Shown in pieces: positions 1-64,000 of a stretch of DNA of 64,000 nt (positions are counted from its first letter, which is position 1; every line of letters begins with the position of its first letter). Made by a program: the position numbers and the translations under genes. Source of the DNA: Verrucomicrobiota bacterium (GTDB taxonomy: Bacteria; Verrucomicrobiota; Verrucomicrobiia; Limisphaerales; VHDF01). Location of the stretch: positions 1 through 64,000 of the forward strand of contig VHDF01000006.1 of the NCBI GenBank assembly GCA_016871495.1, read 5' to 3'. The notes beneath the pieces were generated by a model that worked only from the letters and a program-made list of their open reading frames with translations, was not told where the DNA came from and ran no database searches.

Positions 1-2487
1 GCTCAGCATTGGCCTGGCGGCCAAGGGGCGCGAGCTGCCGGGCGTTCTGTTTCGCAGAAGTCCATCACCGTCGCGAGTCTTCTGCTGTGCGTTCTCGCGG
101 CCTCCATCACCGCCCACGCCGTCACGGCTGCACTCGGCCGACGTCCCAACATCATTCTCATCCTGGCCGACGACCTCGGCTACGGCGAACTCGGCAGCTA
201 TGGCCAGGTCAGGATGAAAACTCCGCACCTGGATCAAATGGCTCGGGAAGGGCTTCGCTTCACTCGCTTTTACGCTGGAGCCACCGTCTGCGCGCCTTCC
301 CGCAGCGTGCTCATGACCGGGCAACATCACGGCCGCACTCGCGTGCGAGGCAATGCTTCTCCCGAAAACTCCGGCGCTCAGCGCCTCACCGCCAACGATC
401 GCACGCTGCCCAAGATGCTGCGGCAGGCGGGCTATCAAACGGCGCTCATCGGGAAATGGGGACTCGGCATGCCCGGCGACGAAGGCCTCCCCAACCGTCA
501 GGGCTTCGACGAGTTCTTCGGTTTTCTCAGCCAGCACCACGCCCACAATCATTATCCGGACTATCTTTGGCGAAATCAAACCCGCCAACTCCTCCCCAAC
601 GGCGTCGCACCCGTGGGCCAACAAGGCGGTGGTTACGCCACCAACGCCATCGTCTATGCCGACGACTTGTTCACCGAAGAAGCGATTCAATTCATTTCCA
701 AGCCACGCGAGCAGCCTTACCTCCTTTTCCTGTCGTTCGTCGTGCCCCATGCCAACAATGAACGGAATGCCGCCCTCGGCAACGGCACCGAAGTTCCTTC
801 TCTCGAGCCCTACACCTCCACCTCCTGGACCGCGCCCAACAAGGGGCACGCCGCCATGGTCTCCCGGCTCGACAGTTACGTGGGACGCATCCTCGACCAC
901 CTGCGCCGCACCGGACAGGACAAGCGCACGCTGGTCGTGTTCACCTCGGACAATGGCCCGCATCGCGAGTCCGGTCATTCGCCGGAGTTCTTCGCCTCCG
1001 CCGGACCGTTGCGCGGACTGAAGCGCGACCTGACGGAGGGCGGCATTCGTGTCCCTTGCCTGGCGTGGTGGCCGCGAGCCATTCCGGCCGGCGCCGTCTC
1101 CGACCACACGGGCTATGCGGGCGACTTTCTGGCCACATTCGCCGAACTCGCCGCCACCCAACCCTCCGGTCCAATCGACAGCCTCAGCCTGGTCCCCACG
1201 CTGCGCGGACGCCCTGAGCGCCAGGAGAAACATCGATTCCTCTATTGGGAATTTCACGAGCGCGGATTCAAACAAGCCGCGTTGATGGATGGACGCTGGA
1301 AGGGCATCCGCAACCAAGGCACCAGAGGGCCGCTTGAACTCTACGATCTCGACGCGGACCCCGGCGAAACCAACAACCTGGCCGCCGTATTCCCGGACAA
1401 AGTTCAGGCGCTCGTGGACTATCTGTCGCGCGCCCGCTCGGAATCCGCTCACTGGCCCATCCGTGAAGCCGGTCCGCCGGTCCCAACGTATTCGCGCACA
1501 AATGTGCTGCAATGGAGGGACGCGGCGGGAGGGCTGAAACCGGTGCGGACTCCCGAAGAATGGCAACATCGCCGGCGCGATATTCTCAGTGCGATGCAGG
1601 GCATCATGGGACCATTGCCGGCCAAGAATCGCTCGAATCCTCCCTCCTTCCGCGTTCTGGAGGAAATCGACGCCGGGACCTATGTTCGGCGCGATATCGT
1701 GTTCGAGGCGGATCCGGGCGATCCCGTGCCCGCTTATCTGCTCATTCCGAAAGCCGTGCTCAGGGGCGCTTCAGCGCCGGGAATTCTCTGCCTCCACCAA
1801 ACTCACGCCCAGGGTCGAAAAGTCGTCGTCGGCCTGGGCCAAAGCCCCCATGACCAATACGGCGTCGAACTCGTCGAGCGCGGCTATGTCTGCATCGCTC
1901 CCGCCTACCCGCTGCTCGCCGACTATGCTCCCGACCTCGAAAAACTCGGCTACGCCAGCGGAACGATGAAGGCGGTTTGGAACAACCTCCGCGCGCTCGA
2001 CCTCCTCGAGTCCATCCCCGGAGTTCAACGGGGGCAATTCGCGTCCATCGGACATTCCCTCGGCGGCCACAACGGCATTTTCACAGCGGTATTCGACGAG
2101 CGGATCAAGGCCGTCGTCTCCTCATGTGGACTCGATGCTTTTCGCGACTACATGAAGGGAAACATCAAGGGCTGGACCAGCGTTCGCTACATGCCGAGGC
2201 TCGCTCAAACCACCGCGGCCAGCCTCCCCTTCGACTTTGACGAAATCCTGGCCACGATCGCGCCCCGCCGGGTCCACCTTTGTGCTCCCAAAGGGGATTC
2301 GAATTTCTTCTGGTGGAGCGTGGATCAAGTCGCCGGCCACGCGCAGCCGGTGTTTGACCTGTTGGGAAGCAAGAACGGCCTCAGTGTGGTTCACCCCGAC
2401 TGCGGCCACCTCTTCCCTCCCGAGGAACGCGAGCGGGCTTATCGGATCATCGAGGAAGTTTTGGGCCCGGGCGCGGCGGGACGGTGA
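1..2487 (+). CDS. Secreted sulfatase fused to an alpha/beta-hydrolase (esterase-like) domain, 5' partial
   Basis: The reading frame is open from base 1, so the start codon lies outside the window; an internal ATG at 214 would delete the first catalytic motif and is not the start. A hydrophobic leader (61-120, ending ITAHA) precedes RPNIILILADDLGYG, the metal-binding start of sulfatases. The formylglycine motif CAPSR begins at base 289, so this is a cysteine-type sulfatase needing maturation by a formylglycine-generating enzyme, and SDNGPH at about 946 supplies further metal and active-site residues. From about base 1549 a second domain follows with nucleophile motif GHSLGG (2050-2067) and a likely catalytic His in DCGH (2398-2409), like dienelactone hydrolase/acetylxylan esterase families. 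Likely exported to the periplasm or outside to remove sulfate and ester groups from polysaccharides; the substrate is inferred. The stop overlaps the next start (GTGA), so the two genes are translationally coupled. Confidence 0.9.
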   Translation, partial: AQHWPGGQGARAAGRSVSQKSITVASLLLCVLAASITAHAVTAALGRRPNIILILADDLGYGELGSYGQVRMKTPHLDQMAREGLRFTRFYAGATVCAPSRSVLMTGQHHGRTRVRGNASPENSGAQRLTANDRTLPKMLRQAGYQTALIGKWGLGMPGDEGLPNRQGFDEFFGFLSQHHAHNHYPDYLWRNQTRQLLPNGVAPVGQQGGGYATNAIVYADDLFTEEAIQFISKPREQPYLLFLSFVVPHANNERNAALGNGTEVPSLEPYTSTSWTAPNKGHAAMVSRLDSYVGRILDHLRRTGQDKRTLVVFTSDNGPHRESGHSPEFFASAGPLRGLKRDLTEGGIRVPCLAWWPRAIPAGAVSDHTGYAGDFLATFAELAATQPSGPIDSLSLVPTLRGRPERQEKHRFLYWEFHERGFKQAALMDGRWKGIRNQGTRGPLELYDLDADPGETNNLAAVFPDKVQALVDYLSRARSESAHWPIREAGPPVPTYSRTNVLQWRDAAGGLKPVRTPEEWQHRRRDILSAMQGIMGPLPAKNRSNPPSFRVLEEIDAGTYVRRDIVFEADPGDPVPAYLLIPKAVLRGASAPGILCLHQTHAQGRKVVVGLGQSPHDQYGVELVERGYVCIAPAYPLLADYAPDLEKLGYASGTMKAVWNNLRALDLLESIPGVQRGQFASIGHSLGGHNGIFTAVFDERIKAVVSSCGLDAFRDYMKGNIKGWTSVRYMPRLAQTTAASLPFDFDEILATIAPRRVHLCAPKGDSNFFWWSVDQVAGHAQPVFDLLGSKNGLSVVHPDCGHLFPPEERERAYRIIEEVLGPGAAGR

Positions 2488-5400
2488 TCCGTATGATCAG
2501 CAACCCCATCCTGCCGATCCTTCTCGCACTCTCGATTCCACTCGCCGCCCGGCCGGCTGAACCGCTCTCGGTGGGCGCTTCCCGCGTCGACATCACTCCA
2601 ACCGAGCCCATCCGCCTCACCGGCTACGCGGTCCGGCAGAAACCCGCGGAGGGCGTGGATCAACCGCTCTGGGCCAAAGCACTCGCCATTCGCTCGGAAA
2701 AAGGGGAGATCTCGATCCTCGTCACGGTGGACAACTGCGGCGTCCCGGCCCCCATGACGGAGGAAGTGGCAGCCCGCCTCAGAGGTTCCCACGGGATTCC
2801 CCGGGAACGATTCACCATCTGTTCCTCGCATACGCACTCGGGGCCCTTGGTGAACGGTTTCGCCCCCAATATCTTCGCCCAAGATATCGCTGCGGATGAT
2901 CAGGCCGCGATCGACCGCTACTCGGCGCGACTGGTTGACGAAATCGAAAAAGCCGCAAAGGAAGCCATTGCCAAGCTCAAGCGAGGTCATCTGCGCTGGG
3001 GACAAGGTCAAGCCGGGTTCGCCGCGAATCGCCGCACCCCAGGAGGTCCGGTGGATCACTCGGTCCAAGTGCTCGAAGCCCGCGAAGAAAACGGGGGAAC
3101 GATCGCCATCCTCGCCAATTACGCGTGCCACTGCACCACCCTCGGCGGTGAATTCAACCGGCATCATGGCGACTGGGCCGGCCATGCCCAGGAAGCGATC
3201 GAGAAAGATTTTCCCGGGACGATCGCTCTGGTCGCCATCGGGTGCGGCGCAGACGCGAATCCGAATCCTCGCGGCGGAACCGACCATGGTCTCGCGCATG
3301 CGCTGGCCCACGGCCGCGCCTTGGCCCGCGAAGCAAGCCGCGTCCTGGCTTCCGCTGCCAAACCGCTGACCCAGGCACCTCAAGGTGTCTTCCGATCGAT
3401 CCGCCTCCCTTATCAGAAACATTTTTCACAAGCCGAGTGGGAAAGCCGGGCCGAGCGTCCCGGCATCGTCGGCTATCACGCGCGAAAACATCTCGCCCGG
3501 CTCAAGCGCGGGGAAACGCTGCCCGATTCGCTCGAGTATCCAGTCCAAGCCTGGACCTTCGGCCACGAACTCGCCATGGTCTTCCTCGGGGGAGAAGTCG
3601 TGGTGGATTACGCGATCGGGTTGAAAGACGCCCTGGACGGACGGCGTCTCTGGATCAACGCTTATGCCAACGACGTTCCGTGTTACATTCCTTCCCGCCG
3701 GATATTGGCAGAAGGCGGTTACGAGGCGGAGGATTCCCTTTGGTATTACGATCGTCCAGCCCGGCTCGCACCCGCCACCGAAAGCCTCATCCTCCAAACG
3801 GTGCAATCGATACTCCCGGCGGCCTACGCGAATCCCCAGCCCACCAACGCGCTCACGCCGCCACGCTCCGTGTCCGAGGCACTTTCAACATTCACACTGC
3901 ATTCCAATCTGGCCATCGAGTGCGTTGCCGCGGAACCACTCGTCGTCGATCCCGTAGCCATCGACTTCGGGCCGGACAGAAGGCTCTGGGTGGTCGAGAT
4001 GCGCGACTATCCGTCCGGACTCCACAACCAGGGTGCCCCGGGTGGACGCGTCCGCTTCCTCCGCGATCGTGACGGCGATGGCCGATTCGATGATGCCCAT
4101 ACCTTTCTCGAATCCCTGCCCTTCCCCACCGGACTCATGGTCTGGCGCGACGGCGTGCTGATTGGAGCGGCTCCGGACGTTCTCTTTGCCCGTGACACCG
4201 ATGGCGACGGCAAAGCGGACGACGTGAAAAAACTGTTTTCCGGATTTGCCACTCACAATTTTCAAGCGCGAGTCAATGGGTTTGCCGCCGGGTTGGATGG
4301 CTGGATCCATGGCTCCTCAGGATTGTTCGGCGGCTCCGTGACGAATTGGATGATGGCTTCCCACCCGGTGGTGGAGTGCCGCAACCGGGACTTTCTTTGG
4401 AATCCCGTCAGCGGCGAACTCCGCGCGGGCGCCGGCGTCAGCCAGCAAGGGCGCGTGCGCGACGATTTCGGAAACTGGTTCGGCAACGACAACAGCACGC
4501 TCCTGTGGCATTACCCTTTCACTTCGACGCAACTCACGCGCAATCCCCACCAGCAGCCTCCCCGCGACCGGGTGAACGTCGCCGCTCGCGAGAACCTGCA
4601 TCAGTTGTTTCCCACCAGCCAAACCCTCGCCCGGTTCAACGACTTTCACCATGCCAACCGCGTCACCTCGGCGTGCGGGCCAGGTCTCTATCGCGACGAC
4701 CTGCTGGGACCGGAATTCCAAGGCAATGCGTTCATCTGCGAACCCGTGCACAACTTGGTTCGGCGGCTCCGATTGGAGTCCGAGGGGATCACCTTCCGAG
4801 CCGGAAAGGCCCCGGAAGAATCCGAGCGCGAATTTTTGTCCTCGACCGACCATTGGTTTCGTCCCGTCCAAGCCCGCACCGGGCCGGATGGTGCACTCTG
4901 GATCGTCGATATGTACCGCCAAGTCATCGAGCATCCACGTTGGATTCCGCCAGACCGGCTCGCACGGGCCGATGTCAGAGCCGGGGACGATCGCGGTCGC
5001 ATCTATCGCGTCCGCCCTCGCTCAGGCCCCCTCCGTCCCGTGCCCAATTTCTTGACCCTGACTCCCCAGGGTCTCGCCGAGGCCCTGGATTCCCCGAACG
5101 GCATCGTGCGGGACCTCGTGCAGCAACGACTCGAGCTGGGAGTCCAGTCTGCCTCCCTCCATCGCCGTCTGCGCCACCTCGCCCTTCGGTCCGAACATCC
5201 TGCCGTCCGCATCCAAGCCCTGGCCATGCTGAATAACGCTGGAAAAATGAACCGAATATTATGGAGGCTTGGACTGAACGATCCACACCCTGGAGTGCGT
5301 TATTCAACCCTTTCCATGGCGGAAAACCGCCTCGCGCAAGGATCCCAGGATTTGGCGTTCCTGTTGCGTGATTTGGTTCCATCGCTGCACGACAAGCATC

Positions 5401-7184
5401 CGAGCGTTCGCTTCCACGCCGCATTGGCCCTTGTCGCCACCGCCGACCAGAAAGTCGCTGGTATCCTCGCCCAACGGCTGGCCGAAGCGGGACCCTCGGA
5501 CGAAATCCTGGCGGCCATCCCCACGGCCCTTCCCTCGTTGACACCCCGTTTGTTTCATTCGCTGTTGCCGCTCGCCTCGGCCAGCGCTGGCGTGCAGGCT
5601 GCCCTCGAAGCCATTCTCCCTGGGGTTGCCACCGTCCATTCTCCAGAGGCGCATCTCGCTGTCCTGGATCAACTCCTGCCCTCTCCTCCCGGCCATGCCG
5701 AGGATTGGCGCTGGCGGTGCGCGGCGGACTATCTCGCAGCCGTGTCGAAACAGCAGGCGATGCGCCCGGAAACACTTCGGTCCTGGCTCACCCCAGTCCA
5801 AGCCGAAGCCCGGCGTCTTGCGCTGGATCCGGCATCCGGCCTGCCTCGCCGCCTGGCAGCCATTCGGCTGCTGCGATTCAATCGATCCGAGTCGGTCGCA
5901 CCCGCGGCGCTAGAGCCCCTGCTCCATGCAGAACAGCCGCCCGAGCTCCTCTCGGCAGTCCTTGAGACGCTCGGAGCTTCGGCTGATCCCGCTGCCACTC
6001 GCCTTCTCTTGGATGTGTTCCCCCGGCTCACGCCGGCTTATCGACGCCAGATCCTCGAACATGCCCTCACCAGGGCCGAATCAACGAAGGAACTCCTTCA
6101 GCGCCTGCGTTCCCGCCAACTTTCCATTCGCGAGCTTAGTGCCGAACATCGCGGACGGCTCGCCAGAATGAAGGACCCTGAGCTTTCCGCCCAGGCGCGC
6201 GAACTTCTCGATACCGCAAATTCGGACGAATCCAAGACGGCGCTCATCGCTCGATACGTTCAATCGAAACCTGCGCTCTCCGTGAATCACCGGCGAGGTC
6301 CCGAGCTCTTCACCCTTCATTGCGCGCCGTGCCATCGCTACCGCGGCGAAGGTGTGGAAGTCGGACCCGACCTCGAAACGCTGACCGATCGAAGCCGCGA
6401 GAGTCTGCTCACCGCGATTCTCCACCCCAACTCTGCCATCGATGATCGCTTTCGCGCCTACGAGGTCGCGACAAGGGACGGGCGCTCACTCCAGGGCATC
6501 CTGAGTTCTGAAACTGCCAACGGCATTTCCCTTGTGCAATCCGGCGGCGTCCGACTTCATCTGAACCGATCTGAGATCGCGCGCCTCGACGCCTCCGGCC
6601 TCTCCCTCATGCCCGAAGGCTTCGAGCAACTCCTCCCGCCCCCCGACATGGAAGCGCTCATTCAATTCTTGCGGGCCTCGACACACTCCGACGGCGAAAA
6701 ACGGGCGCGCTTCGTGTCCGCAGGCAGCAGCCCCGTCCGCCTGCTCGTTCATGCTGAACGCGTGACTTATCGTTCCTGGATGGGGCCCCTACCCATGGCC
6801 TTGTGCCGACTTGATCCGGGACGCGGAAAGCTTTCCTGGACCTCGACCCCGTTGGCCGCAACCGGAGAGAGAGGCTCACGCCGGTTTCGCTTCGCGGTAG
6901 CCATGGGATTTCTATCTCAGCCTCCCGGCAGCTTCACGTTGATGGTGAATGGGCACGTCGCCGCCCGCTTCGAGGTCACTTTGAACAACGCCACTTGGAA
7001 CAGCCCCGACGGGCGGCTGCAAACCCGATACGCGGTTCAAGAAATCACGGACCAGGACAGCTTTGGCATTCTCACCATGGACGTGGTCTCGGACATGATC
7101 CCCGACGAAGGCGAGACGCATTTCATGGTGGAGGCACAACCGGTGGAAAGCCAGCGGTGGTTCGGCATTTACCAAGTCGAGTAA
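2484..7184 (+). CDS. Giant secreted protein: ceramidase-like domain + PVC-type dehydrogenase propeller + HEAT repeats + cytochrome c domain
   Basis: The start is a GTG overlapping the upstream stop (GTGA); an ATG at 2493 is a possible alternative. A signal peptide (residues about 4-25) leads into a neutral/alkaline ceramidase-like region to about residue 470, seen in VGASRVDITPTEPIRLTGY and the zinc motif SSHTHSGP. Residues about 475-830 match the membrane-bound dehydrogenase propeller of the Planctomycetes-Verrucomicrobia group, with DRDGDGRFD and DTDGDGKADD calcium-type loops. Then come alpha-helical HEAT-like repeats (about 830-1240) and a heme c domain with CAPCH at residues 1280-1284 followed by the usual LTAILHPN and GLSLMPEG blocks. 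The protein is probably periplasmic or outer-surface, passing electrons from an unknown substrate. Joining a ceramidase-like amidase to this electron-transfer body is unusual. Family assignment is firm, substrate unknown. Confidence 0.9.
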   Translation: MIRMISNPILPILLALSIPLAARPAEPLSVGASRVDITPTEPIRLTGYAVRQKPAEGVDQPLWAKALAIRSEKGEISILVTVDNCGVPAPMTEEVAARLRGSHGIPRERFTICSSHTHSGPLVNGFAPNIFAQDIAADDQAAIDRYSARLVDEIEKAAKEAIAKLKRGHLRWGQGQAGFAANRRTPGGPVDHSVQVLEAREENGGTIAILANYACHCTTLGGEFNRHHGDWAGHAQEAIEKDFPGTIALVAIGCGADANPNPRGGTDHGLAHALAHGRALAREASRVLASAAKPLTQAPQGVFRSIRLPYQKHFSQAEWESRAERPGIVGYHARKHLARLKRGETLPDSLEYPVQAWTFGHELAMVFLGGEVVVDYAIGLKDALDGRRLWINAYANDVPCYIPSRRILAEGGYEAEDSLWYYDRPARLAPATESLILQTVQSILPAAYANPQPTNALTPPRSVSEALSTFTLHSNLAIECVAAEPLVVDPVAIDFGPDRRLWVVEMRDYPSGLHNQGAPGGRVRFLRDRDGDGRFDDAHTFLESLPFPTGLMVWRDGVLIGAAPDVLFARDTDGDGKADDVKKLFSGFATHNFQARVNGFAAGLDGWIHGSSGLFGGSVTNWMMASHPVVECRNRDFLWNPVSGELRAGAGVSQQGRVRDDFGNWFGNDNSTLLWHYPFTSTQLTRNPHQQPPRDRVNVAARENLHQLFPTSQTLARFNDFHHANRVTSACGPGLYRDDLLGPEFQGNAFICEPVHNLVRRLRLESEGITFRAGKAPEESEREFLSSTDHWFRPVQARTGPDGALWIVDMYRQVIEHPRWIPPDRLARADVRAGDDRGRIYRVRPRSGPLRPVPNFLTLTPQGLAEALDSPNGIVRDLVQQRLELGVQSASLHRRLRHLALRSEHPAVRIQALAMLNNAGKMNRILWRLGLNDPHPGVRYSTLSMAENRLAQGSQDLAFLLRDLVPSLHDKHPSVRFHAALALVATADQKVAGILAQRLAEAGPSDEILAAIPTALPSLTPRLFHSLLPLASASAGVQAALEAILPGVATVHSPEAHLAVLDQLLPSPPGHAEDWRWRCAADYLAAVSKQQAMRPETLRSWLTPVQAEARRLALDPASGLPRRLAAIRLLRFNRSESVAPAALEPLLHAEQPPELLSAVLETLGASADPAATRLLLDVFPRLTPAYRRQILEHALTRAESTKELLQRLRSRQLSIRELSAEHRGRLARMKDPELSAQARELLDTANSDESKTALIARYVQSKPALSVNHRRGPELFTLHCAPCHRYRGEGVEVGPDLETLTDRSRESLLTAILHPNSAIDDRFRAYEVATRDGRSLQGILSSETANGISLVQSGGVRLHLNRSEIARLDASGLSLMPEGFEQLLPPPDMEALIQFLRASTHSDGEKRARFVSAGSSPVRLLVHAERVTYRSWMGPLPMALCRLDPGRGKLSWTSTPLAATGERGSRRFRFAVAMGFLSQPPGSFTLMVNGHVAARFEVTLNNATWNSPDGRLQTRYAVQEITDQDSFGILTMDVVSDMIPDEGETHFMVEAQPVESQRWFGIYQVE

Positions 7185-7245
7185 GAATGCCGGGAACGCG
7201 GAGCCATCTAAAGTTCACCGTCGGCAAAATCGAGCCTGTCCTCAA

Positions 7246-7608
7246 ATGAAGCGGCGAACCCTTCGTCCATTGCGGCCATCGAGGACGGCGCATCACCACC
7301 ATGTTTACGTGGTCTTGCTCGATCCGGCGGTGGCGAAACTCCGCAAGGTCAAGGTTCTGAATCCTGCCCGGGATCCAACCAAACCGTGCCTGTATGTCGG
7401 CATGACAGGACTCACCCCGGAAGAACGATTGGCGAATCACAAGTCAGGCAAGAAAGACTCGCCGATCGTGAAACGATACGGGATTCGATTGCTGCCTGAG
7501 CTTTATCGACACTTGAATCCGATGCCGTTCGAAGCCGCCGTCCGCATGGAGATGGACCTCGCGGAGGATCTTCGACGTGAAGGTTACACGGTAACTGGCG
7601 GGCACTGA
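7246..7608 (+). CDS. GIY-YIG-like small protein
   Basis: A 120-residue protein. The block HVYVVLLD followed by CLYVGMTGLTPEERLANH resembles the GIY...YIG strands and conserved arginine of GIY-YIG nucleases, and the tail has an acidic MEMDLAEDL helix. The N-terminus is short and basic with four histidines in a row. It stands alone in the plus direction, 61 bases after the giant protein, with no clear ribosome binding site. The fold assignment is reasonable, but nuclease activity is not proven because the first tyrosine block is VYVV rather than GIY. Confidence 0.75.
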   Translation: MKRRTLRPLRPSRTAHHHHVYVVLLDPAVAKLRKVKVLNPARDPTKPCLYVGMTGLTPEERLANHKSGKKDSPIVKRYGIRLLPELYRHLNPMPFEAAVRMEMDLAEDLRREGYTVTGGH

Positions 7609-7637
7609 GCCCCATGATTGGTGAAGCTTGAGCCACC

Positions 7638-7784
7638 CTCAGCGCCCTCTGCGTCTCTGCGCGAAAATATTCAGCCATGCACCCTAACGAGACCACCCGC
7701 ATCGTGAGTGGCCTGCCCGAGGACCCCATGCCGCCATAGGAATTCGCCCGATCTTGCTCGCGCAGAGACGCCGAGTGCGCAGAG
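7638..7784. repeat. Inverted repeat of the CTCTGCGTCTCTGCGCG type
   Basis: Two 26-base arms, 7638-7663 and 7759-7784, are reverse complements with about four mismatches; the shared core is GCGTCTCTGCGCG. The 95 bases between hold no convincing gene. The rest of the 7609-7944 gap contains only this element and the terminator of the minus-strand gene. Confidence 0.75.
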
Positions 7785-7860
7785 ACCGGAGCGTGGGTTC
7801 TTTCACTCTCCGCGCCCGCTGGATCTCTGCGCAGGCCCGGCAGCCGATGGTATACGAAGG

Positions 7861-7888
7861 AAAAGGGGCCGGACTTTCGTCCGGCCCC
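7861..7888 (-). terminator. Rho-independent terminator of the secreted multi-domain protein
   Basis: A perfect 9-base-pair stem (GGGGCCGGA, 7865-7873, with TCCGGCCCC, 7880-7888) and a 6-base loop. Read on the minus strand it is followed by TTTT (complement of 7861-7864). It lies 57 bases past the stop of the minus-strand gene. Confidence 0.85.
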
Positions 7889-7944
7889 TTTCGTGAATTC
7901 AATTTGAAGCAGCAGCCAGGGGCCGCTGCTTCATGCGACGAGCC

Positions 7945-10900
7945 TTAGGGCTTGATCGCGCGGAGGAAGATCGTTCCCGATCCGATCGGAGCGGTGAACG
8001 GAGTCTTCGTGCCGGCCTGCGTGGTCCAGGGACCTGTCACCGACGGAGCGGTTTGGAGCACCCAACCGGCGGGGAGCGCGGCCGGGGTCGAGGTCACTTT
8101 GACGTTGCCGCCGTCACGAACCACCGCGAGCGTCACGTCTTCCTTCGGCACCAAGGGATCGTTGAAATCCCAGTGAGCGAGCAGGCCTGTAACACTGCTG
8201 GGCGCGGCCTTGCCAGCCAAACGCTTGATGTTGGCTTCGTTGAGCGCGCCGTTGTAAACGGCGAAGTCGTCCAGGAGGCCGCGCGTGAGGTTCTGATTCA
8301 CGGCGGGACCACCGCCGATGACGATGCTGTTGAAGTCGGTCGGGAGCACGCCGGTGTTGTTGCCTTCCAGGAACAATTCACCGTCGATCCAGACTTGCTT
8401 CACGTCCGCGTTCTTGAGGAACACATAGTGCCGCCATTGATTCCACCACGTGTTGTCACCCGCAGTGAAGGTCGGGAGCTCGCTGATGTTCTTGCTGATG
8501 CGCTGGGTCGAGCCATCGCAGCAACCGGCGGTGTCGAAGTAGATGGTGTTGTCACCCCAAGGAGCGTGGGCTTGGAAGCCGCGCGTCGAACCGCTGCTCG
8601 TGGGCGAATTGAACCAGAAGATCGACCCGTTGGAAACGTCATAGCGCTTCTGCCAGACCGAGACCGTGACCGCGTCATCCGCCGTGGCGGTGTTGAAGAA
8701 GGCCGCGTTGTTCACCAGGAGCGAAGCACCGCCAGGACCGAGGTCCATGCCGTAGTCGCCCGCCGCGCCGGTGAAACCGCCCTTGTCAGCGGTCCACTTG
8801 GACGAACCGGTCAGCAGAGCAGCAATGCCGCCCACTTTGTCTTTGGACAGCGGAGGCACCGCGAATTCATATTCGGCATTGCGTGTCGCGCCGCCATGAG
8901 TGAAGGAGATGCCCACTTTGTGTTTGCTCGCCGGAGGCAGAGGAGCCGGCTGGAACTTGGCCGTCACAACCTTGCCGTTCTTGGCGACTGTGGCCGCGAT
9001 GGGAGCGCCGTCGAGCGTCAATTTCACGCTGGCGGTGTCCACGGTGGTGGCACCTTCGGTGATTTCGACTTCGATGCTGGTTCCGGGATCCGTGGCGGAA
9101 TTGCCCGGAAAAGGCGTCAGCGAGGTGATCGCCGTCGGGAGCGCGCCGCCGCCGGCGCCCGCGCGATAGGCCTTCAATCCACCGTTGGCCGTGTCATTGA
9201 TCAGGCTCTTCACGCCGTCCTTGACGGTGAACCATTCGATGTTGGCTCCACCGCCGCCTTCCTGCCAGGTGGTGCGGAAAGGATACACTCCGGCTTCTTC
9301 CACGAAAAAGCTGAAGATCGTGTCGCTCGCACCGCGCCCGCCATTGAACTCACCCAGATTCTTGCGGATGAGCACATCGTTCAGGGAACCAGCCGAGGTC
9401 AGGAAGCCGTCATCGCTGTTGACACCCATCGTGATCAGGCCCTGCGGCAGCTCGATCCAGCTGATAATCTCCGCCACGATGCCGTCGGTGTTATCTTCAA
9501 TGCTGGGAATGCCCGGCATCTGATCATCGGGCGTAAACGCGCCATTGGATCCGCCGGCTTGATCGAAGTTAATGACCGTCGGGATTTCGAACTCGATGAG
9601 GGCATTGTCCGCGTTGCTCAGCTTCTTCCCGGCGGCCAAGGCTGTGCCCGTGGCGTCAGGGTTGGCTTTGTTCGGGAGAGGGGTGCCGTCAGCGGCCTTC
9701 AACTTGCCGGCGATGGCTTCCTCGCTCTTCACATTCGAGTTGCGTGTATCCGCTTGGTTCTGGAAGACGCGCCACAGGAAACCAGGCTTGCTGGTGTTAG
9801 GGGCGGCCTTCAAGGAAGCGGCCAGCGAAACGTAGCTGAGCGTGAACGGCCCTTCAGAAATGAGAACGTTGCCGTTGTTGTCTTTCGCGGTCAGGACGTA
9901 GTTCTGAACCACTCCAGAGGGGAAGGGCTTCGCGAACTTATGCACGATATCGACCGCGCCATCGCGCTTGGTCAATGTGCCGAGGTTCACATTCTGCCCG
10001 TTGACGGTCAGCTTGATGCTGGCCGGATCGATCACAGAGCTGCCGCTGTCATTGGCGCGCGCGGTGAACGTGTCGATACCCTGACCGACGGCCGAGAAGA
10101 ACCCGACGCCACCTTCACCGAAGGTGCCGAAATACTCGATTTCGTTGATCTGATGCAGGGTGCCCGGGGTGTGGATCACGTAGTAGCGCAGATAACGGAA
10201 GGGAGCAGCAGGAGTGGCCAGGGTGATCTTGGCGACTTGATTGTGCTCGGTCCAGATGGGCACGGGATTGTCGAACACATAGATCGGAGTGTAGTTCGCT
10301 CCGTCGTTCGAACCCTGGATCTGCCACTGGGTCGGACGGCGGTCCGCCGCGTCATTTCCGGAGGTGATGGTGAAGTGGGTCAGTTTGACCGGATTCTTGA
10401 ACTGCACCGCCACCCACAACGGTTTGGCCGTGGTGGGGTCTTCGCAGCACCACTTGTCGTTGCCGCCGCCAACCTTGTTGTCGAAAATGTTGAAGGAGAA
10501 CTCGCCGCCTTCAAAACCAGGTTCGCTGTTTGAATTGATCGAGGCCCAGTTCCAAGTCGGACTGGTGGGACCCGCCGATTCATCGCCGTCATCTTCAGGG
10601 TCTGTCAGGTCCTTGCCCAACAACGACTCGGCGCCAACGCCGAGAATCTCGATGGTCGGCTTGTCCGCCCCAAGGGTCACTTCGGCGGTTTCACCGGGAG
10701 TCTTGCCAAACACGATCGCGTGAGCACCGAGACCACCCCATCCCTTTTGTCCGGGAGTCAGTTCGTCACCGTCGTTAATGGCCATGCCGAGACCGAACTT
10801 GGTGCCGGGCGTAAGCTTGGTCAGACCGAGCGAGGAAGCCGGTAACTTGATCTCGTAGTAGGTTTTCTTGGCATTGGTGTCGCGCGTCACGATGGCTTCG

Positions 10901-11409
10901 GTTTCACCGGGACCAGCTTCGTGCTGCACGATCACTTCGCCGAGGGCGCCGTCGGTACCGCCGAGCGCATAGTTGTAGAGGGCGACTTGCTGGGTGCGAC
11001 CCGCGTTGGCGATCATCAATTGGACGGAATCACCGTTCCAGGCGCTGTTGGCCGCGTTTTCATGGTATTCGTCGGTCACGACGAAGCCGAAATAGACGTT
11101 GTCCGCGTCATACGCCACCTGCACGGCGGAAGTATGATCGCTGGGCCCAGTCCAGGTCCCGCCTGCGTATTCTTCGAAAAGAACATAATTGGGATTGGCA
11201 TTCTTGCCGGACCCTTTGGGAATAGCGAATTTGGGATCGACGATCTGGCTCACGCCACCCCATTCGTTGAGTTTTCCATCAAGCGTGATGGGCGTCACCG
11301 TGAAAGGCGCGGTGTACTTTTCCTTCGACGGTTCGATGTCATTAATGGCCAGCACCGGTACGGAGCCGACGGCCAAAACTGACGCGAACCCAATGATCTT
11401 TTTGGTCAT
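7945..11409 (-). CDS. Large secreted multi-domain carbohydrate-binding-like protein (CBM9-like, discoidin-like, PA14-like, LamG-like)
   Basis: The start at 11409 is chosen because MTKKIIGFASVLAVGSVPVLA is a clean signal peptide; an upstream in-frame start would add 23 residues before it. The 1154-residue protein reads in order: a CBM9-like beta-sandwich (about 25-245, with PITLDGKLNEWGG), a coagulation-factor 5/8 (discoidin)-like domain (about 285-440, FRYLRYYVIHTPG), an Ig-like linker, a PA14-like region (about 570-760, GVNSDDGF), another Ig-like segment with TASVKLTLDGAPI, and a LamG/concanavalin-like domain (about 880-1080, WRHYVFLKN, VWIDGELFLEGN). No catalytic residues are recognisable, so it is probably a surface or secreted adhesin or glycan-binding protein. 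It has its own terminator and is monocistronic. Confidence 0.85.
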   Translation of the reverse strand: MTKKIIGFASVLAVGSVPVLAINDIEPSKEKYTAPFTVTPITLDGKLNEWGGVSQIVDPKFAIPKGSGKNANPNYVLFEEYAGGTWTGPSDHTSAVQVAYDADNVYFGFVVTDEYHENAANSAWNGDSVQLMIANAGRTQQVALYNYALGGTDGALGEVIVQHEAGPGETEAIVTRDTNAKKTYYEIKLPASSLGLTKLTPGTKFGLGMAINDGDELTPGQKGWGGLGAHAIVFGKTPGETAEVTLGADKPTIEILGVGAESLLGKDLTDPEDDGDESAGPTSPTWNWASINSNSEPGFEGGEFSFNIFDNKVGGGNDKWCCEDPTTAKPLWVAVQFKNPVKLTHFTITSGNDAADRRPTQWQIQGSNDGANYTPIYVFDNPVPIWTEHNQVAKITLATPAAPFRYLRYYVIHTPGTLHQINEIEYFGTFGEGGVGFFSAVGQGIDTFTARANDSGSSVIDPASIKLTVNGQNVNLGTLTKRDGAVDIVHKFAKPFPSGVVQNYVLTAKDNNGNVLISEGPFTLSYVSLAASLKAAPNTSKPGFLWRVFQNQADTRNSNVKSEEAIAGKLKAADGTPLPNKANPDATGTALAAGKKLSNADNALIEFEIPTVINFDQAGGSNGAFTPDDQMPGIPSIEDNTDGIVAEIISWIELPQGLITMGVNSDDGFLTSAGSLNDVLIRKNLGEFNGGRGASDTIFSFFVEEAGVYPFRTTWQEGGGGANIEWFTVKDGVKSLINDTANGGLKAYRAGAGGGALPTAITSLTPFPGNSATDPGTSIEVEITEGATTVDTASVKLTLDGAPIAATVAKNGKVVTAKFQPAPLPPASKHKVGISFTHGGATRNAEYEFAVPPLSKDKVGGIAALLTGSSKWTADKGGFTGAAGDYGMDLGPGGASLLVNNAAFFNTATADDAVTVSVWQKRYDVSNGSIFWFNSPTSSGSTRGFQAHAPWGDNTIYFDTAGCCDGSTQRISKNISELPTFTAGDNTWWNQWRHYVFLKNADVKQVWIDGELFLEGNNTGVLPTDFNSIVIGGGPAVNQNLTRGLLDDFAVYNGALNEANIKRLAGKAAPSSVTGLLAHWDFNDPLVPKEDVTLAVVRDGGNVKVTSTPAALPAGWVLQTAPSVTGPWTTQAGTKTPFTAPIGSGTIFLRAIKP

Positions 11410-11688
11410 AGGGATAGTAGTAGGGTTTAGGTTGAATTGGAACGAGAGGAACTTCTGAAAGGAGTGAATTGAAGTCAAGAAAAATCCTCCAATTGTGCAG
11501 GAATCCGCATCAAATTGAATGAATTGTTGACGATTTTCTCATGAAGTTGCCCAAGCTTGCAGGACGGCCTGCTGTAAAGAAATGGACCGTTTCCCACAGA
11601 CCAAGACCCCGATGCTCTACGACAAGGACGAATGTACTGGATTCTCTCTCGAAACTTGGTCTCTGGCCCGCCTATTTCATGCACGGGA

Positions 11689-11760
11689 CGCCCGGTGAGG
11701 ACACCGGGCCTACAAACACGGAGGCAGTCGTGATGGTAGGCCGCGTGGCCTCACGCGGCG
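11689..11760. repeat. GTAGG-type double palindrome, copy 1
   Basis: The left half GCCCGGTGAGGACACCGGGC and the right half GCCGCGTGGCCTCACGCGGC are each self-complementary, and the two halves are also imperfect reverse complements of each other around GTAGGCC/GGCCTAC. The element could fold as one long stem or two short hairpins. Related copies are at 15690-15772 and 54501-54576. Confidence 0.75.
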
Positions 11761-11995
11761 TACTTTCGCGGATTCAAGCTCAGTATGAAATATCCGGGCT
11801 AGTCGCTGATTCCCGATCTCAAGACAACCATTTACGCTCATGCATCACACGACATAAACAATTGATGCACAAAAGTTTAATTCACCATTGAGGTTGATAT
11901 TGGCTTTCCTTAAAATCCACGGTCAGGCAGGCGCAAACCTTTAAGCGGCCGTTGAACATGGTGAAGTTTTACAAAGGCCTGGATGAGAAAGACAT

Positions 11996-12070
11996 GACGA
12001 AGAACGAGGCCTACTCTTGATAAATCTGGTGAGTGATTCGGAATGGCTTTATCGCCAGGACCTTGCGAAG
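11996..12070. repeat. Dispersed 75-base repeat, copy 1
   Basis: This segment matches 61733-61807 with about seven differences over 75 bases by eye, including the shared run GTGAGTGATTCGGAATGG. It lies 62 bases before the DapA-like gene. It does not look like a gene and has no strong internal palindrome. Confidence 0.75.
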
Positions 12071-12131
12071 ACTCATCAAGGCAATTTCGTTCATGCGGAA
12101 CTCTTAACTCACAGCCTCCAAGCGCTCGCCC

Positions 12132-13226
12132 ATGAAAACTCAGCTTCAACTCGATAAATGGCAACAATCCCTCCGCGATGGACAAGTCATACCCGCCTGC
12201 CCGCTGGCGCTGAACAAGGGCCGCCGATGGAATGAGGACTCTCAACTGGCCTTGCTTCGATATTACTCGGAATCCGGAGCGGGCGGCCTTGCTGTTGGTG
12301 TCCACACCACTCAATTCGCCATTCGAGACCCCAAGGTCGGCCTTTTCAAACCTCTGACCCGGCTGCTCGGACTCGAAATGCAGCATCACCATCCGCACCT
12401 GATCCGTATCGGAGGAATTTGCGGACCGACCGCCCAGGCCATCCAGGAAGCGGAGTGGCTCCGAGCTCAAGGTTATCACGCCGGACTGCTCAGCCTGGGC
12501 GCATTGCGATCGGAATCTGAGCCAGCCTTGATCGAGCATTGCCGCGTTGTCTCTGAAATCATTCCCATCGTCGGATTCTATCTTCAGATTGCGGTGGGGG
12601 GGCGCTATCTCAGCAGCCACTTTTGGCGGGGCATTGCGGACCTCGAGAATCTCGTTGCCGTCAAGATCGCCCCTTTCAACCGTTACCAAACCCTCGATGT
12701 GATTCGCGCGCTCGTGGAGGCCGGACGCGACGATGTGGCCCTTTACACCGGCAATGACGACCACATCGTCGGTGACCTCGTCACTCCATTCCGATTTCGC
12801 AGGGGCAGTCGCCGGATCCAACGCCACATCGTGGGAGGGTTGCTGGGACAATGGGCGGTGTGGACTCGAAGAGCAGTGAAAACTCACCAGCTCTGTTTGA
12901 ATGTGTCCATGCGTGGACGCACGATTCCTCCCGGACTCCTCCGACTCGGCGTGGAGCTTACGGATGCGAATGCCGCCCTGTTCGATGCCGCCAACGACTT
13001 TCAAGGTTGCATCGCGGGTATCCACGAAGCACTCCGCCGCGATGGGCTGCTCGACGGCAACTGGTGCCTCGATCCCGATGAAACCCTGAGCCCGGGCCAG
13101 AAAAGCGAGATCAGCCGGGTTTGGAAAGCCTATCCCCAGTTACGCGACGACGGTCCGGACTTCGACTTCACAGGCCAATTTTCCGTCAGCCCAGAATCTC
13201 CACCTTCATCCAACCCGCCGGGGTGA
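12132..13226 (+). CDS. Dihydrodipicolinate synthase (DapA) family aldolase/lyase
   Basis: A 364-residue protein of the DHDPS/N-acetylneuraminate lyase superfamily of class I aldolases. The expected Schiff-base lysine is K178 in VAVKIAPFNRYQTLDVIRAL, and GFYLQIAVGG lies where the family has its active-site tyrosine strand. The N-terminal substrate loop is replaced by GLAVGVHTTQFAIRD, so this is not an ordinary lysine-biosynthesis DapA, and the protein is longer than the usual 290-310 residues. It is probably a pyruvate-type aldolase for a sugar acid or related keto acid; the substrate is unknown. It ends convergently 29 bases from cutA. Confidence 0.85.
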   Translation: MKTQLQLDKWQQSLRDGQVIPACPLALNKGRRWNEDSQLALLRYYSESGAGGLAVGVHTTQFAIRDPKVGLFKPLTRLLGLEMQHHHPHLIRIGGICGPTAQAIQEAEWLRAQGYHAGLLSLGALRSESEPALIEHCRVVSEIIPIVGFYLQIAVGGRYLSSHFWRGIADLENLVAVKIAPFNRYQTLDVIRALVEAGRDDVALYTGNDDHIVGDLVTPFRFRRGSRRIQRHIVGGLLGQWAVWTRRAVKTHQLCLNVSMRGRTIPPGLLRLGVELTDANAALFDAANDFQGCIAGIHEALRRDGLLDGNWCLDPDETLSPGQKSEISRVWKAYPQLRDDGPDFDFTGQFSVSPESPPSSNPPG

Positions 13227-13255
13227 CCCTCCGTCAGTCCGGATTTTGACGAGGC

Positions 13256-13591
13256 TCACGGCTTGCCGCGCACACTCGCGCTCAACCAATCCAAATACTT
13301 TGCGCTGCCTTCCCCGGACTCGATCGACAGAATCTCCGGGGTATCGTAGGGATGAATCTCTCGAATCACCGACTCGACCTGGCGCAGCTTCGCCCGCGTC
13401 GTTTTCAAGATGAGCAGAATTTCCCGAGCGGATTCGAGCTTTCCCTTCCACCAGTAGCGGGATTCGAGACCCGGCACCAGATTGGCGCAAGCCACGCACC
13501 GTTCCCTCAACAAACGGTCCGCCAAGGCGCGAGCTTGGTTCAAGTCTGGCGCGGTGACAAAGACGATGCGAAAAGTTGAAGCGGATCTCAT
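13256..13591 (-). CDS. cutA: CutA-like divalent cation tolerance protein
   Basis: A 111-residue protein with the CutA1 ferredoxin-like fold signature: FRIVFVTAPDLNQARALADR, then CVACANLVPGLESRYWWKGK and the C-terminal EIHPYDTPEI. The ATG at 13591 is preferred since it follows the Nudix stop directly; a GTG at 13612 would add seven residues but would sit immediately against the GGAGG sequence, too close for use. Family members form trimers and have been linked to copper tolerance, though their real role is unsettled. Last gene of a minus-strand operon. Confidence 0.92.
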   Translation of the reverse strand: MRSASTFRIVFVTAPDLNQARALADRLLRERCVACANLVPGLESRYWWKGKLESAREILLILKTTRAKLRQVESVIREIHPYDTPEILSIESGEGSAKYLDWLSASVRGKP

Positions 13592-13592
13592 A

Positions 13593-14153
13593 TCAGACCG
13601 GGGGTGCGACACCCTCCAGGTGCATCCGGAGATAATGAAGCGCCACCACCACCAGGGCGTGTTGAATGCGCCCCTCGGAAATCAATCTCGGCACGTCTTT
13701 CACCGGGACCAGCCGCACAGCTAAATCCTCCCCCTGATCCAAAGCCAGCTCGTGCCGCAGCCGGCATTGCTCCACCAACACCGTGTAGCAGGTGTTCTCC
13801 ATCAAGGCCGGATTCGGACTGATGCGGCCCAGCAACCTCGCTCCGGCGCCCTCGTATCCTGTCTCCTCGCGTAGTTCGCGCACTCCGGCCGCCACGGGTG
13901 AGGAATCCTCGCGGTCGATCATGCCGCCTGGAATCTCCAACTCCACCGTGCCCGAACCGTGCCGGAATTGCTCCACCATCACCAACTCCTGATCCGGAGT
14001 CACCGCGACGACGTTAACCCAGTGCGCGCATTCCAGGACGACAAAATCCTGCTCGTAACCGTTCCGCGGAGATCGCTTGCGATCCGCCCGCAGCTTGAAA
14101 ATGCGGAAATCGCCCAGCGCCGTCGAACCGAGCCTCTGCCAGGGCCGAATCAT
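13593..14153 (-). CDS. Nudix hydrolase, ADP-ribose pyrophosphatase-like
   Basis: A 186-residue protein with a complete Nudix box: GGMIDREDSSPVAAGVRELR followed by EETGY, giving the metal-binding REEXTGY-type core. The preceding VVAVTPDQELVMVEQFRHG strand is typical of ADP-sugar pyrophosphatases, which cleave ADP-ribose to AMP and ribose-5-phosphate. The exact nucleotide-sugar substrate cannot be decided from sequence. It starts 4 bases after the small protein stop and ends at the start of cutA, so these are co-transcribed. Confidence 0.88.
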   Translation of the reverse strand: MIRPWQRLGSTALGDFRIFKLRADRKRSPRNGYEQDFVVLECAHWVNVVAVTPDQELVMVEQFRHGSGTVELEIPGGMIDREDSSPVAAGVRELREETGYEGAGARLLGRISPNPALMENTCYTVLVEQCRLRHELALDQGEDLAVRLVPVKDVPRLISEGRIQHALVVVALHYLRMHLEGVAPPV

Positions 14154-14157
14154 GCCG

Positions 14158-14367
14158 CTAAGCCCCCCGTTCCTTCGCCGCCCAGCCCTGCCGCATCAGG
14201 CTCAACAAATGCCGCAGAGCCTCCTCCTCCGAACGGCCGGTGGTCTCCGCCAATTGCCTGGCCCGGCGCTGAAGTTGAACCGCCATGGGACCCGCTTTTC
14301 CGGCAGGACATCCCAGGGACTCCAAAGCCGCTGCCAAGGCGTCCAATTCAAGGGATTCAGCGGACAT
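14158..14367 (-). CDS. Small hypothetical protein
   Basis: A 69-residue protein, mostly helical, ending in EEEALRHLLSLMRQGWAAKE. It lies between a cyclophilin gene and the Nudix gene with 4 bases to the latter, and its codon use is like the neighbours. No family is recognised. The compact operon position and charged helical composition favour a real cytoplasmic protein rather than a chance frame. Confidence 0.55.
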   Translation of the reverse strand: MSAESLELDALAAALESLGCPAGKAGPMAVQLQRRARQLAETTGRSEEEALRHLLSLMRQGWAAKERGA

Positions 14368-14429
14368 GTTGTTTCCCGTTCGGCACGGGCGGCATCACCG
14401 GCTCGTCGGCGGACAGGCCAGTGCCAACC

Positions 14430-14948
14430 TCACGTTGCAGGAATGATCCGAACGCTTTCGACATGGACGCGCGTGACCGGCTTGCTCCGCTCCCCGCCAT
14501 TGCCCGAGGCCGTGGGGGTGTCTCCAATGAGACCCAGCACGTCGTCGCCGCCAATCAACTCGCCAAAGGCCGTGTATTGACGGTCCAGAAATCGCGCGTC
14601 CGCCAGGCAAATGAAAAACTGGCTGCCCGCCGAATCCGGATGCTGCGATCGCGCCATCGAAAGCACACCGCGAACATGCGGGCGATCATTAAACTCGGCC
14701 TTGATCTTGTAGCCCGGTCCGCCCGTGCCAAAGAGATTTTCATTGGACGGGTCTTTGGTGAGTGGGTCTCCGCCCTGGATCATGAAGCCTTTCACGATCC
14801 GATGAAAACAAGTGCCGTCGTAGGCGCCCGCGCGCGCCAGCTTCTTGAAGTTTTCCACGGTGTTGGGCGCCACCTCGGGCCAAAAGGAAACCGTCATCTC
14901 GCCTTGCGAGGTGCGGATCACGGCGACTTCAACGGAGGATTCAGGCAC
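14430..14948 (-). CDS. Cyclophilin-type peptidyl-prolyl isomerase, cytoplasmic
   Basis: A 172-residue cyclophilin. The core FHRIVKGFMIQGGD contains the catalytic arginine and the QGGD turn, and GVLSMARSQHPDSAGSQFFI is the second family signature. There is no signal peptide, so it is likely cytoplasmic, in contrast to its neighbour. It catalyses cis-trans isomerisation of proline peptide bonds. It shares most of its length with the upstream gene at 14999-15604, suggesting tandem duplication. Confidence 0.93.
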   Translation of the reverse strand: MPESSVEVAVIRTSQGEMTVSFWPEVAPNTVENFKKLARAGAYDGTCFHRIVKGFMIQGGDPLTKDPSNENLFGTGGPGYKIKAEFNDRPHVRGVLSMARSQHPDSAGSQFFICLADARFLDRQYTAFGELIGGDDVLGLIGDTPTASGNGGERSKPVTRVHVESVRIIPAT

Positions 14949-14998
14949 AATAGCTCCTGGTTAAGGGTCTAGACTCGATGGGAATGGGAAAGCCAAAA

Positions 14999-15604
14999 TC
15001 ACTTGATGCTGTCGGCGGGCACGATGCGGACGCTTTCCACCTCCTGACGCTCGACCGGTTTGCTGAGTTCGCCGCTGCGGTTCGCGGTGACCGCGACATC
15101 TCCGATCTTGCCGAGCACCTCGTCGCCTTTGATCAACCTGCCAAACGCAGTGTATTTCTTGTCCAGAAAATCCGCCACGCCGAGGCAAATGAAGAACTGG
15201 CTGCCGGCTGAGTCCGGATGAGCCGAACGGGCCATCGACAACACCCCGCGCACGTGCTTGCGGTCGTTGAACTCCGCCTTGACGGTGTGTCCGGGCCCGC
15301 CGGTGCCAAACCGGTCTGCGTTGGCCACGTCCTTCGTCAACGGATCGCCGCCTTGAATCATAAATCCCTTCATGATCCGGTGAAAGGCGGTGCCGTCGTA
15401 AAACTTCTCTTTGGCGAGTTTCTTGAAATTCTCGACCGTCTTCGGTGCGACGTCAGCCCAAAACTCCACCACCATCTCGCCGTGCTTGGTCTTGATCACA
15501 GCGACTTCTTTCACCGCGGCGTCCGTTTTCTTGTCGCCCTCCGCGGCTTGAACCGCGCCCATGAACATGCCCGCGCTTAAACAGGCCAAAATCATCCATT
15601 TCAT
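14999..15604 (-). CDS. Cyclophilin-type peptidyl-prolyl isomerase, exported
   Basis: A 201-residue cyclophilin starting at MKWMILACLSAGMFMGAVQA, a signal peptide, which fixes the start at 15604; a longer start would add nine residues before it. The catalytic block FHRIMKGFMIQGGD and GVLSMARSAHPDSAGSQFFI are intact. It is predicted to act in periplasmic protein folding. It is the first gene of the minus-strand operon continuing through the cytoplasmic paralogue, a small protein, Nudix and cutA. Confidence 0.93.
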   Translation of the reverse strand: MKWMILACLSAGMFMGAVQAAEGDKKTDAAVKEVAVIKTKHGEMVVEFWADVAPKTVENFKKLAKEKFYDGTAFHRIMKGFMIQGGDPLTKDVANADRFGTGGPGHTVKAEFNDRKHVRGVLSMARSAHPDSAGSQFFICLGVADFLDKKYTAFGRLIKGDEVLGKIGDVAVTANRSGELSKPVERQEVESVRIVPADSIK

Positions 15605-16060
15605 GGCGCGATGCTTTGCCACGAATCCCACGGAGTGTCACGCGGGAAAGTTCGCGCACCGCATTTCCCCGTGTATCCCAATGTTGTTGGTAGGGCGGGC
15701 CTGTCCCAGCCCGCCGCCCACGGGATGCAAAACATCATGCTCCGGCGGCGCGCCGGGACGGACGCGCCCTACCTGCATCACCGGCAACATCGGGATGCAC
15801 CGCGCATTTCCGGCGCACCCGCAAGTGGCCGGGGCGCGCCGTGCGCGGCGCTTCCGCCCGCGCCCATCGGCCGCGGCGATCTCCTCCCGCACCAGGGCCC
15901 GCCCTGGGTGAAGGCGTGAGCGGTTCCGCGGGCTCCAATCGACGAATCCGAACGGAGTGTGGTATTCATTGGGAGTTTCATTTCAACGATGATGCGCTGA
16001 GGGAATTGGAATCGGCGCTGGACGACTTGCTTGTCTTGAGCCGCTCCGTAACATCGACGC
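15605..16060. other. Intergenic region with a palindromic repeat, no gene
   Basis: This 456-base gap separates the divergent exported cyclophilin and antitoxin-like gene. It holds one double palindrome (15690-15772). Several short frames of about 100 codons run through it on both strands, but they encode arginine-, alanine- and proline-rich sequence derived from the repeat and are not believable genes. Confidence 0.6.
15690..15772. repeat. GTAGG-type double palindrome, copy 2
   Basis: Begins GTAGGGCGGGCCTGTCCC and ends GGGACGGACGCGCCCTAC, imperfect reverse complements. Each half is also locally self-complementary (for example GGCGGGCC...GGCCCGCC-type pairing around the loop). Same family as 11689-11760 and 54501-54576. 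Confidence 0.75.
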
Positions 16061-16249
16061 ATGAGCAACAAGGATATCGTGAAAGGGTTGTGGGAGCGTT
16101 CACCTCAGGAGGCATCGCTGTCCGACATCGCCCAAGAAATCGAATTCGTGGCGGGAGTTCGCGATGGGCTTGCGGAGTTGGATCGAGGGGAACAAATGAC
16201 GACTGAGACATTGCGGGAGCGAGTCCGCCAATGGACCGGTTCAAAGTAG
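16061..16249 (+). CDS. Antitoxin-like small protein
   Basis: A 62-residue acidic protein (MSNKDIVKGLWERSPQEASL...) with the typical size and layout of the small antitoxins that precede RelE/ParE toxins. Its end overlaps the start of the downstream toxin remnant by 19 bases, the usual translational coupling of such pairs. The frame is intact although the partner is broken. The antitoxin subfamily is not recognised, so the call rests mainly on its context. Confidence 0.65.
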   Translation: MSNKDIVKGLWERSPQEASLSDIAQEIEFVAGVRDGLAELDRGEQMTTETLRERVRQWTGSK

Positions 16250-16543
16250 TCTTCGCCCCGCAAGCCGAGCGCGACCTCAGGTCCGTTGTGTTCTAGGTCG
16301 CGCGGCGTAGTAGCGCCGAAATTGCGGCCCGGTTCGGCAACAGTCTCATTGAACGGGCTTTGACTCTGGCCTCGCTTTCTAATGCGCGGACGCGTGGTGC
16401 CCGAGCTTTGCGACCCGATGGTGCGCGAAATCATTTAGCGCGATTATCCCATCGTTTTCTGAATTCACGGAGACATCGTGCAAGTGATCCGGTTTTGGCA
16501 CGAGGCACGTTTGACCCCTGTTATCGACTCGGATGCATTTTGA
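16231..16543 (+). pseudogene. Broken RelE/ParE-family toxin
   Basis: From ATG 16231 the frame reads MDRFKVVFAPQAERDLRSVV, a classic ParE/RelE start, then hits a stop at about 16294. The homology continues (ARRSSAEIAARFGNSLIERA), shifts frame near 16390 to VVPELCDPMVREII, and resumes after two more stops as IHGDIVQVIRFWHEAR, the conserved toxin C-terminus. Three stops and one frameshift make it inactive. It overlaps the intact antitoxin-like gene, so this is a decayed toxin-antitoxin module. Confidence 0.85.
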
Positions 16544-16555
16544 CTGGGCCATGCG

Positions 16556-16630
16556 GATGGCGATGACGACCAGGAGTTCGATGAGGGTGAATGCGATTTT
16601 GGAAATTGGATTTGCGATTCTGGATTTCAT
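16556..16630 (-). pseudogene. Remnant of a type IV pilin-like (prepilin) gene start
   Basis: On the minus strand from ATG 16630 the frame reads MKSRIANPISKIAFTLIELL followed by VVIAI, the N-terminal cleavage and methylation motif of type IV pilin-like proteins. After these 25 codons the similarity stops and the frame runs into the toxin pseudogene, so only the 5' end of the gene survives. Such proteins are very numerous in Verrucomicrobiota. Confidence 0.8.
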
Positions 16631-16706
16631 GGTGTGATCGCGTTGGCGCCGATGGAAGGACAGGTCGGAAATTTCGGGATCGACGACTTACGCGAAGGGT
16701 GCGAGC

Positions 16707-17177
16707 TTGCGAGACGTGCCGCGCCGCGAACTCCGTCACCCTCAACAAGTTGAAGGCTGGCTTACGGATCTGAATCGCCGGATTACGCAGCCAGCGAAGA
16801 TGACTTTGATTGGCTCTGGCGCATTGCTTTGGCACGCGTTCCAACTCGGGGTCACGGAACCTTTGCCTGAAAACAGCATGGATGTGGACCCGATCACGGA
16901 CTCGGATGAAGTCGCCCGGTTCTGTTATGAGGCGCTGATTGGAAGTGAGTTCGAACGCATCCACGGCTGGCACGTCAATTTGATGCCGGCATTGGTGATG
17001 CGCGAGTTTCCGTGCGATTGGGAGCGCCGTGCGCGGGTCAAGAATTACGGCAACCTTCTCGTCGTGGCCCCCTCGGTTGAGGACTTGCTCATCCCAAAGG
17101 CAAAACGAAATGAACCACGGGACCGTATTCACGCCGAATGGGCGAAGCAGCATCTCCTGGCTCGCGGACTGAAATGA
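16707..17177 (+). CDS. Nucleotidyltransferase-like protein (DUF6036-type)
   Basis: A 156-residue protein with MTLIGSGALLWHAF, the glycine-serine turn of nucleotidyltransferase-fold proteins, followed by SMDVDPITD, which supplies two acidic residues in the usual D-x-D position. The tail VEDLLIPKAKRNEPRDRIH matches the lysine-rich end of the same group. The start is a TTG; GTG at 16716 is equally possible. It overlaps the next gene by four bases (ATGA). Members include antitoxin- and toxin-like nucleotidyltransferases; no enzyme activity can be claimed. Confidence 0.7.
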   Translation: MRDVPRRELRHPQQVEGWLTDLNRRITQPAKMTLIGSGALLWHAFQLGVTEPLPENSMDVDPITDSDEVARFCYEALIGSEFERIHGWHVNLMPALVMREFPCDWERRARVKNYGNLLVVAPSVEDLLIPKAKRNEPRDRIHAEWAKQHLLARGLK

Positions 17178-17482
17178 AAATTGAACCGCAAGAAACGCGT
17201 CGAGTCTGGGGCGACTACGTGAACTGGGATGACGTCGCCCGGTTTGAATACGGACGACGCATGTGGCGCATGCCGGAAATGCGCGCTCGGCTGCTCGCGC
17301 ACTGGACCGATGACCGGCATCCTTATCGTGAACGATTCGCCGCGCATCGGGCGATGGTCGAACGCGCGCTTTCGTCCGACGCCGACCCGGTCCGTCTCGA
17401 CGAGGAGTTGAGGAAATACGCTACCAGTCTCCGCTGCGTGGCGCGCGAAATTCCTCCTGTGTTTGGAAGCTTCTTTTCCTGA
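17174..17482 (+). CDS. Hypothetical protein coupled to the nucleotidyltransferase-like gene
   Basis: A 102-residue protein starting at ATG 17174, overlapping the upstream stop as ATGA. It is rich in tryptophan, arginine and glutamate (WGDYVNWDDVARFEYGRRMW) and looks like a soluble helical protein. No family is recognised. The strict overlap implies it works with the upstream protein, as in two-gene toxin-antitoxin or defence pairs, but this is inferred from position only. Confidence 0.65.
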   Translation: MKIEPQETRRVWGDYVNWDDVARFEYGRRMWRMPEMRARLLAHWTDDRHPYRERFAAHRAMVERALSSDADPVRLDEELRKYATSLRCVAREIPPVFGSFFS

Positions 17483-17629
17483 CCTGTCTCCCGCGTCGGA
17501 AGCGGGGTCCACCGTTCCTGGTCGGGCATCGGCCGAACAATTGGAGTCAATGGGGTCAAGTCTTTATTTATTACAAAACAGCTTGCGAACTCCCTGCGGG
17601 GCACGAGAAGGAGAGTCGCCCATCGATTC

Positions 17630-17905
17630 TTATGCTTTTCTCATGGTTCTTCCTTCATCCAGTTTGCGCAGGCATTGCGCGGAGTAGCCCGCCGCACCCA
17701 TGTTCAACCCCCGGGCAATCCAGACCGTCGTTATCGTCGTTTCCCCGCGCCGGCGGCGGGCGATCTTCATCTTCTCCGGGTCGCCCTTGCGCCGGGCTTT
17801 CCGTCGCGCCGCAGTCCATCCGCGTTGCTTGAGTTCCGCCGCCAGCAACCGCTCGGCCCGCACTGTCTCGACCTCCTGCGGCTCCTCGCCCATGAAGAAT
17901 CGGCC
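17630..17905 (-). pseudogene. C-terminal remnant of a REP-associated tyrosine transposase (RAYT, IS200-like)
   Basis: The minus-strand frame carries RAERLLAAELKQRGW, RRKGDPEKMKIARRRRGETT and TTVWIARGLNMGAAGYSAQC, closely resembling the C-terminal tail of REP-associated tyrosine transposases in Verrucomicrobiota and Planctomycetes. The catalytic HUH histidines and tyrosine of the N-terminal domain are absent: upstream of residue GRFFMGEE the frame becomes repeat-derived sequence. The element is therefore dead. The gap from 17483 to 17629 holds no gene; GGGGTCAAGTCTTTATTTAT at about 17552 may be the element end. Confidence 0.7.
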
Positions 17906-17933
17906 CTGGAAACCTGAAACCCGCACACCCCGG

Positions 17934-18139
17934 GTAGGGGCACCTGCGAAGCTGGCATCCCTCTGGGATGCAAATGCTTGGGCGATCCGGTGGACCGGTG
18001 GTATCGTCGCTGCGCTCCTCAACCACCGGCTAAGAGCTGGCAAGCCTCCGGCTTGCGACTGAGCCGCTTCACGTCACTCTGGTCTCACTTCCCTTCTGCA
18101 TCCATCCCGCATCTCCCGCTTGGGATCAGGACGTCTGAG
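17934..18139 (+). repeat. Multi-hairpin dispersed repeat, copy 1
   Basis: About 200 bases matching 48029-48228 in inverted orientation. Both copies contain the hairpins CCGGTGGT...ACCACCGG and GCAAGCCTCCGGCTTGC and both contain an unlikely frame with the peptide WTGGIVAALLNHRL, which is a by-product of the repeat, not a gene. It abuts the transposase remnant. The 229 bases from here to pyruvate kinase hold nothing recognisable beyond a probable promoter. Confidence 0.8.
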
Positions 18140-18368
18140 TTTGCGGGCCAAGCCTGAAGGGCGCGAACGGGCATCTCCCGTCATCAACCTAAAAACATGG
18201 ACTTATTGGGGACCTTTTCAAGGGCTCACCATCGCCGACCGCAAAATGACCGTGAAACTTCCCAAACGATGGGTGTGATGTTGAGGTGAACGGCGCGGCC
18301 CGGCAACGGGCGGATCCACCTCGCATTAGGCTCGTGGAAACGTCCCCGGGCGAGTATCCTCCATCCCC

Positions 18369-19772
18369 ATGCGCAAAACGAAAATCATCGCCACGCTCGG
18401 ACCCGCCACCGATTCCCCGGAGATGCTCGGCCGGCTCATGGACGCCGGTGTCAATATCGCCCGGCTCAACATGTCACATGCCCCGCACGATTGGGTCCGC
18501 CGCATCGTGGGCGATCTCCGCGCCGCCGCCCAAACTCGCGGGCTCGCCTTCGGCATCCTGATGGACACCCAGGGCCCCGCCATCCGCACGGGCGACCTGT
18601 CCGCCGCTCTGGATCTTCGTCCGGGCCAGAAATTCACCCTCACCGTACGCGGCGAGAAGAGCGAGGAGATCGCCTCGGTGGACGTCAACTACGAGAATTT
18701 CGTCCAGGACATCAGCGTCGGTGACACCGTGCTGCTGGACAACGGGGAGATCCAAATGAAGGTGCTAGCGAAGCATCAGAACAAGGTCGAATGCGAGGTG
18801 CTCACCCCCGGCAAACTGGGCAGCCGGCGCCATATCAATCTGCCGGGCGTCAAGGTGAATCTGCCCGCGCTCACCGCGAAGGACCTCGCCGACATCGCGG
18901 TTGGACTCGAGGTCGGCGTTGATTTCATCGCCCTCTCGTTCGTGCGCGAGGCCAAGGACCTGCAACAACTCCGCGCGGTCATCGAACACGCCCCCCGCCG
19001 ACCGCGGATCATCGCCAAGATCGAGGATCAGCAAGCCATCAAGAACTTGGATGCCATCATTCAGGAAGCTGACGGCATCATGGTGGCTCGCGGCGATCTG
19101 GGCATCGAGGTCCCCTTCGAGGACCTGCCGATCATTCAGCGGCGCATTGTGAAATCCTGTTTGAAAGTGGGCCGCCCGGTCATTGTCGCGACCCACATGC
19201 TGGAGAGCATGATCGGCAGCCCGGTCCCGACCCGGGCGGAGGTCACCGACGTGGCCAACGCGGTCTATGAGCAGGCGGACGCCATCATGCTCAGCGGGGA
19301 AACCACGGTGGGCCAATATCCGGTGCGTTGCGTCGAGGTGTTCGACCGGATTGCGCGACGGATTGAGCGCAGCGGCGGCGCGGGTTTCCAGGAGCGGGCC
19401 GAACTCGGCACCGACCGCCAAAAACTCGTGAAAAGCGGCGTGGCCATGGCCAACGAGCTGCGCGCCCGGGCGATCCTGGTCTTCACCATGCGCGGGAACA
19501 TGGCCCGCGCCACGGCGTGGATGCGCCCGCGCTGTTCCGAACTGATCGCGATTTGCGAATGCGAGTCCGTGGCCCGCTCACTGGCCTTGCACTGGGGGGT
19601 CAACCCGTTCGTCATGCCGTTCGACCACATCAACCCCGAGGCCAGCATCGACCAGGCGCTGCGGCAATTGATGGCTCAAGGCCGATTGCAACGTGGCGAC
19701 AAGGTTGTCGTCATCAGCGCCCTGACCTCAGGCCAGGAGATTGTGGACGGACTGCAGATGCGGAAGTTGTAG
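18369..19772 (+). CDS. pyk: Pyruvate kinase
   Basis: A 467-residue enzyme converting phosphoenolpyruvate and ADP to pyruvate and ATP. It starts MRKTKIIATLGPATDSPEML and has the substrate-binding MDTQGPAIRTGD, the catalytic lysine block RIIAKIEDQQAIKNLD and MVARGDLGIEVPFEDLPIIQ, and the C-terminal allosteric domain (QRGDKVVVISALTSGQ). Length is normal for the family. It converges with the fructose-bisphosphate aldolase gene, 16 bases apart, with no visible terminator between. Confidence 0.97.
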   Translation: MRKTKIIATLGPATDSPEMLGRLMDAGVNIARLNMSHAPHDWVRRIVGDLRAAAQTRGLAFGILMDTQGPAIRTGDLSAALDLRPGQKFTLTVRGEKSEEIASVDVNYENFVQDISVGDTVLLDNGEIQMKVLAKHQNKVECEVLTPGKLGSRRHINLPGVKVNLPALTAKDLADIAVGLEVGVDFIALSFVREAKDLQQLRAVIEHAPRRPRIIAKIEDQQAIKNLDAIIQEADGIMVARGDLGIEVPFEDLPIIQRRIVKSCLKVGRPVIVATHMLESMIGSPVPTRAEVTDVANAVYEQADAIMLSGETTVGQYPVRCVEVFDRIARRIERSGGAGFQERAELGTDRQKLVKSGVAMANELRARAILVFTMRGNMARATAWMRPRCSELIAICECESVARSLALHWGVNPFVMPFDHINPEASIDQALRQLMAQGRLQRGDKVVVISALTSGQEIVDGLQMRKL

Positions 19773-19788
19773 CGTTCGGGCGATCCGT

Positions 19789-20751
19789 TCAGAAGGCTTC
19801 GCCGGCGCAGCAGAGCACGTTGCGGACCTTGTGCTTGACCAAGGCCTTCACGCGATCGCGGGCGGGCCCGAGGATGTTGCGCGGATCGAATTCCTTCGGC
19901 TTTTCCACCAAAATCTTGCGGATGGCGGCCGTCATGGCGAGGCGAAGGTCGGTATCGATGTTGACTTTCGTGCAACCGACGCGCCGGGCTACTTCGATGT
20001 CGGCTTCGGGAACGCCCGCCGTATTTGTGCCCAGAGCGCCGCCATACTTGTTGATGTCCGCCACCAAGTCTTTCGGCACGCTGGAAGCTCCGTGCAACAC
20101 CAGCGGATAATCCCCCAACCCGGCATCGCTCAGGGCTTTCTTGATGGCCTTGAGCCGGTCCAGGTCCAAACGCTGGTCGCCCTCGAACTTGTAGGCGCCG
20201 TGGGAGTTTCCGATGGCCACCGCCAGGGAATCCACCCCCGTTTGCCGGACGAAATCCACGGCTTCGTCGGGGTGGGTATAAGCGCCTCCTTTCGAGTAGC
20301 CCCCGCCCTCCTCGCCGTCGTCGTGCTGCGCCCCGACGAGCATGCCGAGCTCACCCTCGACCACGCAGTTCTTGGCATGCGCGTATTCCACGACCTGCTT
20401 GCAGATCTTCACGTTCTGGTCGAAGGGCAGGTGACTGCCATCAATCATCACGCTGGTGAATCCTTCGTCGATGCATTCCTTGCACAGTTCGAAAGAATCG
20501 CCGTGGTCCAAGTGGACCGCGATGGGAATATTGGAGAGGCTGACGGCGGCTTCGATCAACTTCTTGAGATAGACCGGGTGCGCGTACTTGCGCGCGCCGC
20601 GGGAGATTTGCAGCATGACGGGCGCTTTTTCCTCTTCGCACGCCTCAACGATGGCCTGCAAGAGTTCCATGTTGTTGACGTTAAAGGCCCCCAGGGCGTA
20701 CTTGCCCTTCAAGGCCTTGGCGAACAGGTCTTTGGTGTGAGTCAGTGGCAT
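19789..20751 (-). CDS. fba: Class II fructose-bisphosphate aldolase
   Basis: A 320-residue enzyme splitting fructose-1,6-bisphosphate into dihydroxyacetone phosphate and glyceraldehyde-3-phosphate. The zinc ligand region PIAVHLDHGDSFELCKECID, the acidic CVVEGELGMLVG block, and the phosphate-binding LVLHGASSVPKD and INIDTDLR-type strand (TKVNIDTDLRLAMT) are all present. The length and order match class IIB enzymes. Together with pyruvate kinase on the other strand it covers two steps of glycolysis. Confidence 0.96.
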   Translation of the reverse strand: MPLTHTKDLFAKALKGKYALGAFNVNNMELLQAIVEACEEEKAPVMLQISRGARKYAHPVYLKKLIEAAVSLSNIPIAVHLDHGDSFELCKECIDEGFTSVMIDGSHLPFDQNVKICKQVVEYAHAKNCVVEGELGMLVGAQHDDGEEGGGYSKGGAYTHPDEAVDFVRQTGVDSLAVAIGNSHGAYKFEGDQRLDLDRLKAIKKALSDAGLGDYPLVLHGASSVPKDLVADINKYGGALGTNTAGVPEADIEVARRVGCTKVNIDTDLRLAMTAAIRKILVEKPKEFDPRNILGPARDRVKALVKHKVRNVLCCAGEAF

Positions 20752-20827
20752 AATTCAGGTTCCGGTTGCAAACGAATCATCTCCGTTCCGCTCTGGACGC
20801 ACCCCTTCCGTAAAACGGTTGGAGCGC

Positions 20828-20875
20828 GCCAGGTCGAGCCGAAGGTTCAGCCGAAGGTTCAGCCGACCGCCTGGC
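20828..20875. repeat. Short tandem repeat flanked by an inverted GCCAGG/CCTGGC
   Basis: AGCCGAAGGTTC occurs at 20837-20848 and again at 20849-20860, followed by a partial third copy AGCCGA. GCCAGG (20828-20833) and CCTGGC (20870-20875) flank it as an inverted pair. It lies upstream of the aldolase gene; the rest of 20752-20996 shows no gene. Confidence 0.6.
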
Positions 20876-20996
20876 AAGGCAATCGGGAACTTGATTCTAG
20901 GGAGCCTCGAAGCGGATGGAAGCGAAAAAAAGTGAGCCGAATTTTTGACTCACGCCTTGAGCATCCAAAACGCCCAGCCCAGCGCAGGGAAAAGAA

Positions 20997-21073
20997 TGGC
21001 GGGAGTGGCGGGGCTCGAACCCGTAACCTCTGCCGTGACAGGGCAGCGCTCTAACCAATTGAGCTACACCCCC
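20997..21073 (-). tRNA. tRNA-Asp (GTC)
   Basis: On the minus strand: acceptor stem GGGGGTG pairing with CACTCCC, D-arm GCTCAATTGGTTAGAGC, anticodon stem CTGCC/GGCAG around loop CTGTCAC with anticodon GTC, T-loop TTCGAGC, discriminator G and an encoded CCA end. The T-stem has one A-C mismatch at its base. The 77-base length includes CCA. Confidence 0.93.
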
Positions 21074-21215
21074 GCAAGGGGAGCGAAACGTTGAAGAACA
21101 CAATGGCTGCCGTCAACGCCGAAAAACCGAAAATTCAAAACCAGCGCTCGCATCCGCGATCAGGGACCGCGGCTTGCGGCTTGGCGCGCATCACGTTCCC
21201 CAGCATAGTAACCCC

Positions 21216-23003
21216 ATGCATCGAAGCGTGATCTTTCTCGCCGCCGGGTTTTTTGCGGTCGTTTCAACCCGGGCCGACAATCCCTGGCGCGAACGGGCGG
21301 ACCGTTTTCTCAACTGGGTCAACGTCGGTTACCAGGCCCTCTACCACATCGAAAGCGAGGCGCAGTGGAAAGCCTTGACGGACGTCAAAAAAGAGCACGA
21401 CGCGGCGGCCGAAGTGGCCGGCAAAGCGCGCGCCGCCTTCAACGGCAGCCCCGCCGTCATTGAGGAATCCAAAGCCTTGCTGGCCCATGCATCGGAGTTG
21501 ACGGACTTGCAGCGGCGCCAATTGCGCCGCGTTCTGCTCAACGCCGCCGAAGGCCCCATGACCCAGCCCGCCCTGGTCAAAGAACGGATCGCGACCGAAA
21601 CCACCCAAGCCTCCACGCTCAACGGTTTTCAGTTCAAACTCGACGGCACCAACGTCATCGCGAACGACCTGGACCGCATCCTGCAGACCTCAGCCCGGCT
21701 TGAGGAACGTCGAAAGGCCTGGGAAGCCTCCAAGGCGACCGGCCCGGCTCTCAAACCGGGGTTGGTCAAGCTCCAGCGTTTACGGAATGGCGTCGCGAAA
21801 GAGATGGGTTACGCCGATTACTTCGCGCTCCAGGTGGCGAGTTACGGCATGGAACCGCACGAAATGCTGTCCATGCAACGCGCGTTCATGGACGAATTGC
21901 GCCCGCTCTACCGGCAGCTCCACACCTGGACCAAACACGAGCTGGCGAAAAAATTCGGACAACCCGTCCCCAAGCTGATCCCGGCCCACTGGATCAACAA
22001 TCGCTGGGCGCAGGAATGGAGCGGGTTGGCGGCGGCGGCTCAATGGGACCGCTATTTCACCAATCGTTCCCCCGACAGCATCACCAAGACGGCGGAAGCC
22101 TTTTACACCGGCATGGGTTTCCCGCGGCTTCCGGACACATTTTGGATGCGGTCCGATCTCTTTCCGGTCAAGCCCACGGAAGACCGGAGAAAGAATTCGC
22201 ACGCCTCATGCTGGCACATCGATTTGAACCAGGACATCCGGTCCTTGATGAGCGTCGAAGCGAATCCGTGGTGGTTCTACACGGCGCATCACGAATTGGG
22301 ACACGCGTATTATTTCATGGCCTACACCCGTCGGGAGGTGCCGCCCCTGTTGCGGATCGGGGCGAATCCGGCGTTTCACGAGGGCATCGGAGAACTGATT
22401 TCGCTCGCAGCCAGCCAGACGCCATACTTGCGGAAAACGGGCATTTTGCCGGAGGACTTCAAAGGGGATGAGACCGGCGAGTTGCTCGAGACAGCGTTGT
22501 CGCACAGCATTCCTTTCATCTTCTGGGCCAGCGGCACGATGACCCATTGGGAAGCGGATCTTTACGCCCATTCGCTTCCGCCCGAGAAGTGGAACGAACG
22601 CTGGTGGCAGTATGTGAGGGAATTTCAGGGGGTGGAACCGCCGGGTGGAGCCGGTCCGCGAGGAGAAGCATTCTGCGACGCCGCCACCAAAACGCATGTC
22701 AACGACAATCCGGCCTATTACTACAGCTACGCCATCGCCACCGTATTGAAGTTTCAATTCCACGACCACATCGCGCGGAAAATTCTCCGGCAGCCGCCCC
22801 AGCGCTGCAATTACGCCGGGAGCCGGGAAACGGGCCAGTTCCTACGCCAAATGCTCGAAGCGGGAGGCACCCGCGATTGGAGGGAACTGTTGAGGGAAAC
22901 CACCGGAGAAGACCTCAGCACACGGGCGATGCGCGAATATTTCGCGCCGCTCATGACCTGGCTCGAGAAACAAAATGCTGGACGCGAGATCGGATGGGAT
23001 TGA
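21216..23003 (+). CDS. M2-family peptidyl-dipeptidase (ACE-like), exported
   Basis: A 595-residue zinc metallopeptidase. The start at 21216 is chosen because MHRSVIFLAAGFFAVVSTRA is a signal peptide; a longer frame starts at 21174. The zinc motif is HELGH (residues 359-363), and the third ligand should be the glutamate in FHEGIGELISL about 25 residues on, as in angiotensin-converting-enzyme relatives. DMRSLMSVEANPWWFYTAHH-type context and the C-terminal FHDHIARKIL also fit. It probably trims peptides in the periplasm by releasing dipeptides. Confidence 0.92.
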   Translation: MHRSVIFLAAGFFAVVSTRADNPWRERADRFLNWVNVGYQALYHIESEAQWKALTDVKKEHDAAAEVAGKARAAFNGSPAVIEESKALLAHASELTDLQRRQLRRVLLNAAEGPMTQPALVKERIATETTQASTLNGFQFKLDGTNVIANDLDRILQTSARLEERRKAWEASKATGPALKPGLVKLQRLRNGVAKEMGYADYFALQVASYGMEPHEMLSMQRAFMDELRPLYRQLHTWTKHELAKKFGQPVPKLIPAHWINNRWAQEWSGLAAAAQWDRYFTNRSPDSITKTAEAFYTGMGFPRLPDTFWMRSDLFPVKPTEDRRKNSHASCWHIDLNQDIRSLMSVEANPWWFYTAHHELGHAYYFMAYTRREVPPLLRIGANPAFHEGIGELISLAASQTPYLRKTGILPEDFKGDETGELLETALSHSIPFIFWASGTMTHWEADLYAHSLPPEKWNERWWQYVREFQGVEPPGGAGPRGEAFCDAATKTHVNDNPAYYYSYAIATVLKFQFHDHIARKILRQPPQRCNYAGSRETGQFLRQMLEAGGTRDWRELLRETTGEDLSTRAMREYFAPLMTWLEKQNAGREIGWD

Positions 23004-23004
23004 G

Positions 23005-23580
23005 CTAGCCCGCATTCCGTGAACCCGTTTGTGATCGTTTTCCATTCCAGTCGAGTGTGAATGATGCGGGCTCGAGAAGCCTTGCCTCCGGCCCGGGCGG
23101 CAGTCGATCCAGCAGCACGGAAACGGTCTCGGACCAACCTGGGAGCTTCCACTGCGGACCGAGTTCGGCCAGCGGCAGCAGCACGAACCGGCGAATCGAA
23201 GCTCTGGGGTGGGGCAAGGTCAGACGCGGACCTTCCCGCACTTCCTCGCGAAAGCCAAGGAGGTCGAGATCCAGAGGCCGGGCTTCGTTCTGGAGCTGTT
23301 TGGGAAGACGACCGGCCCGGCGTTCCAAGGATTGAAGGAAATCGAGCAGGGACTCCGGGGTTTCCGAGGGCAGCGGTTCGAAATGAGCGACGGCGTTGAG
23401 GAAGTCCGGCGAACCGGGCGGGCAATCCACCGGAGGCGTTCTCCAAAACGAGGACGCTTCGACGGGACCCACGGATCGCTCGCGCAGCCCGTCAAGCGCC
23501 TGGTGAAGGATGGAGGCTGAATCACCGAGGTTCGAGCCAAGCGCGACCAGGGCACCGCCGGGGGATGATGAATCTTTCAT
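23005..23580 (-). CDS. folK: 2-amino-4-hydroxy-6-hydroxymethyldihydropteridine diphosphokinase
   Basis: A 191-residue enzyme of folate synthesis that transfers pyrophosphate from ATP to hydroxymethyldihydropterin. ALVALGSNLGDSASILHQAL, the pterin-binding FWRTPPVDCPPGSPDFLNAV, and the metal motif RPLDLDLLGF followed by LPHPRASIRRFVLLPL are all typical. The ATG at 23580 gives MKDSSS directly before the first strand; a start six residues upstream is possible. It converges with the M2 peptidase gene with two bases between them. Confidence 0.95.
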   Translation of the reverse strand: MKDSSSPGGALVALGSNLGDSASILHQALDGLRERSVGPVEASSFWRTPPVDCPPGSPDFLNAVAHFEPLPSETPESLLDFLQSLERRAGRLPKQLQNEARPLDLDLLGFREEVREGPRLTLPHPRASIRRFVLLPLAELGPQWKLPGWSETVSVLLDRLPPGPEARLLEPASFTLDWNGKRSQTGSRNAG

Positions 23581-23883
23581 CCTTCTTCTCCATCCCAACT
23601 CGCCGTGTCATCCGAAGTCCGCGGTGACTGAGTTTTCGTCGTCGCGCAGACCGCCCTGCCTGCCTTGGCGCGGGTTGCCCGACCTGCGAGGTGGCGATGG
23701 AAACGTGGCGCGGGGGGAGCAAGAAGCGGCCTCGGAGGCCGCCCACGGCGCCGACGGGAAGGCGGCGAAACCGCAGGCTCGGCAGCCGGCGCGACTCCGC
23801 CGCCGACCTCGAGGGCCATCGCACCAGGCGACGTTGCGCTCTGGGCGCTCGACGCGGGAGGCGAAGTTGGACTATATTCCAGC
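23581..23883. other. Intergenic region, nothing recognised
   Basis: About 300 GC-rich bases between divergent genes. Frames through it are rich in arginine and alanine and have no recognisable features. It should contain promoters for both folK and the small cysteine-rich gene. Confidence 0.5.
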
Positions 23884-24063
23884 ATGAATTCCGAGGCCGA
23901 GGTGCAATGCCCCTACTGTGGACACGGGTTCCCCTTTTTTGTCGAGTCTCTGGATGAAGACTACGACACGGTCGTGGACTGCGAGAACTGCTGCCGCCCG
24001 ATGCGTGTCGCGGTGCATTGCGAGGACGGCGAGGTCGTGAGCATCGAGGCGGGGGGCGGCTGA
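23884..24063 (+). CDS. Small cysteine-rich CPxCG protein
   Basis: A 59-residue protein starting at ATG 23884. It has two cysteine pairs, CPYCGHGF and CENCCRP, the pattern of the CPXCG family, probably holding one zinc ion. The remainder is acidic ([13 protein letters not shown]). The family is widespread and uncharacterised. It precedes purH in the same direction, 61 bases away. Confidence 0.85.
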
Positions 24064-24124
24064 CCTGGATCGAGTTTTGTCGATTGACGGTTGCGTGCCG
24101 GGTCTCGAAGGTTGCGCCCCTCAT

Positions 24125-25665
24125 ATGGCACGCATTCAACGCGCTCTGCTGTCGGTTTCCGACAAAACGGGATTGGTTCCCTTCGCCCGGACGCTGGCGG
24201 AAAAGGGGATCGAGCTGCTCTCGACGGGGGGCACCGCCAAGGCCCTGCGGGAAGCCGGATTGAAGGTCATCGACGTCGGGGAATACACGGGATTTCCCGA
24301 GATGCTCGACGGGCGGGTCAAGACTTTGCATCCCAAGGTGCATGGAGGGCTGCTTCACATCCGCGGGAACGCGGAGCACGAAAGCGCGGTGGCCGCACAC
24401 GGCATTCCGCCGATCGATCTGGTCGTGGTGAATCTGTATCCCTTCGAGCAAACCGTGGCCAAGCCCGGGGTGACGGCGCAGGAGGCCATCGAGAATATCG
24501 ACATCGGCGGCCCCTCGATGCTGCGCAGTGCGGCCAAGAATCATGAGAGCGTGACCGTGGTGACAGACCCCTCCGATTACGCCGAGGTCGAGCGTCAGAT
24601 TCGAGAACAGGGTGAGACCACGCTGGATTGGCGGCGCAAACTTGCGGTCAAGGTCTTTGCCCGGACGGCGGCCTACGACGCGGCGATCGCCACTCATTTG
24701 GAGCGTGTGCTGCTGGCGTCCGCCAACGCGGCGCCCTCGTTTCTCGCGGTGCACGCGCCCCTCGCCCAGGCTCTTCGTTACGGGGAGAACCCGCACCAGT
24801 CCGCCGCGCTCTACGGACCGTTCCAGACCCGCTTCCGCCAGTGCCACGGCAAGGAACTGTCCTACAACAACATTCTCGACCTGACCGCCGCCGCCAGTTT
24901 GATCGCCGAGTTTGCGGGCGGCACGCCAACGCTCGCGATCCTGAAACACACCAACCCCTGCGGCGTGGGCCGCGGAAGCTCCCTGAGAGAAGCGTGGGGT
25001 CGAGCGTTCGCGACGGACCGCCAGGCGCCTTTTGGAGGCATCATCGCGGTCAATCGCCCGCTGGATCTTGCCTGCGCCGAAGCCATCGCGGAGATCTTCA
25101 GCGAGGTGATCGTGGCCCCTGATTTCGAGCCGGCGGCGCTCGAGTTGTTGCGCAAGAAGAAGAACCTCCGTTTGATCCAAACGCTGGCGGCGGAAGCTTC
25201 CCATTGGGAAGTGCGCGGAGTGGGGTGCGGTTGCTTTCTCGCGCAGGAACGCGACGGGCGATCGTTTCAACGCGCGACCGCCCGAGTGTTGACCTCCCGA
25301 TCGCCCACGGAGTCGGAATGGGCCGCGATGGAGTTCGGCTGGCGCGTGGTCAAACATGTCAAATCCAACGCCATTGTCTACGCGGGAGCCGAGGCGACGC
25401 TGGGCATCGGCGCGGGCCAGATGAGCCGGGTGGATTCCAGCCGCATTGCGGTGTGGAAGGCCAAGGAAGCGGGGTTGTCGTTGCAAGGCAGTGTGGTATG
25501 CAGCGACGCCTTCTTCCCCTTCCCCGACGGCTTGATCGCGGCCGCGGAGGCAGGAGCGACGGCGGCCATTCAACCCGGCGGATCGGTGCGTGATGCGGAA
25601 GTGATTGAGGCCGCGAACGCGCGAGGACTCGCGATGGTTTTCACGGGCGACCGCCATTTTCGGCA

Positions 25666-25669
<4 letters not shown>
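24125..25669 (+). CDS. purH: Bifunctional AICAR transformylase/IMP cyclohydrolase
   Basis: A 514-residue enzyme doing the last two steps of purine synthesis. The start ATG 24125 gives [20 protein letters not shown], the normal start of the cyclohydrolase domain; an upstream frame start is not credible. [12 protein letters not shown] and [15 protein letters not shown] mark the first domain, and [38 protein letters not shown]-type strand and the final [11 protein letters not shown] mark the transformylase domain with its catalytic lysine and histidine. The stop overlaps the recQ start (TTGA). Confidence 0.97.
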
Positions 25670-27522
<1,853 letters not shown>

Positions 27523-27577
27523 CCTTTTTCCGCGAGACGCAAGACTGCGCAGCCCGCGATTCCAGCGGGTGAACATC

Positions 27578-29413
27578 ATGCAGCATATTCGCAACATCGC
27601 CATTATTGCCCACGTTGACCATGGCAAGACCACTCTGGTGGATTGCCTGTTGAAACAATCGGGCACGTTTCGTTCGAACCAAGCCATTGCGTCCGAAGAG
27701 CGCATCATGGATTCCATGGATCTGGAGCGCGAGAAGGGCATCACCATTCGCGCCAAGAACGCGGCGTTCAAATACAAGAATTTCCACATCAACATCGTCG
27801 ATACGCCGGGCCACGCGGATTTCGGAGGCGAGGTCGAACGGGTCATGAACATGATCGACGGGGTGCTGCTGGTGGTGGATGCCGCGGAGGGCCCCCAGGC
27901 GCAGACGCGGTTCGTGCTGCGCAAAGCCCTTGAGGCGGGCGCGAAGCCGATCGTGGTCATCAACAAGATCGACCGTGAAAACGCGAACCCCAAGCGGGTC
28001 CTCGACCAGGTGTTCGAGCTGTTCATGCAACTGCACGCTACTGACGAGCAGCTCGACTTTCCGTTCGTCTACGCCAGCGCCAAGGAAGGGTTTGCCAAGC
28101 GGGAACTCGACCATGTCACGGGGACGATGGAGCCGCTGTTCGACGCGATTGTGAACCACGTGCCCCCGCCGCGCGCCATGGCGGGCGAAGGTTTTCAGGT
28201 GCTGGTGGCCAATCTCGATTACAGTGATTACCTGGGTCGGATCGCCTTCGGAAAAGTGTATTCGGGGAAACTGGTCAAGGGCCAGGCGTCGTGTTGCATT
28301 CACCGCAACGGCTCCATCAGCAAGGGCAAGATCACCTGCCTCTATCATTTCGAGGGGCTGAAACGCATCGAGGTGCAGGAGGCCCACGCCGGAGACATCA
28401 TCGGAGTGACCGGCTTCGAGGACGTCTTCATTGGAGAATCCATCGTGGACGTGGAAACGCGCCCGGCTCTGCCGTCCAAGCCGATCGATCCGCCGACCAT
28501 CCAAATGGAATTTGCCGTCAACGACGGACCGCTGGCGGGCCAGGACGGCAAGCTCGTGACGGCGCGGCATATCTGGGACCGGCTGATGAAGGAAATCCGC
28601 ACCAACGTCTCGCTCAAGATCCGCCAGACCGAGGATCCCAAGATTTTCGAGGTCAACGGACGGGGCGAAATGCAGATCGCCATCCTGGTCGAGCAGATGC
28701 GCCGGGAAGGCTACGAGGTGCTCGTGTCGCGCCCCGAGGTGCTTTGGAAGAAAAACGCCGCCGGCGAGTTGTTTGAACCCATCGAGAAGCTTTTCCTGGA
28801 GATTCCCCAGGAAAACATGGGAGTGATTCTTGAGAACCTCGCGTTTCGCAAGGCGGAAATCACCGGGATGATTCATCACGGGGATCAAGTGACCATCGAG
28901 GCCATGATTCCCATGCGAGGTTTGATCGGATTCGAAACCGACTTGGTCAACACGACGCGCGGCCTGGGCGTGATGAGTCATTTGTTCCACGAATACGGTC
29001 CCGACCGCGGGGAAATTCCCGCGCGCAAGAACGGCTCCCTGGTGAGCATGGAGGATGGCGAGGCCACGGCTTACGCGCTCAACATGACCCAGGAGCGGGG
29101 ACGCCTGATGGTTGAACCGGGGGAGAAGATCTACCGGGGCATGATCGTGGGCGAGAACGCGCGCGAGAACGACATTCCGGTGAATCCCTGCAAGACGAAG
29201 CATCTGACGAACATGCGTTCGCAAGGGGACGGCAAAGGCATTCAACTGGCGCCCCCGCTCAAGCTCAGCCTGGAAAGGGCGCTGGAATACATCGGTTCGG
29301 ACGAATACGTGGAAGCGACGCCGCGCAATCTGCGTCTGCGCAAGAAAATCCTCGATGAGACCGCCCGCAAACGGGCGATGCAGAACCGCTCCATCAAGCT
29401 GGTGGAGGAGTAG
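27578..29413 (+). CDS. typA: Translational GTPase TypA/BipA
   Basis: A 611-residue ribosome-associated GTPase. The start ATG 27578 gives MQHIRNIAIIAHVDHGKTTL; a frame start at 27404 lies in recQ and is rejected. G motifs are AHVDHGKTT, DTPGHADFGGEV and INKIDRENANP. The elongation-factor-like C-terminal part (LEIPQENMGVILENLAFRK, YGPDRGEIPARKNGSLVS) is complete. It helps ribosome assembly and stress adaptation. The end overlaps the convergent MarR gene by 20 bases. Confidence 0.97.
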   Translation: MQHIRNIAIIAHVDHGKTTLVDCLLKQSGTFRSNQAIASEERIMDSMDLEREKGITIRAKNAAFKYKNFHINIVDTPGHADFGGEVERVMNMIDGVLLVVDAAEGPQAQTRFVLRKALEAGAKPIVVINKIDRENANPKRVLDQVFELFMQLHATDEQLDFPFVYASAKEGFAKRELDHVTGTMEPLFDAIVNHVPPPRAMAGEGFQVLVANLDYSDYLGRIAFGKVYSGKLVKGQASCCIHRNGSISKGKITCLYHFEGLKRIEVQEAHAGDIIGVTGFEDVFIGESIVDVETRPALPSKPIDPPTIQMEFAVNDGPLAGQDGKLVTARHIWDRLMKEIRTNVSLKIRQTEDPKIFEVNGRGEMQIAILVEQMRREGYEVLVSRPEVLWKKNAAGELFEPIEKLFLEIPQENMGVILENLAFRKAEITGMIHHGDQVTIEAMIPMRGLIGFETDLVNTTRGLGVMSHLFHEYGPDRGEIPARKNGSLVSMEDGEATAYALNMTQERGRLMVEPGEKIYRGMIVGENARENDIPVNPCKTKHLTNMRSQGDGKGIQLAPPLKLSLERALEYIGSDEYVEATPRNLRLRKKILDETARKRAMQNRSIKLVEE

Positions 29414-29900
29414 ATCGGAACGAGGATTCCCGGGGGGCTTCCTCGGCCGCTTTGCGGCAGGCGTCCGCGATGATGGCGAGGTGGGTGAGAAACGTTTCGC
29501 GGGCGGATTCGGGCAGGGCTTCGAGCACCTCGGTCTGAAGGGCGATGGCGGCGGCGCGGGCGATTTGGTAAGTTTTTTGTCCGGCGGGCAGGAGTTTGAT
29601 GCGATAGGCGCGCCGGTCGAGTTCATGGGGGCGGCGCTGAACCCAGCCGGCCCGTTCCATCCGTTCAAGCAGGGAAGCGACGGTGTTGGGGTCGCTCGAC
29701 ATGAGGTCGGCCAATTGCCGCTGGGGGATGCCGGCGGAGTCGCTTTCCTTGAGCACCCGGAGGGCGGTGAACTGGTCGGGGGTCAGGGAAAGACGGGCGA
29801 TTCGGCGCCGAAAAGCCTGGTTCAGCCCGTACCAGGCGCGTCGGAGCGTGGGCGGCAAGCGCCGTCGTTCCGGAGAATCGATCGGGATCGGCGAGGCCAT
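29394..29900 (-). CDS. MarR-family transcriptional regulator
   Basis: A 168-residue winged-helix repressor. LTPDQFTALRVLKESDSAGI and QRQLADLMSSDPNTVASLLE form the helix-turn-helix, followed by the wing ERMERAGWVQRRPHELDRRA. Family members are dimers that respond to phenolic or other small ligands. It lies divergently from the secreted PQQ-propeller gene and an imperfect dyad sits between them (29951-29985), so it may control itself and that gene. Its 3' end overlaps typA. Confidence 0.92.
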   Translation of the reverse strand: MASPIPIDSPERRRLPPTLRRAWYGLNQAFRRRIARLSLTPDQFTALRVLKESDSAGIPQRQLADLMSSDPNTVASLLERMERAGWVQRRPHELDRRAYRIKLLPAGQKTYQIARAAAIALQTEVLEALPESARETFLTHLAIIADACRKAAEEAPRESSFRSTPPPA

Positions 29901-29950
29901 CGGCTTATTCGGGCAAGAACTGGGCTAGAAAGGCTTCAAACGCAACCGAG

Positions 29951-29985
29951 AAATGGAATTAATACGTATAGGTACTATTTCATTT
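29951..29985. promoter_or_regulatory. Candidate MarR operator dyad
   Basis: AAATGGAAT (29951-29959) and ATTTCATTT (29977-29985) are reverse complements except for one base, separated by 17 bases containing the palindrome ATACGTAT. This AT-rich patch in the divergent gap stands out from GC-rich surroundings. Binding is inferred only. Confidence 0.4.
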
Positions 29986-30098
29986 GCAAAGGGGCGGCAT
30001 CTGGAGAATAATTATCTTGGTCTTGGAAGCAAAACTGTCGCGGGTGTCCTTTCCCGGATGCTCGCGCTTCCAGGGCCTCTCTTTTATCCCGAGACAAT

Positions 30099-32453
30099 AT
30101 GAAAACGACGCGCGATGGTGCCCAGGCGATGTGGCGCGGGGCGGCGGTGGCGGTGGCGATAGGCTCGCTCACTTCAGCAGCCCAGGCGGAAGTGCAAGGC
30201 TGGCTGGCCTGGCGGGGGCCATTTCAAAACGGCACCTCGGCGGAAACGGGGCTGCCGGATAAAGTCGATCCAGCCAAACCGCTCTGGACCGCGCCGTTTC
30301 CAGGGCAATCGACCCCGGTCATTGCCAATGGAAGGCTGTTCATCATGGGCTATTTGGGGGAAGGGGCGGATTTGCAGGAGGGGGTGGCCTGCTTCGACGC
30401 CGAGAAAGGAACCCGGCTCTGGGAGCGCCGTTACAACGATTTTCTCAGCGACACCATCTACCTGCGCTATTCCACTTCCAGTCCGACCGTGGATCCAGAG
30501 ACCGGGAACGTTTACATGCAAGGTACCCAGGGCCTGCTGGGGGCTTTTACGGCGGACGGCCAGCCGATCTGGATGCATTCCATGATGGAAAAAAACGGGC
30601 GGTTGACTTTTCCCAACAGCCGCACGGCGTCGCCCCTCGTGGACCGGGATCTGGTCATCACCCGGGGCATCACCGCCAACTGGGGTGCCCAGGGCGCGGC
30701 CGGAGACCGGTTTTACGCGTTCGACAAAAAGACCGGCGATTTGGTCTGGGCCTCGAGCCCCGGCGATCGTCCAAGGGACAATAGTTTTGCCCAGGGTTAC
30801 CTCACCTGGTTGAAGGGCAAGCGCGTGCTGATTTCCGCCGCCGGAGACGGCAGTGTCGTGTGCTTGAACGCGCGTACAGGCGATGCGTTGTGGCGCGTCC
30901 CCCTCGCCAAAGCGGGCATCAACGCCACTGCGGTGGTGCACAACAACGACAAGGTCATCGTGATTTACGGGACGCCGTATGAACCCGGCCAAATGGTGGC
31001 CATGCGCATTCCGGACGAGTTGCCCAAAACCCCGGCTGATGGACCGCTCGTCCTGGAACGTTCTCAGGTCGAATTATGGAGCATCGATGTTTCCACCTCG
31101 ACAAGTTCCCCCATCTTGGTCGGAGACCGCATTTACGTGGTGGCCGAGAAAGGCGATCTCTGCGCGATCGATGTCAACACCGGGAAGCAATATTGGAAGT
31201 TGAAACTGGGCATCGAACAACGCAACGCCTCGCCGGTGTTCGCCGATGGCAAACTTTACGTGCCGATCCTGGACGATCCCGGAGCCAAGTCCGCGAGCGA
31301 CACCAGTGAAGTCGGTTCGAAAGGAGGCTTTTACATCATACGACCCGGAGAAAACGAAGGCAAAATCCTGAGCCATGTCCAGGTGGATGGCAGATGTTTC
31401 GGAACCGCGACGTTGTACAACGGGAAGATTTACCTGCAAACGACGGAGAAGATCTATTGCTGGGGCAAGCCCGGCCCGAATCCGGGCCTTGCAAAGCCCG
31501 TTGCCGAAGCATGGCCGTCGCCAGGTCAGGCCGCTCAGCTTCAGTTCGTGCCCGCCGAAGTCGTCTTGCATCCTGGCGAGACCGCGTCGTTCCGGGCGCG
31601 CAAACTCGACGGGCATGGTTTCTTTGTGGAGGACGTGAAGACCCCGGCCTCCTTGCAGTGGGCGAGTTACATTCCGCCGACCGCGCGGGTGCGGGCAACC
31701 ATGAAGGGCAAGTTCAACGCCGAAGGCCGGCTGGTGGCGGATTCGGATCCGGTGGCTTCAGCAGGGGCTTACGAGGCCAGACTGGGCGAATTGAAAGGAT
31801 ACATTCGAGGCCGGGTGCTGCCGGGGTTCCCCTTGAAGCAGGATTTCGAATCCTTTCAGCTTTCCGAGACGACCACCAACGCGTTCGAACCGCCCACCCC
31901 GTTTGCCTATCCGCCGCTGCCCTGGATTGGGGCGCGGTTCAAGTTTGAGGTGCGGGAGAAAGACGGGGCCAAGGTGCTGGCCAAGACCATCGACAACAAA
32001 TTCTTCCAGCGCGCCACGGTGTTCATCGGCGAGCCGGACATGAAGAATTACACCATTCAGGCCGACGTCATGAGCGAGGGAAACCGGAGGAAGATGTCCG
32101 AGGTGGGATTGATCAACCAGCGTTACTTGATTGTGATGAAAGGCAACGAGCAGAAAATCGAGGTCAATTCCAATCAAGAGCGGCTTCGCGTCCCCGCGGC
32201 GGAGGAGCCTTCGAACTTCAAGTGGTCGCCCAACGTGTGGTACACGCTCAAATCGCGTGTCGACGTGAGCCCGGACGGTTCGGGAGTGGTCCGCGCCAAG
32301 GCCTGGAAACGGGGAGATCCCGAGCCGGAGGCTTGGTCGATCGAAGTCCCGCACCAGACCGCACACCGGACCGGATCCCCCGGGCTTTTTGGATTTTCGC
32401 CGCAGGAAATGAGAGTGTTCATTGACAATGTGGTGGTGACCTCTAATCCTTGA
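30099..32453 (+). CDS. Secreted PQQ-binding-like beta-propeller protein with C-terminal LamG-like domain
   Basis: A 784-residue exported protein (signal peptide to about residue 30, ending AAQA). Propeller blades recur as tryptophan-rich repeats: LYGDTFFAFDKKTGDLVW-type strands such as FYAFDKKTGDLVWASS, VVCLNARTGDALWRVP and LCAIDVNTGKQYWKL. After about residue 450 there is a linker and then a sandwich domain ending FIDNVVVTSNP. The PQQ-type fold fits a quinoprotein alcohol or sugar dehydrogenase, but the calcium ligands and quinone-binding residues were not located, so it may be a non-enzymatic propeller. It is followed by a second propeller gene 31 bases on. Confidence 0.85.
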   Translation: MKTTRDGAQAMWRGAAVAVAIGSLTSAAQAEVQGWLAWRGPFQNGTSAETGLPDKVDPAKPLWTAPFPGQSTPVIANGRLFIMGYLGEGADLQEGVACFDAEKGTRLWERRYNDFLSDTIYLRYSTSSPTVDPETGNVYMQGTQGLLGAFTADGQPIWMHSMMEKNGRLTFPNSRTASPLVDRDLVITRGITANWGAQGAAGDRFYAFDKKTGDLVWASSPGDRPRDNSFAQGYLTWLKGKRVLISAAGDGSVVCLNARTGDALWRVPLAKAGINATAVVHNNDKVIVIYGTPYEPGQMVAMRIPDELPKTPADGPLVLERSQVELWSIDVSTSTSSPILVGDRIYVVAEKGDLCAIDVNTGKQYWKLKLGIEQRNASPVFADGKLYVPILDDPGAKSASDTSEVGSKGGFYIIRPGENEGKILSHVQVDGRCFGTATLYNGKIYLQTTEKIYCWGKPGPNPGLAKPVAEAWPSPGQAAQLQFVPAEVVLHPGETASFRARKLDGHGFFVEDVKTPASLQWASYIPPTARVRATMKGKFNAEGRLVADSDPVASAGAYEARLGELKGYIRGRVLPGFPLKQDFESFQLSETTTNAFEPPTPFAYPPLPWIGARFKFEVREKDGAKVLAKTIDNKFFQRATVFIGEPDMKNYTIQADVMSEGNRRKMSEVGLINQRYLIVMKGNEQKIEVNSNQERLRVPAAEEPSNFKWSPNVWYTLKSRVDVSPDGSGVVRAKAWKRGDPEPEAWSIEVPHQTAHRTGSPGLFGFSPQEMRVFIDNVVVTSNP

Positions 32454-32484
32454 CCCTGGCGATTGCATGCGAAGGCCTTCACTT

Positions 32485-34080
32485 ATGAAATTACACCGTT
32501 CACTCTTGGGCGCCGCCGCGCTGTCCGCCGGGATTTCCACCGCATCCGCCGCCGTGCTGGCCGATTGGCCGCAATGGGGCGGACACGACCCTGGCCGCAA
32601 CATGTATTCTCCCGCCAAGGGGCTTCCGGAGCGATTCGAACCCGGCAAGTTCAAGCGCGGCACCGAGGAGATCGACCTGTCCACGACGAAGAATGTCAAA
32701 CTCGTGATGAAGCTGGGCTCGCAGAGCTATGGCAACGTCACCGTGGCCGACGGAAAGATCTTCGTGGGCACCAACAACGATTCTCCACGCGATCCCAAGC
32801 ATCAAGGCGACCGGAGCGTGCTGATGGTCTTTGAAGAAAAGACCGGCGCTTTCCTCTGGCAGTTGATCGTTCCCAAGCTCGCTTCGGGCAAAGTGAACGA
32901 TTGGGAAAATCTCGGCTTGCTCTCTTCTCCCACCGTGGAGGGCAACCGGCTTTACGTCGTCACCTCGCGCTGCGAAGTCTTGTGCCTCGACCTGAACGGG
33001 CTGGCGGACGGCAACGAGGGGCCCTTTCAGGACGAAGCCCAATATGTGGCAGGGCCGGGCAAACCGAAGATCGAGGTCGGCCCCAAGGATGGCGACATTC
33101 TTTGGAAATACGACATGATGGACGAGCTCGGAGTGTTCCCGCACAACGCCTCCAATTGCTCCATCTCCATCGTCGGCGACATGCTTTACGTTTGCACTTC
33201 CAACGGACAGGACTGGACGCACTCGAACATCCCCTCGCCGCAGTCTCCGAGTTTGATCGCCCTCAACAAGAAGACCGGACAGCTCGTGGGCGAGGACGAC
33301 GCCAAGATTGGTCCAAGGATTTATCATGGCCAATGGAGTTCGCCTTCCACCGGGGTCGTCAACGGAAAGCCGCTGGTGTTTTTTGGAGGGGGCGACGGAT
33401 TCCTCTACGCGTTCGATTCGAAACCCGTCAAAGACGGGGAGTACGACATTTTGAAAAGGGTCTTTTGGGTCGATTGCAATCCGCCGGAATACAAAATGAA
33501 GGATGGGAAGCCGATTCGTTATCCGGCGGCCGATGGTCCGAGCGAAATCAACTCGACTCCTGTTTTTTACAAGAACCGGGTTTATGTCGCGACGGGACAG
33601 GATCCGGAGCACGGCGAGGGCGAGGGCCGCTTGCTGTGCGTCGATGCCACGAAGACGGGCCATCTGACGAAAACAGGCGTGCTTTGGGATTATCGGGGCA
33701 TCAAGCGGAGCATTTCCACGGTTTCCATCGATCCCGAAACCGGTTTGCTCTTCGTCGGCGATTTCAGCGGTTTCGTGCATTGCCTGGACGCGGAGACCGG
33801 TAAACTCCATTGGATTCACGACATGAAGGCGCACATGTGGGGTTCGACGCTGGTCGCCGACGGCAAGGTGTATGTCGGCGACGAGGACGGAGATTTCGTC
33901 GTCATGGCGGCGTCCAAAGACAAGAAGATCTTGAGCGAATCCAACCTCAACGCGCCTGTTTACTCGACCCCCATCGTGGCGAATGGCGTCATTTACGTGC
34001 AATCCAACACCCATTTGTTCGGATTCCATGACGCGTCCCGCCGTCCCGATCAACCGGCCAAGGCCGACGCCAAGAACTAG
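32485..34080 (+). CDS. Secreted PQQ-binding-like beta-propeller protein
   Basis: A 531-residue exported protein. ATG 32485 gives MKLHRSLLGAAALSAGISTA, a signal peptide with GAAGG upstream; an ATG at 32467 would add six residues. Propeller blades include LMVFEEKTGAFLWQLIV, LIALNKKTGQLVGED, CLDAETGKLHWIHD and GKVYVGDEDGDFVVMA. Together with the preceding gene it forms a pair of secreted propellers, probably one functional unit for binding or oxidising a substrate outside the cytoplasm. Specific ligands cannot be read from sequence. Confidence 0.85.
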   Translation: MKLHRSLLGAAALSAGISTASAAVLADWPQWGGHDPGRNMYSPAKGLPERFEPGKFKRGTEEIDLSTTKNVKLVMKLGSQSYGNVTVADGKIFVGTNNDSPRDPKHQGDRSVLMVFEEKTGAFLWQLIVPKLASGKVNDWENLGLLSSPTVEGNRLYVVTSRCEVLCLDLNGLADGNEGPFQDEAQYVAGPGKPKIEVGPKDGDILWKYDMMDELGVFPHNASNCSISIVGDMLYVCTSNGQDWTHSNIPSPQSPSLIALNKKTGQLVGEDDAKIGPRIYHGQWSSPSTGVVNGKPLVFFGGGDGFLYAFDSKPVKDGEYDILKRVFWVDCNPPEYKMKDGKPIRYPAADGPSEINSTPVFYKNRVYVATGQDPEHGEGEGRLLCVDATKTGHLTKTGVLWDYRGIKRSISTVSIDPETGLLFVGDFSGFVHCLDAETGKLHWIHDMKAHMWGSTLVADGKVYVGDEDGDFVVMAASKDKKILSESNLNAPVYSTPIVANGVIYVQSNTHLFGFHDASRRPDQPAKADAKN

Positions 34081-34159
34081 CACTCCTTCAAGGCGCCGCT
34101 CCAACGCGCCGGTCCCTTGTTGTTGAATCCTCCAACCAACCTTTTCTGACCTTTAATCT

Positions 34160-35233
34160 ATGGCCGTCGATTCCTCCGCGATCCAGAAAGCCCGCGAACA
34201 GCTGAACCAGCACCTGCGCGAGATCATTCAGTGGCACTTTTCACCCGAAACCGGATGTCCCTTCTGGCTGGATTGGGCCCGGAAGAATTTCGATCCGCGC
34301 CCGGTCGTCCAGACGGTGGACGACGTCATGAAGTTTCCGCACTTCCAGGACGAGTGGTTGAGGGATCTGCAGCCCGAAGTCTGGGTGCCGGCGGCATTTC
34401 AGGGCAAACCGTTTAATATTTTCGAAACCGGCGGCACCACAGGCATGCCGAAACAGCGCATCGGGTGGAATGATTACAAAGTCGATTACGAGGAATTCAG
34501 CGGCAAGGTCAGCGACGCTCACTTCCCGCGGGGCGAGGCCTGGCTGATGGTGGGGCCAACCGGTCCCCGCCGTTTGCGGCTCGCCATCGAGCATCTCGCG
34601 AATTTTCGCGGCAGTCCTTGCTACTTCATCGACTTGGACCCCCGCTTTGTCAAAAAGGTGCTGGCGGACAAGAAATTCGAGGTCGCGCGGTCTTACATGG
34701 ATCATGTGGTCGATCAAGGCGTCACGATTTTGAAACACCGCAAAGTCGCCGGACTCTTCACCACTCCCAAGCTCCTCGAGGCCATGGCGGAAAAGGTGAA
34801 TCTCTACGAATCGGGCATCCGCGGGGTGTTTTGCGGCGGCACGACGATGGCTCCGCAATACGTGCGCTATATCGTCGAGGAGGTTCTCGAAGGCAAAATC
34901 GGGTTTTATCCGACTTACGGCAATACCCTCATGGGGCTGGCGGCCAGCGTGCCGCTGCGTCCTGAAGACAAGTTTTCCATCACGTACTACGCGCCGCAGC
35001 CACGAGCCATTTTGAGAGTGGTGGATCCGGCGAACACGTCCCAAACGCGAGGTTACGGAGAATGGGGACGCGTGGAACTGACCACGTTGACGCGCGAGTT
35101 TTTCATGCCGCGCTTCCTGGAGCGCGACGAAGCCATTCGGCGCGAACCACGCGAGCCCTACGCCTGGGACGGGGTGGCCGAGGTGCGTCCCTTCGGCGCG
35201 ATGGAGAAGCAGATCGTTGAAGGAGTGTATTGA
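34160..35233 (+). CDS. AMP-forming ligase-like (ANL superfamily) enzyme, short form
   Basis: A 357-residue protein with the nucleotide-binding loop FETGGTTGMPKQ (about residues 90-101) and the later block FYPTYGNTLMGLAA, which resemble adenylate-forming enzymes such as phenylacetate-CoA ligases. It lacks the C-terminal subdomain of ordinary ANL enzymes, being about 100 residues shorter. This length matches LuxE-type acyl-protein synthetases, so its product may be a protein-bound or enzyme-handed acyl group rather than free acyl-CoA. It is the first gene of a row continuing with a membrane protein, an aldehyde dehydrogenase and an alcohol dehydrogenase. Confidence 0.7.
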   Translation: MAVDSSAIQKAREQLNQHLREIIQWHFSPETGCPFWLDWARKNFDPRPVVQTVDDVMKFPHFQDEWLRDLQPEVWVPAAFQGKPFNIFETGGTTGMPKQRIGWNDYKVDYEEFSGKVSDAHFPRGEAWLMVGPTGPRRLRLAIEHLANFRGSPCYFIDLDPRFVKKVLADKKFEVARSYMDHVVDQGVTILKHRKVAGLFTTPKLLEAMAEKVNLYESGIRGVFCGGTTMAPQYVRYIVEEVLEGKIGFYPTYGNTLMGLAASVPLRPEDKFSITYYAPQPRAILRVVDPANTSQTRGYGEWGRVELTTLTREFFMPRFLERDEAIRREPREPYAWDGVAEVRPFGAMEKQIVEGVY

Positions 35234-35240
35234 GCCGTGA

Positions 35241-35246
35241 AGGAGG
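35241..35246 (+). promoter_or_regulatory. Shine-Dalgarno site deciding the start of the small membrane gene
   Basis: AGGAGG lies eight bases before ATG 35255. It makes the GTG at 35237 an unlikely start, because that codon precedes the site. Confidence 0.7.
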
Positions 35247-35254
35247 GGCCTGCC

Positions 35255-35638
35255 ATGGCCGTCGCGGTCACCACCGCCGCCGATCCACACGCGCAAGCAG
35301 GTGCTCCGCCGGGCCCTCCGGTTCACCCCGCCGCGGCCGCGCTGCTCCTCGCGGTCGACAATCTTTGGAACCTCGCGGACTGGACGGTGCTCAGCTGGTT
35401 CCTCACCATTCCGGCGAGTTTCTTAACGGTGTCGATTCCCACGCTGGTCATTCAGCGCAAGCTTCGCGGACAGCGCTGGGGAACCGCGCTGTTTTTCGCG
35501 GTGTTGCTAGGTGCCGTCGCGGCCGTGCCCACGTCCGTAACCGGGACTCCGGTGGGCATGGCCTTGCTGGCTTGGACAGGCATCAGCCGGTGGCTGGGCT
35601 GGAGAGGGCATCCACCTGCCGCTTCCCGCAGCCCATGA
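35255..35638 (+). CDS. Small membrane protein of unknown function
   Basis: A 127-residue protein starting at ATG 35255, set by a strong AGGAGG site. After a proline/alanine-rich soluble start it has three hydrophobic stretches (about NLADWTVLSWFLTIPASFLT, TALFFAVLLGAVAAVPTSVT and MALLAWTGISRWLGW). Probably an inner membrane protein with three helices. It lies 21 bases after the ligase-like gene and 16 before the aldehyde dehydrogenase, so co-transcription is likely. No family recognised. Confidence 0.7.
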   Translation: MAVAVTTAADPHAQAGAPPGPPVHPAAAALLLAVDNLWNLADWTVLSWFLTIPASFLTVSIPTLVIQRKLRGQRWGTALFFAVLLGAVAAVPTSVTGTPVGMALLAWTGISRWLGWRGHPPAASRSP

Positions 35639-35653
35639 TTTTCCAAGACCCTT

Positions 35654-37138
35654 ATGAGCATGACTGAATTACCCCATTTGCCAGTACTGCGATTCGGCAG
35701 AGACTACGAGAGTCTGGAACAGCACCCGGTGCTGGACCATCGAAGCGGGACGGCGAAAGCGATGGTGTCGAGCGTCAACGCGGGCATCGTTCGAAAAGAT
35801 CTGCAAAGGATTCAAGCCGGGCGCGCCGCGTTGCAACGTTTCACCACGGCGCAGCTCCTCGACCTTTGCAAGAAAGCCGGGGAACTCTTCTTGAACGGCG
35901 CCCTGCCGCTCGGCACGCGCGGACACGTGCAAAGCGCCGACGACTACGTGCGAACTCTCAGCTCCACAAGCGGGCTGCCGCACGCCATGGTGCGCCGCAA
36001 CATGGTCAAGATCCATGACGCGCTCACGCGCATGGGACAGATTCTGAACGGCCTGACCCGTGGATTGGATCTGAGCATTCTCGACCGCGGCATGGGTGAG
36101 CAGTTTGGCACGCGGTTGAGCTTTTTTCCGACCTCGAAAGCGCTCGGCCTGGTCATGCCGAGCAATTCGCCGGCCGTCAATTCGTTGTGGTTGTCGGCCA
36201 TCCCCCTCAAAACGCCGGTGGTGCTCAAGCCGGGAAGAGAAGAACCGTGGACCCCGTTCCGGCTGATCCAGGCGTTCGTGCAAGCCGGTTGTCCGGCGGA
36301 AGCCTTTGGATTCTATCCGACCGACCATGAGGGCGCCGGGGAGATTCTGCGATCGTGCGGGAGGGCCTTGATTTTCGGGGATAAATCCACGACTGCGCAG
36401 TACGCGGGCAATCAGGCCATTCAAATTCACGGCCCGGGCTGGAGCAAAATCTTAATCGGCGAGGATCAAATCGATCGATGGCCGGAGTTCATCGATGTCA
36501 TGGTGTCATCCATTTCCGACAACGGGGGCCGCAGCTGCATCAACGCGTCAGCGGTTGTGGTGCCTCGTCACGGGCGGGCCATTGCCGAGGAACTGGGCAA
36601 GAGGTTGGGCGCTTTCGCTCCAACCGCGCCCGAGGATCCCCAAGCCAGGCTCTCCGGTTTTGCGAATCCCAAGATGGCCGATTTCATTGATCAGCAGATT
36701 GAGGAGGGGTTGAAGACGCCGGGCGCGGTCGAAACCACGGCGCCGTACCGGCAAGGCCCGCGGAAAACGATGTTCGAAGGCGGGGTCTATATGCGTCCGA
36801 GCATCGTCTTTTGCGAGAATTTCGAGCATCCCCTGGCCAATCGGGAATTCCTGTTCCCGTATGCAAGCGTCGTGGAGGTGCCGCCACGGCAGATGCTGGA
36901 AAAGATCGGCTACTCCCTCGCGGTGACGGCCATCACTCGCGATCCCGCGTTCGCGGCGAAATTGTTGCAATTCCGCGAGATCGAGCGCCTCAATTTCGGC
37001 CCGGTTTCGACGATGTCGATTTCCTGGGACCAGCCGCATGAAGGCAACATGTTCGAGTTTCTCTACCGTCGAAGGTCGATCGAGAGAGCTTGGGAAATGC
37101 CCGAATTGAACACGGATGCGTCGGGCGCCGTCCGATAG
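35654..37138 (+). CDS. Aldehyde dehydrogenase family protein
   Basis: A 494-residue ALDH-fold enzyme. The catalytic cysteine is C295 in NGGRSCINAS and the cofactor-side strand GLVMPSNSPAVNSLW is clear. The late block EFLFPYASVVEVP holds the second conserved glutamate and phenylalanine region. It oxidises an aldehyde with NAD(P), or, if CoA-acylating, reduces an acyl-CoA to an aldehyde; the sequence alone does not separate these. Between an adenylating ligase-like gene and an iron alcohol dehydrogenase the reductive direction is plausible. Confidence 0.9.
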   Translation: MSMTELPHLPVLRFGRDYESLEQHPVLDHRSGTAKAMVSSVNAGIVRKDLQRIQAGRAALQRFTTAQLLDLCKKAGELFLNGALPLGTRGHVQSADDYVRTLSSTSGLPHAMVRRNMVKIHDALTRMGQILNGLTRGLDLSILDRGMGEQFGTRLSFFPTSKALGLVMPSNSPAVNSLWLSAIPLKTPVVLKPGREEPWTPFRLIQAFVQAGCPAEAFGFYPTDHEGAGEILRSCGRALIFGDKSTTAQYAGNQAIQIHGPGWSKILIGEDQIDRWPEFIDVMVSSISDNGGRSCINASAVVVPRHGRAIAEELGKRLGAFAPTAPEDPQARLSGFANPKMADFIDQQIEEGLKTPGAVETTAPYRQGPRKTMFEGGVYMRPSIVFCENFEHPLANREFLFPYASVVEVPPRQMLEKIGYSLAVTAITRDPAFAAKLLQFREIERLNFGPVSTMSISWDQPHEGNMFEFLYRRRSIERAWEMPELNTDASGAVR

Positions 37139-37177
37139 GAGCGGCTTTTCCGCCGCGATCGCTGTTCGGCACATGTC

Positions 37178-38368
37178 ATGACTATGATGATCCCGGGTTT
37201 CCCCTTGCCTGTCGGCGGGTTCGATTACGCCCCTCGAACCAGGCTCCTTTTCGGTCGAGGACTGCTGAGCCGGGTGGGCGACTTGGCAAAGGAACTCGGA
37301 GGCCGGCGCGTCTTGGTCGTGACCGATCCAGGCCTAGTCCGAGCCGGACACGCCGACCGCGTCATCGATGCGATGAGCCAATCCGGTTTGGCGGTGTCTT
37401 GTTACGATCAGGTCCGCGAGAACCCGACGACGGCGGACGTGGCCCGGTGTCTCGAGTCCGCCAAAGCGCATGGGGCGGATCTTTTCGTCGGGCTCGGAGG
37501 AGGCAGCTCCATGGACACTGCGAAAGGATGCAATTTCATCCTGACCAATGGCGGAGAAATGAGGGATTACTGGGGTGTGGGCAAGGCCAAGCTGCCCATG
37601 CTGCCCTTGATCGCGGTGCCCACGACCTCCGGCACAGGCAGTGAATGCCAAAGCGCGGCACTCATTGCCGATGAGAAAAGCCACCAAAAAATGGCCTGCC
37701 TCGATCCCAAAGCAGCCGCGCGAGTGGCTTTGCTGGATCCGGAATTGACGCTGTCCTTGCCGCAGCGGGTGACGTCGGTGACGGGCATCGACGCCATCGC
37801 GCACGCGCTCGAGACATGGGTGACCACGAAACGCAATCCCATCTCCTCGTTGTATTCCGAAGCCGCAGCCAAGCTGCTCTTCAGCGCATTCCCGCGAGTC
37901 TTGTCCGCCCCGGGCGACGTGGAGGCACGGGGTGACATGCTGCTCGGGGCCGCGTTCGCGGGGACAGCCATCGAAAATTCCATGCTCGGATGCGCGCACT
38001 CGGCCGCCAATCCACTGACGGCGCATCACGATGTGGTGCATGGACAGGCGGTAGGGATGCTGTTGCCCTGGGTGATCCGTTTCAACGGAGGATGGGCGGA
38101 GGTCGCCGACCGGTACCGGGGATTGGCTGTGGCGTTGAAGGGATCGGACGATTTTGAAAGCAGCACGCAGGCCACAGAATGGCTGGCGTCGACCGTGGAG
38201 TCATTGATGGTTCGAGCCGAACTGCCGTTGAAATTGAGCGCCTGTGGCGTGGCCAGGACGGACGTGCCGGCGCTGGCCGCCGAAGCCAAACGCCAATGGA
38301 CGGCGCAGTTCAATCCGAGACCGGTTGAGGAGCCTGAATTCGCGGAATTATATCGGCACATTGCCTGA
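37178..38368 (+). CDS. Iron-containing alcohol dehydrogenase
   Basis: A 396-residue group III alcohol dehydrogenase. NAD binding is shown by LGGGSSMDTAKGCNFI and the following TTSGTGSECQSAALI. Metal ligands lie in GIDAIAHALETWV and in NPLTAHHDVVHGQAVGMLLP. It interconverts an aldehyde and an alcohol. It starts 40 bases after the aldehyde dehydrogenase, in the same direction, consistent with a shared pathway. Confidence 0.93.
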   Translation: MTMMIPGFPLPVGGFDYAPRTRLLFGRGLLSRVGDLAKELGGRRVLVVTDPGLVRAGHADRVIDAMSQSGLAVSCYDQVRENPTTADVARCLESAKAHGADLFVGLGGGSSMDTAKGCNFILTNGGEMRDYWGVGKAKLPMLPLIAVPTTSGTGSECQSAALIADEKSHQKMACLDPKAAARVALLDPELTLSLPQRVTSVTGIDAIAHALETWVTTKRNPISSLYSEAAAKLLFSAFPRVLSAPGDVEARGDMLLGAAFAGTAIENSMLGCAHSAANPLTAHHDVVHGQAVGMLLPWVIRFNGGWAEVADRYRGLAVALKGSDDFESSTQATEWLASTVESLMVRAELPLKLSACGVARTDVPALAAEAKRQWTAQFNPRPVEEPEFAELYRHIA

Positions 38369-38383
38369 GGGAGGGGAGGGCGC

Positions 38384-39238
38384 TTGAGTTCCTTTCGAGT
38401 CGTGCCTTTGCCGTCAGGGGTCTGGAGCATTCAGGACCAGGATTCAGGCGAGACCTTTCATCCCGTGATCGGCCCGGCGGCGGAGGCGGAGGCCTTGTAC
38501 GTCAGACAGCTTCGACTGGAGCAGCGGTTTCAAGAGGAAGGCGAGTTGACGTTGTGGGACGTTGGATTGGGCGGGGCCGCCAACCCCATTGCGGTACTCA
38601 GGGCTTTGAGCAACAAACGCGGACGGGTGCGGATCCTGAGTTTCGATCGGACGGACGAACCGTTAAAATGTGCTTTGGAACATGCGGAACCGCTGGTCTA
38701 TCCCCGGGGTTGGGAGGCGGTTCTGAAGGCATTGTTTGAGGATCGGAGAGCGCGCGTTCGGAGACAAGGCTTGGAAATCGACTGGACATTCGAGCAGGTG
38801 GATTTTTCGAGTGCGATTCACCGCGTGATGGCGGAAGCGTGGGACAAACCTGGCGCGATCCTCTTCGACGCGTTCAGTCCCGCCCGGAACCCGGAGATGT
38901 GGACGCTGCCGTTGTTCAACAGGATGCGGGAACTGGTGGGGAAGACTCCTTGCGCCATGCCCACGTATTCACGGAGCACCATGCTGCGGGCAACTTGGCT
39001 TTGCGCGGGATTTTGGGTGGGACGGGGATGCGCGACGGGCGAGAAGGAGGAAACCACGGTGGCGGCCACGTCACCGGCACTCCTGGACGAACTCCTGGAC
39101 CGTTCGTGGCTGGAACGCTGCCGCCGGTCCACGAGCGCGGAGCCAATGGTGGAGCCGGTCTATCGTCAGCGACCTTTGAGCGCGGAGTCGATGAACAGGC
39201 TCGCTTCCCACCCCCAATTTCTTGAACAGAATATTTGA
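38384..39238 (+). CDS. MnmC-like SAM-dependent methyltransferase
   Basis: A 284-residue protein starting at TTG 38384, 15 bases after the alcohol dehydrogenase stop. LTLWDVGLGGAANPIAVLRA is the S-adenosylmethionine-binding GxG loop and AILFDAFSPARNPEMWTLPL matches the methyltransferase half of MnmC, which completes 5-methylaminomethyl-2-thiouridine in the tRNA wobble base. The FAD-dependent oxidase half of MnmC is absent. The last bases overlap the frame of the next gene region but not its chosen start. Confidence 0.82.
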   Translation: MSSFRVVPLPSGVWSIQDQDSGETFHPVIGPAAEAEALYVRQLRLEQRFQEEGELTLWDVGLGGAANPIAVLRALSNKRGRVRILSFDRTDEPLKCALEHAEPLVYPRGWEAVLKALFEDRRARVRRQGLEIDWTFEQVDFSSAIHRVMAEAWDKPGAILFDAFSPARNPEMWTLPLFNRMRELVGKTPCAMPTYSRSTMLRATWLCAGFWVGRGCATGEKEETTVAATSPALLDELLDRSWLERCRRSTSAEPMVEPVYRQRPLSAESMNRLASHPQFLEQNI

Positions 39239-39281
39239 CCGGCGGTCCAAACAAGCGTTGGATTCATTTCTTACTCGGCCC

Positions 39282-40394
39282 ATGAAACCACGCTTCACCG
39301 GATCTCATCAACCCCTGGCCTCGGGATGGGTAGGGGGATTGGCGTTGATGCTCGCGGGTTCGGTGTGGGGCGCGGACCAGATCGAGTACTCGAAGAAGCC
39401 CGCCAAGTTGGATCTGCCGCCGCAAGGGGGCGCCATGGGAACCTCCCGCCCGTTCGATTTCCTCAAGCCCTCGAGTCCTGCGGGGGGTTTCGTCGAGCCA
39501 CTTCCGAATCCGCTGATGAACAAACCGAATATGTCGAAGAAACTCTTCGAGTATTTGGACCAGAAAAAGAACTGGATGTTTGTGAATCCGAAGGAGGCGG
39601 CGGGCAAAACCTCGCTTCAGGAAATGTTCAAGGTGCAGGAGGAATCGCTCTCATGGGATGGTGCGAAGCCCAAGAAAAGCGTGGAGAAGTTTCTGGAAGG
39701 CGATGACAAGGACAAGTCTGAAGGAACCAACAACGTCAGCAACACCAGCACCAACGAAACCACCCTCACGGAAGACAAACCCAAGACGGGGGAAGGCGAA
39801 ACGGAAAGGCGTGTGAACGCAACCGCCAAAGGCGACGCCCCCCAGAATGAATCCCCTTCCAGCAATCCTCGCAAAGACTCCCCATCGAATGTGGGGAGAT
39901 TAGGGGAAGTCTCCGGAGGATTGAACCCTGGGCCCACCGGTCGGGCTGAGTTCGGGTTGGGTGGTTTTGGCGGCAACAATCCGGTTTTGTCGAAGAATCC
40001 CGAGAATGCGTTGTCGATGCGCCAGCAGCAGCAACTGCGGGATGATCGCACGTCGCGGATGTTGCAGTCCCCATTGGGCGCCCTTTCCGGCGGGGATCCC
40101 ATCAACGTTCGTGGTGATTCGACTTCGGTTCCCGCCAATCCGACCTTGCCGATTCCCAGCGTTGGGGTTGCAGCAAGACCGCCACTGCCAAGACCCGCTT
40201 CGCTTTCGGGAATCGAGTCGGGCAGCGGCAGCTTGCCCACCGGCAGCCTCCCCGCCCGCGCTTCGGCCCTGGAGGAACTCACTTCGAGAACCTTCAACGT
40301 TTCCAGTCCCAACAGCCCAAGCTTCACACCGGCTTCCGCCACAACCTTCCAACCGAGACCGCCCGTGTTGGAGTTCCCCAAGCGACGGTTCTGA
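39282..40394 (+). CDS. Hypothetical secreted protein, low complexity
   Basis: A 370-residue protein starting at ATG 39282 so that a hydrophobic leader (GGLALMLAGSVWGA) is near the start. An upstream start at 39222 overlaps the previous gene. The body is rich in serine, proline, asparagine and glycine, with a repeated threonine/asparagine stretch (NNVSNTSTNETTLTE). No domain is recognised. It is probably a Verrucomicrobiota-specific exported or surface protein. Confidence 0.7.
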   Translation: MKPRFTGSHQPLASGWVGGLALMLAGSVWGADQIEYSKKPAKLDLPPQGGAMGTSRPFDFLKPSSPAGGFVEPLPNPLMNKPNMSKKLFEYLDQKKNWMFVNPKEAAGKTSLQEMFKVQEESLSWDGAKPKKSVEKFLEGDDKDKSEGTNNVSNTSTNETTLTEDKPKTGEGETERRVNATAKGDAPQNESPSSNPRKDSPSNVGRLGEVSGGLNPGPTGRAEFGLGGFGGNNPVLSKNPENALSMRQQQQLRDDRTSRMLQSPLGALSGGDPINVRGDSTSVPANPTLPIPSVGVAARPPLPRPASLSGIESGSGSLPTGSLPARASALEELTSRTFNVSSPNSPSFTPASATTFQPRPPVLEFPKRRF

Positions 40395-40451
40395 TTCCTT
40401 CCGGCACCTCGGCTCAGCCCTCGCTTGCCCCTGAGCTCGCTTCCAGCTCCA

Positions 40452-41666
40452 TCACGCGTCCCAGTGGAAAACCTCGACCGTGGTTCCAGCGGCGATTTGG
40501 CCATCCGGGGGGACATCCACCAAACCTGAGGAGAACGCGAGAGACGACATCATGTGGGAAGCCTGGGGTCCGCTCGGCACCACCGATCCATCCTCCTCCA
40601 TCCGCACCCGCACGAAATGACGGCGAGGGCCTGGGTTCAGTATCGTTTCCGCAAGGCTTCCCCGCGATCGAGGCAAATTCAGATCCCGGGCGCCTTGCCA
40701 CCTCAGAAGCGCAGGCCGGACCAGGAGGACAAACGTGACGAGCGCCGAGACAGGATTGCCCGGCAAGCCGAAAACCGGTCTATCCCGGAGTCGCGAGAAC
40801 ACAAACGGCTTGCCCGGCTTCACGGCGATTTTCCACAGATCAATGACTCCGCCCGCCTTCTTCAGAGCCGGCTTGATCCAGTCGTGGTCGCCCACCGAGG
40901 CACCGCCAGTGGTAATCACTAAGTCGCACGTGGAAACAGCCTCTTCGAGTGCCTTGATGGTCGATTCCTCGGAGTCAGCCACGATCGGAAAACACCGCGC
41001 GACAGCACCGGCCTTTCCGGCCAGGGATTTGAGCAGCGTCCGATTCGACTCGTAGATCTTCCCAGGTTCAGCCGGAGCACCCGGTTCGAGCAACTCGTCC
41101 CCCGTGGCGATCAAACCCACTACAGGTCGCCGTCCCACGACGATCTCAGCCAGACCGAGTGCCTGCGCCATGGCCACCCGACCCGGAGAAAGTCTTTGCC
41201 CGGCGCGCCAAAGCAGCGTTCCCGTGCGGACATCCTCACCCTTCAATCGAACATTCTCCCAAGGCTTTACGGGGTCCATGATTTCCACCATGTCCCCATC
41301 CTCACGCGTATCCTCCTGCATCACCACGGCATTGGCGCCGGGCGGAAGGGCAGACCCCGTGAAGACCCGGGCGCAACATCCACTCCCGACCCGGGACGCA
41401 GGCAAGACCCCGCCGGCGGGAAAGCGTCCGGTCAAACGAAGCTTGAGGGGCTCTTTCGGGTTCGCACCCGCCGTGTCCTGGGCGACGACCGCATAACCAT
41501 CCATGGATGAATTATCAAAGGGAGGTAAATCGGAGGGAGCGGCGGCATCGACCAGCGCGATTCTTCCGGAGGCTTCCTGGAGCGAAATGGTTTCCCGGGC
41601 GGGAGAAGGGAGAGCGGCAAGGATCCGCTCGCGGGCCTCCTCCAAGGGCATCAAGGAAGGGTTCAC
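40452..41666 (-). CDS. moeA: Molybdopterin molybdenumtransferase
   Basis: A 404-residue enzyme that inserts molybdenum into adenylylated molybdopterin. Typical blocks are PPFDNSSMDGYAVVAQD, FTGSALPPGANAVVMQED, GLIATGDELLEPG, ITTGGASVGDHDWIKPAL and FGLPGNPVSALVTF. The start is GTG 41666, overlapping the upstream stop as GTGA; ATG 41651 gives MPLEEARERI and is also credible. No other molybdenum cofactor genes are in the window. Confidence 0.95.
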   Translation of the reverse strand: MNPSLMPLEEARERILAALPSPARETISLQEASGRIALVDAAAPSDLPPFDNSSMDGYAVVAQDTAGANPKEPLKLRLTGRFPAGGVLPASRVGSGCCARVFTGSALPPGANAVVMQEDTREDGDMVEIMDPVKPWENVRLKGEDVRTGTLLWRAGQRLSPGRVAMAQALGLAEIVVGRRPVVGLIATGDELLEPGAPAEPGKIYESNRTLLKSLAGKAGAVARCFPIVADSEESTIKALEEAVSTCDLVITTGGASVGDHDWIKPALKKAGGVIDLWKIAVKPGKPFVFSRLRDRPVFGLPGNPVSALVTFVLLVRPALLRWQGARDLNLPRSRGSLAETILNPGPRRHFVRVRMEEDGSVVPSGPQASHMMSSLAFSSGLVDVPPDGQIAAGTTVEVFHWDA

Positions 41667-42490
41667 GCCGGCTTGGGGGAGTGGAGCAGCGCGGCCAGAC
41701 GCGACAACCCGTCGAGCATGGCGCGTTTGTCGGTCCTCAGCTCATGAACCACGGCGCGTTGATCGCGGGATCCACCGTGCATCTCCCGAATGCGCTCGGA
41801 GAAGAAAGGCTTGGGCACCGAGCGTTGCACGAGCTCGGTTTCCACGCCGCGCACTAATTCGGGAATCAACCCCGAAAGTTCGGGTCCATGGGCAGGGAGA
41901 TATTGTTCCACGAGACGCAACAGCAGCTCGAAATCGGCAACCCGATAAGATTCCGCAAGGAGTGATTTCGACAGCGCGTCGAGCAGCATGGTGGCGCGAG
42001 GAGCAGGGCGCCACACGGGACGACGCGCGATCGCATGCAGCCGGGAGCGATCCTCCGCGGGAACCCAATGCCGGATGCACGCCGCCACAGGCTGCTCCAC
42101 AGGCTGATTGAGATGCAATCGCCGCACGTAACGATCCAAGGTTACCTCGCGAAGTTGAACCTCGAACTCCCCTCCCGAGGAGACGACAAAATGGGATCGG
42201 GTGGGACGACGGGCCAATCCAAGAATCAACGCGTCCACGTCGGAATCGGTCAAGGGCGCGTTTTCGACAAATCTCGAATACCGCGACTGTTCCTGAAGGC
42301 CGGGTGTAAAAGCCGGAGAAAGAATCAGATCCACCTGGTAATCCTCCAAGTCCGGAAAGTCGTTCTTGAAAAAAGCAACAATGTGATCCGCCTCCACTTC
42401 ATGGTGGGATCCAAGATGAACGGCCACTTGGGTGGGAAGCGTACGGGGGGACGCGAGATCCGCATGGATCGCATCCTGGAGGTCGGTCAT
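41663..42490 (-). CDS. Conserved hypothetical protein coupled to moeA
   Basis: A 275-residue protein starting at ATG 42490 (MTDLQDAIHADLASPRTLPT). A start 21 residues upstream at 42553 is possible, but longer frames run into the divergent Rieske gene. It has no signal peptide or membrane helix and is rich in leucine, arginine and histidine. Features such as QVAVHLGSHHEVEADHIVAF and FSERIREMHGGSRDQRAVVH do not match a family I recognise. It overlaps moeA by four bases, suggesting a related role. Confidence 0.7.
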   Translation of the reverse strand: MTDLQDAIHADLASPRTLPTQVAVHLGSHHEVEADHIVAFFKNDFPDLEDYQVDLILSPAFTPGLQEQSRYSRFVENAPLTDSDVDALILGLARRPTRSHFVVSSGGEFEVQLREVTLDRYVRRLHLNQPVEQPVAACIRHWVPAEDRSRLHAIARRPVWRPAPRATMLLDALSKSLLAESYRVADFELLLRLVEQYLPAHGPELSGLIPELVRGVETELVQRSVPKPFFSERIREMHGGSRDQRAVVHELRTDKRAMLDGLSRLAALLHSPKPA

Positions 42491-42623
42491 ACGCGGGAAT
42501 CTGAAGGGCGCCCCGCTCGGACGCAAGCCAACGAATCGAGGAAATCTGGGCATTGCTTCACCCCGGGGATTCTGGCGTAATCGCCGCGTCCCGCGCGACG
42601 AATTCGCCCAATCGAGATTTTCC

Positions 42624-43175
42624 ATGAGCACCATGCCGCACCCTCCTCCGGATGACAATCGCCGGGATTTTTTCAAGAAAACATCGGCCATTGTCGCGGG
42701 CGGAATCCTGGCCGCGGCGCCGCCTCTGGCAGGGGTTCCGATGATCCTGGATCCTCTCCGAAGAAAGTCCGACGCAGGCGCTTTTGTGCGTGTCGCCGCG
42801 CTGGCGGCATTGCCGAACGACGGCGTGCCGCGCAAATTCGCCGTGCTGGCGGATCGCCGCGACGCCTGGAACAAGTTTCCGCGCACGCCCGTGGGCGCCG
42901 TTTACTTGCGGCGCACGCCTGAAGGCCGGATCGAGGCGTTGAACGTGGTTTGTCCGCACGCGGGCTGTTTCATCGATTTCCTGGCGGCCAAGCCGGGCTA
43001 CTTCTGTCCGTGTCACAACAGCGCGTTCGCCCTGGATGGCTCGATCGCGGACGCGAAGAGCCCGAGCGCGCGAGGCATGGATTCGCTGGAGGTGGAAGTT
43101 CGCAACGAGACGGAGATCTGGGTCCGATATCAGAATTTCGAAGCGGGCAAAAAAGAGAAGATCCCCCTCGCATGA
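42624..43175 (+). CDS. Rieske iron-sulfur protein of a cytochrome bc complex
   Basis: A 183-residue protein starting at ATG 42624, with a twin-arginine-like start (NRRDFFKKTSAIVAGG) and hydrophobic helix. The 2Fe-2S ligands are C110 and H112 in CPHAGC and C128 and H131 in CPCHNS. This subunit takes electrons from quinol and passes them to cytochrome c. The stop overlaps the next start (ATGA), so it is coupled to cytochrome b. The promoter should lie between 42491 and 42623, shared with the divergent hypothetical gene. Confidence 0.93.
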   Translation: MSTMPHPPPDDNRRDFFKKTSAIVAGGILAAAPPLAGVPMILDPLRRKSDAGAFVRVAALAALPNDGVPRKFAVLADRRDAWNKFPRTPVGAVYLRRTPEGRIEALNVVCPHAGCFIDFLAAKPGYFCPCHNSAFALDGSIADAKSPSARGMDSLEVEVRNETEIWVRYQNFEAGKKEKIPLA

Positions 43176-44956
43176 AGGCCCTCCTCGATTGGTTCGACCA
43201 TCGCACGGGCGCCCGCAAGCTTCTGCACGAGGCGCTGTTCGAAAATATCCCGGGAGGTGCGCGCTGGCGCTATGTCTGGGGCAGCATGCTCACTTTTGCC
43301 TTCTCGGTTCAAGTGATCACCGGACTGCTGCTCTGGACTTCCTACAATCCCAGCTCCACCACTGCGTGGGAGAGTGTGTATTACATTCAGCATGAGTTGT
43401 GGGGGGGCTGGTTCCTGCGCGGAGTGCATCACTACACGGCGCAGTTCATGACGCTGCTCCTGGTGTTGCATTTGATGCAGGTCGTCATCGACGGGGCGTA
43501 CAAGGCGCCCCGGGAAATGAATTTCTGGTTTGGACTCATCCTCTTCAAACTCGTGCTGGCCCTCTCGCTCACAGGCTATCTCCTGCCCTGGGATCAAAAG
43601 GGGTTTTGGGCCACCAAAGTGGCGACCAACATCGCGGGCATCACTCCCGTCATCGGCCCCTCGCTGCAGAAACTCATCATTGGCGGCACGGACTACGGAC
43701 ATCAAACGTTGTCGCGCTTTTTCGCGCTCCATGCGGGCATTCTGCCGCTGTTAATCGGCCTTCTCATTGTCGGACACATCTACTTGTTCCGTCGGCACGG
43801 CATCACCGCCAAGCAACCGTTGCGAAAGAGAGACGCCGCGTTTTGGCCCGACCAGGTCTTGAAGGATGGCGTCGCCTGCCTCGCTTTGATGGCGGCCGTG
43901 CTGTTTCTGGTCATACGAACCCGGGGCGGAGAACTGGGCGCGCCGGCAGATCCCACTGAGCCTTTCTCCGCGGCCCGACCGGAGTGGTACTTTCTCTTCC
44001 TTTTTCAACTCTTGAAATACTTCCCGGGAACCACGGAAATCATCGGGGCCATCATCCTCCCCGGACTGGCGGCCACCGTGGTTTTCCTGATGCCATTCAT
44101 CGCGCGCTGGAGGCTCGGTCATACGTTTAATGTGTGTTTCCTTTTCATGTTGCTCGGAATCGCCGGACTGCTCACCGGGCTGGCGCTCCGTCAGGACGGT
44201 CGGGATCCCCTGTTTCTCGCCTCGGAGAAAGACGCCGAGGCACAAGCGCAGCGAGTCGTCGAGCTGGCCCAGTCGCCGACCGGCATCCCCCCGACGGGCG
44301 CCGTAAACTTGCTGAGGAACGATCCGCTGACCCAAGGCCCAAAAATCTTCGCGAAGAACTGCGCCAGCTGCCACCGCTATGGCGGCCACGATGGCCTGGG
44401 TCATGAACCCACGGACCCGCCGAGTGCGCCTGACTTGAAAGGCATCGGCACGCGCGCGTGGATCTCGGGATTCCTCGACCCGCAGAAGATCGTGTCCTCG
44501 AATTACTTCGGAGGCAGCCGCCACAAGGATGGGAAGATGGCGGGTTTCGTCCAAAAGAAAGTTTCCCAATACTCCAACGAACAAAGGGATCAGTTGACCA
44601 AGGTCATCGCCGCCCTCTCGGCGGAAGCGAATCTCGAATCTCAGAAAGAACTCGACGCCAGAGAAAGCGGCTTGATCGAAGATGGACGCAAATGGCTGCG
44701 CTCCGAGCTGGGATGCACCGACTGCCATCAATTCCGTGTCAAGGATGAGGACGCCACCGCGCCGGACCTGACGGGATATGGTTCCAAGGACTGGCTGGTC
44801 CGCTTCATCTCCAACCCGGCCCACCCGGATTTTTACGGGAAGAAAAATGACCGCATGCCGCGTTATGCGGACGACGGCGTGCTGACCGAAGCGCAGATCA
44901 GCATGGTGGCCGATTGGTTGCGCGGGGAATGGTTTCGTCCTTTGGCGGAACGCTGA
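43172..44956 (+). CDS. Cytochrome b fused to a diheme cytochrome c domain
   Basis: A 594-residue protein starting at ATG 43172, overlapping the Rieske stop. The cytochrome b part (about 1-340) has the heme-ligand histidine pairs in GVHHYTAQFMTLLLVLHLMQ and FALHAGILPLLIGLLIVGH and the quinol-site block ARPEWYFLFLFQLLKYFPG. The C-terminal part has two heme c motifs, CASCH (397-401) and CTDCH (515-519). There is no separate cytochrome c1 gene beside it, so the fused domain probably replaces it. The complex is likely a quinol:cytochrome c oxidoreductase of the inner membrane. Confidence 0.93.
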   Translation: MKALLDWFDHRTGARKLLHEALFENIPGGARWRYVWGSMLTFAFSVQVITGLLLWTSYNPSSTTAWESVYYIQHELWGGWFLRGVHHYTAQFMTLLLVLHLMQVVIDGAYKAPREMNFWFGLILFKLVLALSLTGYLLPWDQKGFWATKVATNIAGITPVIGPSLQKLIIGGTDYGHQTLSRFFALHAGILPLLIGLLIVGHIYLFRRHGITAKQPLRKRDAAFWPDQVLKDGVACLALMAAVLFLVIRTRGGELGAPADPTEPFSAARPEWYFLFLFQLLKYFPGTTEIIGAIILPGLAATVVFLMPFIARWRLGHTFNVCFLFMLLGIAGLLTGLALRQDGRDPLFLASEKDAEAQAQRVVELAQSPTGIPPTGAVNLLRNDPLTQGPKIFAKNCASCHRYGGHDGLGHEPTDPPSAPDLKGIGTRAWISGFLDPQKIVSSNYFGGSRHKDGKMAGFVQKKVSQYSNEQRDQLTKVIAALSAEANLESQKELDARESGLIEDGRKWLRSELGCTDCHQFRVKDEDATAPDLTGYGSKDWLVRFISNPAHPDFYGKKNDRMPRYADDGVLTEAQISMVADWLRGEWFRPLAER

Positions 44957-44988
44957 GGATCACCGCCACGCGTGCGTGATCGGGGCTT

Positions 44989-45762
44989 ATGGATCTTCAA
45001 TTGCAAGGCCAGCGGGTCGTGGTGTTCGGAGCCGCACAAGGCCTAGGACGCGCGATCGCCGATGGATTCGCAAGCGAGGGCTGCGAGGTTTTTGGTTTCG
45101 ACTTGCTGCACGCCCCCGCATCCACCACTTCGACCGCAAGGTTCGAAACAGGGGATGTGACCTCGTGGGATCGCGTCCGGAGCTTCGTGGACGCCTGCGG
45201 CCCCGTCGATCATATGGTTTACTCGGTGGGGGTGGGATCCGGAAAATTTGGGTTCCCCTTTTGGAATCTGACGCCGGACGATTGGCCCCGAGTGCTGGAA
45301 GTCAACTTGCTGGGAGCGGTGCATGCCGCCCATGCCTGCGCCCCGGGCATGGTTCATCGTCGCAAGGGATCGATGCTTTTTGTCGTTTCCGTGGCGGGCC
45401 AGATGGGATCCCAAACCGACCCGCCCTACAGCGCCGCCAAAGCGGGGTTGATCAACTTTGTTCAATGCGCAGCCAAAGACCTGGCGCCGTACGGAGTGCG
45501 GTCCAACGCGCTTTCGCCGGGCATGGTGCAGACCGGCTTGAATCGTTCGGTGTGGCAGGCCGGACAAAGACTGCTCCCCGAGTCTGCCCGGCAGGACTAT
45601 GAAACATGGGCCAGCGAAAAGATTCGCAAGGTGGCGCCCCTAGGCCGGTGGCAAGCGCCGGAGGAGTTCGCGGCGATGGCGGTGTTCCTGGCCTCCGAAC
45701 ACGCCCGCAATATCACGGGCCAGACTCTGAACATCGACGGCGGCCAAGTCATGCATGCGTGA
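44989..45762 (+). CDS. SDR-family NAD(P)-dependent oxidoreductase
   Basis: A 257-residue short-chain dehydrogenase. The cofactor loop is VVVFGAAQGLGRAIADGF and the catalytic serine and YSAAKAG (tyrosine and lysine) are present in the middle. ITGQTLNIDGGQ closes the fold as usual. It probably oxidises a sugar-derived hydroxyl group; no substrate is read from sequence. It lies 32 bases after the cytochrome gene and converges with the next gene. Confidence 0.93.
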   Translation: MDLQLQGQRVVVFGAAQGLGRAIADGFASEGCEVFGFDLLHAPASTTSTARFETGDVTSWDRVRSFVDACGPVDHMVYSVGVGSGKFGFPFWNLTPDDWPRVLEVNLLGAVHAAHACAPGMVHRRKGSMLFVVSVAGQMGSQTDPPYSAAKAGLINFVQCAAKDLAPYGVRSNALSPGMVQTGLNRSVWQAGQRLLPESARQDYETWASEKIRKVAPLGRWQAPEEFAAMAVFLASEHARNITGQTLNIDGGQVMHA

Positions 45763-45821
45763 AAGGGCGCCCCGGCCCCGTTTCTTCCTCCCCAATTCAT
45801 CGAGACTCGATGGAAGGGGAT

Positions 45822-46694
45822 TCACTCATAGAGCTTGAACAGGCCGGAGTGGTCCAGATCCCCCCAGCCCTTTTCGTGGACGAATTTCTCCCACTGGGCG
45901 CGGCAATTCCGCAAAGTGGCTGATTCGAGCCCTACCGTGTCGGCGAGTTCGCAGATCAGCCGCACATCTTTGAGTTGCAACTCGGCGCGCCCGCCCGCTT
46001 TGAAATCCCGCCGGGCCATGCGGCTGCCGTGCAAATCAAGAATGCGGCTCTCCGCAAAGCCGCCCAGCAGGGCTTCACGCACCCGGGCGGCGTCCAACCC
46101 GGCAAGCTCAGCCAAGCGCAGTGCCTGGGCCACGGCGTCGATCGTTTGGGCAACGATCAATTGATTGGCCAGCTTCGCGACCTGCCCCGCGCCTGGCCCC
46201 CCCAGAGAGGTGACTCTGCGTCCCACGGTCTCGAGGACAGGCCAGGCCCGTCGAACGTTTTCCTCTGCGCCCCCCACCATGATCGAGAGCGTCGCCGCCT
46301 CGGCGCCCACTTGTCCGCCGGACACCGGCGCGTCCACCCAAGGGATGTGAGCCGCGAATCGCCGCGTCTCCGGAACCCCGGTCGTTCCAAAATCGATGAT
46401 CAACGAGTCCGGGGACAAGCCTCCAGCCAAACCCTCCGGACCGAAGACGACCTGTTCCACCACCGCGGTGGAAGTAAGATTGATGCACACGATCTCTCCA
46501 TCCATCGCGCGAGCCAAGTCCGGAAGACTTCGTGCTCGCCGCATGCCCATCGTCTCCGCTTCCGCCGCCGGGCCTTCGCTCCGATTCCACACCCAGACAT
46601 CGGCGCCCGCCGCATGCAGATGCCGGGCCATCGGACGGCCCATGTTTCCCAGTCCCACGAATCCAATCTTGTGTCCAGCCATTCGTTTTTCCAT
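45822..46694 (-). CDS. 3-hydroxyisobutyrate dehydrogenase-family oxidoreductase, possibly L-threonate dehydrogenase
   Basis: A 290-residue beta-hydroxyacid dehydrogenase starting at ATG 46694. The NAD(P) loop is KIGFVGLGNMGRPMARHL; substrate-binding DAPVSGGQVGAEA and the catalytic lysine block KLANQLIVAQTIDAVAQAL follow. Earlier in-frame codons up to 46745 are outside the domain. It is divergent from a DenD-like gene, 96 bases apart, which suggests L-threonate dehydrogenase (LtnD) of tetronate catabolism, but many enzymes share this fold. Confidence 0.88.
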   Translation of the reverse strand: MEKRMAGHKIGFVGLGNMGRPMARHLHAAGADVWVWNRSEGPAAEAETMGMRRARSLPDLARAMDGEIVCINLTSTAVVEQVVFGPEGLAGGLSPDSLIIDFGTTGVPETRRFAAHIPWVDAPVSGGQVGAEAATLSIMVGGAEENVRRAWPVLETVGRRVTSLGGPGAGQVAKLANQLIVAQTIDAVAQALRLAELAGLDAARVREALLGGFAESRILDLHGSRMARRDFKAGGRAELQLKDVRLICELADTVGLESATLRNCRAQWEKFVHEKGWGDLDHSGLFKLYE

Positions 46695-46790
46695 GTTTGA
46701 CACTTGCTCTGAGGTTGAGGATCTGTGCGGCTCGATGCTGCCCATTTCAGGCGGCGGAGCGCAAATCTCGAATCAACAATGTGAGGCATC

Positions 46791-47777
46791 ATGAACGTGG
46801 TCATTACCGGCGGCGGCGGATTTCTTGGAACCCAACTTTGCGCGACTTTGTTGCAGCGCGGTTCGATCACAGGACCCTCGGGCAGCCTCGAACCCATCGA
46901 AAGAATCGTTTTGTTCGACGCCGCATTCAGGTCCCCTCCAGGAGACTCCCGCGTCCGTCAGCAAACCGGCGACATCGGATGCCGCGACGCGGTCTTTGCA
47001 GCGGTGGGACATGATCCCGCGACGTCCATTTTTCATCTGGCTTCCATGGTGAGTGGAGAGTGTGAATTGCGGTTCGACGATGCCTTGCGCGTCAATCTGG
47101 ACGGCGGACGGAACGTCTTCGAAGCGGTCCGCGCCCTGCCTGGAAAGCCGCGCGTTGTGTTTACCAGCAGCATCGCTTGCTACGGAGGAGCCGCGATGGA
47201 GGAACGCAATGGCGATCGCACCAAACTCACGCCCCGCACCACCTACGGGATGACCAAGGTGCTGTGCGAACTGCTGATCAACGACTATTCGCGGAAAGGC
47301 TATTTCGATGGCCGCTCCGCCCGATTGCCCACGGTGATCATTCGTCCGGGCAAACCCAACGCGGCGGCCTCAAGCTGGGCGAGCGGAATGTTTCGCGAAC
47401 CGTTGAAAGGCGAGCCCTGTCCCTTGCCCGTCCGGCGGACACAACCCCATCCCATGACCGGCTACCGGACCGTGATCGATTCCCTGATTGCGCTTCATGA
47501 AGTGGTCGAAGATCGGTTGGGTGACGACCGGGGTTGCGTCCTTCCCGCACACCGGGTCACCCCCACGCTGGCCGAGGAGGTCCTGTTGACCGTCGCCGCC
47601 GAACGCGGGTTGCGGCTGGGGCGAATCGAGGACGCTTTTGACGAACGCATCCAGGGCATTGTGGACCAATGGCCCGAGGACGTGGACGGATCACGGGCGG
47701 AAAGCCTGGGTTTGCCTCGACCTCCAGCGTTGCGAATGATCGTGGAACAGTATCTGGCCGATTTTGGACAGACTTGA
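46791..47777 (+). CDS. denD: NAD-dependent epimerase/dehydratase, D-erythronate dehydrogenase-like
   Basis: A 328-residue extended short-chain dehydrogenase. It opens MNVVITGGGGFLGTQLCATL and has the TSSIACYGG and YGMTKVLCE (tyrosine and lysine) active site. VIIRPGKPNAAASSWASGMF closely matches D-erythronate dehydrogenase. That enzyme oxidises D-erythronate to the 2-keto acid before isomerisation and decarboxylation. The other expected genes (kinase, decarboxylase, isomerase) are not in the window. Confidence 0.75.
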   Translation: MNVVITGGGGFLGTQLCATLLQRGSITGPSGSLEPIERIVLFDAAFRSPPGDSRVRQQTGDIGCRDAVFAAVGHDPATSIFHLASMVSGECELRFDDALRVNLDGGRNVFEAVRALPGKPRVVFTSSIACYGGAAMEERNGDRTKLTPRTTYGMTKVLCELLINDYSRKGYFDGRSARLPTVIIRPGKPNAAASSWASGMFREPLKGEPCPLPVRRTQPHPMTGYRTVIDSLIALHEVVEDRLGDDRGCVLPAHRVTPTLAEEVLLTVAAERGLRLGRIEDAFDERIQGIVDQWPEDVDGSRAESLGLPRPPALRMIVEQYLADFGQT

Positions 47778-47781
47778 ACCT

Positions 47782-47868
47782 TAAACCTCCCGACTCACTT
47801 GATGCTGAAGTTACTCACCATTTCGCACCCCGGCCCGGCGGAGTTTTCCTGCTGGAAACGGCAATTCA
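47782..47868 (+). repeat. CTCCCGACT repeat, copy 1
   Basis: About 87 bases starting TAAACCTCCCGACTCACTTG and including CCCGGCCCGGCGGAGTTTT. It matches the reverse complement of 61820-61905 at roughly 80 percent by eye. It opens the 47.8-48.65 kb repeat island. The stretch from 47869 to 48028 has no gene; a short frame ending LPFIGS could be a degraded gene end. Confidence 0.7.
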
Positions 47869-48028
47869 GCAGCGTCGAGATGCGCAAAAGCTTGAGTGGG
47901 AAAGGCCTGACCAAAGTTGAGGTGGATCCGCAAGGTGATCCATCGAAACTTAAGAAAAGCCTTTGCCGCCAAGATCTTGCGACAGATCGATGCTGATCAA
48001 TTGCCGTTCATAGGGTCAAGCACCTAGC

Positions 48029-48228
48029 CTCAGATATCCTGACCACAAGCGGAAGATGCGGGACGGATGCATAAGGGATGTGAGACCAGAGTGAAGTGAA
48101 GCAGCTCGGTCGCAAGCCGGAGGCTTGCCAGCTTTTAGCCGGTGGTTGAGGAGCGCAGCGACGATACCACCGGTCCACCGGGTCGCCCCAGCATGTGCAT
48201 CCCGGAGGAATGGCAGCGTCGCAGGTAT
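48029..48228 (-). repeat. Multi-hairpin dispersed repeat, copy 2
   Basis: Inverted copy of 17934-18139, sharing GGTGGTATCGTCGCTGCGCT and the hairpin GCAAGCC/GGCTTGC. Both copies contain the same spurious peptide frame WTGGIVAALLNHRL, which is produced by the repeat. It lies directly before copy 1 of the structured 270-base repeat. Confidence 0.8.
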
Positions 48229-48270
48229 CAATACCCAAAACACTCAAGGACAGACATATCGAGCACTTCA

Positions 48271-48540
48271 AGAATCCCAACAGGATTCCGTCCCGAAACC
48301 CAAGGTTGCGAGGAACGAGCTACGTTGGGTCACAGTTCGCCCATGGAAAACAACCCCAACGGGGTTGTGACGAAGTCGTATCTCCATCTTCAGGGGAAAA
48401 GCCACAACCGCGTTGCGGTTGAATTCATTTCCCAACGGCGACCCAACGTAGCTCGTTCCTCGCAACCTTAGGCTGGAGGACACAATCCCTTTGGGATTGA
48501 AGGCCGGATTCCGTCGCCGTAGGCATCGCGGATTCCGTGG
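48271..48540 (+). repeat. Structured 270-base repeat, copy 1
   Basis: The main stem pairs 48299-48330 with 48441-48472 (31 of 32 bases). Inside are hairpins AACCCCAACGGGGTT and CAACCGCGTTGCGGTTG, and at the edges AATCCCAACAGGATT and AATCCCTTTGGGATT. Sequence and order match 61446-61716. The pair G48324-C48447 replaces C61499-G61622 of the other copy, a compensating change. Confidence 0.9.
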
Positions 48541-48608
48541 CCAATTCGCCCTGGAAACAATTACAACGGGAGAGCCATCTCGATGAAGAAGGCGGTGGCC
48601 AAAGATTG

Positions 48609-48649
48609 AACCTCCCGACTAACTTGATGCTCAAGTTAGTCGGGAGGTT
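48609..48649. repeat. Perfect palindrome derived from the CTCCCGACT repeat
   Basis: AACCTCCCGACTAACTTGA (48609-48627) and its exact reverse complement (48631-48649) are separated by TGC. The arm is the same sequence that opens the repeats at 47782 and 61905. Confidence 0.85.
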
Positions 48650-48654
48650 GAGAC

Positions 48655-48688
48655 AAAAAAAGGAGTGCCGGAACGAATCCGGCACTCC
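48655..48688 (-). terminator. Rho-independent terminator of pnp
   Basis: A perfect 10-base-pair stem GGAGTGCCGG (48662-48671) with CCGGCACTCC (48679-48688), loop of seven, followed on the minus strand by seven T (complement of 48655-48661). It lies 36 bases past the pnp stop. Confidence 0.9.
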
Positions 48689-48723
48689 CTTGCAAAAAAA
48701 CCACTGGCGCGAGTGGCCCGAAT

Positions 48724-50856
48724 TTAAGCCTTGGGGGCCATTTCTTTGTCGCGCTCTTCCATGGCCGCTTTTCGCGACAATTTCACGCGGCCTTTCTCAT
48801 CGACACCAATGCACTTGACCCAGATTTCGTCGCCCATCTTGACGATGTCCTCGGTCTGCTTGACGCGGAAATTGGCCAATTCGCTGATGTGGCAGAGCCC
48901 ATCCTTGCCGGGGAACACTTCGACAAAACAGCCGAAGTCTTTGATGGTGACCACCCGCCCGCGATAGATCTTCCCCACCTCGATTTCGCCCGTCATCGCC
49001 TGGATGGATTCCATGGCGATCTTCATCCCCTCGGCGGAGAGCGAGTAGATCCTCACCGTGCCGTCGTCGTCTATGTTGATCTCGCAACCCGACTCCTCGA
49101 CGATGCGTTTGATGTTCTTCCCGCCGGGCCCGATGATGGCGCCAATCTTTTCCGGATTGACCTTCACGGTTTGAATGCGCGGCGCGTACTTGCTGAGCTC
49201 CGCCCTTGGCGCAGCCAGGATTTGCGACATCTTGTCGAGAATCGATAAGCGCGCGACGCGGGCTTCCTCCACCGCCTCCGCCATGATTTCATGGGGCAAT
49301 CCGCGGAGCTTCAGATCGAGCTGGAATCCGGTGATGCCATTCGAGGTGCCGGCGATCTTGCAATCCATGTCGCAAAACGCGTCCTCCCAGCCGATGATGT
49401 CCGTCAACAACTGGTAACGGCTGATTCGGTCAGCCTCCCCATGCTCGGTGCAAATGCCGATGCTGATCCCAGCCACCGGACGGGTCAAGGGCACGCCGGC
49501 ATCCATCAGCGCCAGCGAAGCGCCGCACACCGTGGCCATCGAGGTGGATCCATTGGACTCCATGATTTCGCTCGTGATGCGAACCGCGTAAGGAAAGGTG
49601 TCCAGAGGAACCACGGGCTCTACCGAACGCTCCGCCAGGGCTCCATGTCCGATCTCCCGTCGTCCGGGCCCGCTGATCCGTCCCGTTTCGCCCACCGAAA
49701 AATTGGGAAAATTGTAGTGGAGGATGAATTGCTTCTGACTTTCGCCACCGGTGTAAGAATCGAACTCCTGCGAATCTTCCGTGGTCCCCAGCGTCGCCAG
49801 GACCATCGCTTGCGTCTCTCCCCGGCAGAACAGCGCCGAACCATGCGCCCTCGGCAGCAGGCCCACGTCCCCGCTAATGGCGCGAACGTCCTTGAATCCA
49901 CGCCCATCGAGGCGCTTTTTCCCGTCCAGAATGAGCCCGCGGACCGCTTCTTTCTGAATGTAATAGAAAGCATCCTTGCGCACGGTCTCGGTCACTTTTT
50001 CCTCGCCGAACTTTTCGACGAGCTTCTTGGAAATGTCCTCGGTCAGGGCCGACCAAGCACTTTCCCGGGCGAGTTTGCCAGGGGTAAGCAGGGCAGGCAC
50101 AATTCGATCGCCCCCGATGCGTTTGGCTTCCTCGAGAACCTCGTCTGGAACCACATTCACCGTGATGGCGCGTTTGGGCTTGCCCGCTTTGGCCATCAAT
50201 TCCTTCTGAGCCGCAATGATGGGCTGGCAGCATTCATGGCCGAATTTGAGCGCAGCCAGGAAGTCGGCATCCGAAATCTCATTCGCCGCCCCCTCGAACA
50301 TCACCACGTCCGTGGTGTTGCCGACATAAACCAAATCCAGGTCGCTGTTGGCTCGCTGGCTGTGCGTCGGGTTGGCAACAAACTTGCCGTCCACCCGGCC
50401 CACGCGGACCGCGCCCAGCGGTCCTTCCCAGGGGATGTCACTGACGGAAAGCGCGGCGGAGGCGCCGATGACGCTGAGGATATCCGAATCGTTCTCTCCG
50501 TCAGCGCTGAGCAGAACGCTTTGGACTTGCACTTCATTGAACCAGCCTTTGGGGAAAAGCGGGCGAATGGGCCGGTCCGTCAGCCGGCAGGTCAGAATTT
50601 CTTTTTCGGTGGGGCGGCCTTCACGTTTGAAGTAACCGCCGGGAAACTTGCCTGCCGCAGCCGCCTTTTCGCGGTAATCAACGGTCAGAGGAAAAAACTC
50701 CTGGCCAGGCTTGGCCTTGATGGAAGCCACGGCGGCGACCACAACAATCGTTTCGCCCAAGCGCACCGTGACGGCTCCGTCGGCTTGCTTGGCGAGTTTT
50801 CCGGTTTCAATAACAATGGGGGTGGATCCAATCGGGATCTCAATTTGGTTGGACAT
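48724..50856 (-). CDS. pnp: Polynucleotide phosphorylase
   Basis: A 710-residue exoribonuclease that degrades RNA using phosphate. The start ATG 50856 gives [20 protein letters not shown]. Two RNase PH-like domains are present ([40 protein letters not shown]), then KH ([20 protein letters not shown]) and S1 ([20 protein letters not shown]) RNA-binding domains. It follows rpsO with a terminator between, the classical arrangement. Confidence 0.98.
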
Positions 50857-51038
50857 AATCAATCATTGATCCAACCCATTGACCCAGAGGAACTTCATTC
50901 AAACACCGCCTTGGTGGCTGAATGAAATTTCCCCGTGTCAACAGGCAGATCGGGTTCGCGAGAATGTTTCAAGATTCTCCCCTGCCAGCTCGCGTTCACC
51001 GGCGGACCTAGAAATCACACAAGGACTGGGAAAACCTC

Positions 51039-51067
51039 AAAAAAAGCGCCTCCGGAAGGAAGCGCTT
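51039..51067 (-). terminator. Terminator/attenuator between rpsO and pnp
   Basis: Stem AAGCGCCTCC (51044-51053) with GGAAGCGCTT (51058-51067), including one G-T pair, and loop GGAA; the minus-strand transcript ends in a run of T (complement of 51039-51045). It sits just after the rpsO stop. Confidence 0.85.
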
Positions 51068-51075
51068 CGTGTTTC

Positions 51076-51333
51076 TTATTTGCGGAGCTTCAGCTTCTTG
51101 GTCAAGGACTGGTACCGCCCAACATCCTTGTGCTGAAGATAATCCAAAAGCCGACGCCGCTGGCCCACCAGCATCAATAGTCCGCGTCGCGAACTGTGAT
51201 CCTTCTTGTTTTTCTGAAGGTGCTCGGTCAGTGAATTAATCCGCTCCGTCAAAAGTGCAATTTGCACGTCAGGAGACCCTGTGTCACTGTCGTGCGTTCG
51301 GTGTTGCTCAATCGTCTTGCTCTTCAATTCCAT
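51076..51333 (-). CDS. rpsO: 30S ribosomal protein S15
   Basis: An 85-residue ribosomal protein. The start ATG 51333 gives [20 protein letters not shown]; five more upstream codons are in frame but outside the family. [20 protein letters not shown] and [17 protein letters not shown] are typical. It binds 16S rRNA early in small-subunit assembly. It precedes pnp. Confidence 0.97.
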
Positions 51334-51544
51334 ATCCAGACGTCTCAAATAGTGTATTCCAAAGGGTTGACGCTACCGACCCACCAACCCCCTGTAAAGC
51401 GGATTTTCAATTTGAAAACCCGGTAGATCGATAGGAAATGGGACCGATCCGCAGGACATTGCGGACTCGATAACCTGGCATTCCCGCGGGGGGCGGCTTG
51501 CCGATTTTCGATTCCAATGGCTTCCCGGCCCAAAGTCATGCCGC

Positions 51545-54274
<2,730 letters not shown>

Positions 54275-54500
54275 AAAAAGACCGCTGGCGGAGCACCGCC
54301 AACGAAGCGGCGAAAATGCAGTCCCCGTCCCGGGGTGTCAAGAAACGGGCAGGAGGATGGATTTTCAAGGTTCGAATTCTGATGGGCGATGGGGCCGGCG
54401 GCAAAACATCGATTTCTGTGATTCTTCCACGGGTGAGAGTCGCCCTCGTTCGCCAATGGACCATCGAAGGTCGAACATCCCAGCAATTCTCATTTTGACG

Positions 54501-54576
54501 GGTAGGGCGCGCACTCCGCTGCGCGCCGCTCTTGGAAACAGCCGATCTCGGCGCGCAGCGGAGTGCGCGCCCTACC
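54501..54576. repeat. GTAGG-type double palindrome, copy 3 (perfect)
   Basis: Arms 54501-54528 and 54549-54576 are perfect 28-base reverse complements, beginning GGTAGGGCGCGCACTCCGCT. The loop is 20 bases. Each arm can also fold on itself. The rest of 54275-54660 shows no gene and should contain the acnA promoter. Confidence 0.9.
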
Positions 54577-54660
54577 TTCTTCCGTGCCAAATGAGAACTG
54601 CGGCGAAAATCCGCCCTCCCCTTGCCTCGCAGCCCAGGTCGGGTTAGGAGTTTCAGAGTC

Positions 54661-55607
54661 ATGTTGATTCGTTCACCTTGGGTCTTCGCCCGCGTCCTCT
54701 CCAGCACGCTGGCGTTGATCGCTTCCTTGGCCCAAGCCTTGGGCCAGAATCAAACCCTATCGCCGGCGACGCCCGCTGCCGCTCCGGCCGGCCCGGAAAC
54801 CAGCAAGAAATCATCCCCTCACTTCAAACTCGAACTCGGCGCCTTCTGGCAGCTCAACGTGCCGGGCGACCGCTTCGATGCCTCGGGATTGTTGTGGGCA
54901 GCGAACGGCGAACTGCCGACGATCAACGATCGCGGGCCCGAACTCTACCGCGTGATCTTCGGCTCGCGATCGAACGTTGCCGACGTCGTGCTGAAAACCA
55001 ACGGATTCTCCCCGGCGCAACTGCGCAAGTTTGCCGGAATCAAGCGCAACCGGTACGACGGCGAAGGGATCGCCCAAGACGAGCAAGGCCGCATCTATAT
55101 CTGCGAAGAAACCGACCGCTGGATCTTGCGCTTGGACTCCGCGACGGATTCCGTCGAAAAACTGCCCATCGATTGGAGCCCCGTCTCCGATTATTTTTCC
55201 CGGGACAGCAACGCCTCGTTCGAAGGCATCGCGGTGGGCGAGGGAAAACTTTACCTGGCCAACGAACGATCTCGCGCCCGCTCAACAATCATGCCGCCGA
55301 CTTCAACTACACCGATTTGTGCTTCTTCGAACGCAGCCTTTGGGTGCTCTTCCGCGAGAGCCGGACGGTGTTGCGCGTGGACCCTTCAACGCGGCAAGTC
55401 CTCGCCCAATTTGATTTTGGCCACATTGAACTTCGGGCCGACTTCGCCTATCTCACGACCTTTCCCACCGGGACCATGGAAGGCCTGGCCGTCACCTCGA
55501 CCGACATCTGGCTGCTGACCGACAACAATGGACAAGGCCGCATCAAGTTTCCGCGCGATACCCGCCCGACGCTGTTCCGTTGCCCCCGCCCTGACCGGAC
55601 CAAGTAG
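54661..55607 (+). pseudogene. Esterase-like/phytase-like secreted protein, frameshifted
   Basis: The first part starts at ATG 54661 with a signal peptide (about residues 8-28) and reads a propeller-type sequence (RFDASGLLWAANGELPTIND, YDGEGIAQDEQGRIYICEET, ASFEGIAVGEGKLYLANERS), which fits the esterase-like phytase family. After ANERSRAR at about 55280 the sense continues in another frame (NNHAADFNYTDLCFFERSLW ... MEGLAVTSTDIWLLTDNNGQ) to 55607. A few residues also seem missing at the break. Either the gene is inactive or the assembly has an error there. Confidence 0.75.
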
Positions 55608-55760
55608 CGGTCGTCCGCGAAGCTCAACCCTTGTTGGATTTGCGAAGGTCTTTGCGGAACACCTGCTGGCGCCACGCCCCAACCCGAGAGTTGCAGCACA
55701 GCATCTCAGGCTCTACCCGCTTGGCTTGACCCGACTCGGTGGTTCGAGAATCCTTTCCCC

Positions 55761-56963
55761 ATGCCCACGAGACTTCATGCCGCCCTGGCGCTTTGCCTTC
55801 TGACGCCCGCGTCCCACGCCGCCGAGCCCTCGTTCAAGAAAATCAAACTCACGAGCGAGTTCCTCTCGGAAGGCGCCCACTTCGCCGACTTCAATCGCGA
55901 CGGTCACACGGACCTCGTCGCCGGCTGGCAATGGTTCGCCGGTCCGGATTTCAAGACCGTCCACGAATTCAATCCACCCCCCGCCAAACCGTTCGACCCC
56001 GCCAAGAGTTACTCGGATTATTTCCTCACTTACACCTACGATTTCAACGCCGACCACTGGCCGGACATTCTGGTCTTCTCCTGGCCGGGCAAGGACGCCT
56101 CGTGGTACGCCAATCCCAAGAACAAGCCCGGGCACTGGACCAAGCATGTCCTCGTGCCGGAGGCGGACAACGAATCGCCCCAACTCGGCGACCTGAACGG
56201 CGACGGCAAACCCGAACTCATTTGTCATACCGGCGGAAGATTCGGTTTCGCCGAACTCGATTGGAAAGACCCCACCAAGCCCGCCACCTTCCGCCCGATC
56301 TCCCCGGAGGATAAGAAGAACATCCAGCGATACACGCACGGATACGGTTTCGGCGACATCAATGGCGATGGCCGTCCCGATTTGTTGGAGAAGAATGGAT
56401 GGTGGGAACAGCCCTCTGACTACCGCACCGCCGGCCTTTGGAAGCTTCGTCGCGTGCCTTTCGCCCCTGAAGGACTGCGCGGTGGCGGCCAAATGCTCGT
56501 CTACGACGTGAACGGCGACGGTCGCAACGACGTCATCACCAGCTGGGACGCTCATGGCTACGGCGTCGCCTGGTACGAACAGCGTCCCGGCGGCGGATTT
56601 ACCGAGCACATCCTCGTCAACACCAAGCCTTCCGACAATCCCTACGGCGTCCAGTTCACTCAGCCGCATGCCATGGTTCTGGCCGATATCAACGGGGACG
56701 GCCTCAAGGATTTCGTGACGGGCAAACGGTTCTGGGCGCATGGCCCCGCGGGAGACGCGGAACCCTCGGCGCCGGCCGTTCTCTACTGGTTCGAACTCAA
56801 GCGCACTCCGGGCGGCGCTTCTTTCATCCCCCATCTCATCGACAACGACTCCGGAGTCGGAACCCAGATCACCGCCGGCGACCTCAATGGTGACGGCAAG
56901 CTGGACATTCTGTCCTCCAACAAAAAAGGCTTCTCGGTTTTCCTGCAACAACCCTCGCGTTAA
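55761..56963 (+). CDS. Secreted FG-GAP/VCBS repeat protein
   Basis: A 400-residue exported protein (signal peptide ending SHA|AEPSF). It carries repeated calcium-binding loops of the type DLNGDGKPEL, DINGDGRPDL, DVNGDGRNDV, DINGDGLKDF and DLNGDGKLDI, spaced as in integrin-like FG-GAP propellers. It is likely a surface-binding protein; no catalytic site is seen. It precedes the second giant heme-binding protein by 16 bases in the same direction and probably shares its transcript. Confidence 0.88.
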   Translation: MPTRLHAALALCLLTPASHAAEPSFKKIKLTSEFLSEGAHFADFNRDGHTDLVAGWQWFAGPDFKTVHEFNPPPAKPFDPAKSYSDYFLTYTYDFNADHWPDILVFSWPGKDASWYANPKNKPGHWTKHVLVPEADNESPQLGDLNGDGKPELICHTGGRFGFAELDWKDPTKPATFRPISPEDKKNIQRYTHGYGFGDINGDGRPDLLEKNGWWEQPSDYRTAGLWKLRRVPFAPEGLRGGGQMLVYDVNGDGRNDVITSWDAHGYGVAWYEQRPGGGFTEHILVNTKPSDNPYGVQFTQPHAMVLADINGDGLKDFVTGKRFWAHGPAGDAEPSAPAVLYWFELKRTPGGASFIPHLIDNDSGVGTQITAGDLNGDGKLDILSSNKKGFSVFLQQPSR

Positions 56964-56979
56964 CGCCCAACCCGACTCT

Positions 56980-59900
56980 ATGCGAATCCATCCCTCCCTT
57001 TGCGTCCTCGGACTTGCCGGAGCCCTCGCGTTCTCCGGATGTGAATCCCAGTCGACCTCCTCGCGCGCGACGGCCGCCCCCGGCAAAGCCCCGGCGTCGC
57101 GTCCGCTCCTCCAACTCCGCGATGGCGATCGTGCCGTGTTCATCGGCGACACGTTCATCGAGCGCGAACAAACCTACGGGTGGATCGAATTGATGCTGAC
57201 CACCGCGTTCCGCGACCAGAAAGTGACCTTTCGCAACCTCGGCTGGAGCGCGGACCTGCCCGATGGCGAATCAAGGCTTGGCCTCAGCCTCGGGCAAGCC
57301 GGCACCGAACCTCCCGGCGAGGCCTGGATGCTCCTCCAAAAGCAAATTCAAGAAACCAAGCCGACCGTGGCGTTTCTCGGCTACGGCATGGCCGCCTCGT
57401 TTGCCGGAGAAGCGGGTTTGCCCAAATTCCGCCAGGACTACCTGCGCCTGCTCGATACGCTCGAAAAGCTCTCGCCGGGCTGCCGTGCCGTCGTGCTCAG
57501 CCCCGTCCGGCACCTCCGCCTGCCCGCGCCGCTCCCAAACCCCGACCGCCACAACCAGCAGCTCCAAAACATCACGCAAGCACTGCGAGAGATCGCCGGC
57601 AGCCGCAACCTGCCCTTTGTCTCGTTGTTGGAAGCTTTCCCCGTTCAAACCAATCCCACCACGGCCACCCGCTGGAGTGACAACGGCATTCACCTGACGA
57701 GCGACGGTTATCGTCAACTGGCTTCCTTCCTCGAAAAAGCACTCGGCCTCTCCGCCGCCGCCCCTTCGTCCGCGCACGCCGAAACCGTACGCAGAATCAT
57801 TCTGCGCAAAAACGAGTTTTACTTCCACCGTTCCCGGCCCGCCAACATGGCCTATATCTTCGGCTTCCGCCGTGCCGAACAAGGACGTAATGCCGTCGAA
57901 ATGCCCAAATTCGACCCCCTCATCGAAGCCGAGGAGAAGAAAATCTGGCAGTTGGTCCGTTCCGTCGGTGACGCGCGCTTCCAACCCGGCGCCCATCTCC
58001 AACCCGCGGAACTCCGCGACAAACCGGCCGCCGCGCGCTTCACGCCTCAACCCAAACCCCAGTTCACCGTGGCCGAGGGATTCGAGGTCACGCTCTGGGC
58101 GGAAAACCCCTTGCTGGCCAAACCCATTCAAATGAATTTCGACCCGGCGGGACGACTCTGGATCGCCAGTTCGGAAGTGTACCCCCAGGTCGAACCTGGC
58201 CAGGCCGCGCACGATAAAATCATCGTCCTCGAAGACACCACTGGCGGCGGCAAAGCCGATAAAGCGACGGTCTTCGCCGACGGTTTGCTCATCCCCACCG
58301 GCGTCATCCCCGGCGATGGCGGCGTCTATGTCGCGCAAAGCACGGAATTGCTGTTTCTCAAAGACACGGACGGCGATGGCAAAGCCGACCAACGTCGGGT
58401 TGTGCTGAGCGGATTCGGCACGGAGGATACCCACCACAATCTGCACACACTGCGCTGGGGCCACGATGGTCGTCTTTGGATGAACCAATCGATCTACACC
58501 CGCACGGAAACCGAAACACCCCACGGCGTTTTCCGCTTGCGCAGCGGCGGCGTCATGGCCCTCAGAACCGGCACGCTCGAAATCGACACCCTCTACCGAG
58601 GCTGGGTCAACTCGTGGGGACATCAATTCGACGCTTTCGGACAATCCTTCGCCACGGACGGCGCGGGCGGAGCCGGAATCAATTGGGCGATGCCCGGCGG
58701 CATGTATTTCACTTACGCGCGCGCCCGCCGCATCCTTCCGAGCGTCAGCCCTGGAAGTTATCCGAAATTTGCGTCCCTGGACATCGTCCACAGCCCTCAT
58801 TTCCCGGACGATTGGCAGGGGGATGCCATCACGTGCGATTTTCGCGCTCACCGCGTGGCCCGATTCAAACTGAGCGAACAAGGCGCCGCTTACACCGCGA
58901 AGGAAATGCCCGAGCTTTTGCGAACTTCGGACGTGACGTTCCGCCCGATCGACGCCCGTTTTGGGCCCGACGGTGCCCTCTATATCGCCGACTGGAGTAA
59001 TCCAATCATCCAGCACGGCGAAGTCGATTTCCGCGATCCCCGGCGGGATCACGAACACGGCCGCGTCTGGCGCGTGCGCTGGAAAGGCAAGCCGCTCCAA
59101 ACCCAGCGCGATTGGACCCGAGCTGAGAGTCCGGTGCTTCTGGGCGAGTTGCTTTCTCCCAACGGTTTCAATCGTGCCCAGGCCAATCGTGTCCTCACCG
59201 AACGCGGATCCCGAATCCTCCCCGATTTGGATCGTTGGAGTCGCGGGCAAACCTCCGAACCCGCGCTCCTTCAAGCGCTCTGGATGTATCAAGCCATCGA
59301 TCGCCCGAACCCGCCTCTCCTGCGCCGCCTGCTGTCCGCCCAGGACGCGCGCGTCCGGGCCGCCGCCGTCCGGGTGCTCGGCGAATGGGCGCCACAACCG
59401 GCGCTGACCGATCCCTTCCGCCTGACCGATGGCTCGGGCAGCACACTCCTTCCCGTCACAGTCCGCCCACCCTCCATCGACAAAAACGAGGCGATTCAAC
59501 TCCTCGGCCAAGCCGCCGCCGACTCCCATTTGCGTGTCAAAGTCGAGGCCGTGCGAGCCCTCGCGCGCATTCCCGATCTGCGCAGCGTTGAAATCGTCCT
59601 CGGCCTGATCGACTCCATGGCATCTGACTCGTTCCTCGACTACGCTCTCTGGCTTTCCATCAATGACCTCTCCCGCGTTTGGCTCGCCTCCTTGGAATCG
59701 GGTGCCTGGAAAATGGATGGACGCCAGAAGCAGCTCGAATTCGCCCTCAAATCGATCGAACCCGCCCAAGCCAGCTTGGTTCTCAACCGGCTCACCACCA
59801 GCAATCCACTGCCGGCGGACGGATCCGGACCGTGGATCGAACTGATCGGTCAAGCCGGGGATGCCAGACAGTTAGCCCGGCTCTTTCAACAGGTGCTCTC

Positions 59901-61431
59901 CAAGGGTTTCCACGACAACGCCGCTCCCCGTGCTCTCGGCGCCCTCGCCGAAGCCGCGCGGCTGCGCAACTCGAAACCGGAGGGTTCGCTCGATGGACTC
60001 AGCACCCTTCTCCAATCCTCGCCTGAACCGATCCGCATCGCCGCCATCCGGCTCGCCGGGCGCTGGAAACAAATGAGCGCCGGCGGCGTTCTCGCGGCGC
60101 TGGCCGGCGGTGAATCAACCCCTCTCGAAACCCGGCAAGTGGCCGTGGATGCCCTCCGCGAAATGGGAGGCAGCGAAGGCATAGGCCTCTTGCGCCAAGT
60201 CTTCTCCCAATCGTCGTCCGCTCCCGTCCGGCGTTCCTCCGCCATCGCCCTCGCCTCACTCGGGTTGCAAAACGCGCTGCCCCAAGTGATCGAAATGCTC
60301 GGCGCCACCACGCAGGAGCAGGACGCCATCCAACTCTGGCGCCAACTGCTCACGATTCGGGGAGCCGGACCTGTCCTCGCCAAAGGCTTGCCCCCGTCCG
60401 GGCTTCCGGAAGCAGTCGCCAAAGCCGGCTTGCGCGTGGCTCGCGAGGGAGGACGCAAGGAACCTGAACTCATTCTCGCCCTCGCCCAAACCGCCGGCTC
60501 CACTCCCGAGGAGAAAGTCCTGTCCGCCCGTGAACTGCAAGAATGGGCTGCCACCGCCATGTCCAAAGGCGACGCCCACCGGGGCGAATTCATCTACCGT
60601 CGCCCCGAACTCGGATGCATCACCTGCCACTCCATCGGCGGGGCGGGCGGCAAAGTCGGCCCCGACATGACAAGCATCGGCGCCAGCGCGCCACCCGATT
60701 ATCTCATCGAATCCTTGCTCTACCCAAACGCCAAAATCAAAGAGGGTTACCACTCGGTCCGCGTCGATACCATCGACGACCAGGAACTCAGCGGCATTCT
60801 CGTGCGCGACACCGCGAACGAACTGATCCTTCGCAACGCTCAAAACACCGAAGTTTCAGTCGCCAAAAACAAAATCAAAGCGCGAGCCAACGGCCTCTCC
60901 CTGATGCCCTCCGGTCTCGCCGATCCGCTCTCCGCGGAGGAAAAGTTGGACCTGTTTCGATTCATGGCCGAACTCGGAAAAGCAGGCGCTTTCGACGCGT
61001 CGAAAGGCGGTGTCGCCCGGCTCTGGCGCTTGCGCGGCCGCGTCCACACCGAGGACCAAGCCGGTGCCGATGCTCCTCCGGCGCGTCCAGTGGATGACCG
61101 TTTCTGGATGCCGGTCTTCTCGCTCGTCGACGGCCGCCTCCCCAAGAGCGAGATGGCACCCATCGTGGAAAACGCGAATCGCGGCACCAGCGCAGTCGGA
61201 CTCCACGCCGCCACCCAATTCCAAACTTCCAAGAGCGGTCCGGTCCTGCTCAAGATCTCCGGCGTCAGCAAAGTTCAGTCCTGGATCAACGACAAATCGA
61301 TGGGCACTAACCCGGAGATCAAGGTGGAATTGCCCGCAGGACGCCACACGCTCATTCTGCGGCTCGATCCACGTCAGTTGCCGGACGATCTGGCCGTGCG
61401 CTCCACTGACGTTACCTTCGAAACGCAATAA
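56980..61431 (+). CDS. Giant secreted protein: SGNH/GDSL hydrolase domain + PVC-type propeller + HEAT repeats + cytochrome c domain
   Basis: A 1483-residue protein starting at ATG 56980 with an N-terminal leader and possible lipoprotein cysteine (ALAFSGCESQ). Residues about 45-265 look like an SGNH hydrolase (VFIGDTFIEREQ, TVAFLGYGMAASFAG, DNGIHLTSDGYRQLA with the catalytic D and H). Residues about 365-700 are the propeller dehydrogenase domain (GFEVTLWAENPLLAKPIQMN, DTDGDGKADQRRV), followed by HEAT repeats and a heme c motif CITCH (1213-1217) with GPDMTSIGASAP. It has the same plan as the protein at 2484-7184 except for its N-terminal hydrolase. Confidence 0.9.
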   Translation: MRIHPSLCVLGLAGALAFSGCESQSTSSRATAAPGKAPASRPLLQLRDGDRAVFIGDTFIEREQTYGWIELMLTTAFRDQKVTFRNLGWSADLPDGESRLGLSLGQAGTEPPGEAWMLLQKQIQETKPTVAFLGYGMAASFAGEAGLPKFRQDYLRLLDTLEKLSPGCRAVVLSPVRHLRLPAPLPNPDRHNQQLQNITQALREIAGSRNLPFVSLLEAFPVQTNPTTATRWSDNGIHLTSDGYRQLASFLEKALGLSAAAPSSAHAETVRRIILRKNEFYFHRSRPANMAYIFGFRRAEQGRNAVEMPKFDPLIEAEEKKIWQLVRSVGDARFQPGAHLQPAELRDKPAAARFTPQPKPQFTVAEGFEVTLWAENPLLAKPIQMNFDPAGRLWIASSEVYPQVEPGQAAHDKIIVLEDTTGGGKADKATVFADGLLIPTGVIPGDGGVYVAQSTELLFLKDTDGDGKADQRRVVLSGFGTEDTHHNLHTLRWGHDGRLWMNQSIYTRTETETPHGVFRLRSGGVMALRTGTLEIDTLYRGWVNSWGHQFDAFGQSFATDGAGGAGINWAMPGGMYFTYARARRILPSVSPGSYPKFASLDIVHSPHFPDDWQGDAITCDFRAHRVARFKLSEQGAAYTAKEMPELLRTSDVTFRPIDARFGPDGALYIADWSNPIIQHGEVDFRDPRRDHEHGRVWRVRWKGKPLQTQRDWTRAESPVLLGELLSPNGFNRAQANRVLTERGSRILPDLDRWSRGQTSEPALLQALWMYQAIDRPNPPLLRRLLSAQDARVRAAAVRVLGEWAPQPALTDPFRLTDGSGSTLLPVTVRPPSIDKNEAIQLLGQAAADSHLRVKVEAVRALARIPDLRSVEIVLGLIDSMASDSFLDYALWLSINDLSRVWLASLESGAWKMDGRQKQLEFALKSIEPAQASLVLNRLTTSNPLPADGSGPWIELIGQAGDARQLARLFQQVLSKGFHDNAAPRALGALAEAARLRNSKPEGSLDGLSTLLQSSPEPIRIAAIRLAGRWKQMSAGGVLAALAGGESTPLETRQVAVDALREMGGSEGIGLLRQVFSQSSSAPVRRSSAIALASLGLQNALPQVIEMLGATTQEQDAIQLWRQLLTIRGAGPVLAKGLPPSGLPEAVAKAGLRVAREGGRKEPELILALAQTAGSTPEEKVLSARELQEWAATAMSKGDAHRGEFIYRRPELGCITCHSIGGAGGKVGPDMTSIGASAPPDYLIESLLYPNAKIKEGYHSVRVDTIDDQELSGILVRDTANELILRNAQNTEVSVAKNKIKARANGLSLMPSGLADPLSAEEKLDLFRFMAELGKAGAFDASKGGVARLWRLRGRVHTEDQAGADAPPARPVDDRFWMPVFSLVDGRLPKSEMAPIVENANRGTSAVGLHAATQFQTSKSGPVLLKISGVSKVQSWINDKSMGTNPEIKVELPAGRHTLILRLDPRQLPDDLAVRSTDVTFETQ

Positions 61432-61445
61432 CACTCAGCTCGACG

Positions 61446-61716
61446 AGAATCCCAACGGGATTCCGTAACGAAGCCCAAGGTTGCGAGGAACGAGCTACCT
61501 TGGGTCACAGTCCGCCAACGGAAACCAACCCCAACGGGGTTGTGACGAAATCCTATTCCCGTTGGGCGGGGTAAAGCCACAACCGCGTTGCGGTTGAATC
61601 GATTTCCAAACGGCAACCCAAGGTAGCTCGTGCCTCGCAACCTTGGGCTGGAGGACACGATCCCTTTGGGATTGAAGGCGGGATTCTGTCGCCGTGGGCA
61701 TCGCTCATGCCGTGAC
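61446..61716 (+). repeat. Structured 270-base repeat, copy 2
   Basis: The main stem pairs 61474-61505 with 61616-61647 (31 of 32 bases), with hairpins AATCCCAACGGGATT, AACCCCAACGGGGTT, CAACCGCGTTGCGGTTG and AATCCCTTTGGGATT. Order and length match copy 1 at 48271-48540. It starts 15 bases after the stop of the giant protein, so its transcript may carry this structure. Confidence 0.9.
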
Positions 61717-61732
61717 CCATTGAGAAAAACAC

Positions 61733-61807
61733 GACGAAGAACGAGGCCTATCCTTGATGGATCTGGTGAGTGATTCGGAATGGGTTTATCGCCAGGATCT
61801 TGTGAAG
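61733..61807. repeat. Dispersed 75-base repeat, copy 2
   Basis: Matches 11996-12070 with about seven differences, sharing GTGAGTGATTCGGAATGG. Here it lies between the structured repeat and the CTCCCGACT repeat. Confidence 0.75.
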
Positions 61808-61819
61808 TGTGATGAAGAG

Positions 61820-61905
61820 AAGTTGCCGTTGTAGGCAAAAAAACTCCGCCGGGCCAGGGTGCGGGATAGTGAGTAACTTCACCATCAACTTAGTCGGGAG
61901 AATTA
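61820..61905 (-). repeat. CTCCCGACT repeat, copy 3 (inverted)
   Basis: The reverse complement matches 47782-47868, including TGAAGTTACTCAC and GGCCCGGCGGAGTTTT. It ends 17 bases before the sigma factor stop. The 61432-61922 gap thus consists mostly of repeats and has no gene. Confidence 0.7.
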
Positions 61906-61922
61906 AGCTTGAAACTCCAGCC

Positions 61923-63539
61923 TCACCGATGCACAGCTTTGGCCCGCACTCGACCCGCCGAGCACCATCCCAGCGAGACCACGATCACCATGAGAATCAC
62001 CCAGTGGGCATGCTTGAGAAAACCCAAGACGGTCCAGAAAAACCACTGGGAGAAGAACCACACCTTCACGGCGGGAGTGTTCGCCTCCGCAGCCTGAGCC
62101 ACGACACCCCAAGCAAAGTCTCGAGCCACTGCGGCGACTCCTAACGCTGCTTCCCAACCCAACGCGCCAAACCCAAACGCCCACCACCCCACCGCCAAGC
62201 TGCCAAAGGCCAAGACACCCGCACCGATTCCCCACAAACTGAGACTCAGCACACCGATGGTAATGCCTCCCACCGCCACCGGCGCAATGGCCACGCCACC
62301 CAGGGCAATCAACGGGCTGATGGCGAAATCTCCCACAGCGATCCAACCTACCACCCGCTGACGACCCGCCGTTCCGCCGTGATCTCCCATGGGCCCAATC
62401 GCAACCAAGGGCAAATTCAGAAATCGCGACGTCGAAAGATAAGCCACCCTTGGCCACCGCTGAGCCCCTTCTGAATCCAGCCCTTCGGCATCCACGGTCC
62501 CCGTGGCTTTCCTGATCCGCAAGACCTCCCGGTCGATGAAGGAACCATAACCCAAAATCGTGCCCACCAGCACAGCGGTCCAGGCGAACACTCCCAACAC
62601 GATGGCCCAGGCCGAGGGCGTATACCACTTCCCCGCGCCCATCAGTACCAAGGCCAGCCCAAGACTCATCAACCAGCAAAACAAGACCACCCGCCTCCCG
62701 TGCTTCCGCAGCCAGGCTCGCTCCGCTTCACTGTGACCCGTGGACGCCGCCGCGCTTGCGCTCAACCATCCGACCATCAATCCGGCCACGGGTCCCAGGA
62801 CCGGCCACGAGCTCGTGGCTGTAAAAAGCCCCTTGACCCCTGCCGTTCCATGTCCCGCCACAGCGCTCGAAGCCGCGGCGGCTTCCACTCCGCTGGAAGC
62901 CAGAGCCGGCAATCCGGCAAGCACGGCGGCTCGAAATGCCGCGGAAGGCTTGGTTCGCTCCAAAGAGGTTTCAACCCACACCGACAGTTCCTGCCGCAAC
63001 ATGGCGCGCCCGCGGGAAAGGCGTTGCTTCACAGCGTCCTCGGAAATCTCCAGCGCATCGGCGACAGCGGCCACCGACTGGCCTTGACGGTAAAAAAGCA
63101 CCAAGGGCTCGCGATACGGTTCCGGTAACTCCTCCAGCGAACGCCACAGAAGCTGTTCTTCCTCCCGCGAGATGGCGGACGCGGATGGATCGGCGTCAAG
63201 GCTCGCCGAATCTTCCGCGGCTTCCAAAGGCAAAGGCGATCCCCCACGGCGATGGTCACGTCGCGCCGCGCTGGCGGCCAGATGGCGGACAATGCCGCAG
63301 AGCCAGGATCGAATCTTCGAGGGCTCGCGGAGTTCGTCCACCTGCCGCCAAGCTGCCAGGAAAGCCTCCTGTGCCAAATCCTCGGACCGCGCTAGGCTGC
63401 CGCACGAACTGAATGCAACCGAACACAGGAGGCTTTGGTAACGCTCTACGATCCGTCCAAACGCCTCCCGATCACCCCCGCGCGATCGTTCCCAAAGTTC
63501 AAGGTCGGTCTCCAGATGGGGCGAGGCTTCAATCTTCAT
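61923..63539 (-). CDS. ECF RNA polymerase sigma factor with C-terminal membrane domain
   Basis: A 538-residue protein. Residues about 1-190 are an ECF sigma factor: region 2 GGDREAFGRIVERYQSLLCS ... SEDLAQEAFLAAWRQV and region 4 LPEPYREPLVLFYRQGQSVA ... EISEDAVKQRLSRGRAMLR. The remaining 340 residues have several membrane helices (VVLFCWLMSLGLALVLMGAG, AWAIVLGVFAWTAVLVGTIL) and a long glycine/alanine-rich hydrophobic run (SPLIALGGVAIAPVAVGG ...). No anti-sigma gene is adjacent, so the tail may anchor or sense. The usual length for ECF factors is about 180-200 residues. Confidence 0.9.
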   Translation of the reverse strand: MKIEASPHLETDLELWERSRGGDREAFGRIVERYQSLLCSVAFSSCGSLARSEDLAQEAFLAAWRQVDELREPSKIRSWLCGIVRHLAASAARRDHRRGGSPLPLEAAEDSASLDADPSASAISREEEQLLWRSLEELPEPYREPLVLFYRQGQSVAAVADALEISEDAVKQRLSRGRAMLRQELSVWVETSLERTKPSAAFRAAVLAGLPALASSGVEAAAASSAVAGHGTAGVKGLFTATSSWPVLGPVAGLMVGWLSASAAASTGHSEAERAWLRKHGRRVVLFCWLMSLGLALVLMGAGKWYTPSAWAIVLGVFAWTAVLVGTILGYGSFIDREVLRIRKATGTVDAEGLDSEGAQRWPRVAYLSTSRFLNLPLVAIGPMGDHGGTAGRQRVVGWIAVGDFAISPLIALGGVAIAPVAVGGITIGVLSLSLWGIGAGVLAFGSLAVGWWAFGFGALGWEAALGVAAVARDFAWGVVAQAAEANTPAVKVWFFSQWFFWTVLGFLKHAHWVILMVIVVSLGWCSAGRVRAKAVHR

Positions 63540-63661
63540 GCTGCCACCGAGTGGTCATGAGCATGGAAAAGGTGACTCGATTACTGCACCTCGAAACAGG
63601 GTTGAGACAAACCGCGAACCTCGACAACCCTGCGCGGAGAAAGGCCGGTGGCCATCAGCCA

Positions 63662-63992
63662 TCAACCATCGTAATCGAGTGACCCCAATACGCCCATGAA
63701 AGCGCCCAGATACTCGGCAATGCTGCCCCCGGTGCGCAATGTAAGCGACGCGCAAGCCTTGCCTGACGCCTCCGGTGGCGTAACCCATATCGAAGGTGAG
63801 TGCGCGCGCTCCATTGGCGATGGACTGCCACTCCTTCTCCACGTGCACGCCGGGAAACTGCTCTTTCGCCAACTCGCGCCATTGCTGCACCGACGGGGGC
63901 GCACTGGAGGGCGGTCGTTCCTCTCCGGGCTTCAATTTCCGCTCGGGAATGTCGTTCGGATGGAGCAACGTGAGTGTAATCGTCGCCTTCAT
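63662..63992 (-). CDS. Hypothetical protein, probably frameshifted, near window end
   Basis: From ATG 63992 the frame reads MKATITLTLLHPNDIPERKL and continues to about ATGGVRQGLRVAYI. The sense then passes to another frame ending GSIAEYLGAFMGVLGSLDYD at 63662. Removing one base of the CCCCC run at 63726-63730 joins them into one protein of about 109 residues; the unshifted frame would end at 63555. The family is not recognised. The 63540-63661 gap should hold the sigma factor promoter. Confidence 0.5.
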
Positions 63993-64000
63993 CTGTTCCT

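Follow-up and report, generated by a model that had tools for sequence, protein, structure and literature searches.

The window, a 64,000-nucleotide stretch of a verrucomicrobial contig, carried on its minus strand an open frame (18073-17633, stop at 17630-17632) that included the RRKGDPEKMKIARRRRGETT peptide. Homology to transposases began at about 17893, not at 17905, and a repeat element, R1, took over from about 17886 outward. A second palindromic element, R2, lay at lower coordinates (Table 1). Between R2 and the remnant, a DUF6036 nucleotidyltransferase-like protein was encoded at 16707-17177 on the plus strand, and a small ORF at 17138-17482 overlapped its end; the two could be a toxin-antitoxin-like pair. 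A short minus-strand ORF at 16379-16630 had a type IV prepilin-like signal, AFTLIELLVVIAI, and part of its DNA (16556-16594) recurred on contigs C81, C1 and C127. Next to R2 stood another repeat, at about 15808-15915, which was 83-88% identical to stretches on C1, C25 and C6 (near 85 kb); the transposase tail remnants of C1 and C25 adjoined copies of it. An Rfam scan of the window returned a tRNA and nothing more. A scan with pyruvate kinase gave Verrucomicrobiota (Limisphaerales/Pedosphaera) as the nearest named relatives, at no more than 75% identity.

Table 1. Positions within the window of the transposase remnant, its surviving end and the two palindromic elements.
Feature	Position	Strand	Evidence
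Left 9-bp target-site duplication of R2, CGCATTTCC	15660-15668	.	Perfect match to right
R2, "GTAGG" palindrome, 134-bp TIR element	15669-15802	+	TIRs, duplication, copies
Right 9-bp target-site duplication of R2, CGCATTTCC	15803-15811	.	Perfect match to left
Right TIR surviving from the transposase unit, inward sequence GGGGTCAAGTCT	17552-17563	-	Genome copy excess, C81 left ends, relatives
Remnant of the C-terminal tail domain, TIRYT-type Y1 tyrosine transposase	17654-17893	-	Relative-only profiles, alignment, order-wide search
R1, truncated copy of a palindrome-rich TIR element	about 17886-18138	+	Related copies, border alignment, TIR pairs

Profiles were built from relatives only, with the window remnant left out. 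The tail profile matched the window with an E-value of 1.1e-25 (positions 12-91 of 95) and the full-length profile with 1.3e-20 (positions 228-308 of 312); both matched at the remnant and nowhere else in the window. When the 91-residue fragment was used as a one-sequence query, matches were found in 29 of 58 genomes of the same order (best E 1.2e-16), the strongest usually falling within open frames 310-360 residues long. The 12 full-length relatives that were aligned (Verrucomicrobiota, same order) were mostly 306-347 aa long; all 12 matched Y1_Tnp, and their alignment displayed an HxH and Y-x3-NP core (HFH, YVHLNP). Aligned together, the relatives and the fragment had 11 invariant columns, all in the tail, and the remnant retained every one of them. 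By itself the remnant had no match in Pfam or NCBIfam. The catalytic HUH/Tyr core was absent from the whole window in the profile search, the remnant included, and no Y1_Tnp match was found on the window's contig. The remnant is the tail of a Y1/HUH tyrosine transposase of about 310 residues whose core is gone. A sequence-only reading had described a dead REP-associated tyrosine transposase (RAYT) reduced to its C-terminal tail. The alignment and the relative-only profiles (E about 1e-20 to 1e-25) bore out the tail of a RAYT-superfamily enzyme and, as tail positions alone were matched, the loss of the catalytic N-terminal half; with the catalytic part missing, the gene is dead.

NCBIfam REP_Tyr_transpos matched one of the full-length relatives with an E-value of 3e-15, at 56 bits and so below the cut-off of 80, and a PDB sequence search gave 4er8, the E. 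coli TnpA-REP structure, as the sole match (E 0.81). No Bac_DnaA_C, HTH_23 or HTH_28 match was obtained in the tail with Pfam, DUF6471 being the only hit (up to 3e-4). AlphaFold2 modelled the tail of the relative L040 as five confident helices, but the whole model was poor (pLDDT 65) and the fold search recovered the Y1 core alone (IS608, ISDra2, 4er8), so the helix-turn-helix (HTH) character of the tail is putative; that Pfam did not confirm it counts against the TIRYT assignment.

No intact tailed copy was found in the genome assembly (201 contigs, 97% complete), although one may lie in a gap; the complete copy that the earlier reading had proposed to look for was thus not recovered, every tailed copy in the assembly being broken. 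Five Y1_Tnp matches were detected in the genome. The C176 gene was intact, 159 aa long and of IS200 type, with no tail. Two matches on C81 were tailless, stop-bearing N-terminal portions of tailed transposases, one covering profile positions 1-131 in pieces and the other 14-129; those at C82:22651 and C93:17251 were other remnants or other types. On C82, an N-terminal scrap (L134) adjoined a GGGGTCAAGTCT motif. Further tail pieces, each interrupted by one stop, were located at C1:24804-24914 (59% identity) and C25:13788-13877.

The window and C1 remnants shared 158 bp at 80% identity, reaching past the stop, and were separated by a one-base frameshift. Over 32 codons, 8, 4 and 6 differences fell at codon positions 1, 2 and 3, respectively, which together with the frameshift indicated that no purifying selection had acted between the two. 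These data bear on the rival view that the tail persists as a domesticated stand-alone protein, putatively DNA-binding, in an 87-aa frame from the ATG at 17893. The frame is indeed open and all invariant residues are kept, showing that decay is not extreme, a point that counts against a dead remnant; the confident helices of the L040 tail also fit a domesticated domain. However, there was no third-position excess against the C1 remnant, the non-coding 3' flank was similarly identical to C1, the other tails in the genome were partial and each carried a stop, and the start codon sits at the repeat junction. We regard domestication as very improbable. The remnant is a routine genome fossil, the decayed and ordinary representative of a kind already known.

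On the minus strand, 3' of the remnant's stop, the sequence read GTAATAAATAAAGACTTGACCCC, that is, GGGGTCAAGTCT read inward at the position of the right TIR. The GGGGTCAAGTCT 12-mer had 8 copies in the genome, compared with 0.33 expected under a second-order model and 0 for a reversed-pattern control. Both C81 remnants had it on their left side (GGGGTCAAGTCTACAATATTGACA). On C54 it formed a solo right end similar to that of the window over about 35 bases, the resemblance extending to about 17586, and the copy on C120 looks like chance. In the relatives, the best inverted pair was searched for between the 250 bp upstream and the 250 bp downstream of each gene, with 30 shuffles each. Among 13 full-length genes, 8 were flanked by inverted repeats of GGGGTCAG type that outscored each of the 30 shuffles, and a ninth, L046, tied the maximum. 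Their arms carried GTCAG/GTCGG, mostly as GGGGTCAG (e.g., AGGGGTCAGTTCTTGAT in L047 and AAAGGGGTCAGTTCT in L065), and lay 52-137 bp before and 17-45 bp after the gene. The right TIR in the window was farther from the stop, at about 67-78 bp versus 17-45 bp in the relatives, and this counts against assigning the remnant to a TIRtron. A REP-like GTRG hairpin or a window-type palindrome was found beside none of the 12 full-length relatives in flanks of up to 300 bp, 4 of the 24 flanks being short (22 bp for L041 and 29 bp for L065 downstream; 98 bp for L044 and 53 bp for L049 upstream).

The remnant itself retained a single terminal repeat, which had the local GGGGTCAAGTCT sequence. Comparison of flanks with the palindromes, also proposed earlier and made here on the relatives, went against a connection, the relatives' ends being of GGGGTCA type with no GTAGG-like palindrome in the available flanks (up to 300 bp). 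Judged from their sequences, the relatives of the remnant are TIR-associated (TIRYT, subclass 2.1-like) and not strictly REP-associated. Of the label "REP-associated", the superfamily stood; strict association with REPs did not, as TIRs of GGGGTCAG type bound the relatives and no REP-like palindrome was seen in their available flanks.

At 17881-17893, R1 sequence gave way abruptly to the transposase tail. Three things are missing at this single sharp junction: the first 230 or so codons of the gene, the left terminus of the transposase unit and the left-hand portion of R1. The window copy kept its right TIR at 18123-18138, and its left end was missing at the remnant junction; R1 reaches a full length of 628 bp or more. 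About 30 related places were found in the genome, 16 of them at 87-93% identity over 127-162 bp, and most copies ended on the right at TCAGACATCCTGACC (reversed). Five full units of 254-876 bp had the TCAGACATCCTGACC TIR at both ends, and identical 3-bp flanks were seen at 4 of 6 sites (the five full units and a 38-bp fused pair of ends). This pair, L097 at C53:16392-16429, is a palindrome of two fused Transposase_29 IS ends with gcc on either side. The window held a second R1 copy from 48030 to about 48226, with the TIR TCAGATATCCTGACC at 48030-48044. The TIR of R1, ending ..CCT, recurred near many contig ends at a distance of 100-250 bp, a pattern that a high-copy IS collapsed in the assembly would give, and the right end of that IS encoded the end of a PF21804 Transposase_29 protein. 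This high-copy IS at contig ends, with its TCAGACATCCTGACCT termini, is an autonomous relative of R1 sharing its TIRs.

An alternative owner of the R1 palindromes is the intact 159-aa IS200-like transposase of contig 176, whose 5' flank holds a 75%-identical block. The R1-like block at C176:2871-2975 does adjoin the gene (2475-2813), and this gene (L001) exceeded the NCBIfam IS200 cut-off. However, blocks of 74-75% identity on C11, C63 and C77 adjoin other sequences, and window-type R1 copies carry their own TIRs and 3-bp duplications; we consider ownership by the C176 gene unlikely. The sequence around the block on C77 (L036) resembled a restriction-specificity gene at its 3' end, and the transposase was seemingly missing there. 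R1 appears instead to be a passenger of the IS with the same TIRs, with a DDE-type signature.

R2 had the termini CCGTGTATCCCAATGTTG...CAACATCGGGATGCACCG, with ends of CGGTGCATCCCGATGTTG type, and its core GTAG..CTAC (15690-15772) consisted of two inverted GTAG-tagged hairpins. Nine contigs, 849 kb in total, were analyzed for copies. They contained 26 GTAG cores, every one inside a TIR element, 23 with both TIRs and 3 with one, and none was solitary. The flanks of the 23 copies matched at 9/9 bases in 19 cases, at 8/9 in three and at 2/9 in one; shuffled pairings matched at 2.55 bases on average and at 6 at most. Scaling from 849 kb gave about 155 copies per genome; the exact 15-mer TIR had 152 genome matches. 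The listed copies were 98-99% identical, indicating a recent burst. On C18 (L024), R2 had inserted into a copy of R1, and CTGCGACGC flanked the insertion on either side. No autonomous partner, i.e., a transposase with R2 TIRs, was found in the nine contigs. The raw count of GTAGG in the window (39, versus 26.7 expected) was mostly uninformative. Nine-base target duplications are typical of DDE transposition; single-strand HUH transposition is not known to make them. With its TIRs and 9-bp duplications of the target, R2 has the features of a MITE mobilized by a DDE-type transposase. We consider it somewhat probable that a REPIN-like doublet of GTAG hairpins was captured in the 134-bp TIR element and amplified by DDE transposition to about 155 near-identical copies with 9-bp duplications, in which case a GTAG hairpin signature alone would not be proof of RAYT mobilization.

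The sequence-only reading had placed two palindromes of the GTAGG family near the remnant and suggested the dead enzyme as their past mover, in the manner of RAYTs with REPs. R2 is one such palindrome; the other, taken to be the block at 17886-18138, belongs to a different family, with TIRs of its own that also occur in an unrelated IS. Kinship with REP movers is visible in the common superfamily, to which the sub-threshold REP_Tyr_transpos match of the relative points (3e-15; 56 bits, cut-off 80), and in the two inverted hairpins of R2, which resemble a REP doublet. However, 26 of 26 GTAG cores in 849 kb sat in a TIR element and 22 of 23 had duplications matching at 8-9 of 9 bases; 0 of 12 full-length relatives had a REP-like palindrome in the available flanks; the enzyme's own ends were of GGGGTCA type; and the R2 burst was recent (98-99% identity), yet every tailed transposase copy was broken. 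The proposed role as a GTAGG mover is unsupported and, in our judgment, extremely improbable.

The feature is very probably the decayed right end of a TIRtron, in which a single TIRYT gene (like subclass 2.1 of Quentin, its product about 310 aa long and ending in a helical tail) lay between GGGGTCA-type TIRs, the nearby palindromes being passengers of other systems. By analogy with its family, the enzyme would have used its HUH/Tyr core to cleave and rejoin single strands at the GGGGTCAAGTCT ends. The simplest history would be a deletion that joined R1 to the transposase gene, for which no intact intermediate was seen; it would have removed R1's left portion together with two thirds of the gene from its start. 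R1 would have traveled as a passenger of the IS whose right end codes for the end of a Transposase_29 protein, and R2 as a passenger of a DDE transposase making 9-bp duplications. Judging by target duplications and terminal repeats, the enzyme, R1 and R2 fall into three separate transposition systems, and the enzyme's ends differ in sequence from the palindromes. A RAYT-like fragment near GTAG palindromes invites a false link to a REP mover, which this analysis prevents. Ends of GGGGTCAG type are now given for tailed tyrosine transposases of an uncultured verrucomicrobial order and can be tested biochemically.

Among known systems, a TIRtron consists of a TIRYT gene between TIRs with the motif GGGGWSAS (Di Nocera 2013, PMC3733652), and TIRYTs were placed mainly in TnpA-Y1 subclass 2.1, whose members have a long C-terminal extension and whose genes have no adjacent REPs (Quentin 2018, PMC6006769). 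The full-length relatives resembled them in the Y1/HUH core, the long C-terminal extension and the length of about 310 aa, as well as in GGGGWSAS-motif inverted repeats (GGGGTCAG) and the lack of a REP adjoining the gene. In contrast, the window retained just the tail and one end, the local end GGGGTCAA was one base off the motif, and the tail was not recognized as HTH by Pfam. RAYT/TnpA-REP genes (REPtrons) are flanked by inverted GTRG-tagged REPs (Nunvar 2010, PMC2817692); they have the Y1 transposase superfamily in common with the relatives, whereas the latter had no GTRG-tagged REP flanks within the available flanks of up to 300 bp. The IS200/IS605 TnpA enzymes (the C176 gene; folds of PDB 2vhg and 2xma) gave the best core-fold match of a full-length relative but are about 150 aa long and without a C-terminal tail. 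R1 and R2 resembled DDE-mobilized MITEs in having TIRs, duplications of fixed length, high copy number and no coding capacity, although the core of R2 is a REPIN-like doublet of GTAG hairpins.

Follow-up and report, generated by a model that had tools for sequence, protein, structure and literature searches.

The window, by which we mean the whole 64,000 nt stretch of DNA analysed here (host genome 5.06 Mb in 201 contigs), contains on its reverse strand at 61923-63539 a single uninterrupted open reading frame of 538 residues, annotated as an ECF sigma factor with a membrane tail on the basis of the single frame and of full-length relatives in the same order. All features of this gene given below lie on the same strand. 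Sigma region 2 is found at residues 30-97 (63249-63452; PF04542, Sigma70_r2, E 1e-14) and region 4 at residues 129-181 (62997-63155; PF08281, Sigma70_r4_2, E 2e-12), both above cut-off and without region 3 domains, the combination that identifies an ECF factor; TIGR02937 scores 83.7 bits against a cut-off of 42.9, and the closest solved structures by sequence are ordinary ECF factors, e.g. SigW and RpoE. Judged from its sequence, the sigma core looks ordinary and functional. The open frame runs on from regions 2 and 4 into a hydrophobic tail of ~345 residues, which bears out the original prediction that both reside in one chain. A frameshift or a fused neighbour gene was considered as the origin of this arrangement and is ruled out by the full-length relatives.

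The tail (residues 191-538) consists of 17% Ala, 13% Gly and 11.5% Val, matches no Pfam family at E <= 1 and no NCBIfam model, and has hydrophobic peaks at 284-302, 312-330, 410-428 and 503-521. Immediately behind region 4 lies its most conserved piece, a segment (residues 187-212, 62904-62981; consensus FVEGALxRTxPGxAFTxGVLAALP) that is helical in the structure model and in which L193, P198, F202 and V206 are invariant across an alignment of 72 sequences. Beyond it are a flexible Ala/Gly/Lys-rich linker (residues 215-243, 62811-62897; pLDDT < 50 at 215-242); a hydrophobic helix A of uncertain membrane role, taken from the model (residues 245-266, 62742-62807); TM helices B (residues 283-305, 62625-62693) and C (residues 311-333, 62541-62609), both supported by hydrophobicity and the model and joined by a loop of only about 5 residues; a net positive GLPL cap delineated by alignment and charge counts (residues 366-397, 62349-62444); a predicted hydrophobic β-solenoid (residues 398-483, 62091-62348) built of pentads of the form [G/x]-hydrophobic-A/S-hydrophobic-G, identified by AlphaFold2 (pLDDT ~97) and by column statistics on 83 sequences; and TM helix D (residues 509-528, 61956-62015; model and charge counts), followed by a positively charged C-terminus. 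Interdomain contacts in the full model are unreliable (pTM 0.50). Of the several membrane helices originally proposed, two are clear ahead of the Gly-Ala stretch (about 283-305 and 311-333) and one after it (about 509-528), while 245-266 is doubtful. The Gly-Ala stretch itself had been regarded as just membrane, a description that has to be replaced: it is a pentad/decad repeat with a predicted β-solenoid fold, and it also occurs without a sigma core.

The gene just upstream (63555-63998, reverse strand) appears split over two frames (...MGYATGGVRQGLRVAYIA and ...LRTGGSIAEYLGAFMGVLGSLDYDG), which may reflect a frameshift or an assembly error. In the downstream intergenic region (61450-61680), CCCAAGGT...ACCTTGGG-like sequences form an inverted pair resembling a REP element, and beyond it a very large convergent ORF (56740-61431, forward strand) has a translation that reads as a fusion of esterase-, dehydrogenase- and HEAT-like parts with a c-type cytochrome (CITCH motif).

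Conservation of the fusion and its neighbourhood

The sigma part is matched at E <= 1e-15 in 209 of 320 genomes of the order, and dozens of these matches span the whole protein (about residues 10-525) at 39-54% identity. Searching for relatives with the same tail, we found it complete in 69 of 71 proteins retrieved from the order, a set picked for high scores rather than sampled at random which, together with the window protein, makes up the alignment of 72 sequences (A1). The two exceptions are a truncated protein (L021) and one with a different C-terminal domain (L079:2284-4014). Sigma-type fusions occur in other families of the class as well, and in a named Puniceicoccales genome (L147). 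Because the sigma core is also joined to quite different C-terminal parts, in many cases with the conserved segment kept, the sigma family is modular. Separate copies of the tail in the window's own genome were sought with no convincing result (two matches only, E 0.004 and 0.06), and a search of named genomes with the window tail alone gave 62 pattern matches, 0 of them confirmed.

Reading the translations of the neighbouring ORFs revealed no recognisable anti-sigma gene, in line with the original prediction, and zf-HC2 (PF13490) has 0 matches in the window's own genome, being present in 5 of 14 control genomes. Downstream neighbours of family genes are co-directional in 30 of 41 cases and have no common function. 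A gene for a TPR protein with an N-terminal membrane anchor lies near the sigma gene, mostly directly following it, in 12 of 40 neighbourhoods (L059:4116-4946 and 11 similar loci), and the TPR gene of L075 has a TGTCACC-type element of its own. Neither the window nor the retrieved members of its clade (L043-L049) showed such a gene. The TPR protein may be a partner of the sigma factor.

Promoter-like element upstream of family genes

Upstream of the window gene are a -35-like element, AGTCACC (63571-63577), and a -10-like element, CCAC (63551-63554), offset by 23 nt from the first base of the former. They belong to a two-part pattern (xGTCACC, 15-17 nt, xxAC) present within 60 nt upstream of 61 of 72 family genes, the window gene included, and missing from the remaining 11; controls gave 1 of 71 downstream regions and 1 of 255 neighbouring ORFs. 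The family element can be written as TGTCACC, about 16 nt, CCACTTA, with the offset of 23 in 52 of the 61 sites, and the window element deviates from this consensus in one base, the first. TGTCAC by itself appears in 60 of 71 upstream regions, against 4.2 expected from shuffles. Because this element precedes so many family genes, the sigma part looks functional and, as far as a conserved upstream sequence can indicate, autoregulated. The element mostly lies 33-43 nt before the ATG (about 39 nt), a short distance that suggests a leaderless or nearly leaderless transcript.

Wider scans returned mostly the family's own genes. In 466 kb of neighbourhoods the motif matched 33 times (shuffled control 0), at the start of a family gene in all but one case, the exception (L075, 1031) preceding a TPR gene. 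The window's own genome has 5 matches to WGTCACCTN{14,15}NCAC (control 2), among them the window's own site (L209); a script found no gene start behind the others (L210-L213). Strict patterns yielded 3 and 6 matches in 12 relatives; in the set of six, five immediately precede family genes and the other (L222) has no plausible gene downstream, so that these patterns matched almost only the family's own genes and identified no regulon. Relatives with other tails have [TA]GTCA[CG] before 13 of 20 genes, at unusual distances in L193-L195 (-77 to -94) and L204 (-127). Among those without the element, the three most distant (L196-L198) have TGTAAC instead, followed in two by GTC, which comes near the textbook ECF promoter, in which AAC and CGT are the hallmarks (PMC8103513).

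A predicted β-solenoid shared with kinases and stand-alone proteins

An AlphaFold2 prediction from 83 sequences gives a β-solenoid for the repeat domain (pLDDT ~97 in the solenoid, mean 92.7 over residues 364-538), so that, going by the model, the Gly-Ala stretch is probably not helical. A reading of this stretch as extra TM helices is disfavoured by the strict 5/10-residue pattern and the confident β model. The pentads alternate in pairs with a ten-residue period: in the sigma, kinase and stand-alone groups alike, similarity is far higher at even pentad lags than at odd ones. Modules could be parsed in 69 of 86 sigma, 17 of 18 stand-alone and 18 of 18 kinase proteins, and exactly 18 pentads were counted in 47 of 63 parsable sigma modules (25 of 88 dropped). 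Indel lengths, used as a test of turn size, were mixed, with peaks at both 5 and 10 residues, and the ten-residue turn therefore continues to rest on the decad periodicity. Because the parser requires small residues at positions 3 and 5, pentad composition taken from it is in part circular, and unconstrained alignment columns were used instead. In these, the small positions (401, 406, 412, 417, 422 and onward; 403, 408, 414, 419, 424 and onward) are 0% charged, and charges in the repeat domain are confined to other positions and to the vicinity of its ends. Judging by where charges are tolerated, the large side chains probably point outward.

Structural comparison gave no significant match for the model. 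The best Foldseek match to solved structures (E 0.7) was insignificant, as was the best to viral predictions (E 0.2), where the top TM-scores (0.30) belonged to a YadA-head-like protein and an S74 peptidase protein. VIA-align reached at best Z 4.0 (rmsd 8.6, 127 aligned) and listed γ-carbonic anhydrases, LpxA and GlmU at Z <= 4; pentapeptide-repeat proteins were absent from its list, which excludes nothing. The Pfam pentapeptide repeat had no match in the tail at E <= 1. We take the tail repeat to resemble the YadA-head motif, and pentapeptide-repeat proteins and the YadA-head β-roll share with it short A-x-G-type repeats and a β-solenoid form, predicted in the case of the tail; they differ from the tail in that Pfam finds no match here, the structural matches are insignificant, and the outer positions are hydrophobic rather than polar.

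The module is also found behind Ser/Thr kinases (L118, L120, L126, L131, L159-L180), where it follows the kinase domain and precedes the first TM helix, and also makes up stand-alone proteins some 130-220 aa long (L136, L138, L139, L141-L145, from Deltaproteobacteria, Pirellulales and Competibacteraceae), from which the last TM helix is absent. The Competibacteraceae stand-alone proteins have an N-terminal coiled-coil-like stretch. Named carriers, all metagenome-assembled, are annotated as Lentisphaerae, Akkermansia, Kiritimatiellae, Victivallis, Pirellulales, Deltaproteobacteria and Competibacteraceae. Its occurrence on sigma factors, on kinases and alone suggests that the solenoid is a little-known membrane signalling part.

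Placement of the solenoid relative to the membrane

The solenoid core (406-462, 57 residues) contains zero charged residues in 56 of 71 proteins and one in 13, and is flanked by W399 (92% of the alignment column) and W462 (81%). β-Solenoids rise 4.8 Å per turn; with 10 residues per turn assumed, the charge-free core is predicted to measure about 26-31 Å, near the thickness of a membrane core. The same 4.8 Å turn is given in an excerpt of PMC13123833.

Charges on either side of the core are biased. In the sigma family the N flank is net positive in 71 of 72 proteins, the end of the solenoid net negative in 56 of 71, and the C tail net positive in 68 of 70. In the 18 kinase fusions, which are not independent of one another, the N flank is net positive in 17 and the first stretch after the next TM helix in 16; the stretch between solenoid and next TM helix is neutral (net positive in 6, negative in 5), unlike the sigma family. 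None of the 18 has a TM candidate between kinase and solenoid, the highest 19-residue mean being 0.9. Since the kinase must be cytoplasmic and given these flank charges, the parity of crossings comes out right in both architectures only if the solenoid crosses the membrane or the next segment is re-entrant, an argument that depends on the positive-inside rule. Often 25-39 residues long, the segment that follows the solenoid might form a re-entrant hairpin; the solenoid would then lie at the cytoplasmic face. Taken over sigma and kinase fusions together, the flanking charges suggest that the solenoid crosses. We tentatively propose, with the odds still somewhat against it, a membrane-spanning β-solenoid with 10-residue turns, Ala/Gly inside and large oily residues outside, charge-free for ~30 Å between two tryptophan rings, and serving as a sensing module interchangeable among sigma factors, kinases and small stand-alone proteins.

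A solenoid lying outside the membrane, at its cytoplasmic face, with its oily faces packed on other solenoids or on TM helices as a protein-binding module, seems somewhat unlikely. There are stand-alone versions of 130-220 aa that have no TM helix and could pair with fused ones in this way, and another solenoid fold dimerises through hydrophobic faces that are exposed (PMC13123833); the idea sits poorly, however, with the near-zero charge of the 57-residue core and with a charge asymmetry across that core in two architectures.

Discussion

The anti-sigma extension of IutY-type factors is FecR-like. IutY (ECF243) resembles the window protein in joining sigma factor and membrane regulator in one chain (PMC8999054), and differs from it in that Pfam finds no known anti-sigma domain in the window tail. 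In reviews, ECF48, ECF52, ECF53 and IutY are listed as ECF factors with membrane extensions, and ECF41, ECF42 and ECF57 have soluble ones (PMC8999054). ECF48, ECF52 (SCO4117) and ECF53 share with the window protein an ECF core, a membrane-bound C-terminal extension and the lack of a separate anti-sigma factor (PMC8999054); there the extension carries a zinc-finger anti-sigma domain and 1-2 TM helices, whereas Pfam finds no such domain in the window tail. ECF41, ECF42 and ECF57 also have a regulatory C-terminal extension, made in their case of named domains (SnoaL, TPR, WD40); no SnoaL, TPR or WD40 domain was found by Pfam in the window tail, which is membrane-bound and matches no Pfam or NCBIfam model. 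Membrane extensions on ECF factors are already known; the solenoid tail appears to be a new form of them. No description of this tail or of the sigma family was recognised in the partial texts searched; the main ECF classification may describe the tail, and may already have named the sigma group.

We interpret the protein as a one-component membrane-tethered ECF sigma factor whose tail acts as built-in sensor, anchor and restraint, with release through undocking or cleavage of the linker, and which drives its own promoter (probability roughly 0.6). The fusion, its conservation, the shared promoter element and the absence of a recognised anti-sigma neighbour can be read from the DNA; the solenoid fold and its embedding in the membrane are predictions. 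A probably active sigma core would be followed by the conserved helical segment, the flexible linker and a membrane tail made up of the TM hairpin, the oily β-solenoid, which would sit in the inner membrane and probably cross it, and the last TM helix. In the resting state the core would stay at the membrane, its access to RNA polymerase blocked by the conserved segment behind region 4. The signal would be sensed in or at the membrane and could be the lipid state, a hydrophobic ligand or a partner, for example the TPR protein. It would free the core through undocking or linker cleavage, and the freed sigma factor would drive its own TGTCACC-type promoter, giving positive feedback. The inhibitory action of the tail, its signal and the manner of release we infer; since tail and core are conserved together and no further regulator was seen, a built-in restraint is the simplest interpretation. 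The role of sensor and anchor originally ascribed to the tail is plausible in view of the single membrane-anchored chain, the lack of a recognisable anti-sigma factor and family-wide conservation. It need not be the sole sensor, since the TPR protein encoded beside the sigma gene in 12 of 40 neighbourhoods may be a partner.

The conserved segment (187-212) with the flexible linker (215-243) is compatible with cleavage and also with activity in the tethered state, and each has been weighed as an explanation in its own right. In the former, the tail would be a fused anti-sigma factor and regulated intramembrane proteolysis in or near the membrane would free a soluble core, as for IutY. Linker and TM hairpin do offer a cut site, and proteolysis is the route described for IutY and proposed for ECF48, ECF52 and ECF53 in the excerpt of PMC8999054. 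We nonetheless consider this unlikely: the tail has no zinc-finger or other known anti-sigma domain, a B-C loop of about 5 residues is too short for a periplasmic sensor and leaves a classical periplasmic site-1 cut little target, and the same solenoid is attached to kinases, which need no release, suggesting non-proteolytic signalling. Activity while tethered would make the tail an anchor only, with the sigma factor working near the membrane and control exerted elsewhere, through the autoregulated promoter or the TPR partner. CadC- and ToxR-type regulators act while tethered near the membrane in this manner, and the flexible linker, the conserved promoter element and the neighbouring TPR gene would all agree with it; the segment behind region 4 is strongly conserved, as is solenoid length (18 pentads), which asks for more than an anchor and makes this explanation distinctly improbable.

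If the built-in restraint is correct, this is a large sigma family that carries its own membrane regulator, with a promoter element open to reporter testing. The solenoid is an unnamed module common to two signalling outputs, transcription and protein phosphorylation, across several phyla. Should it indeed span the membrane, it would represent a membrane-protein architecture besides helix bundles and β-barrels, and the list of membrane-protein folds would need a further entry.
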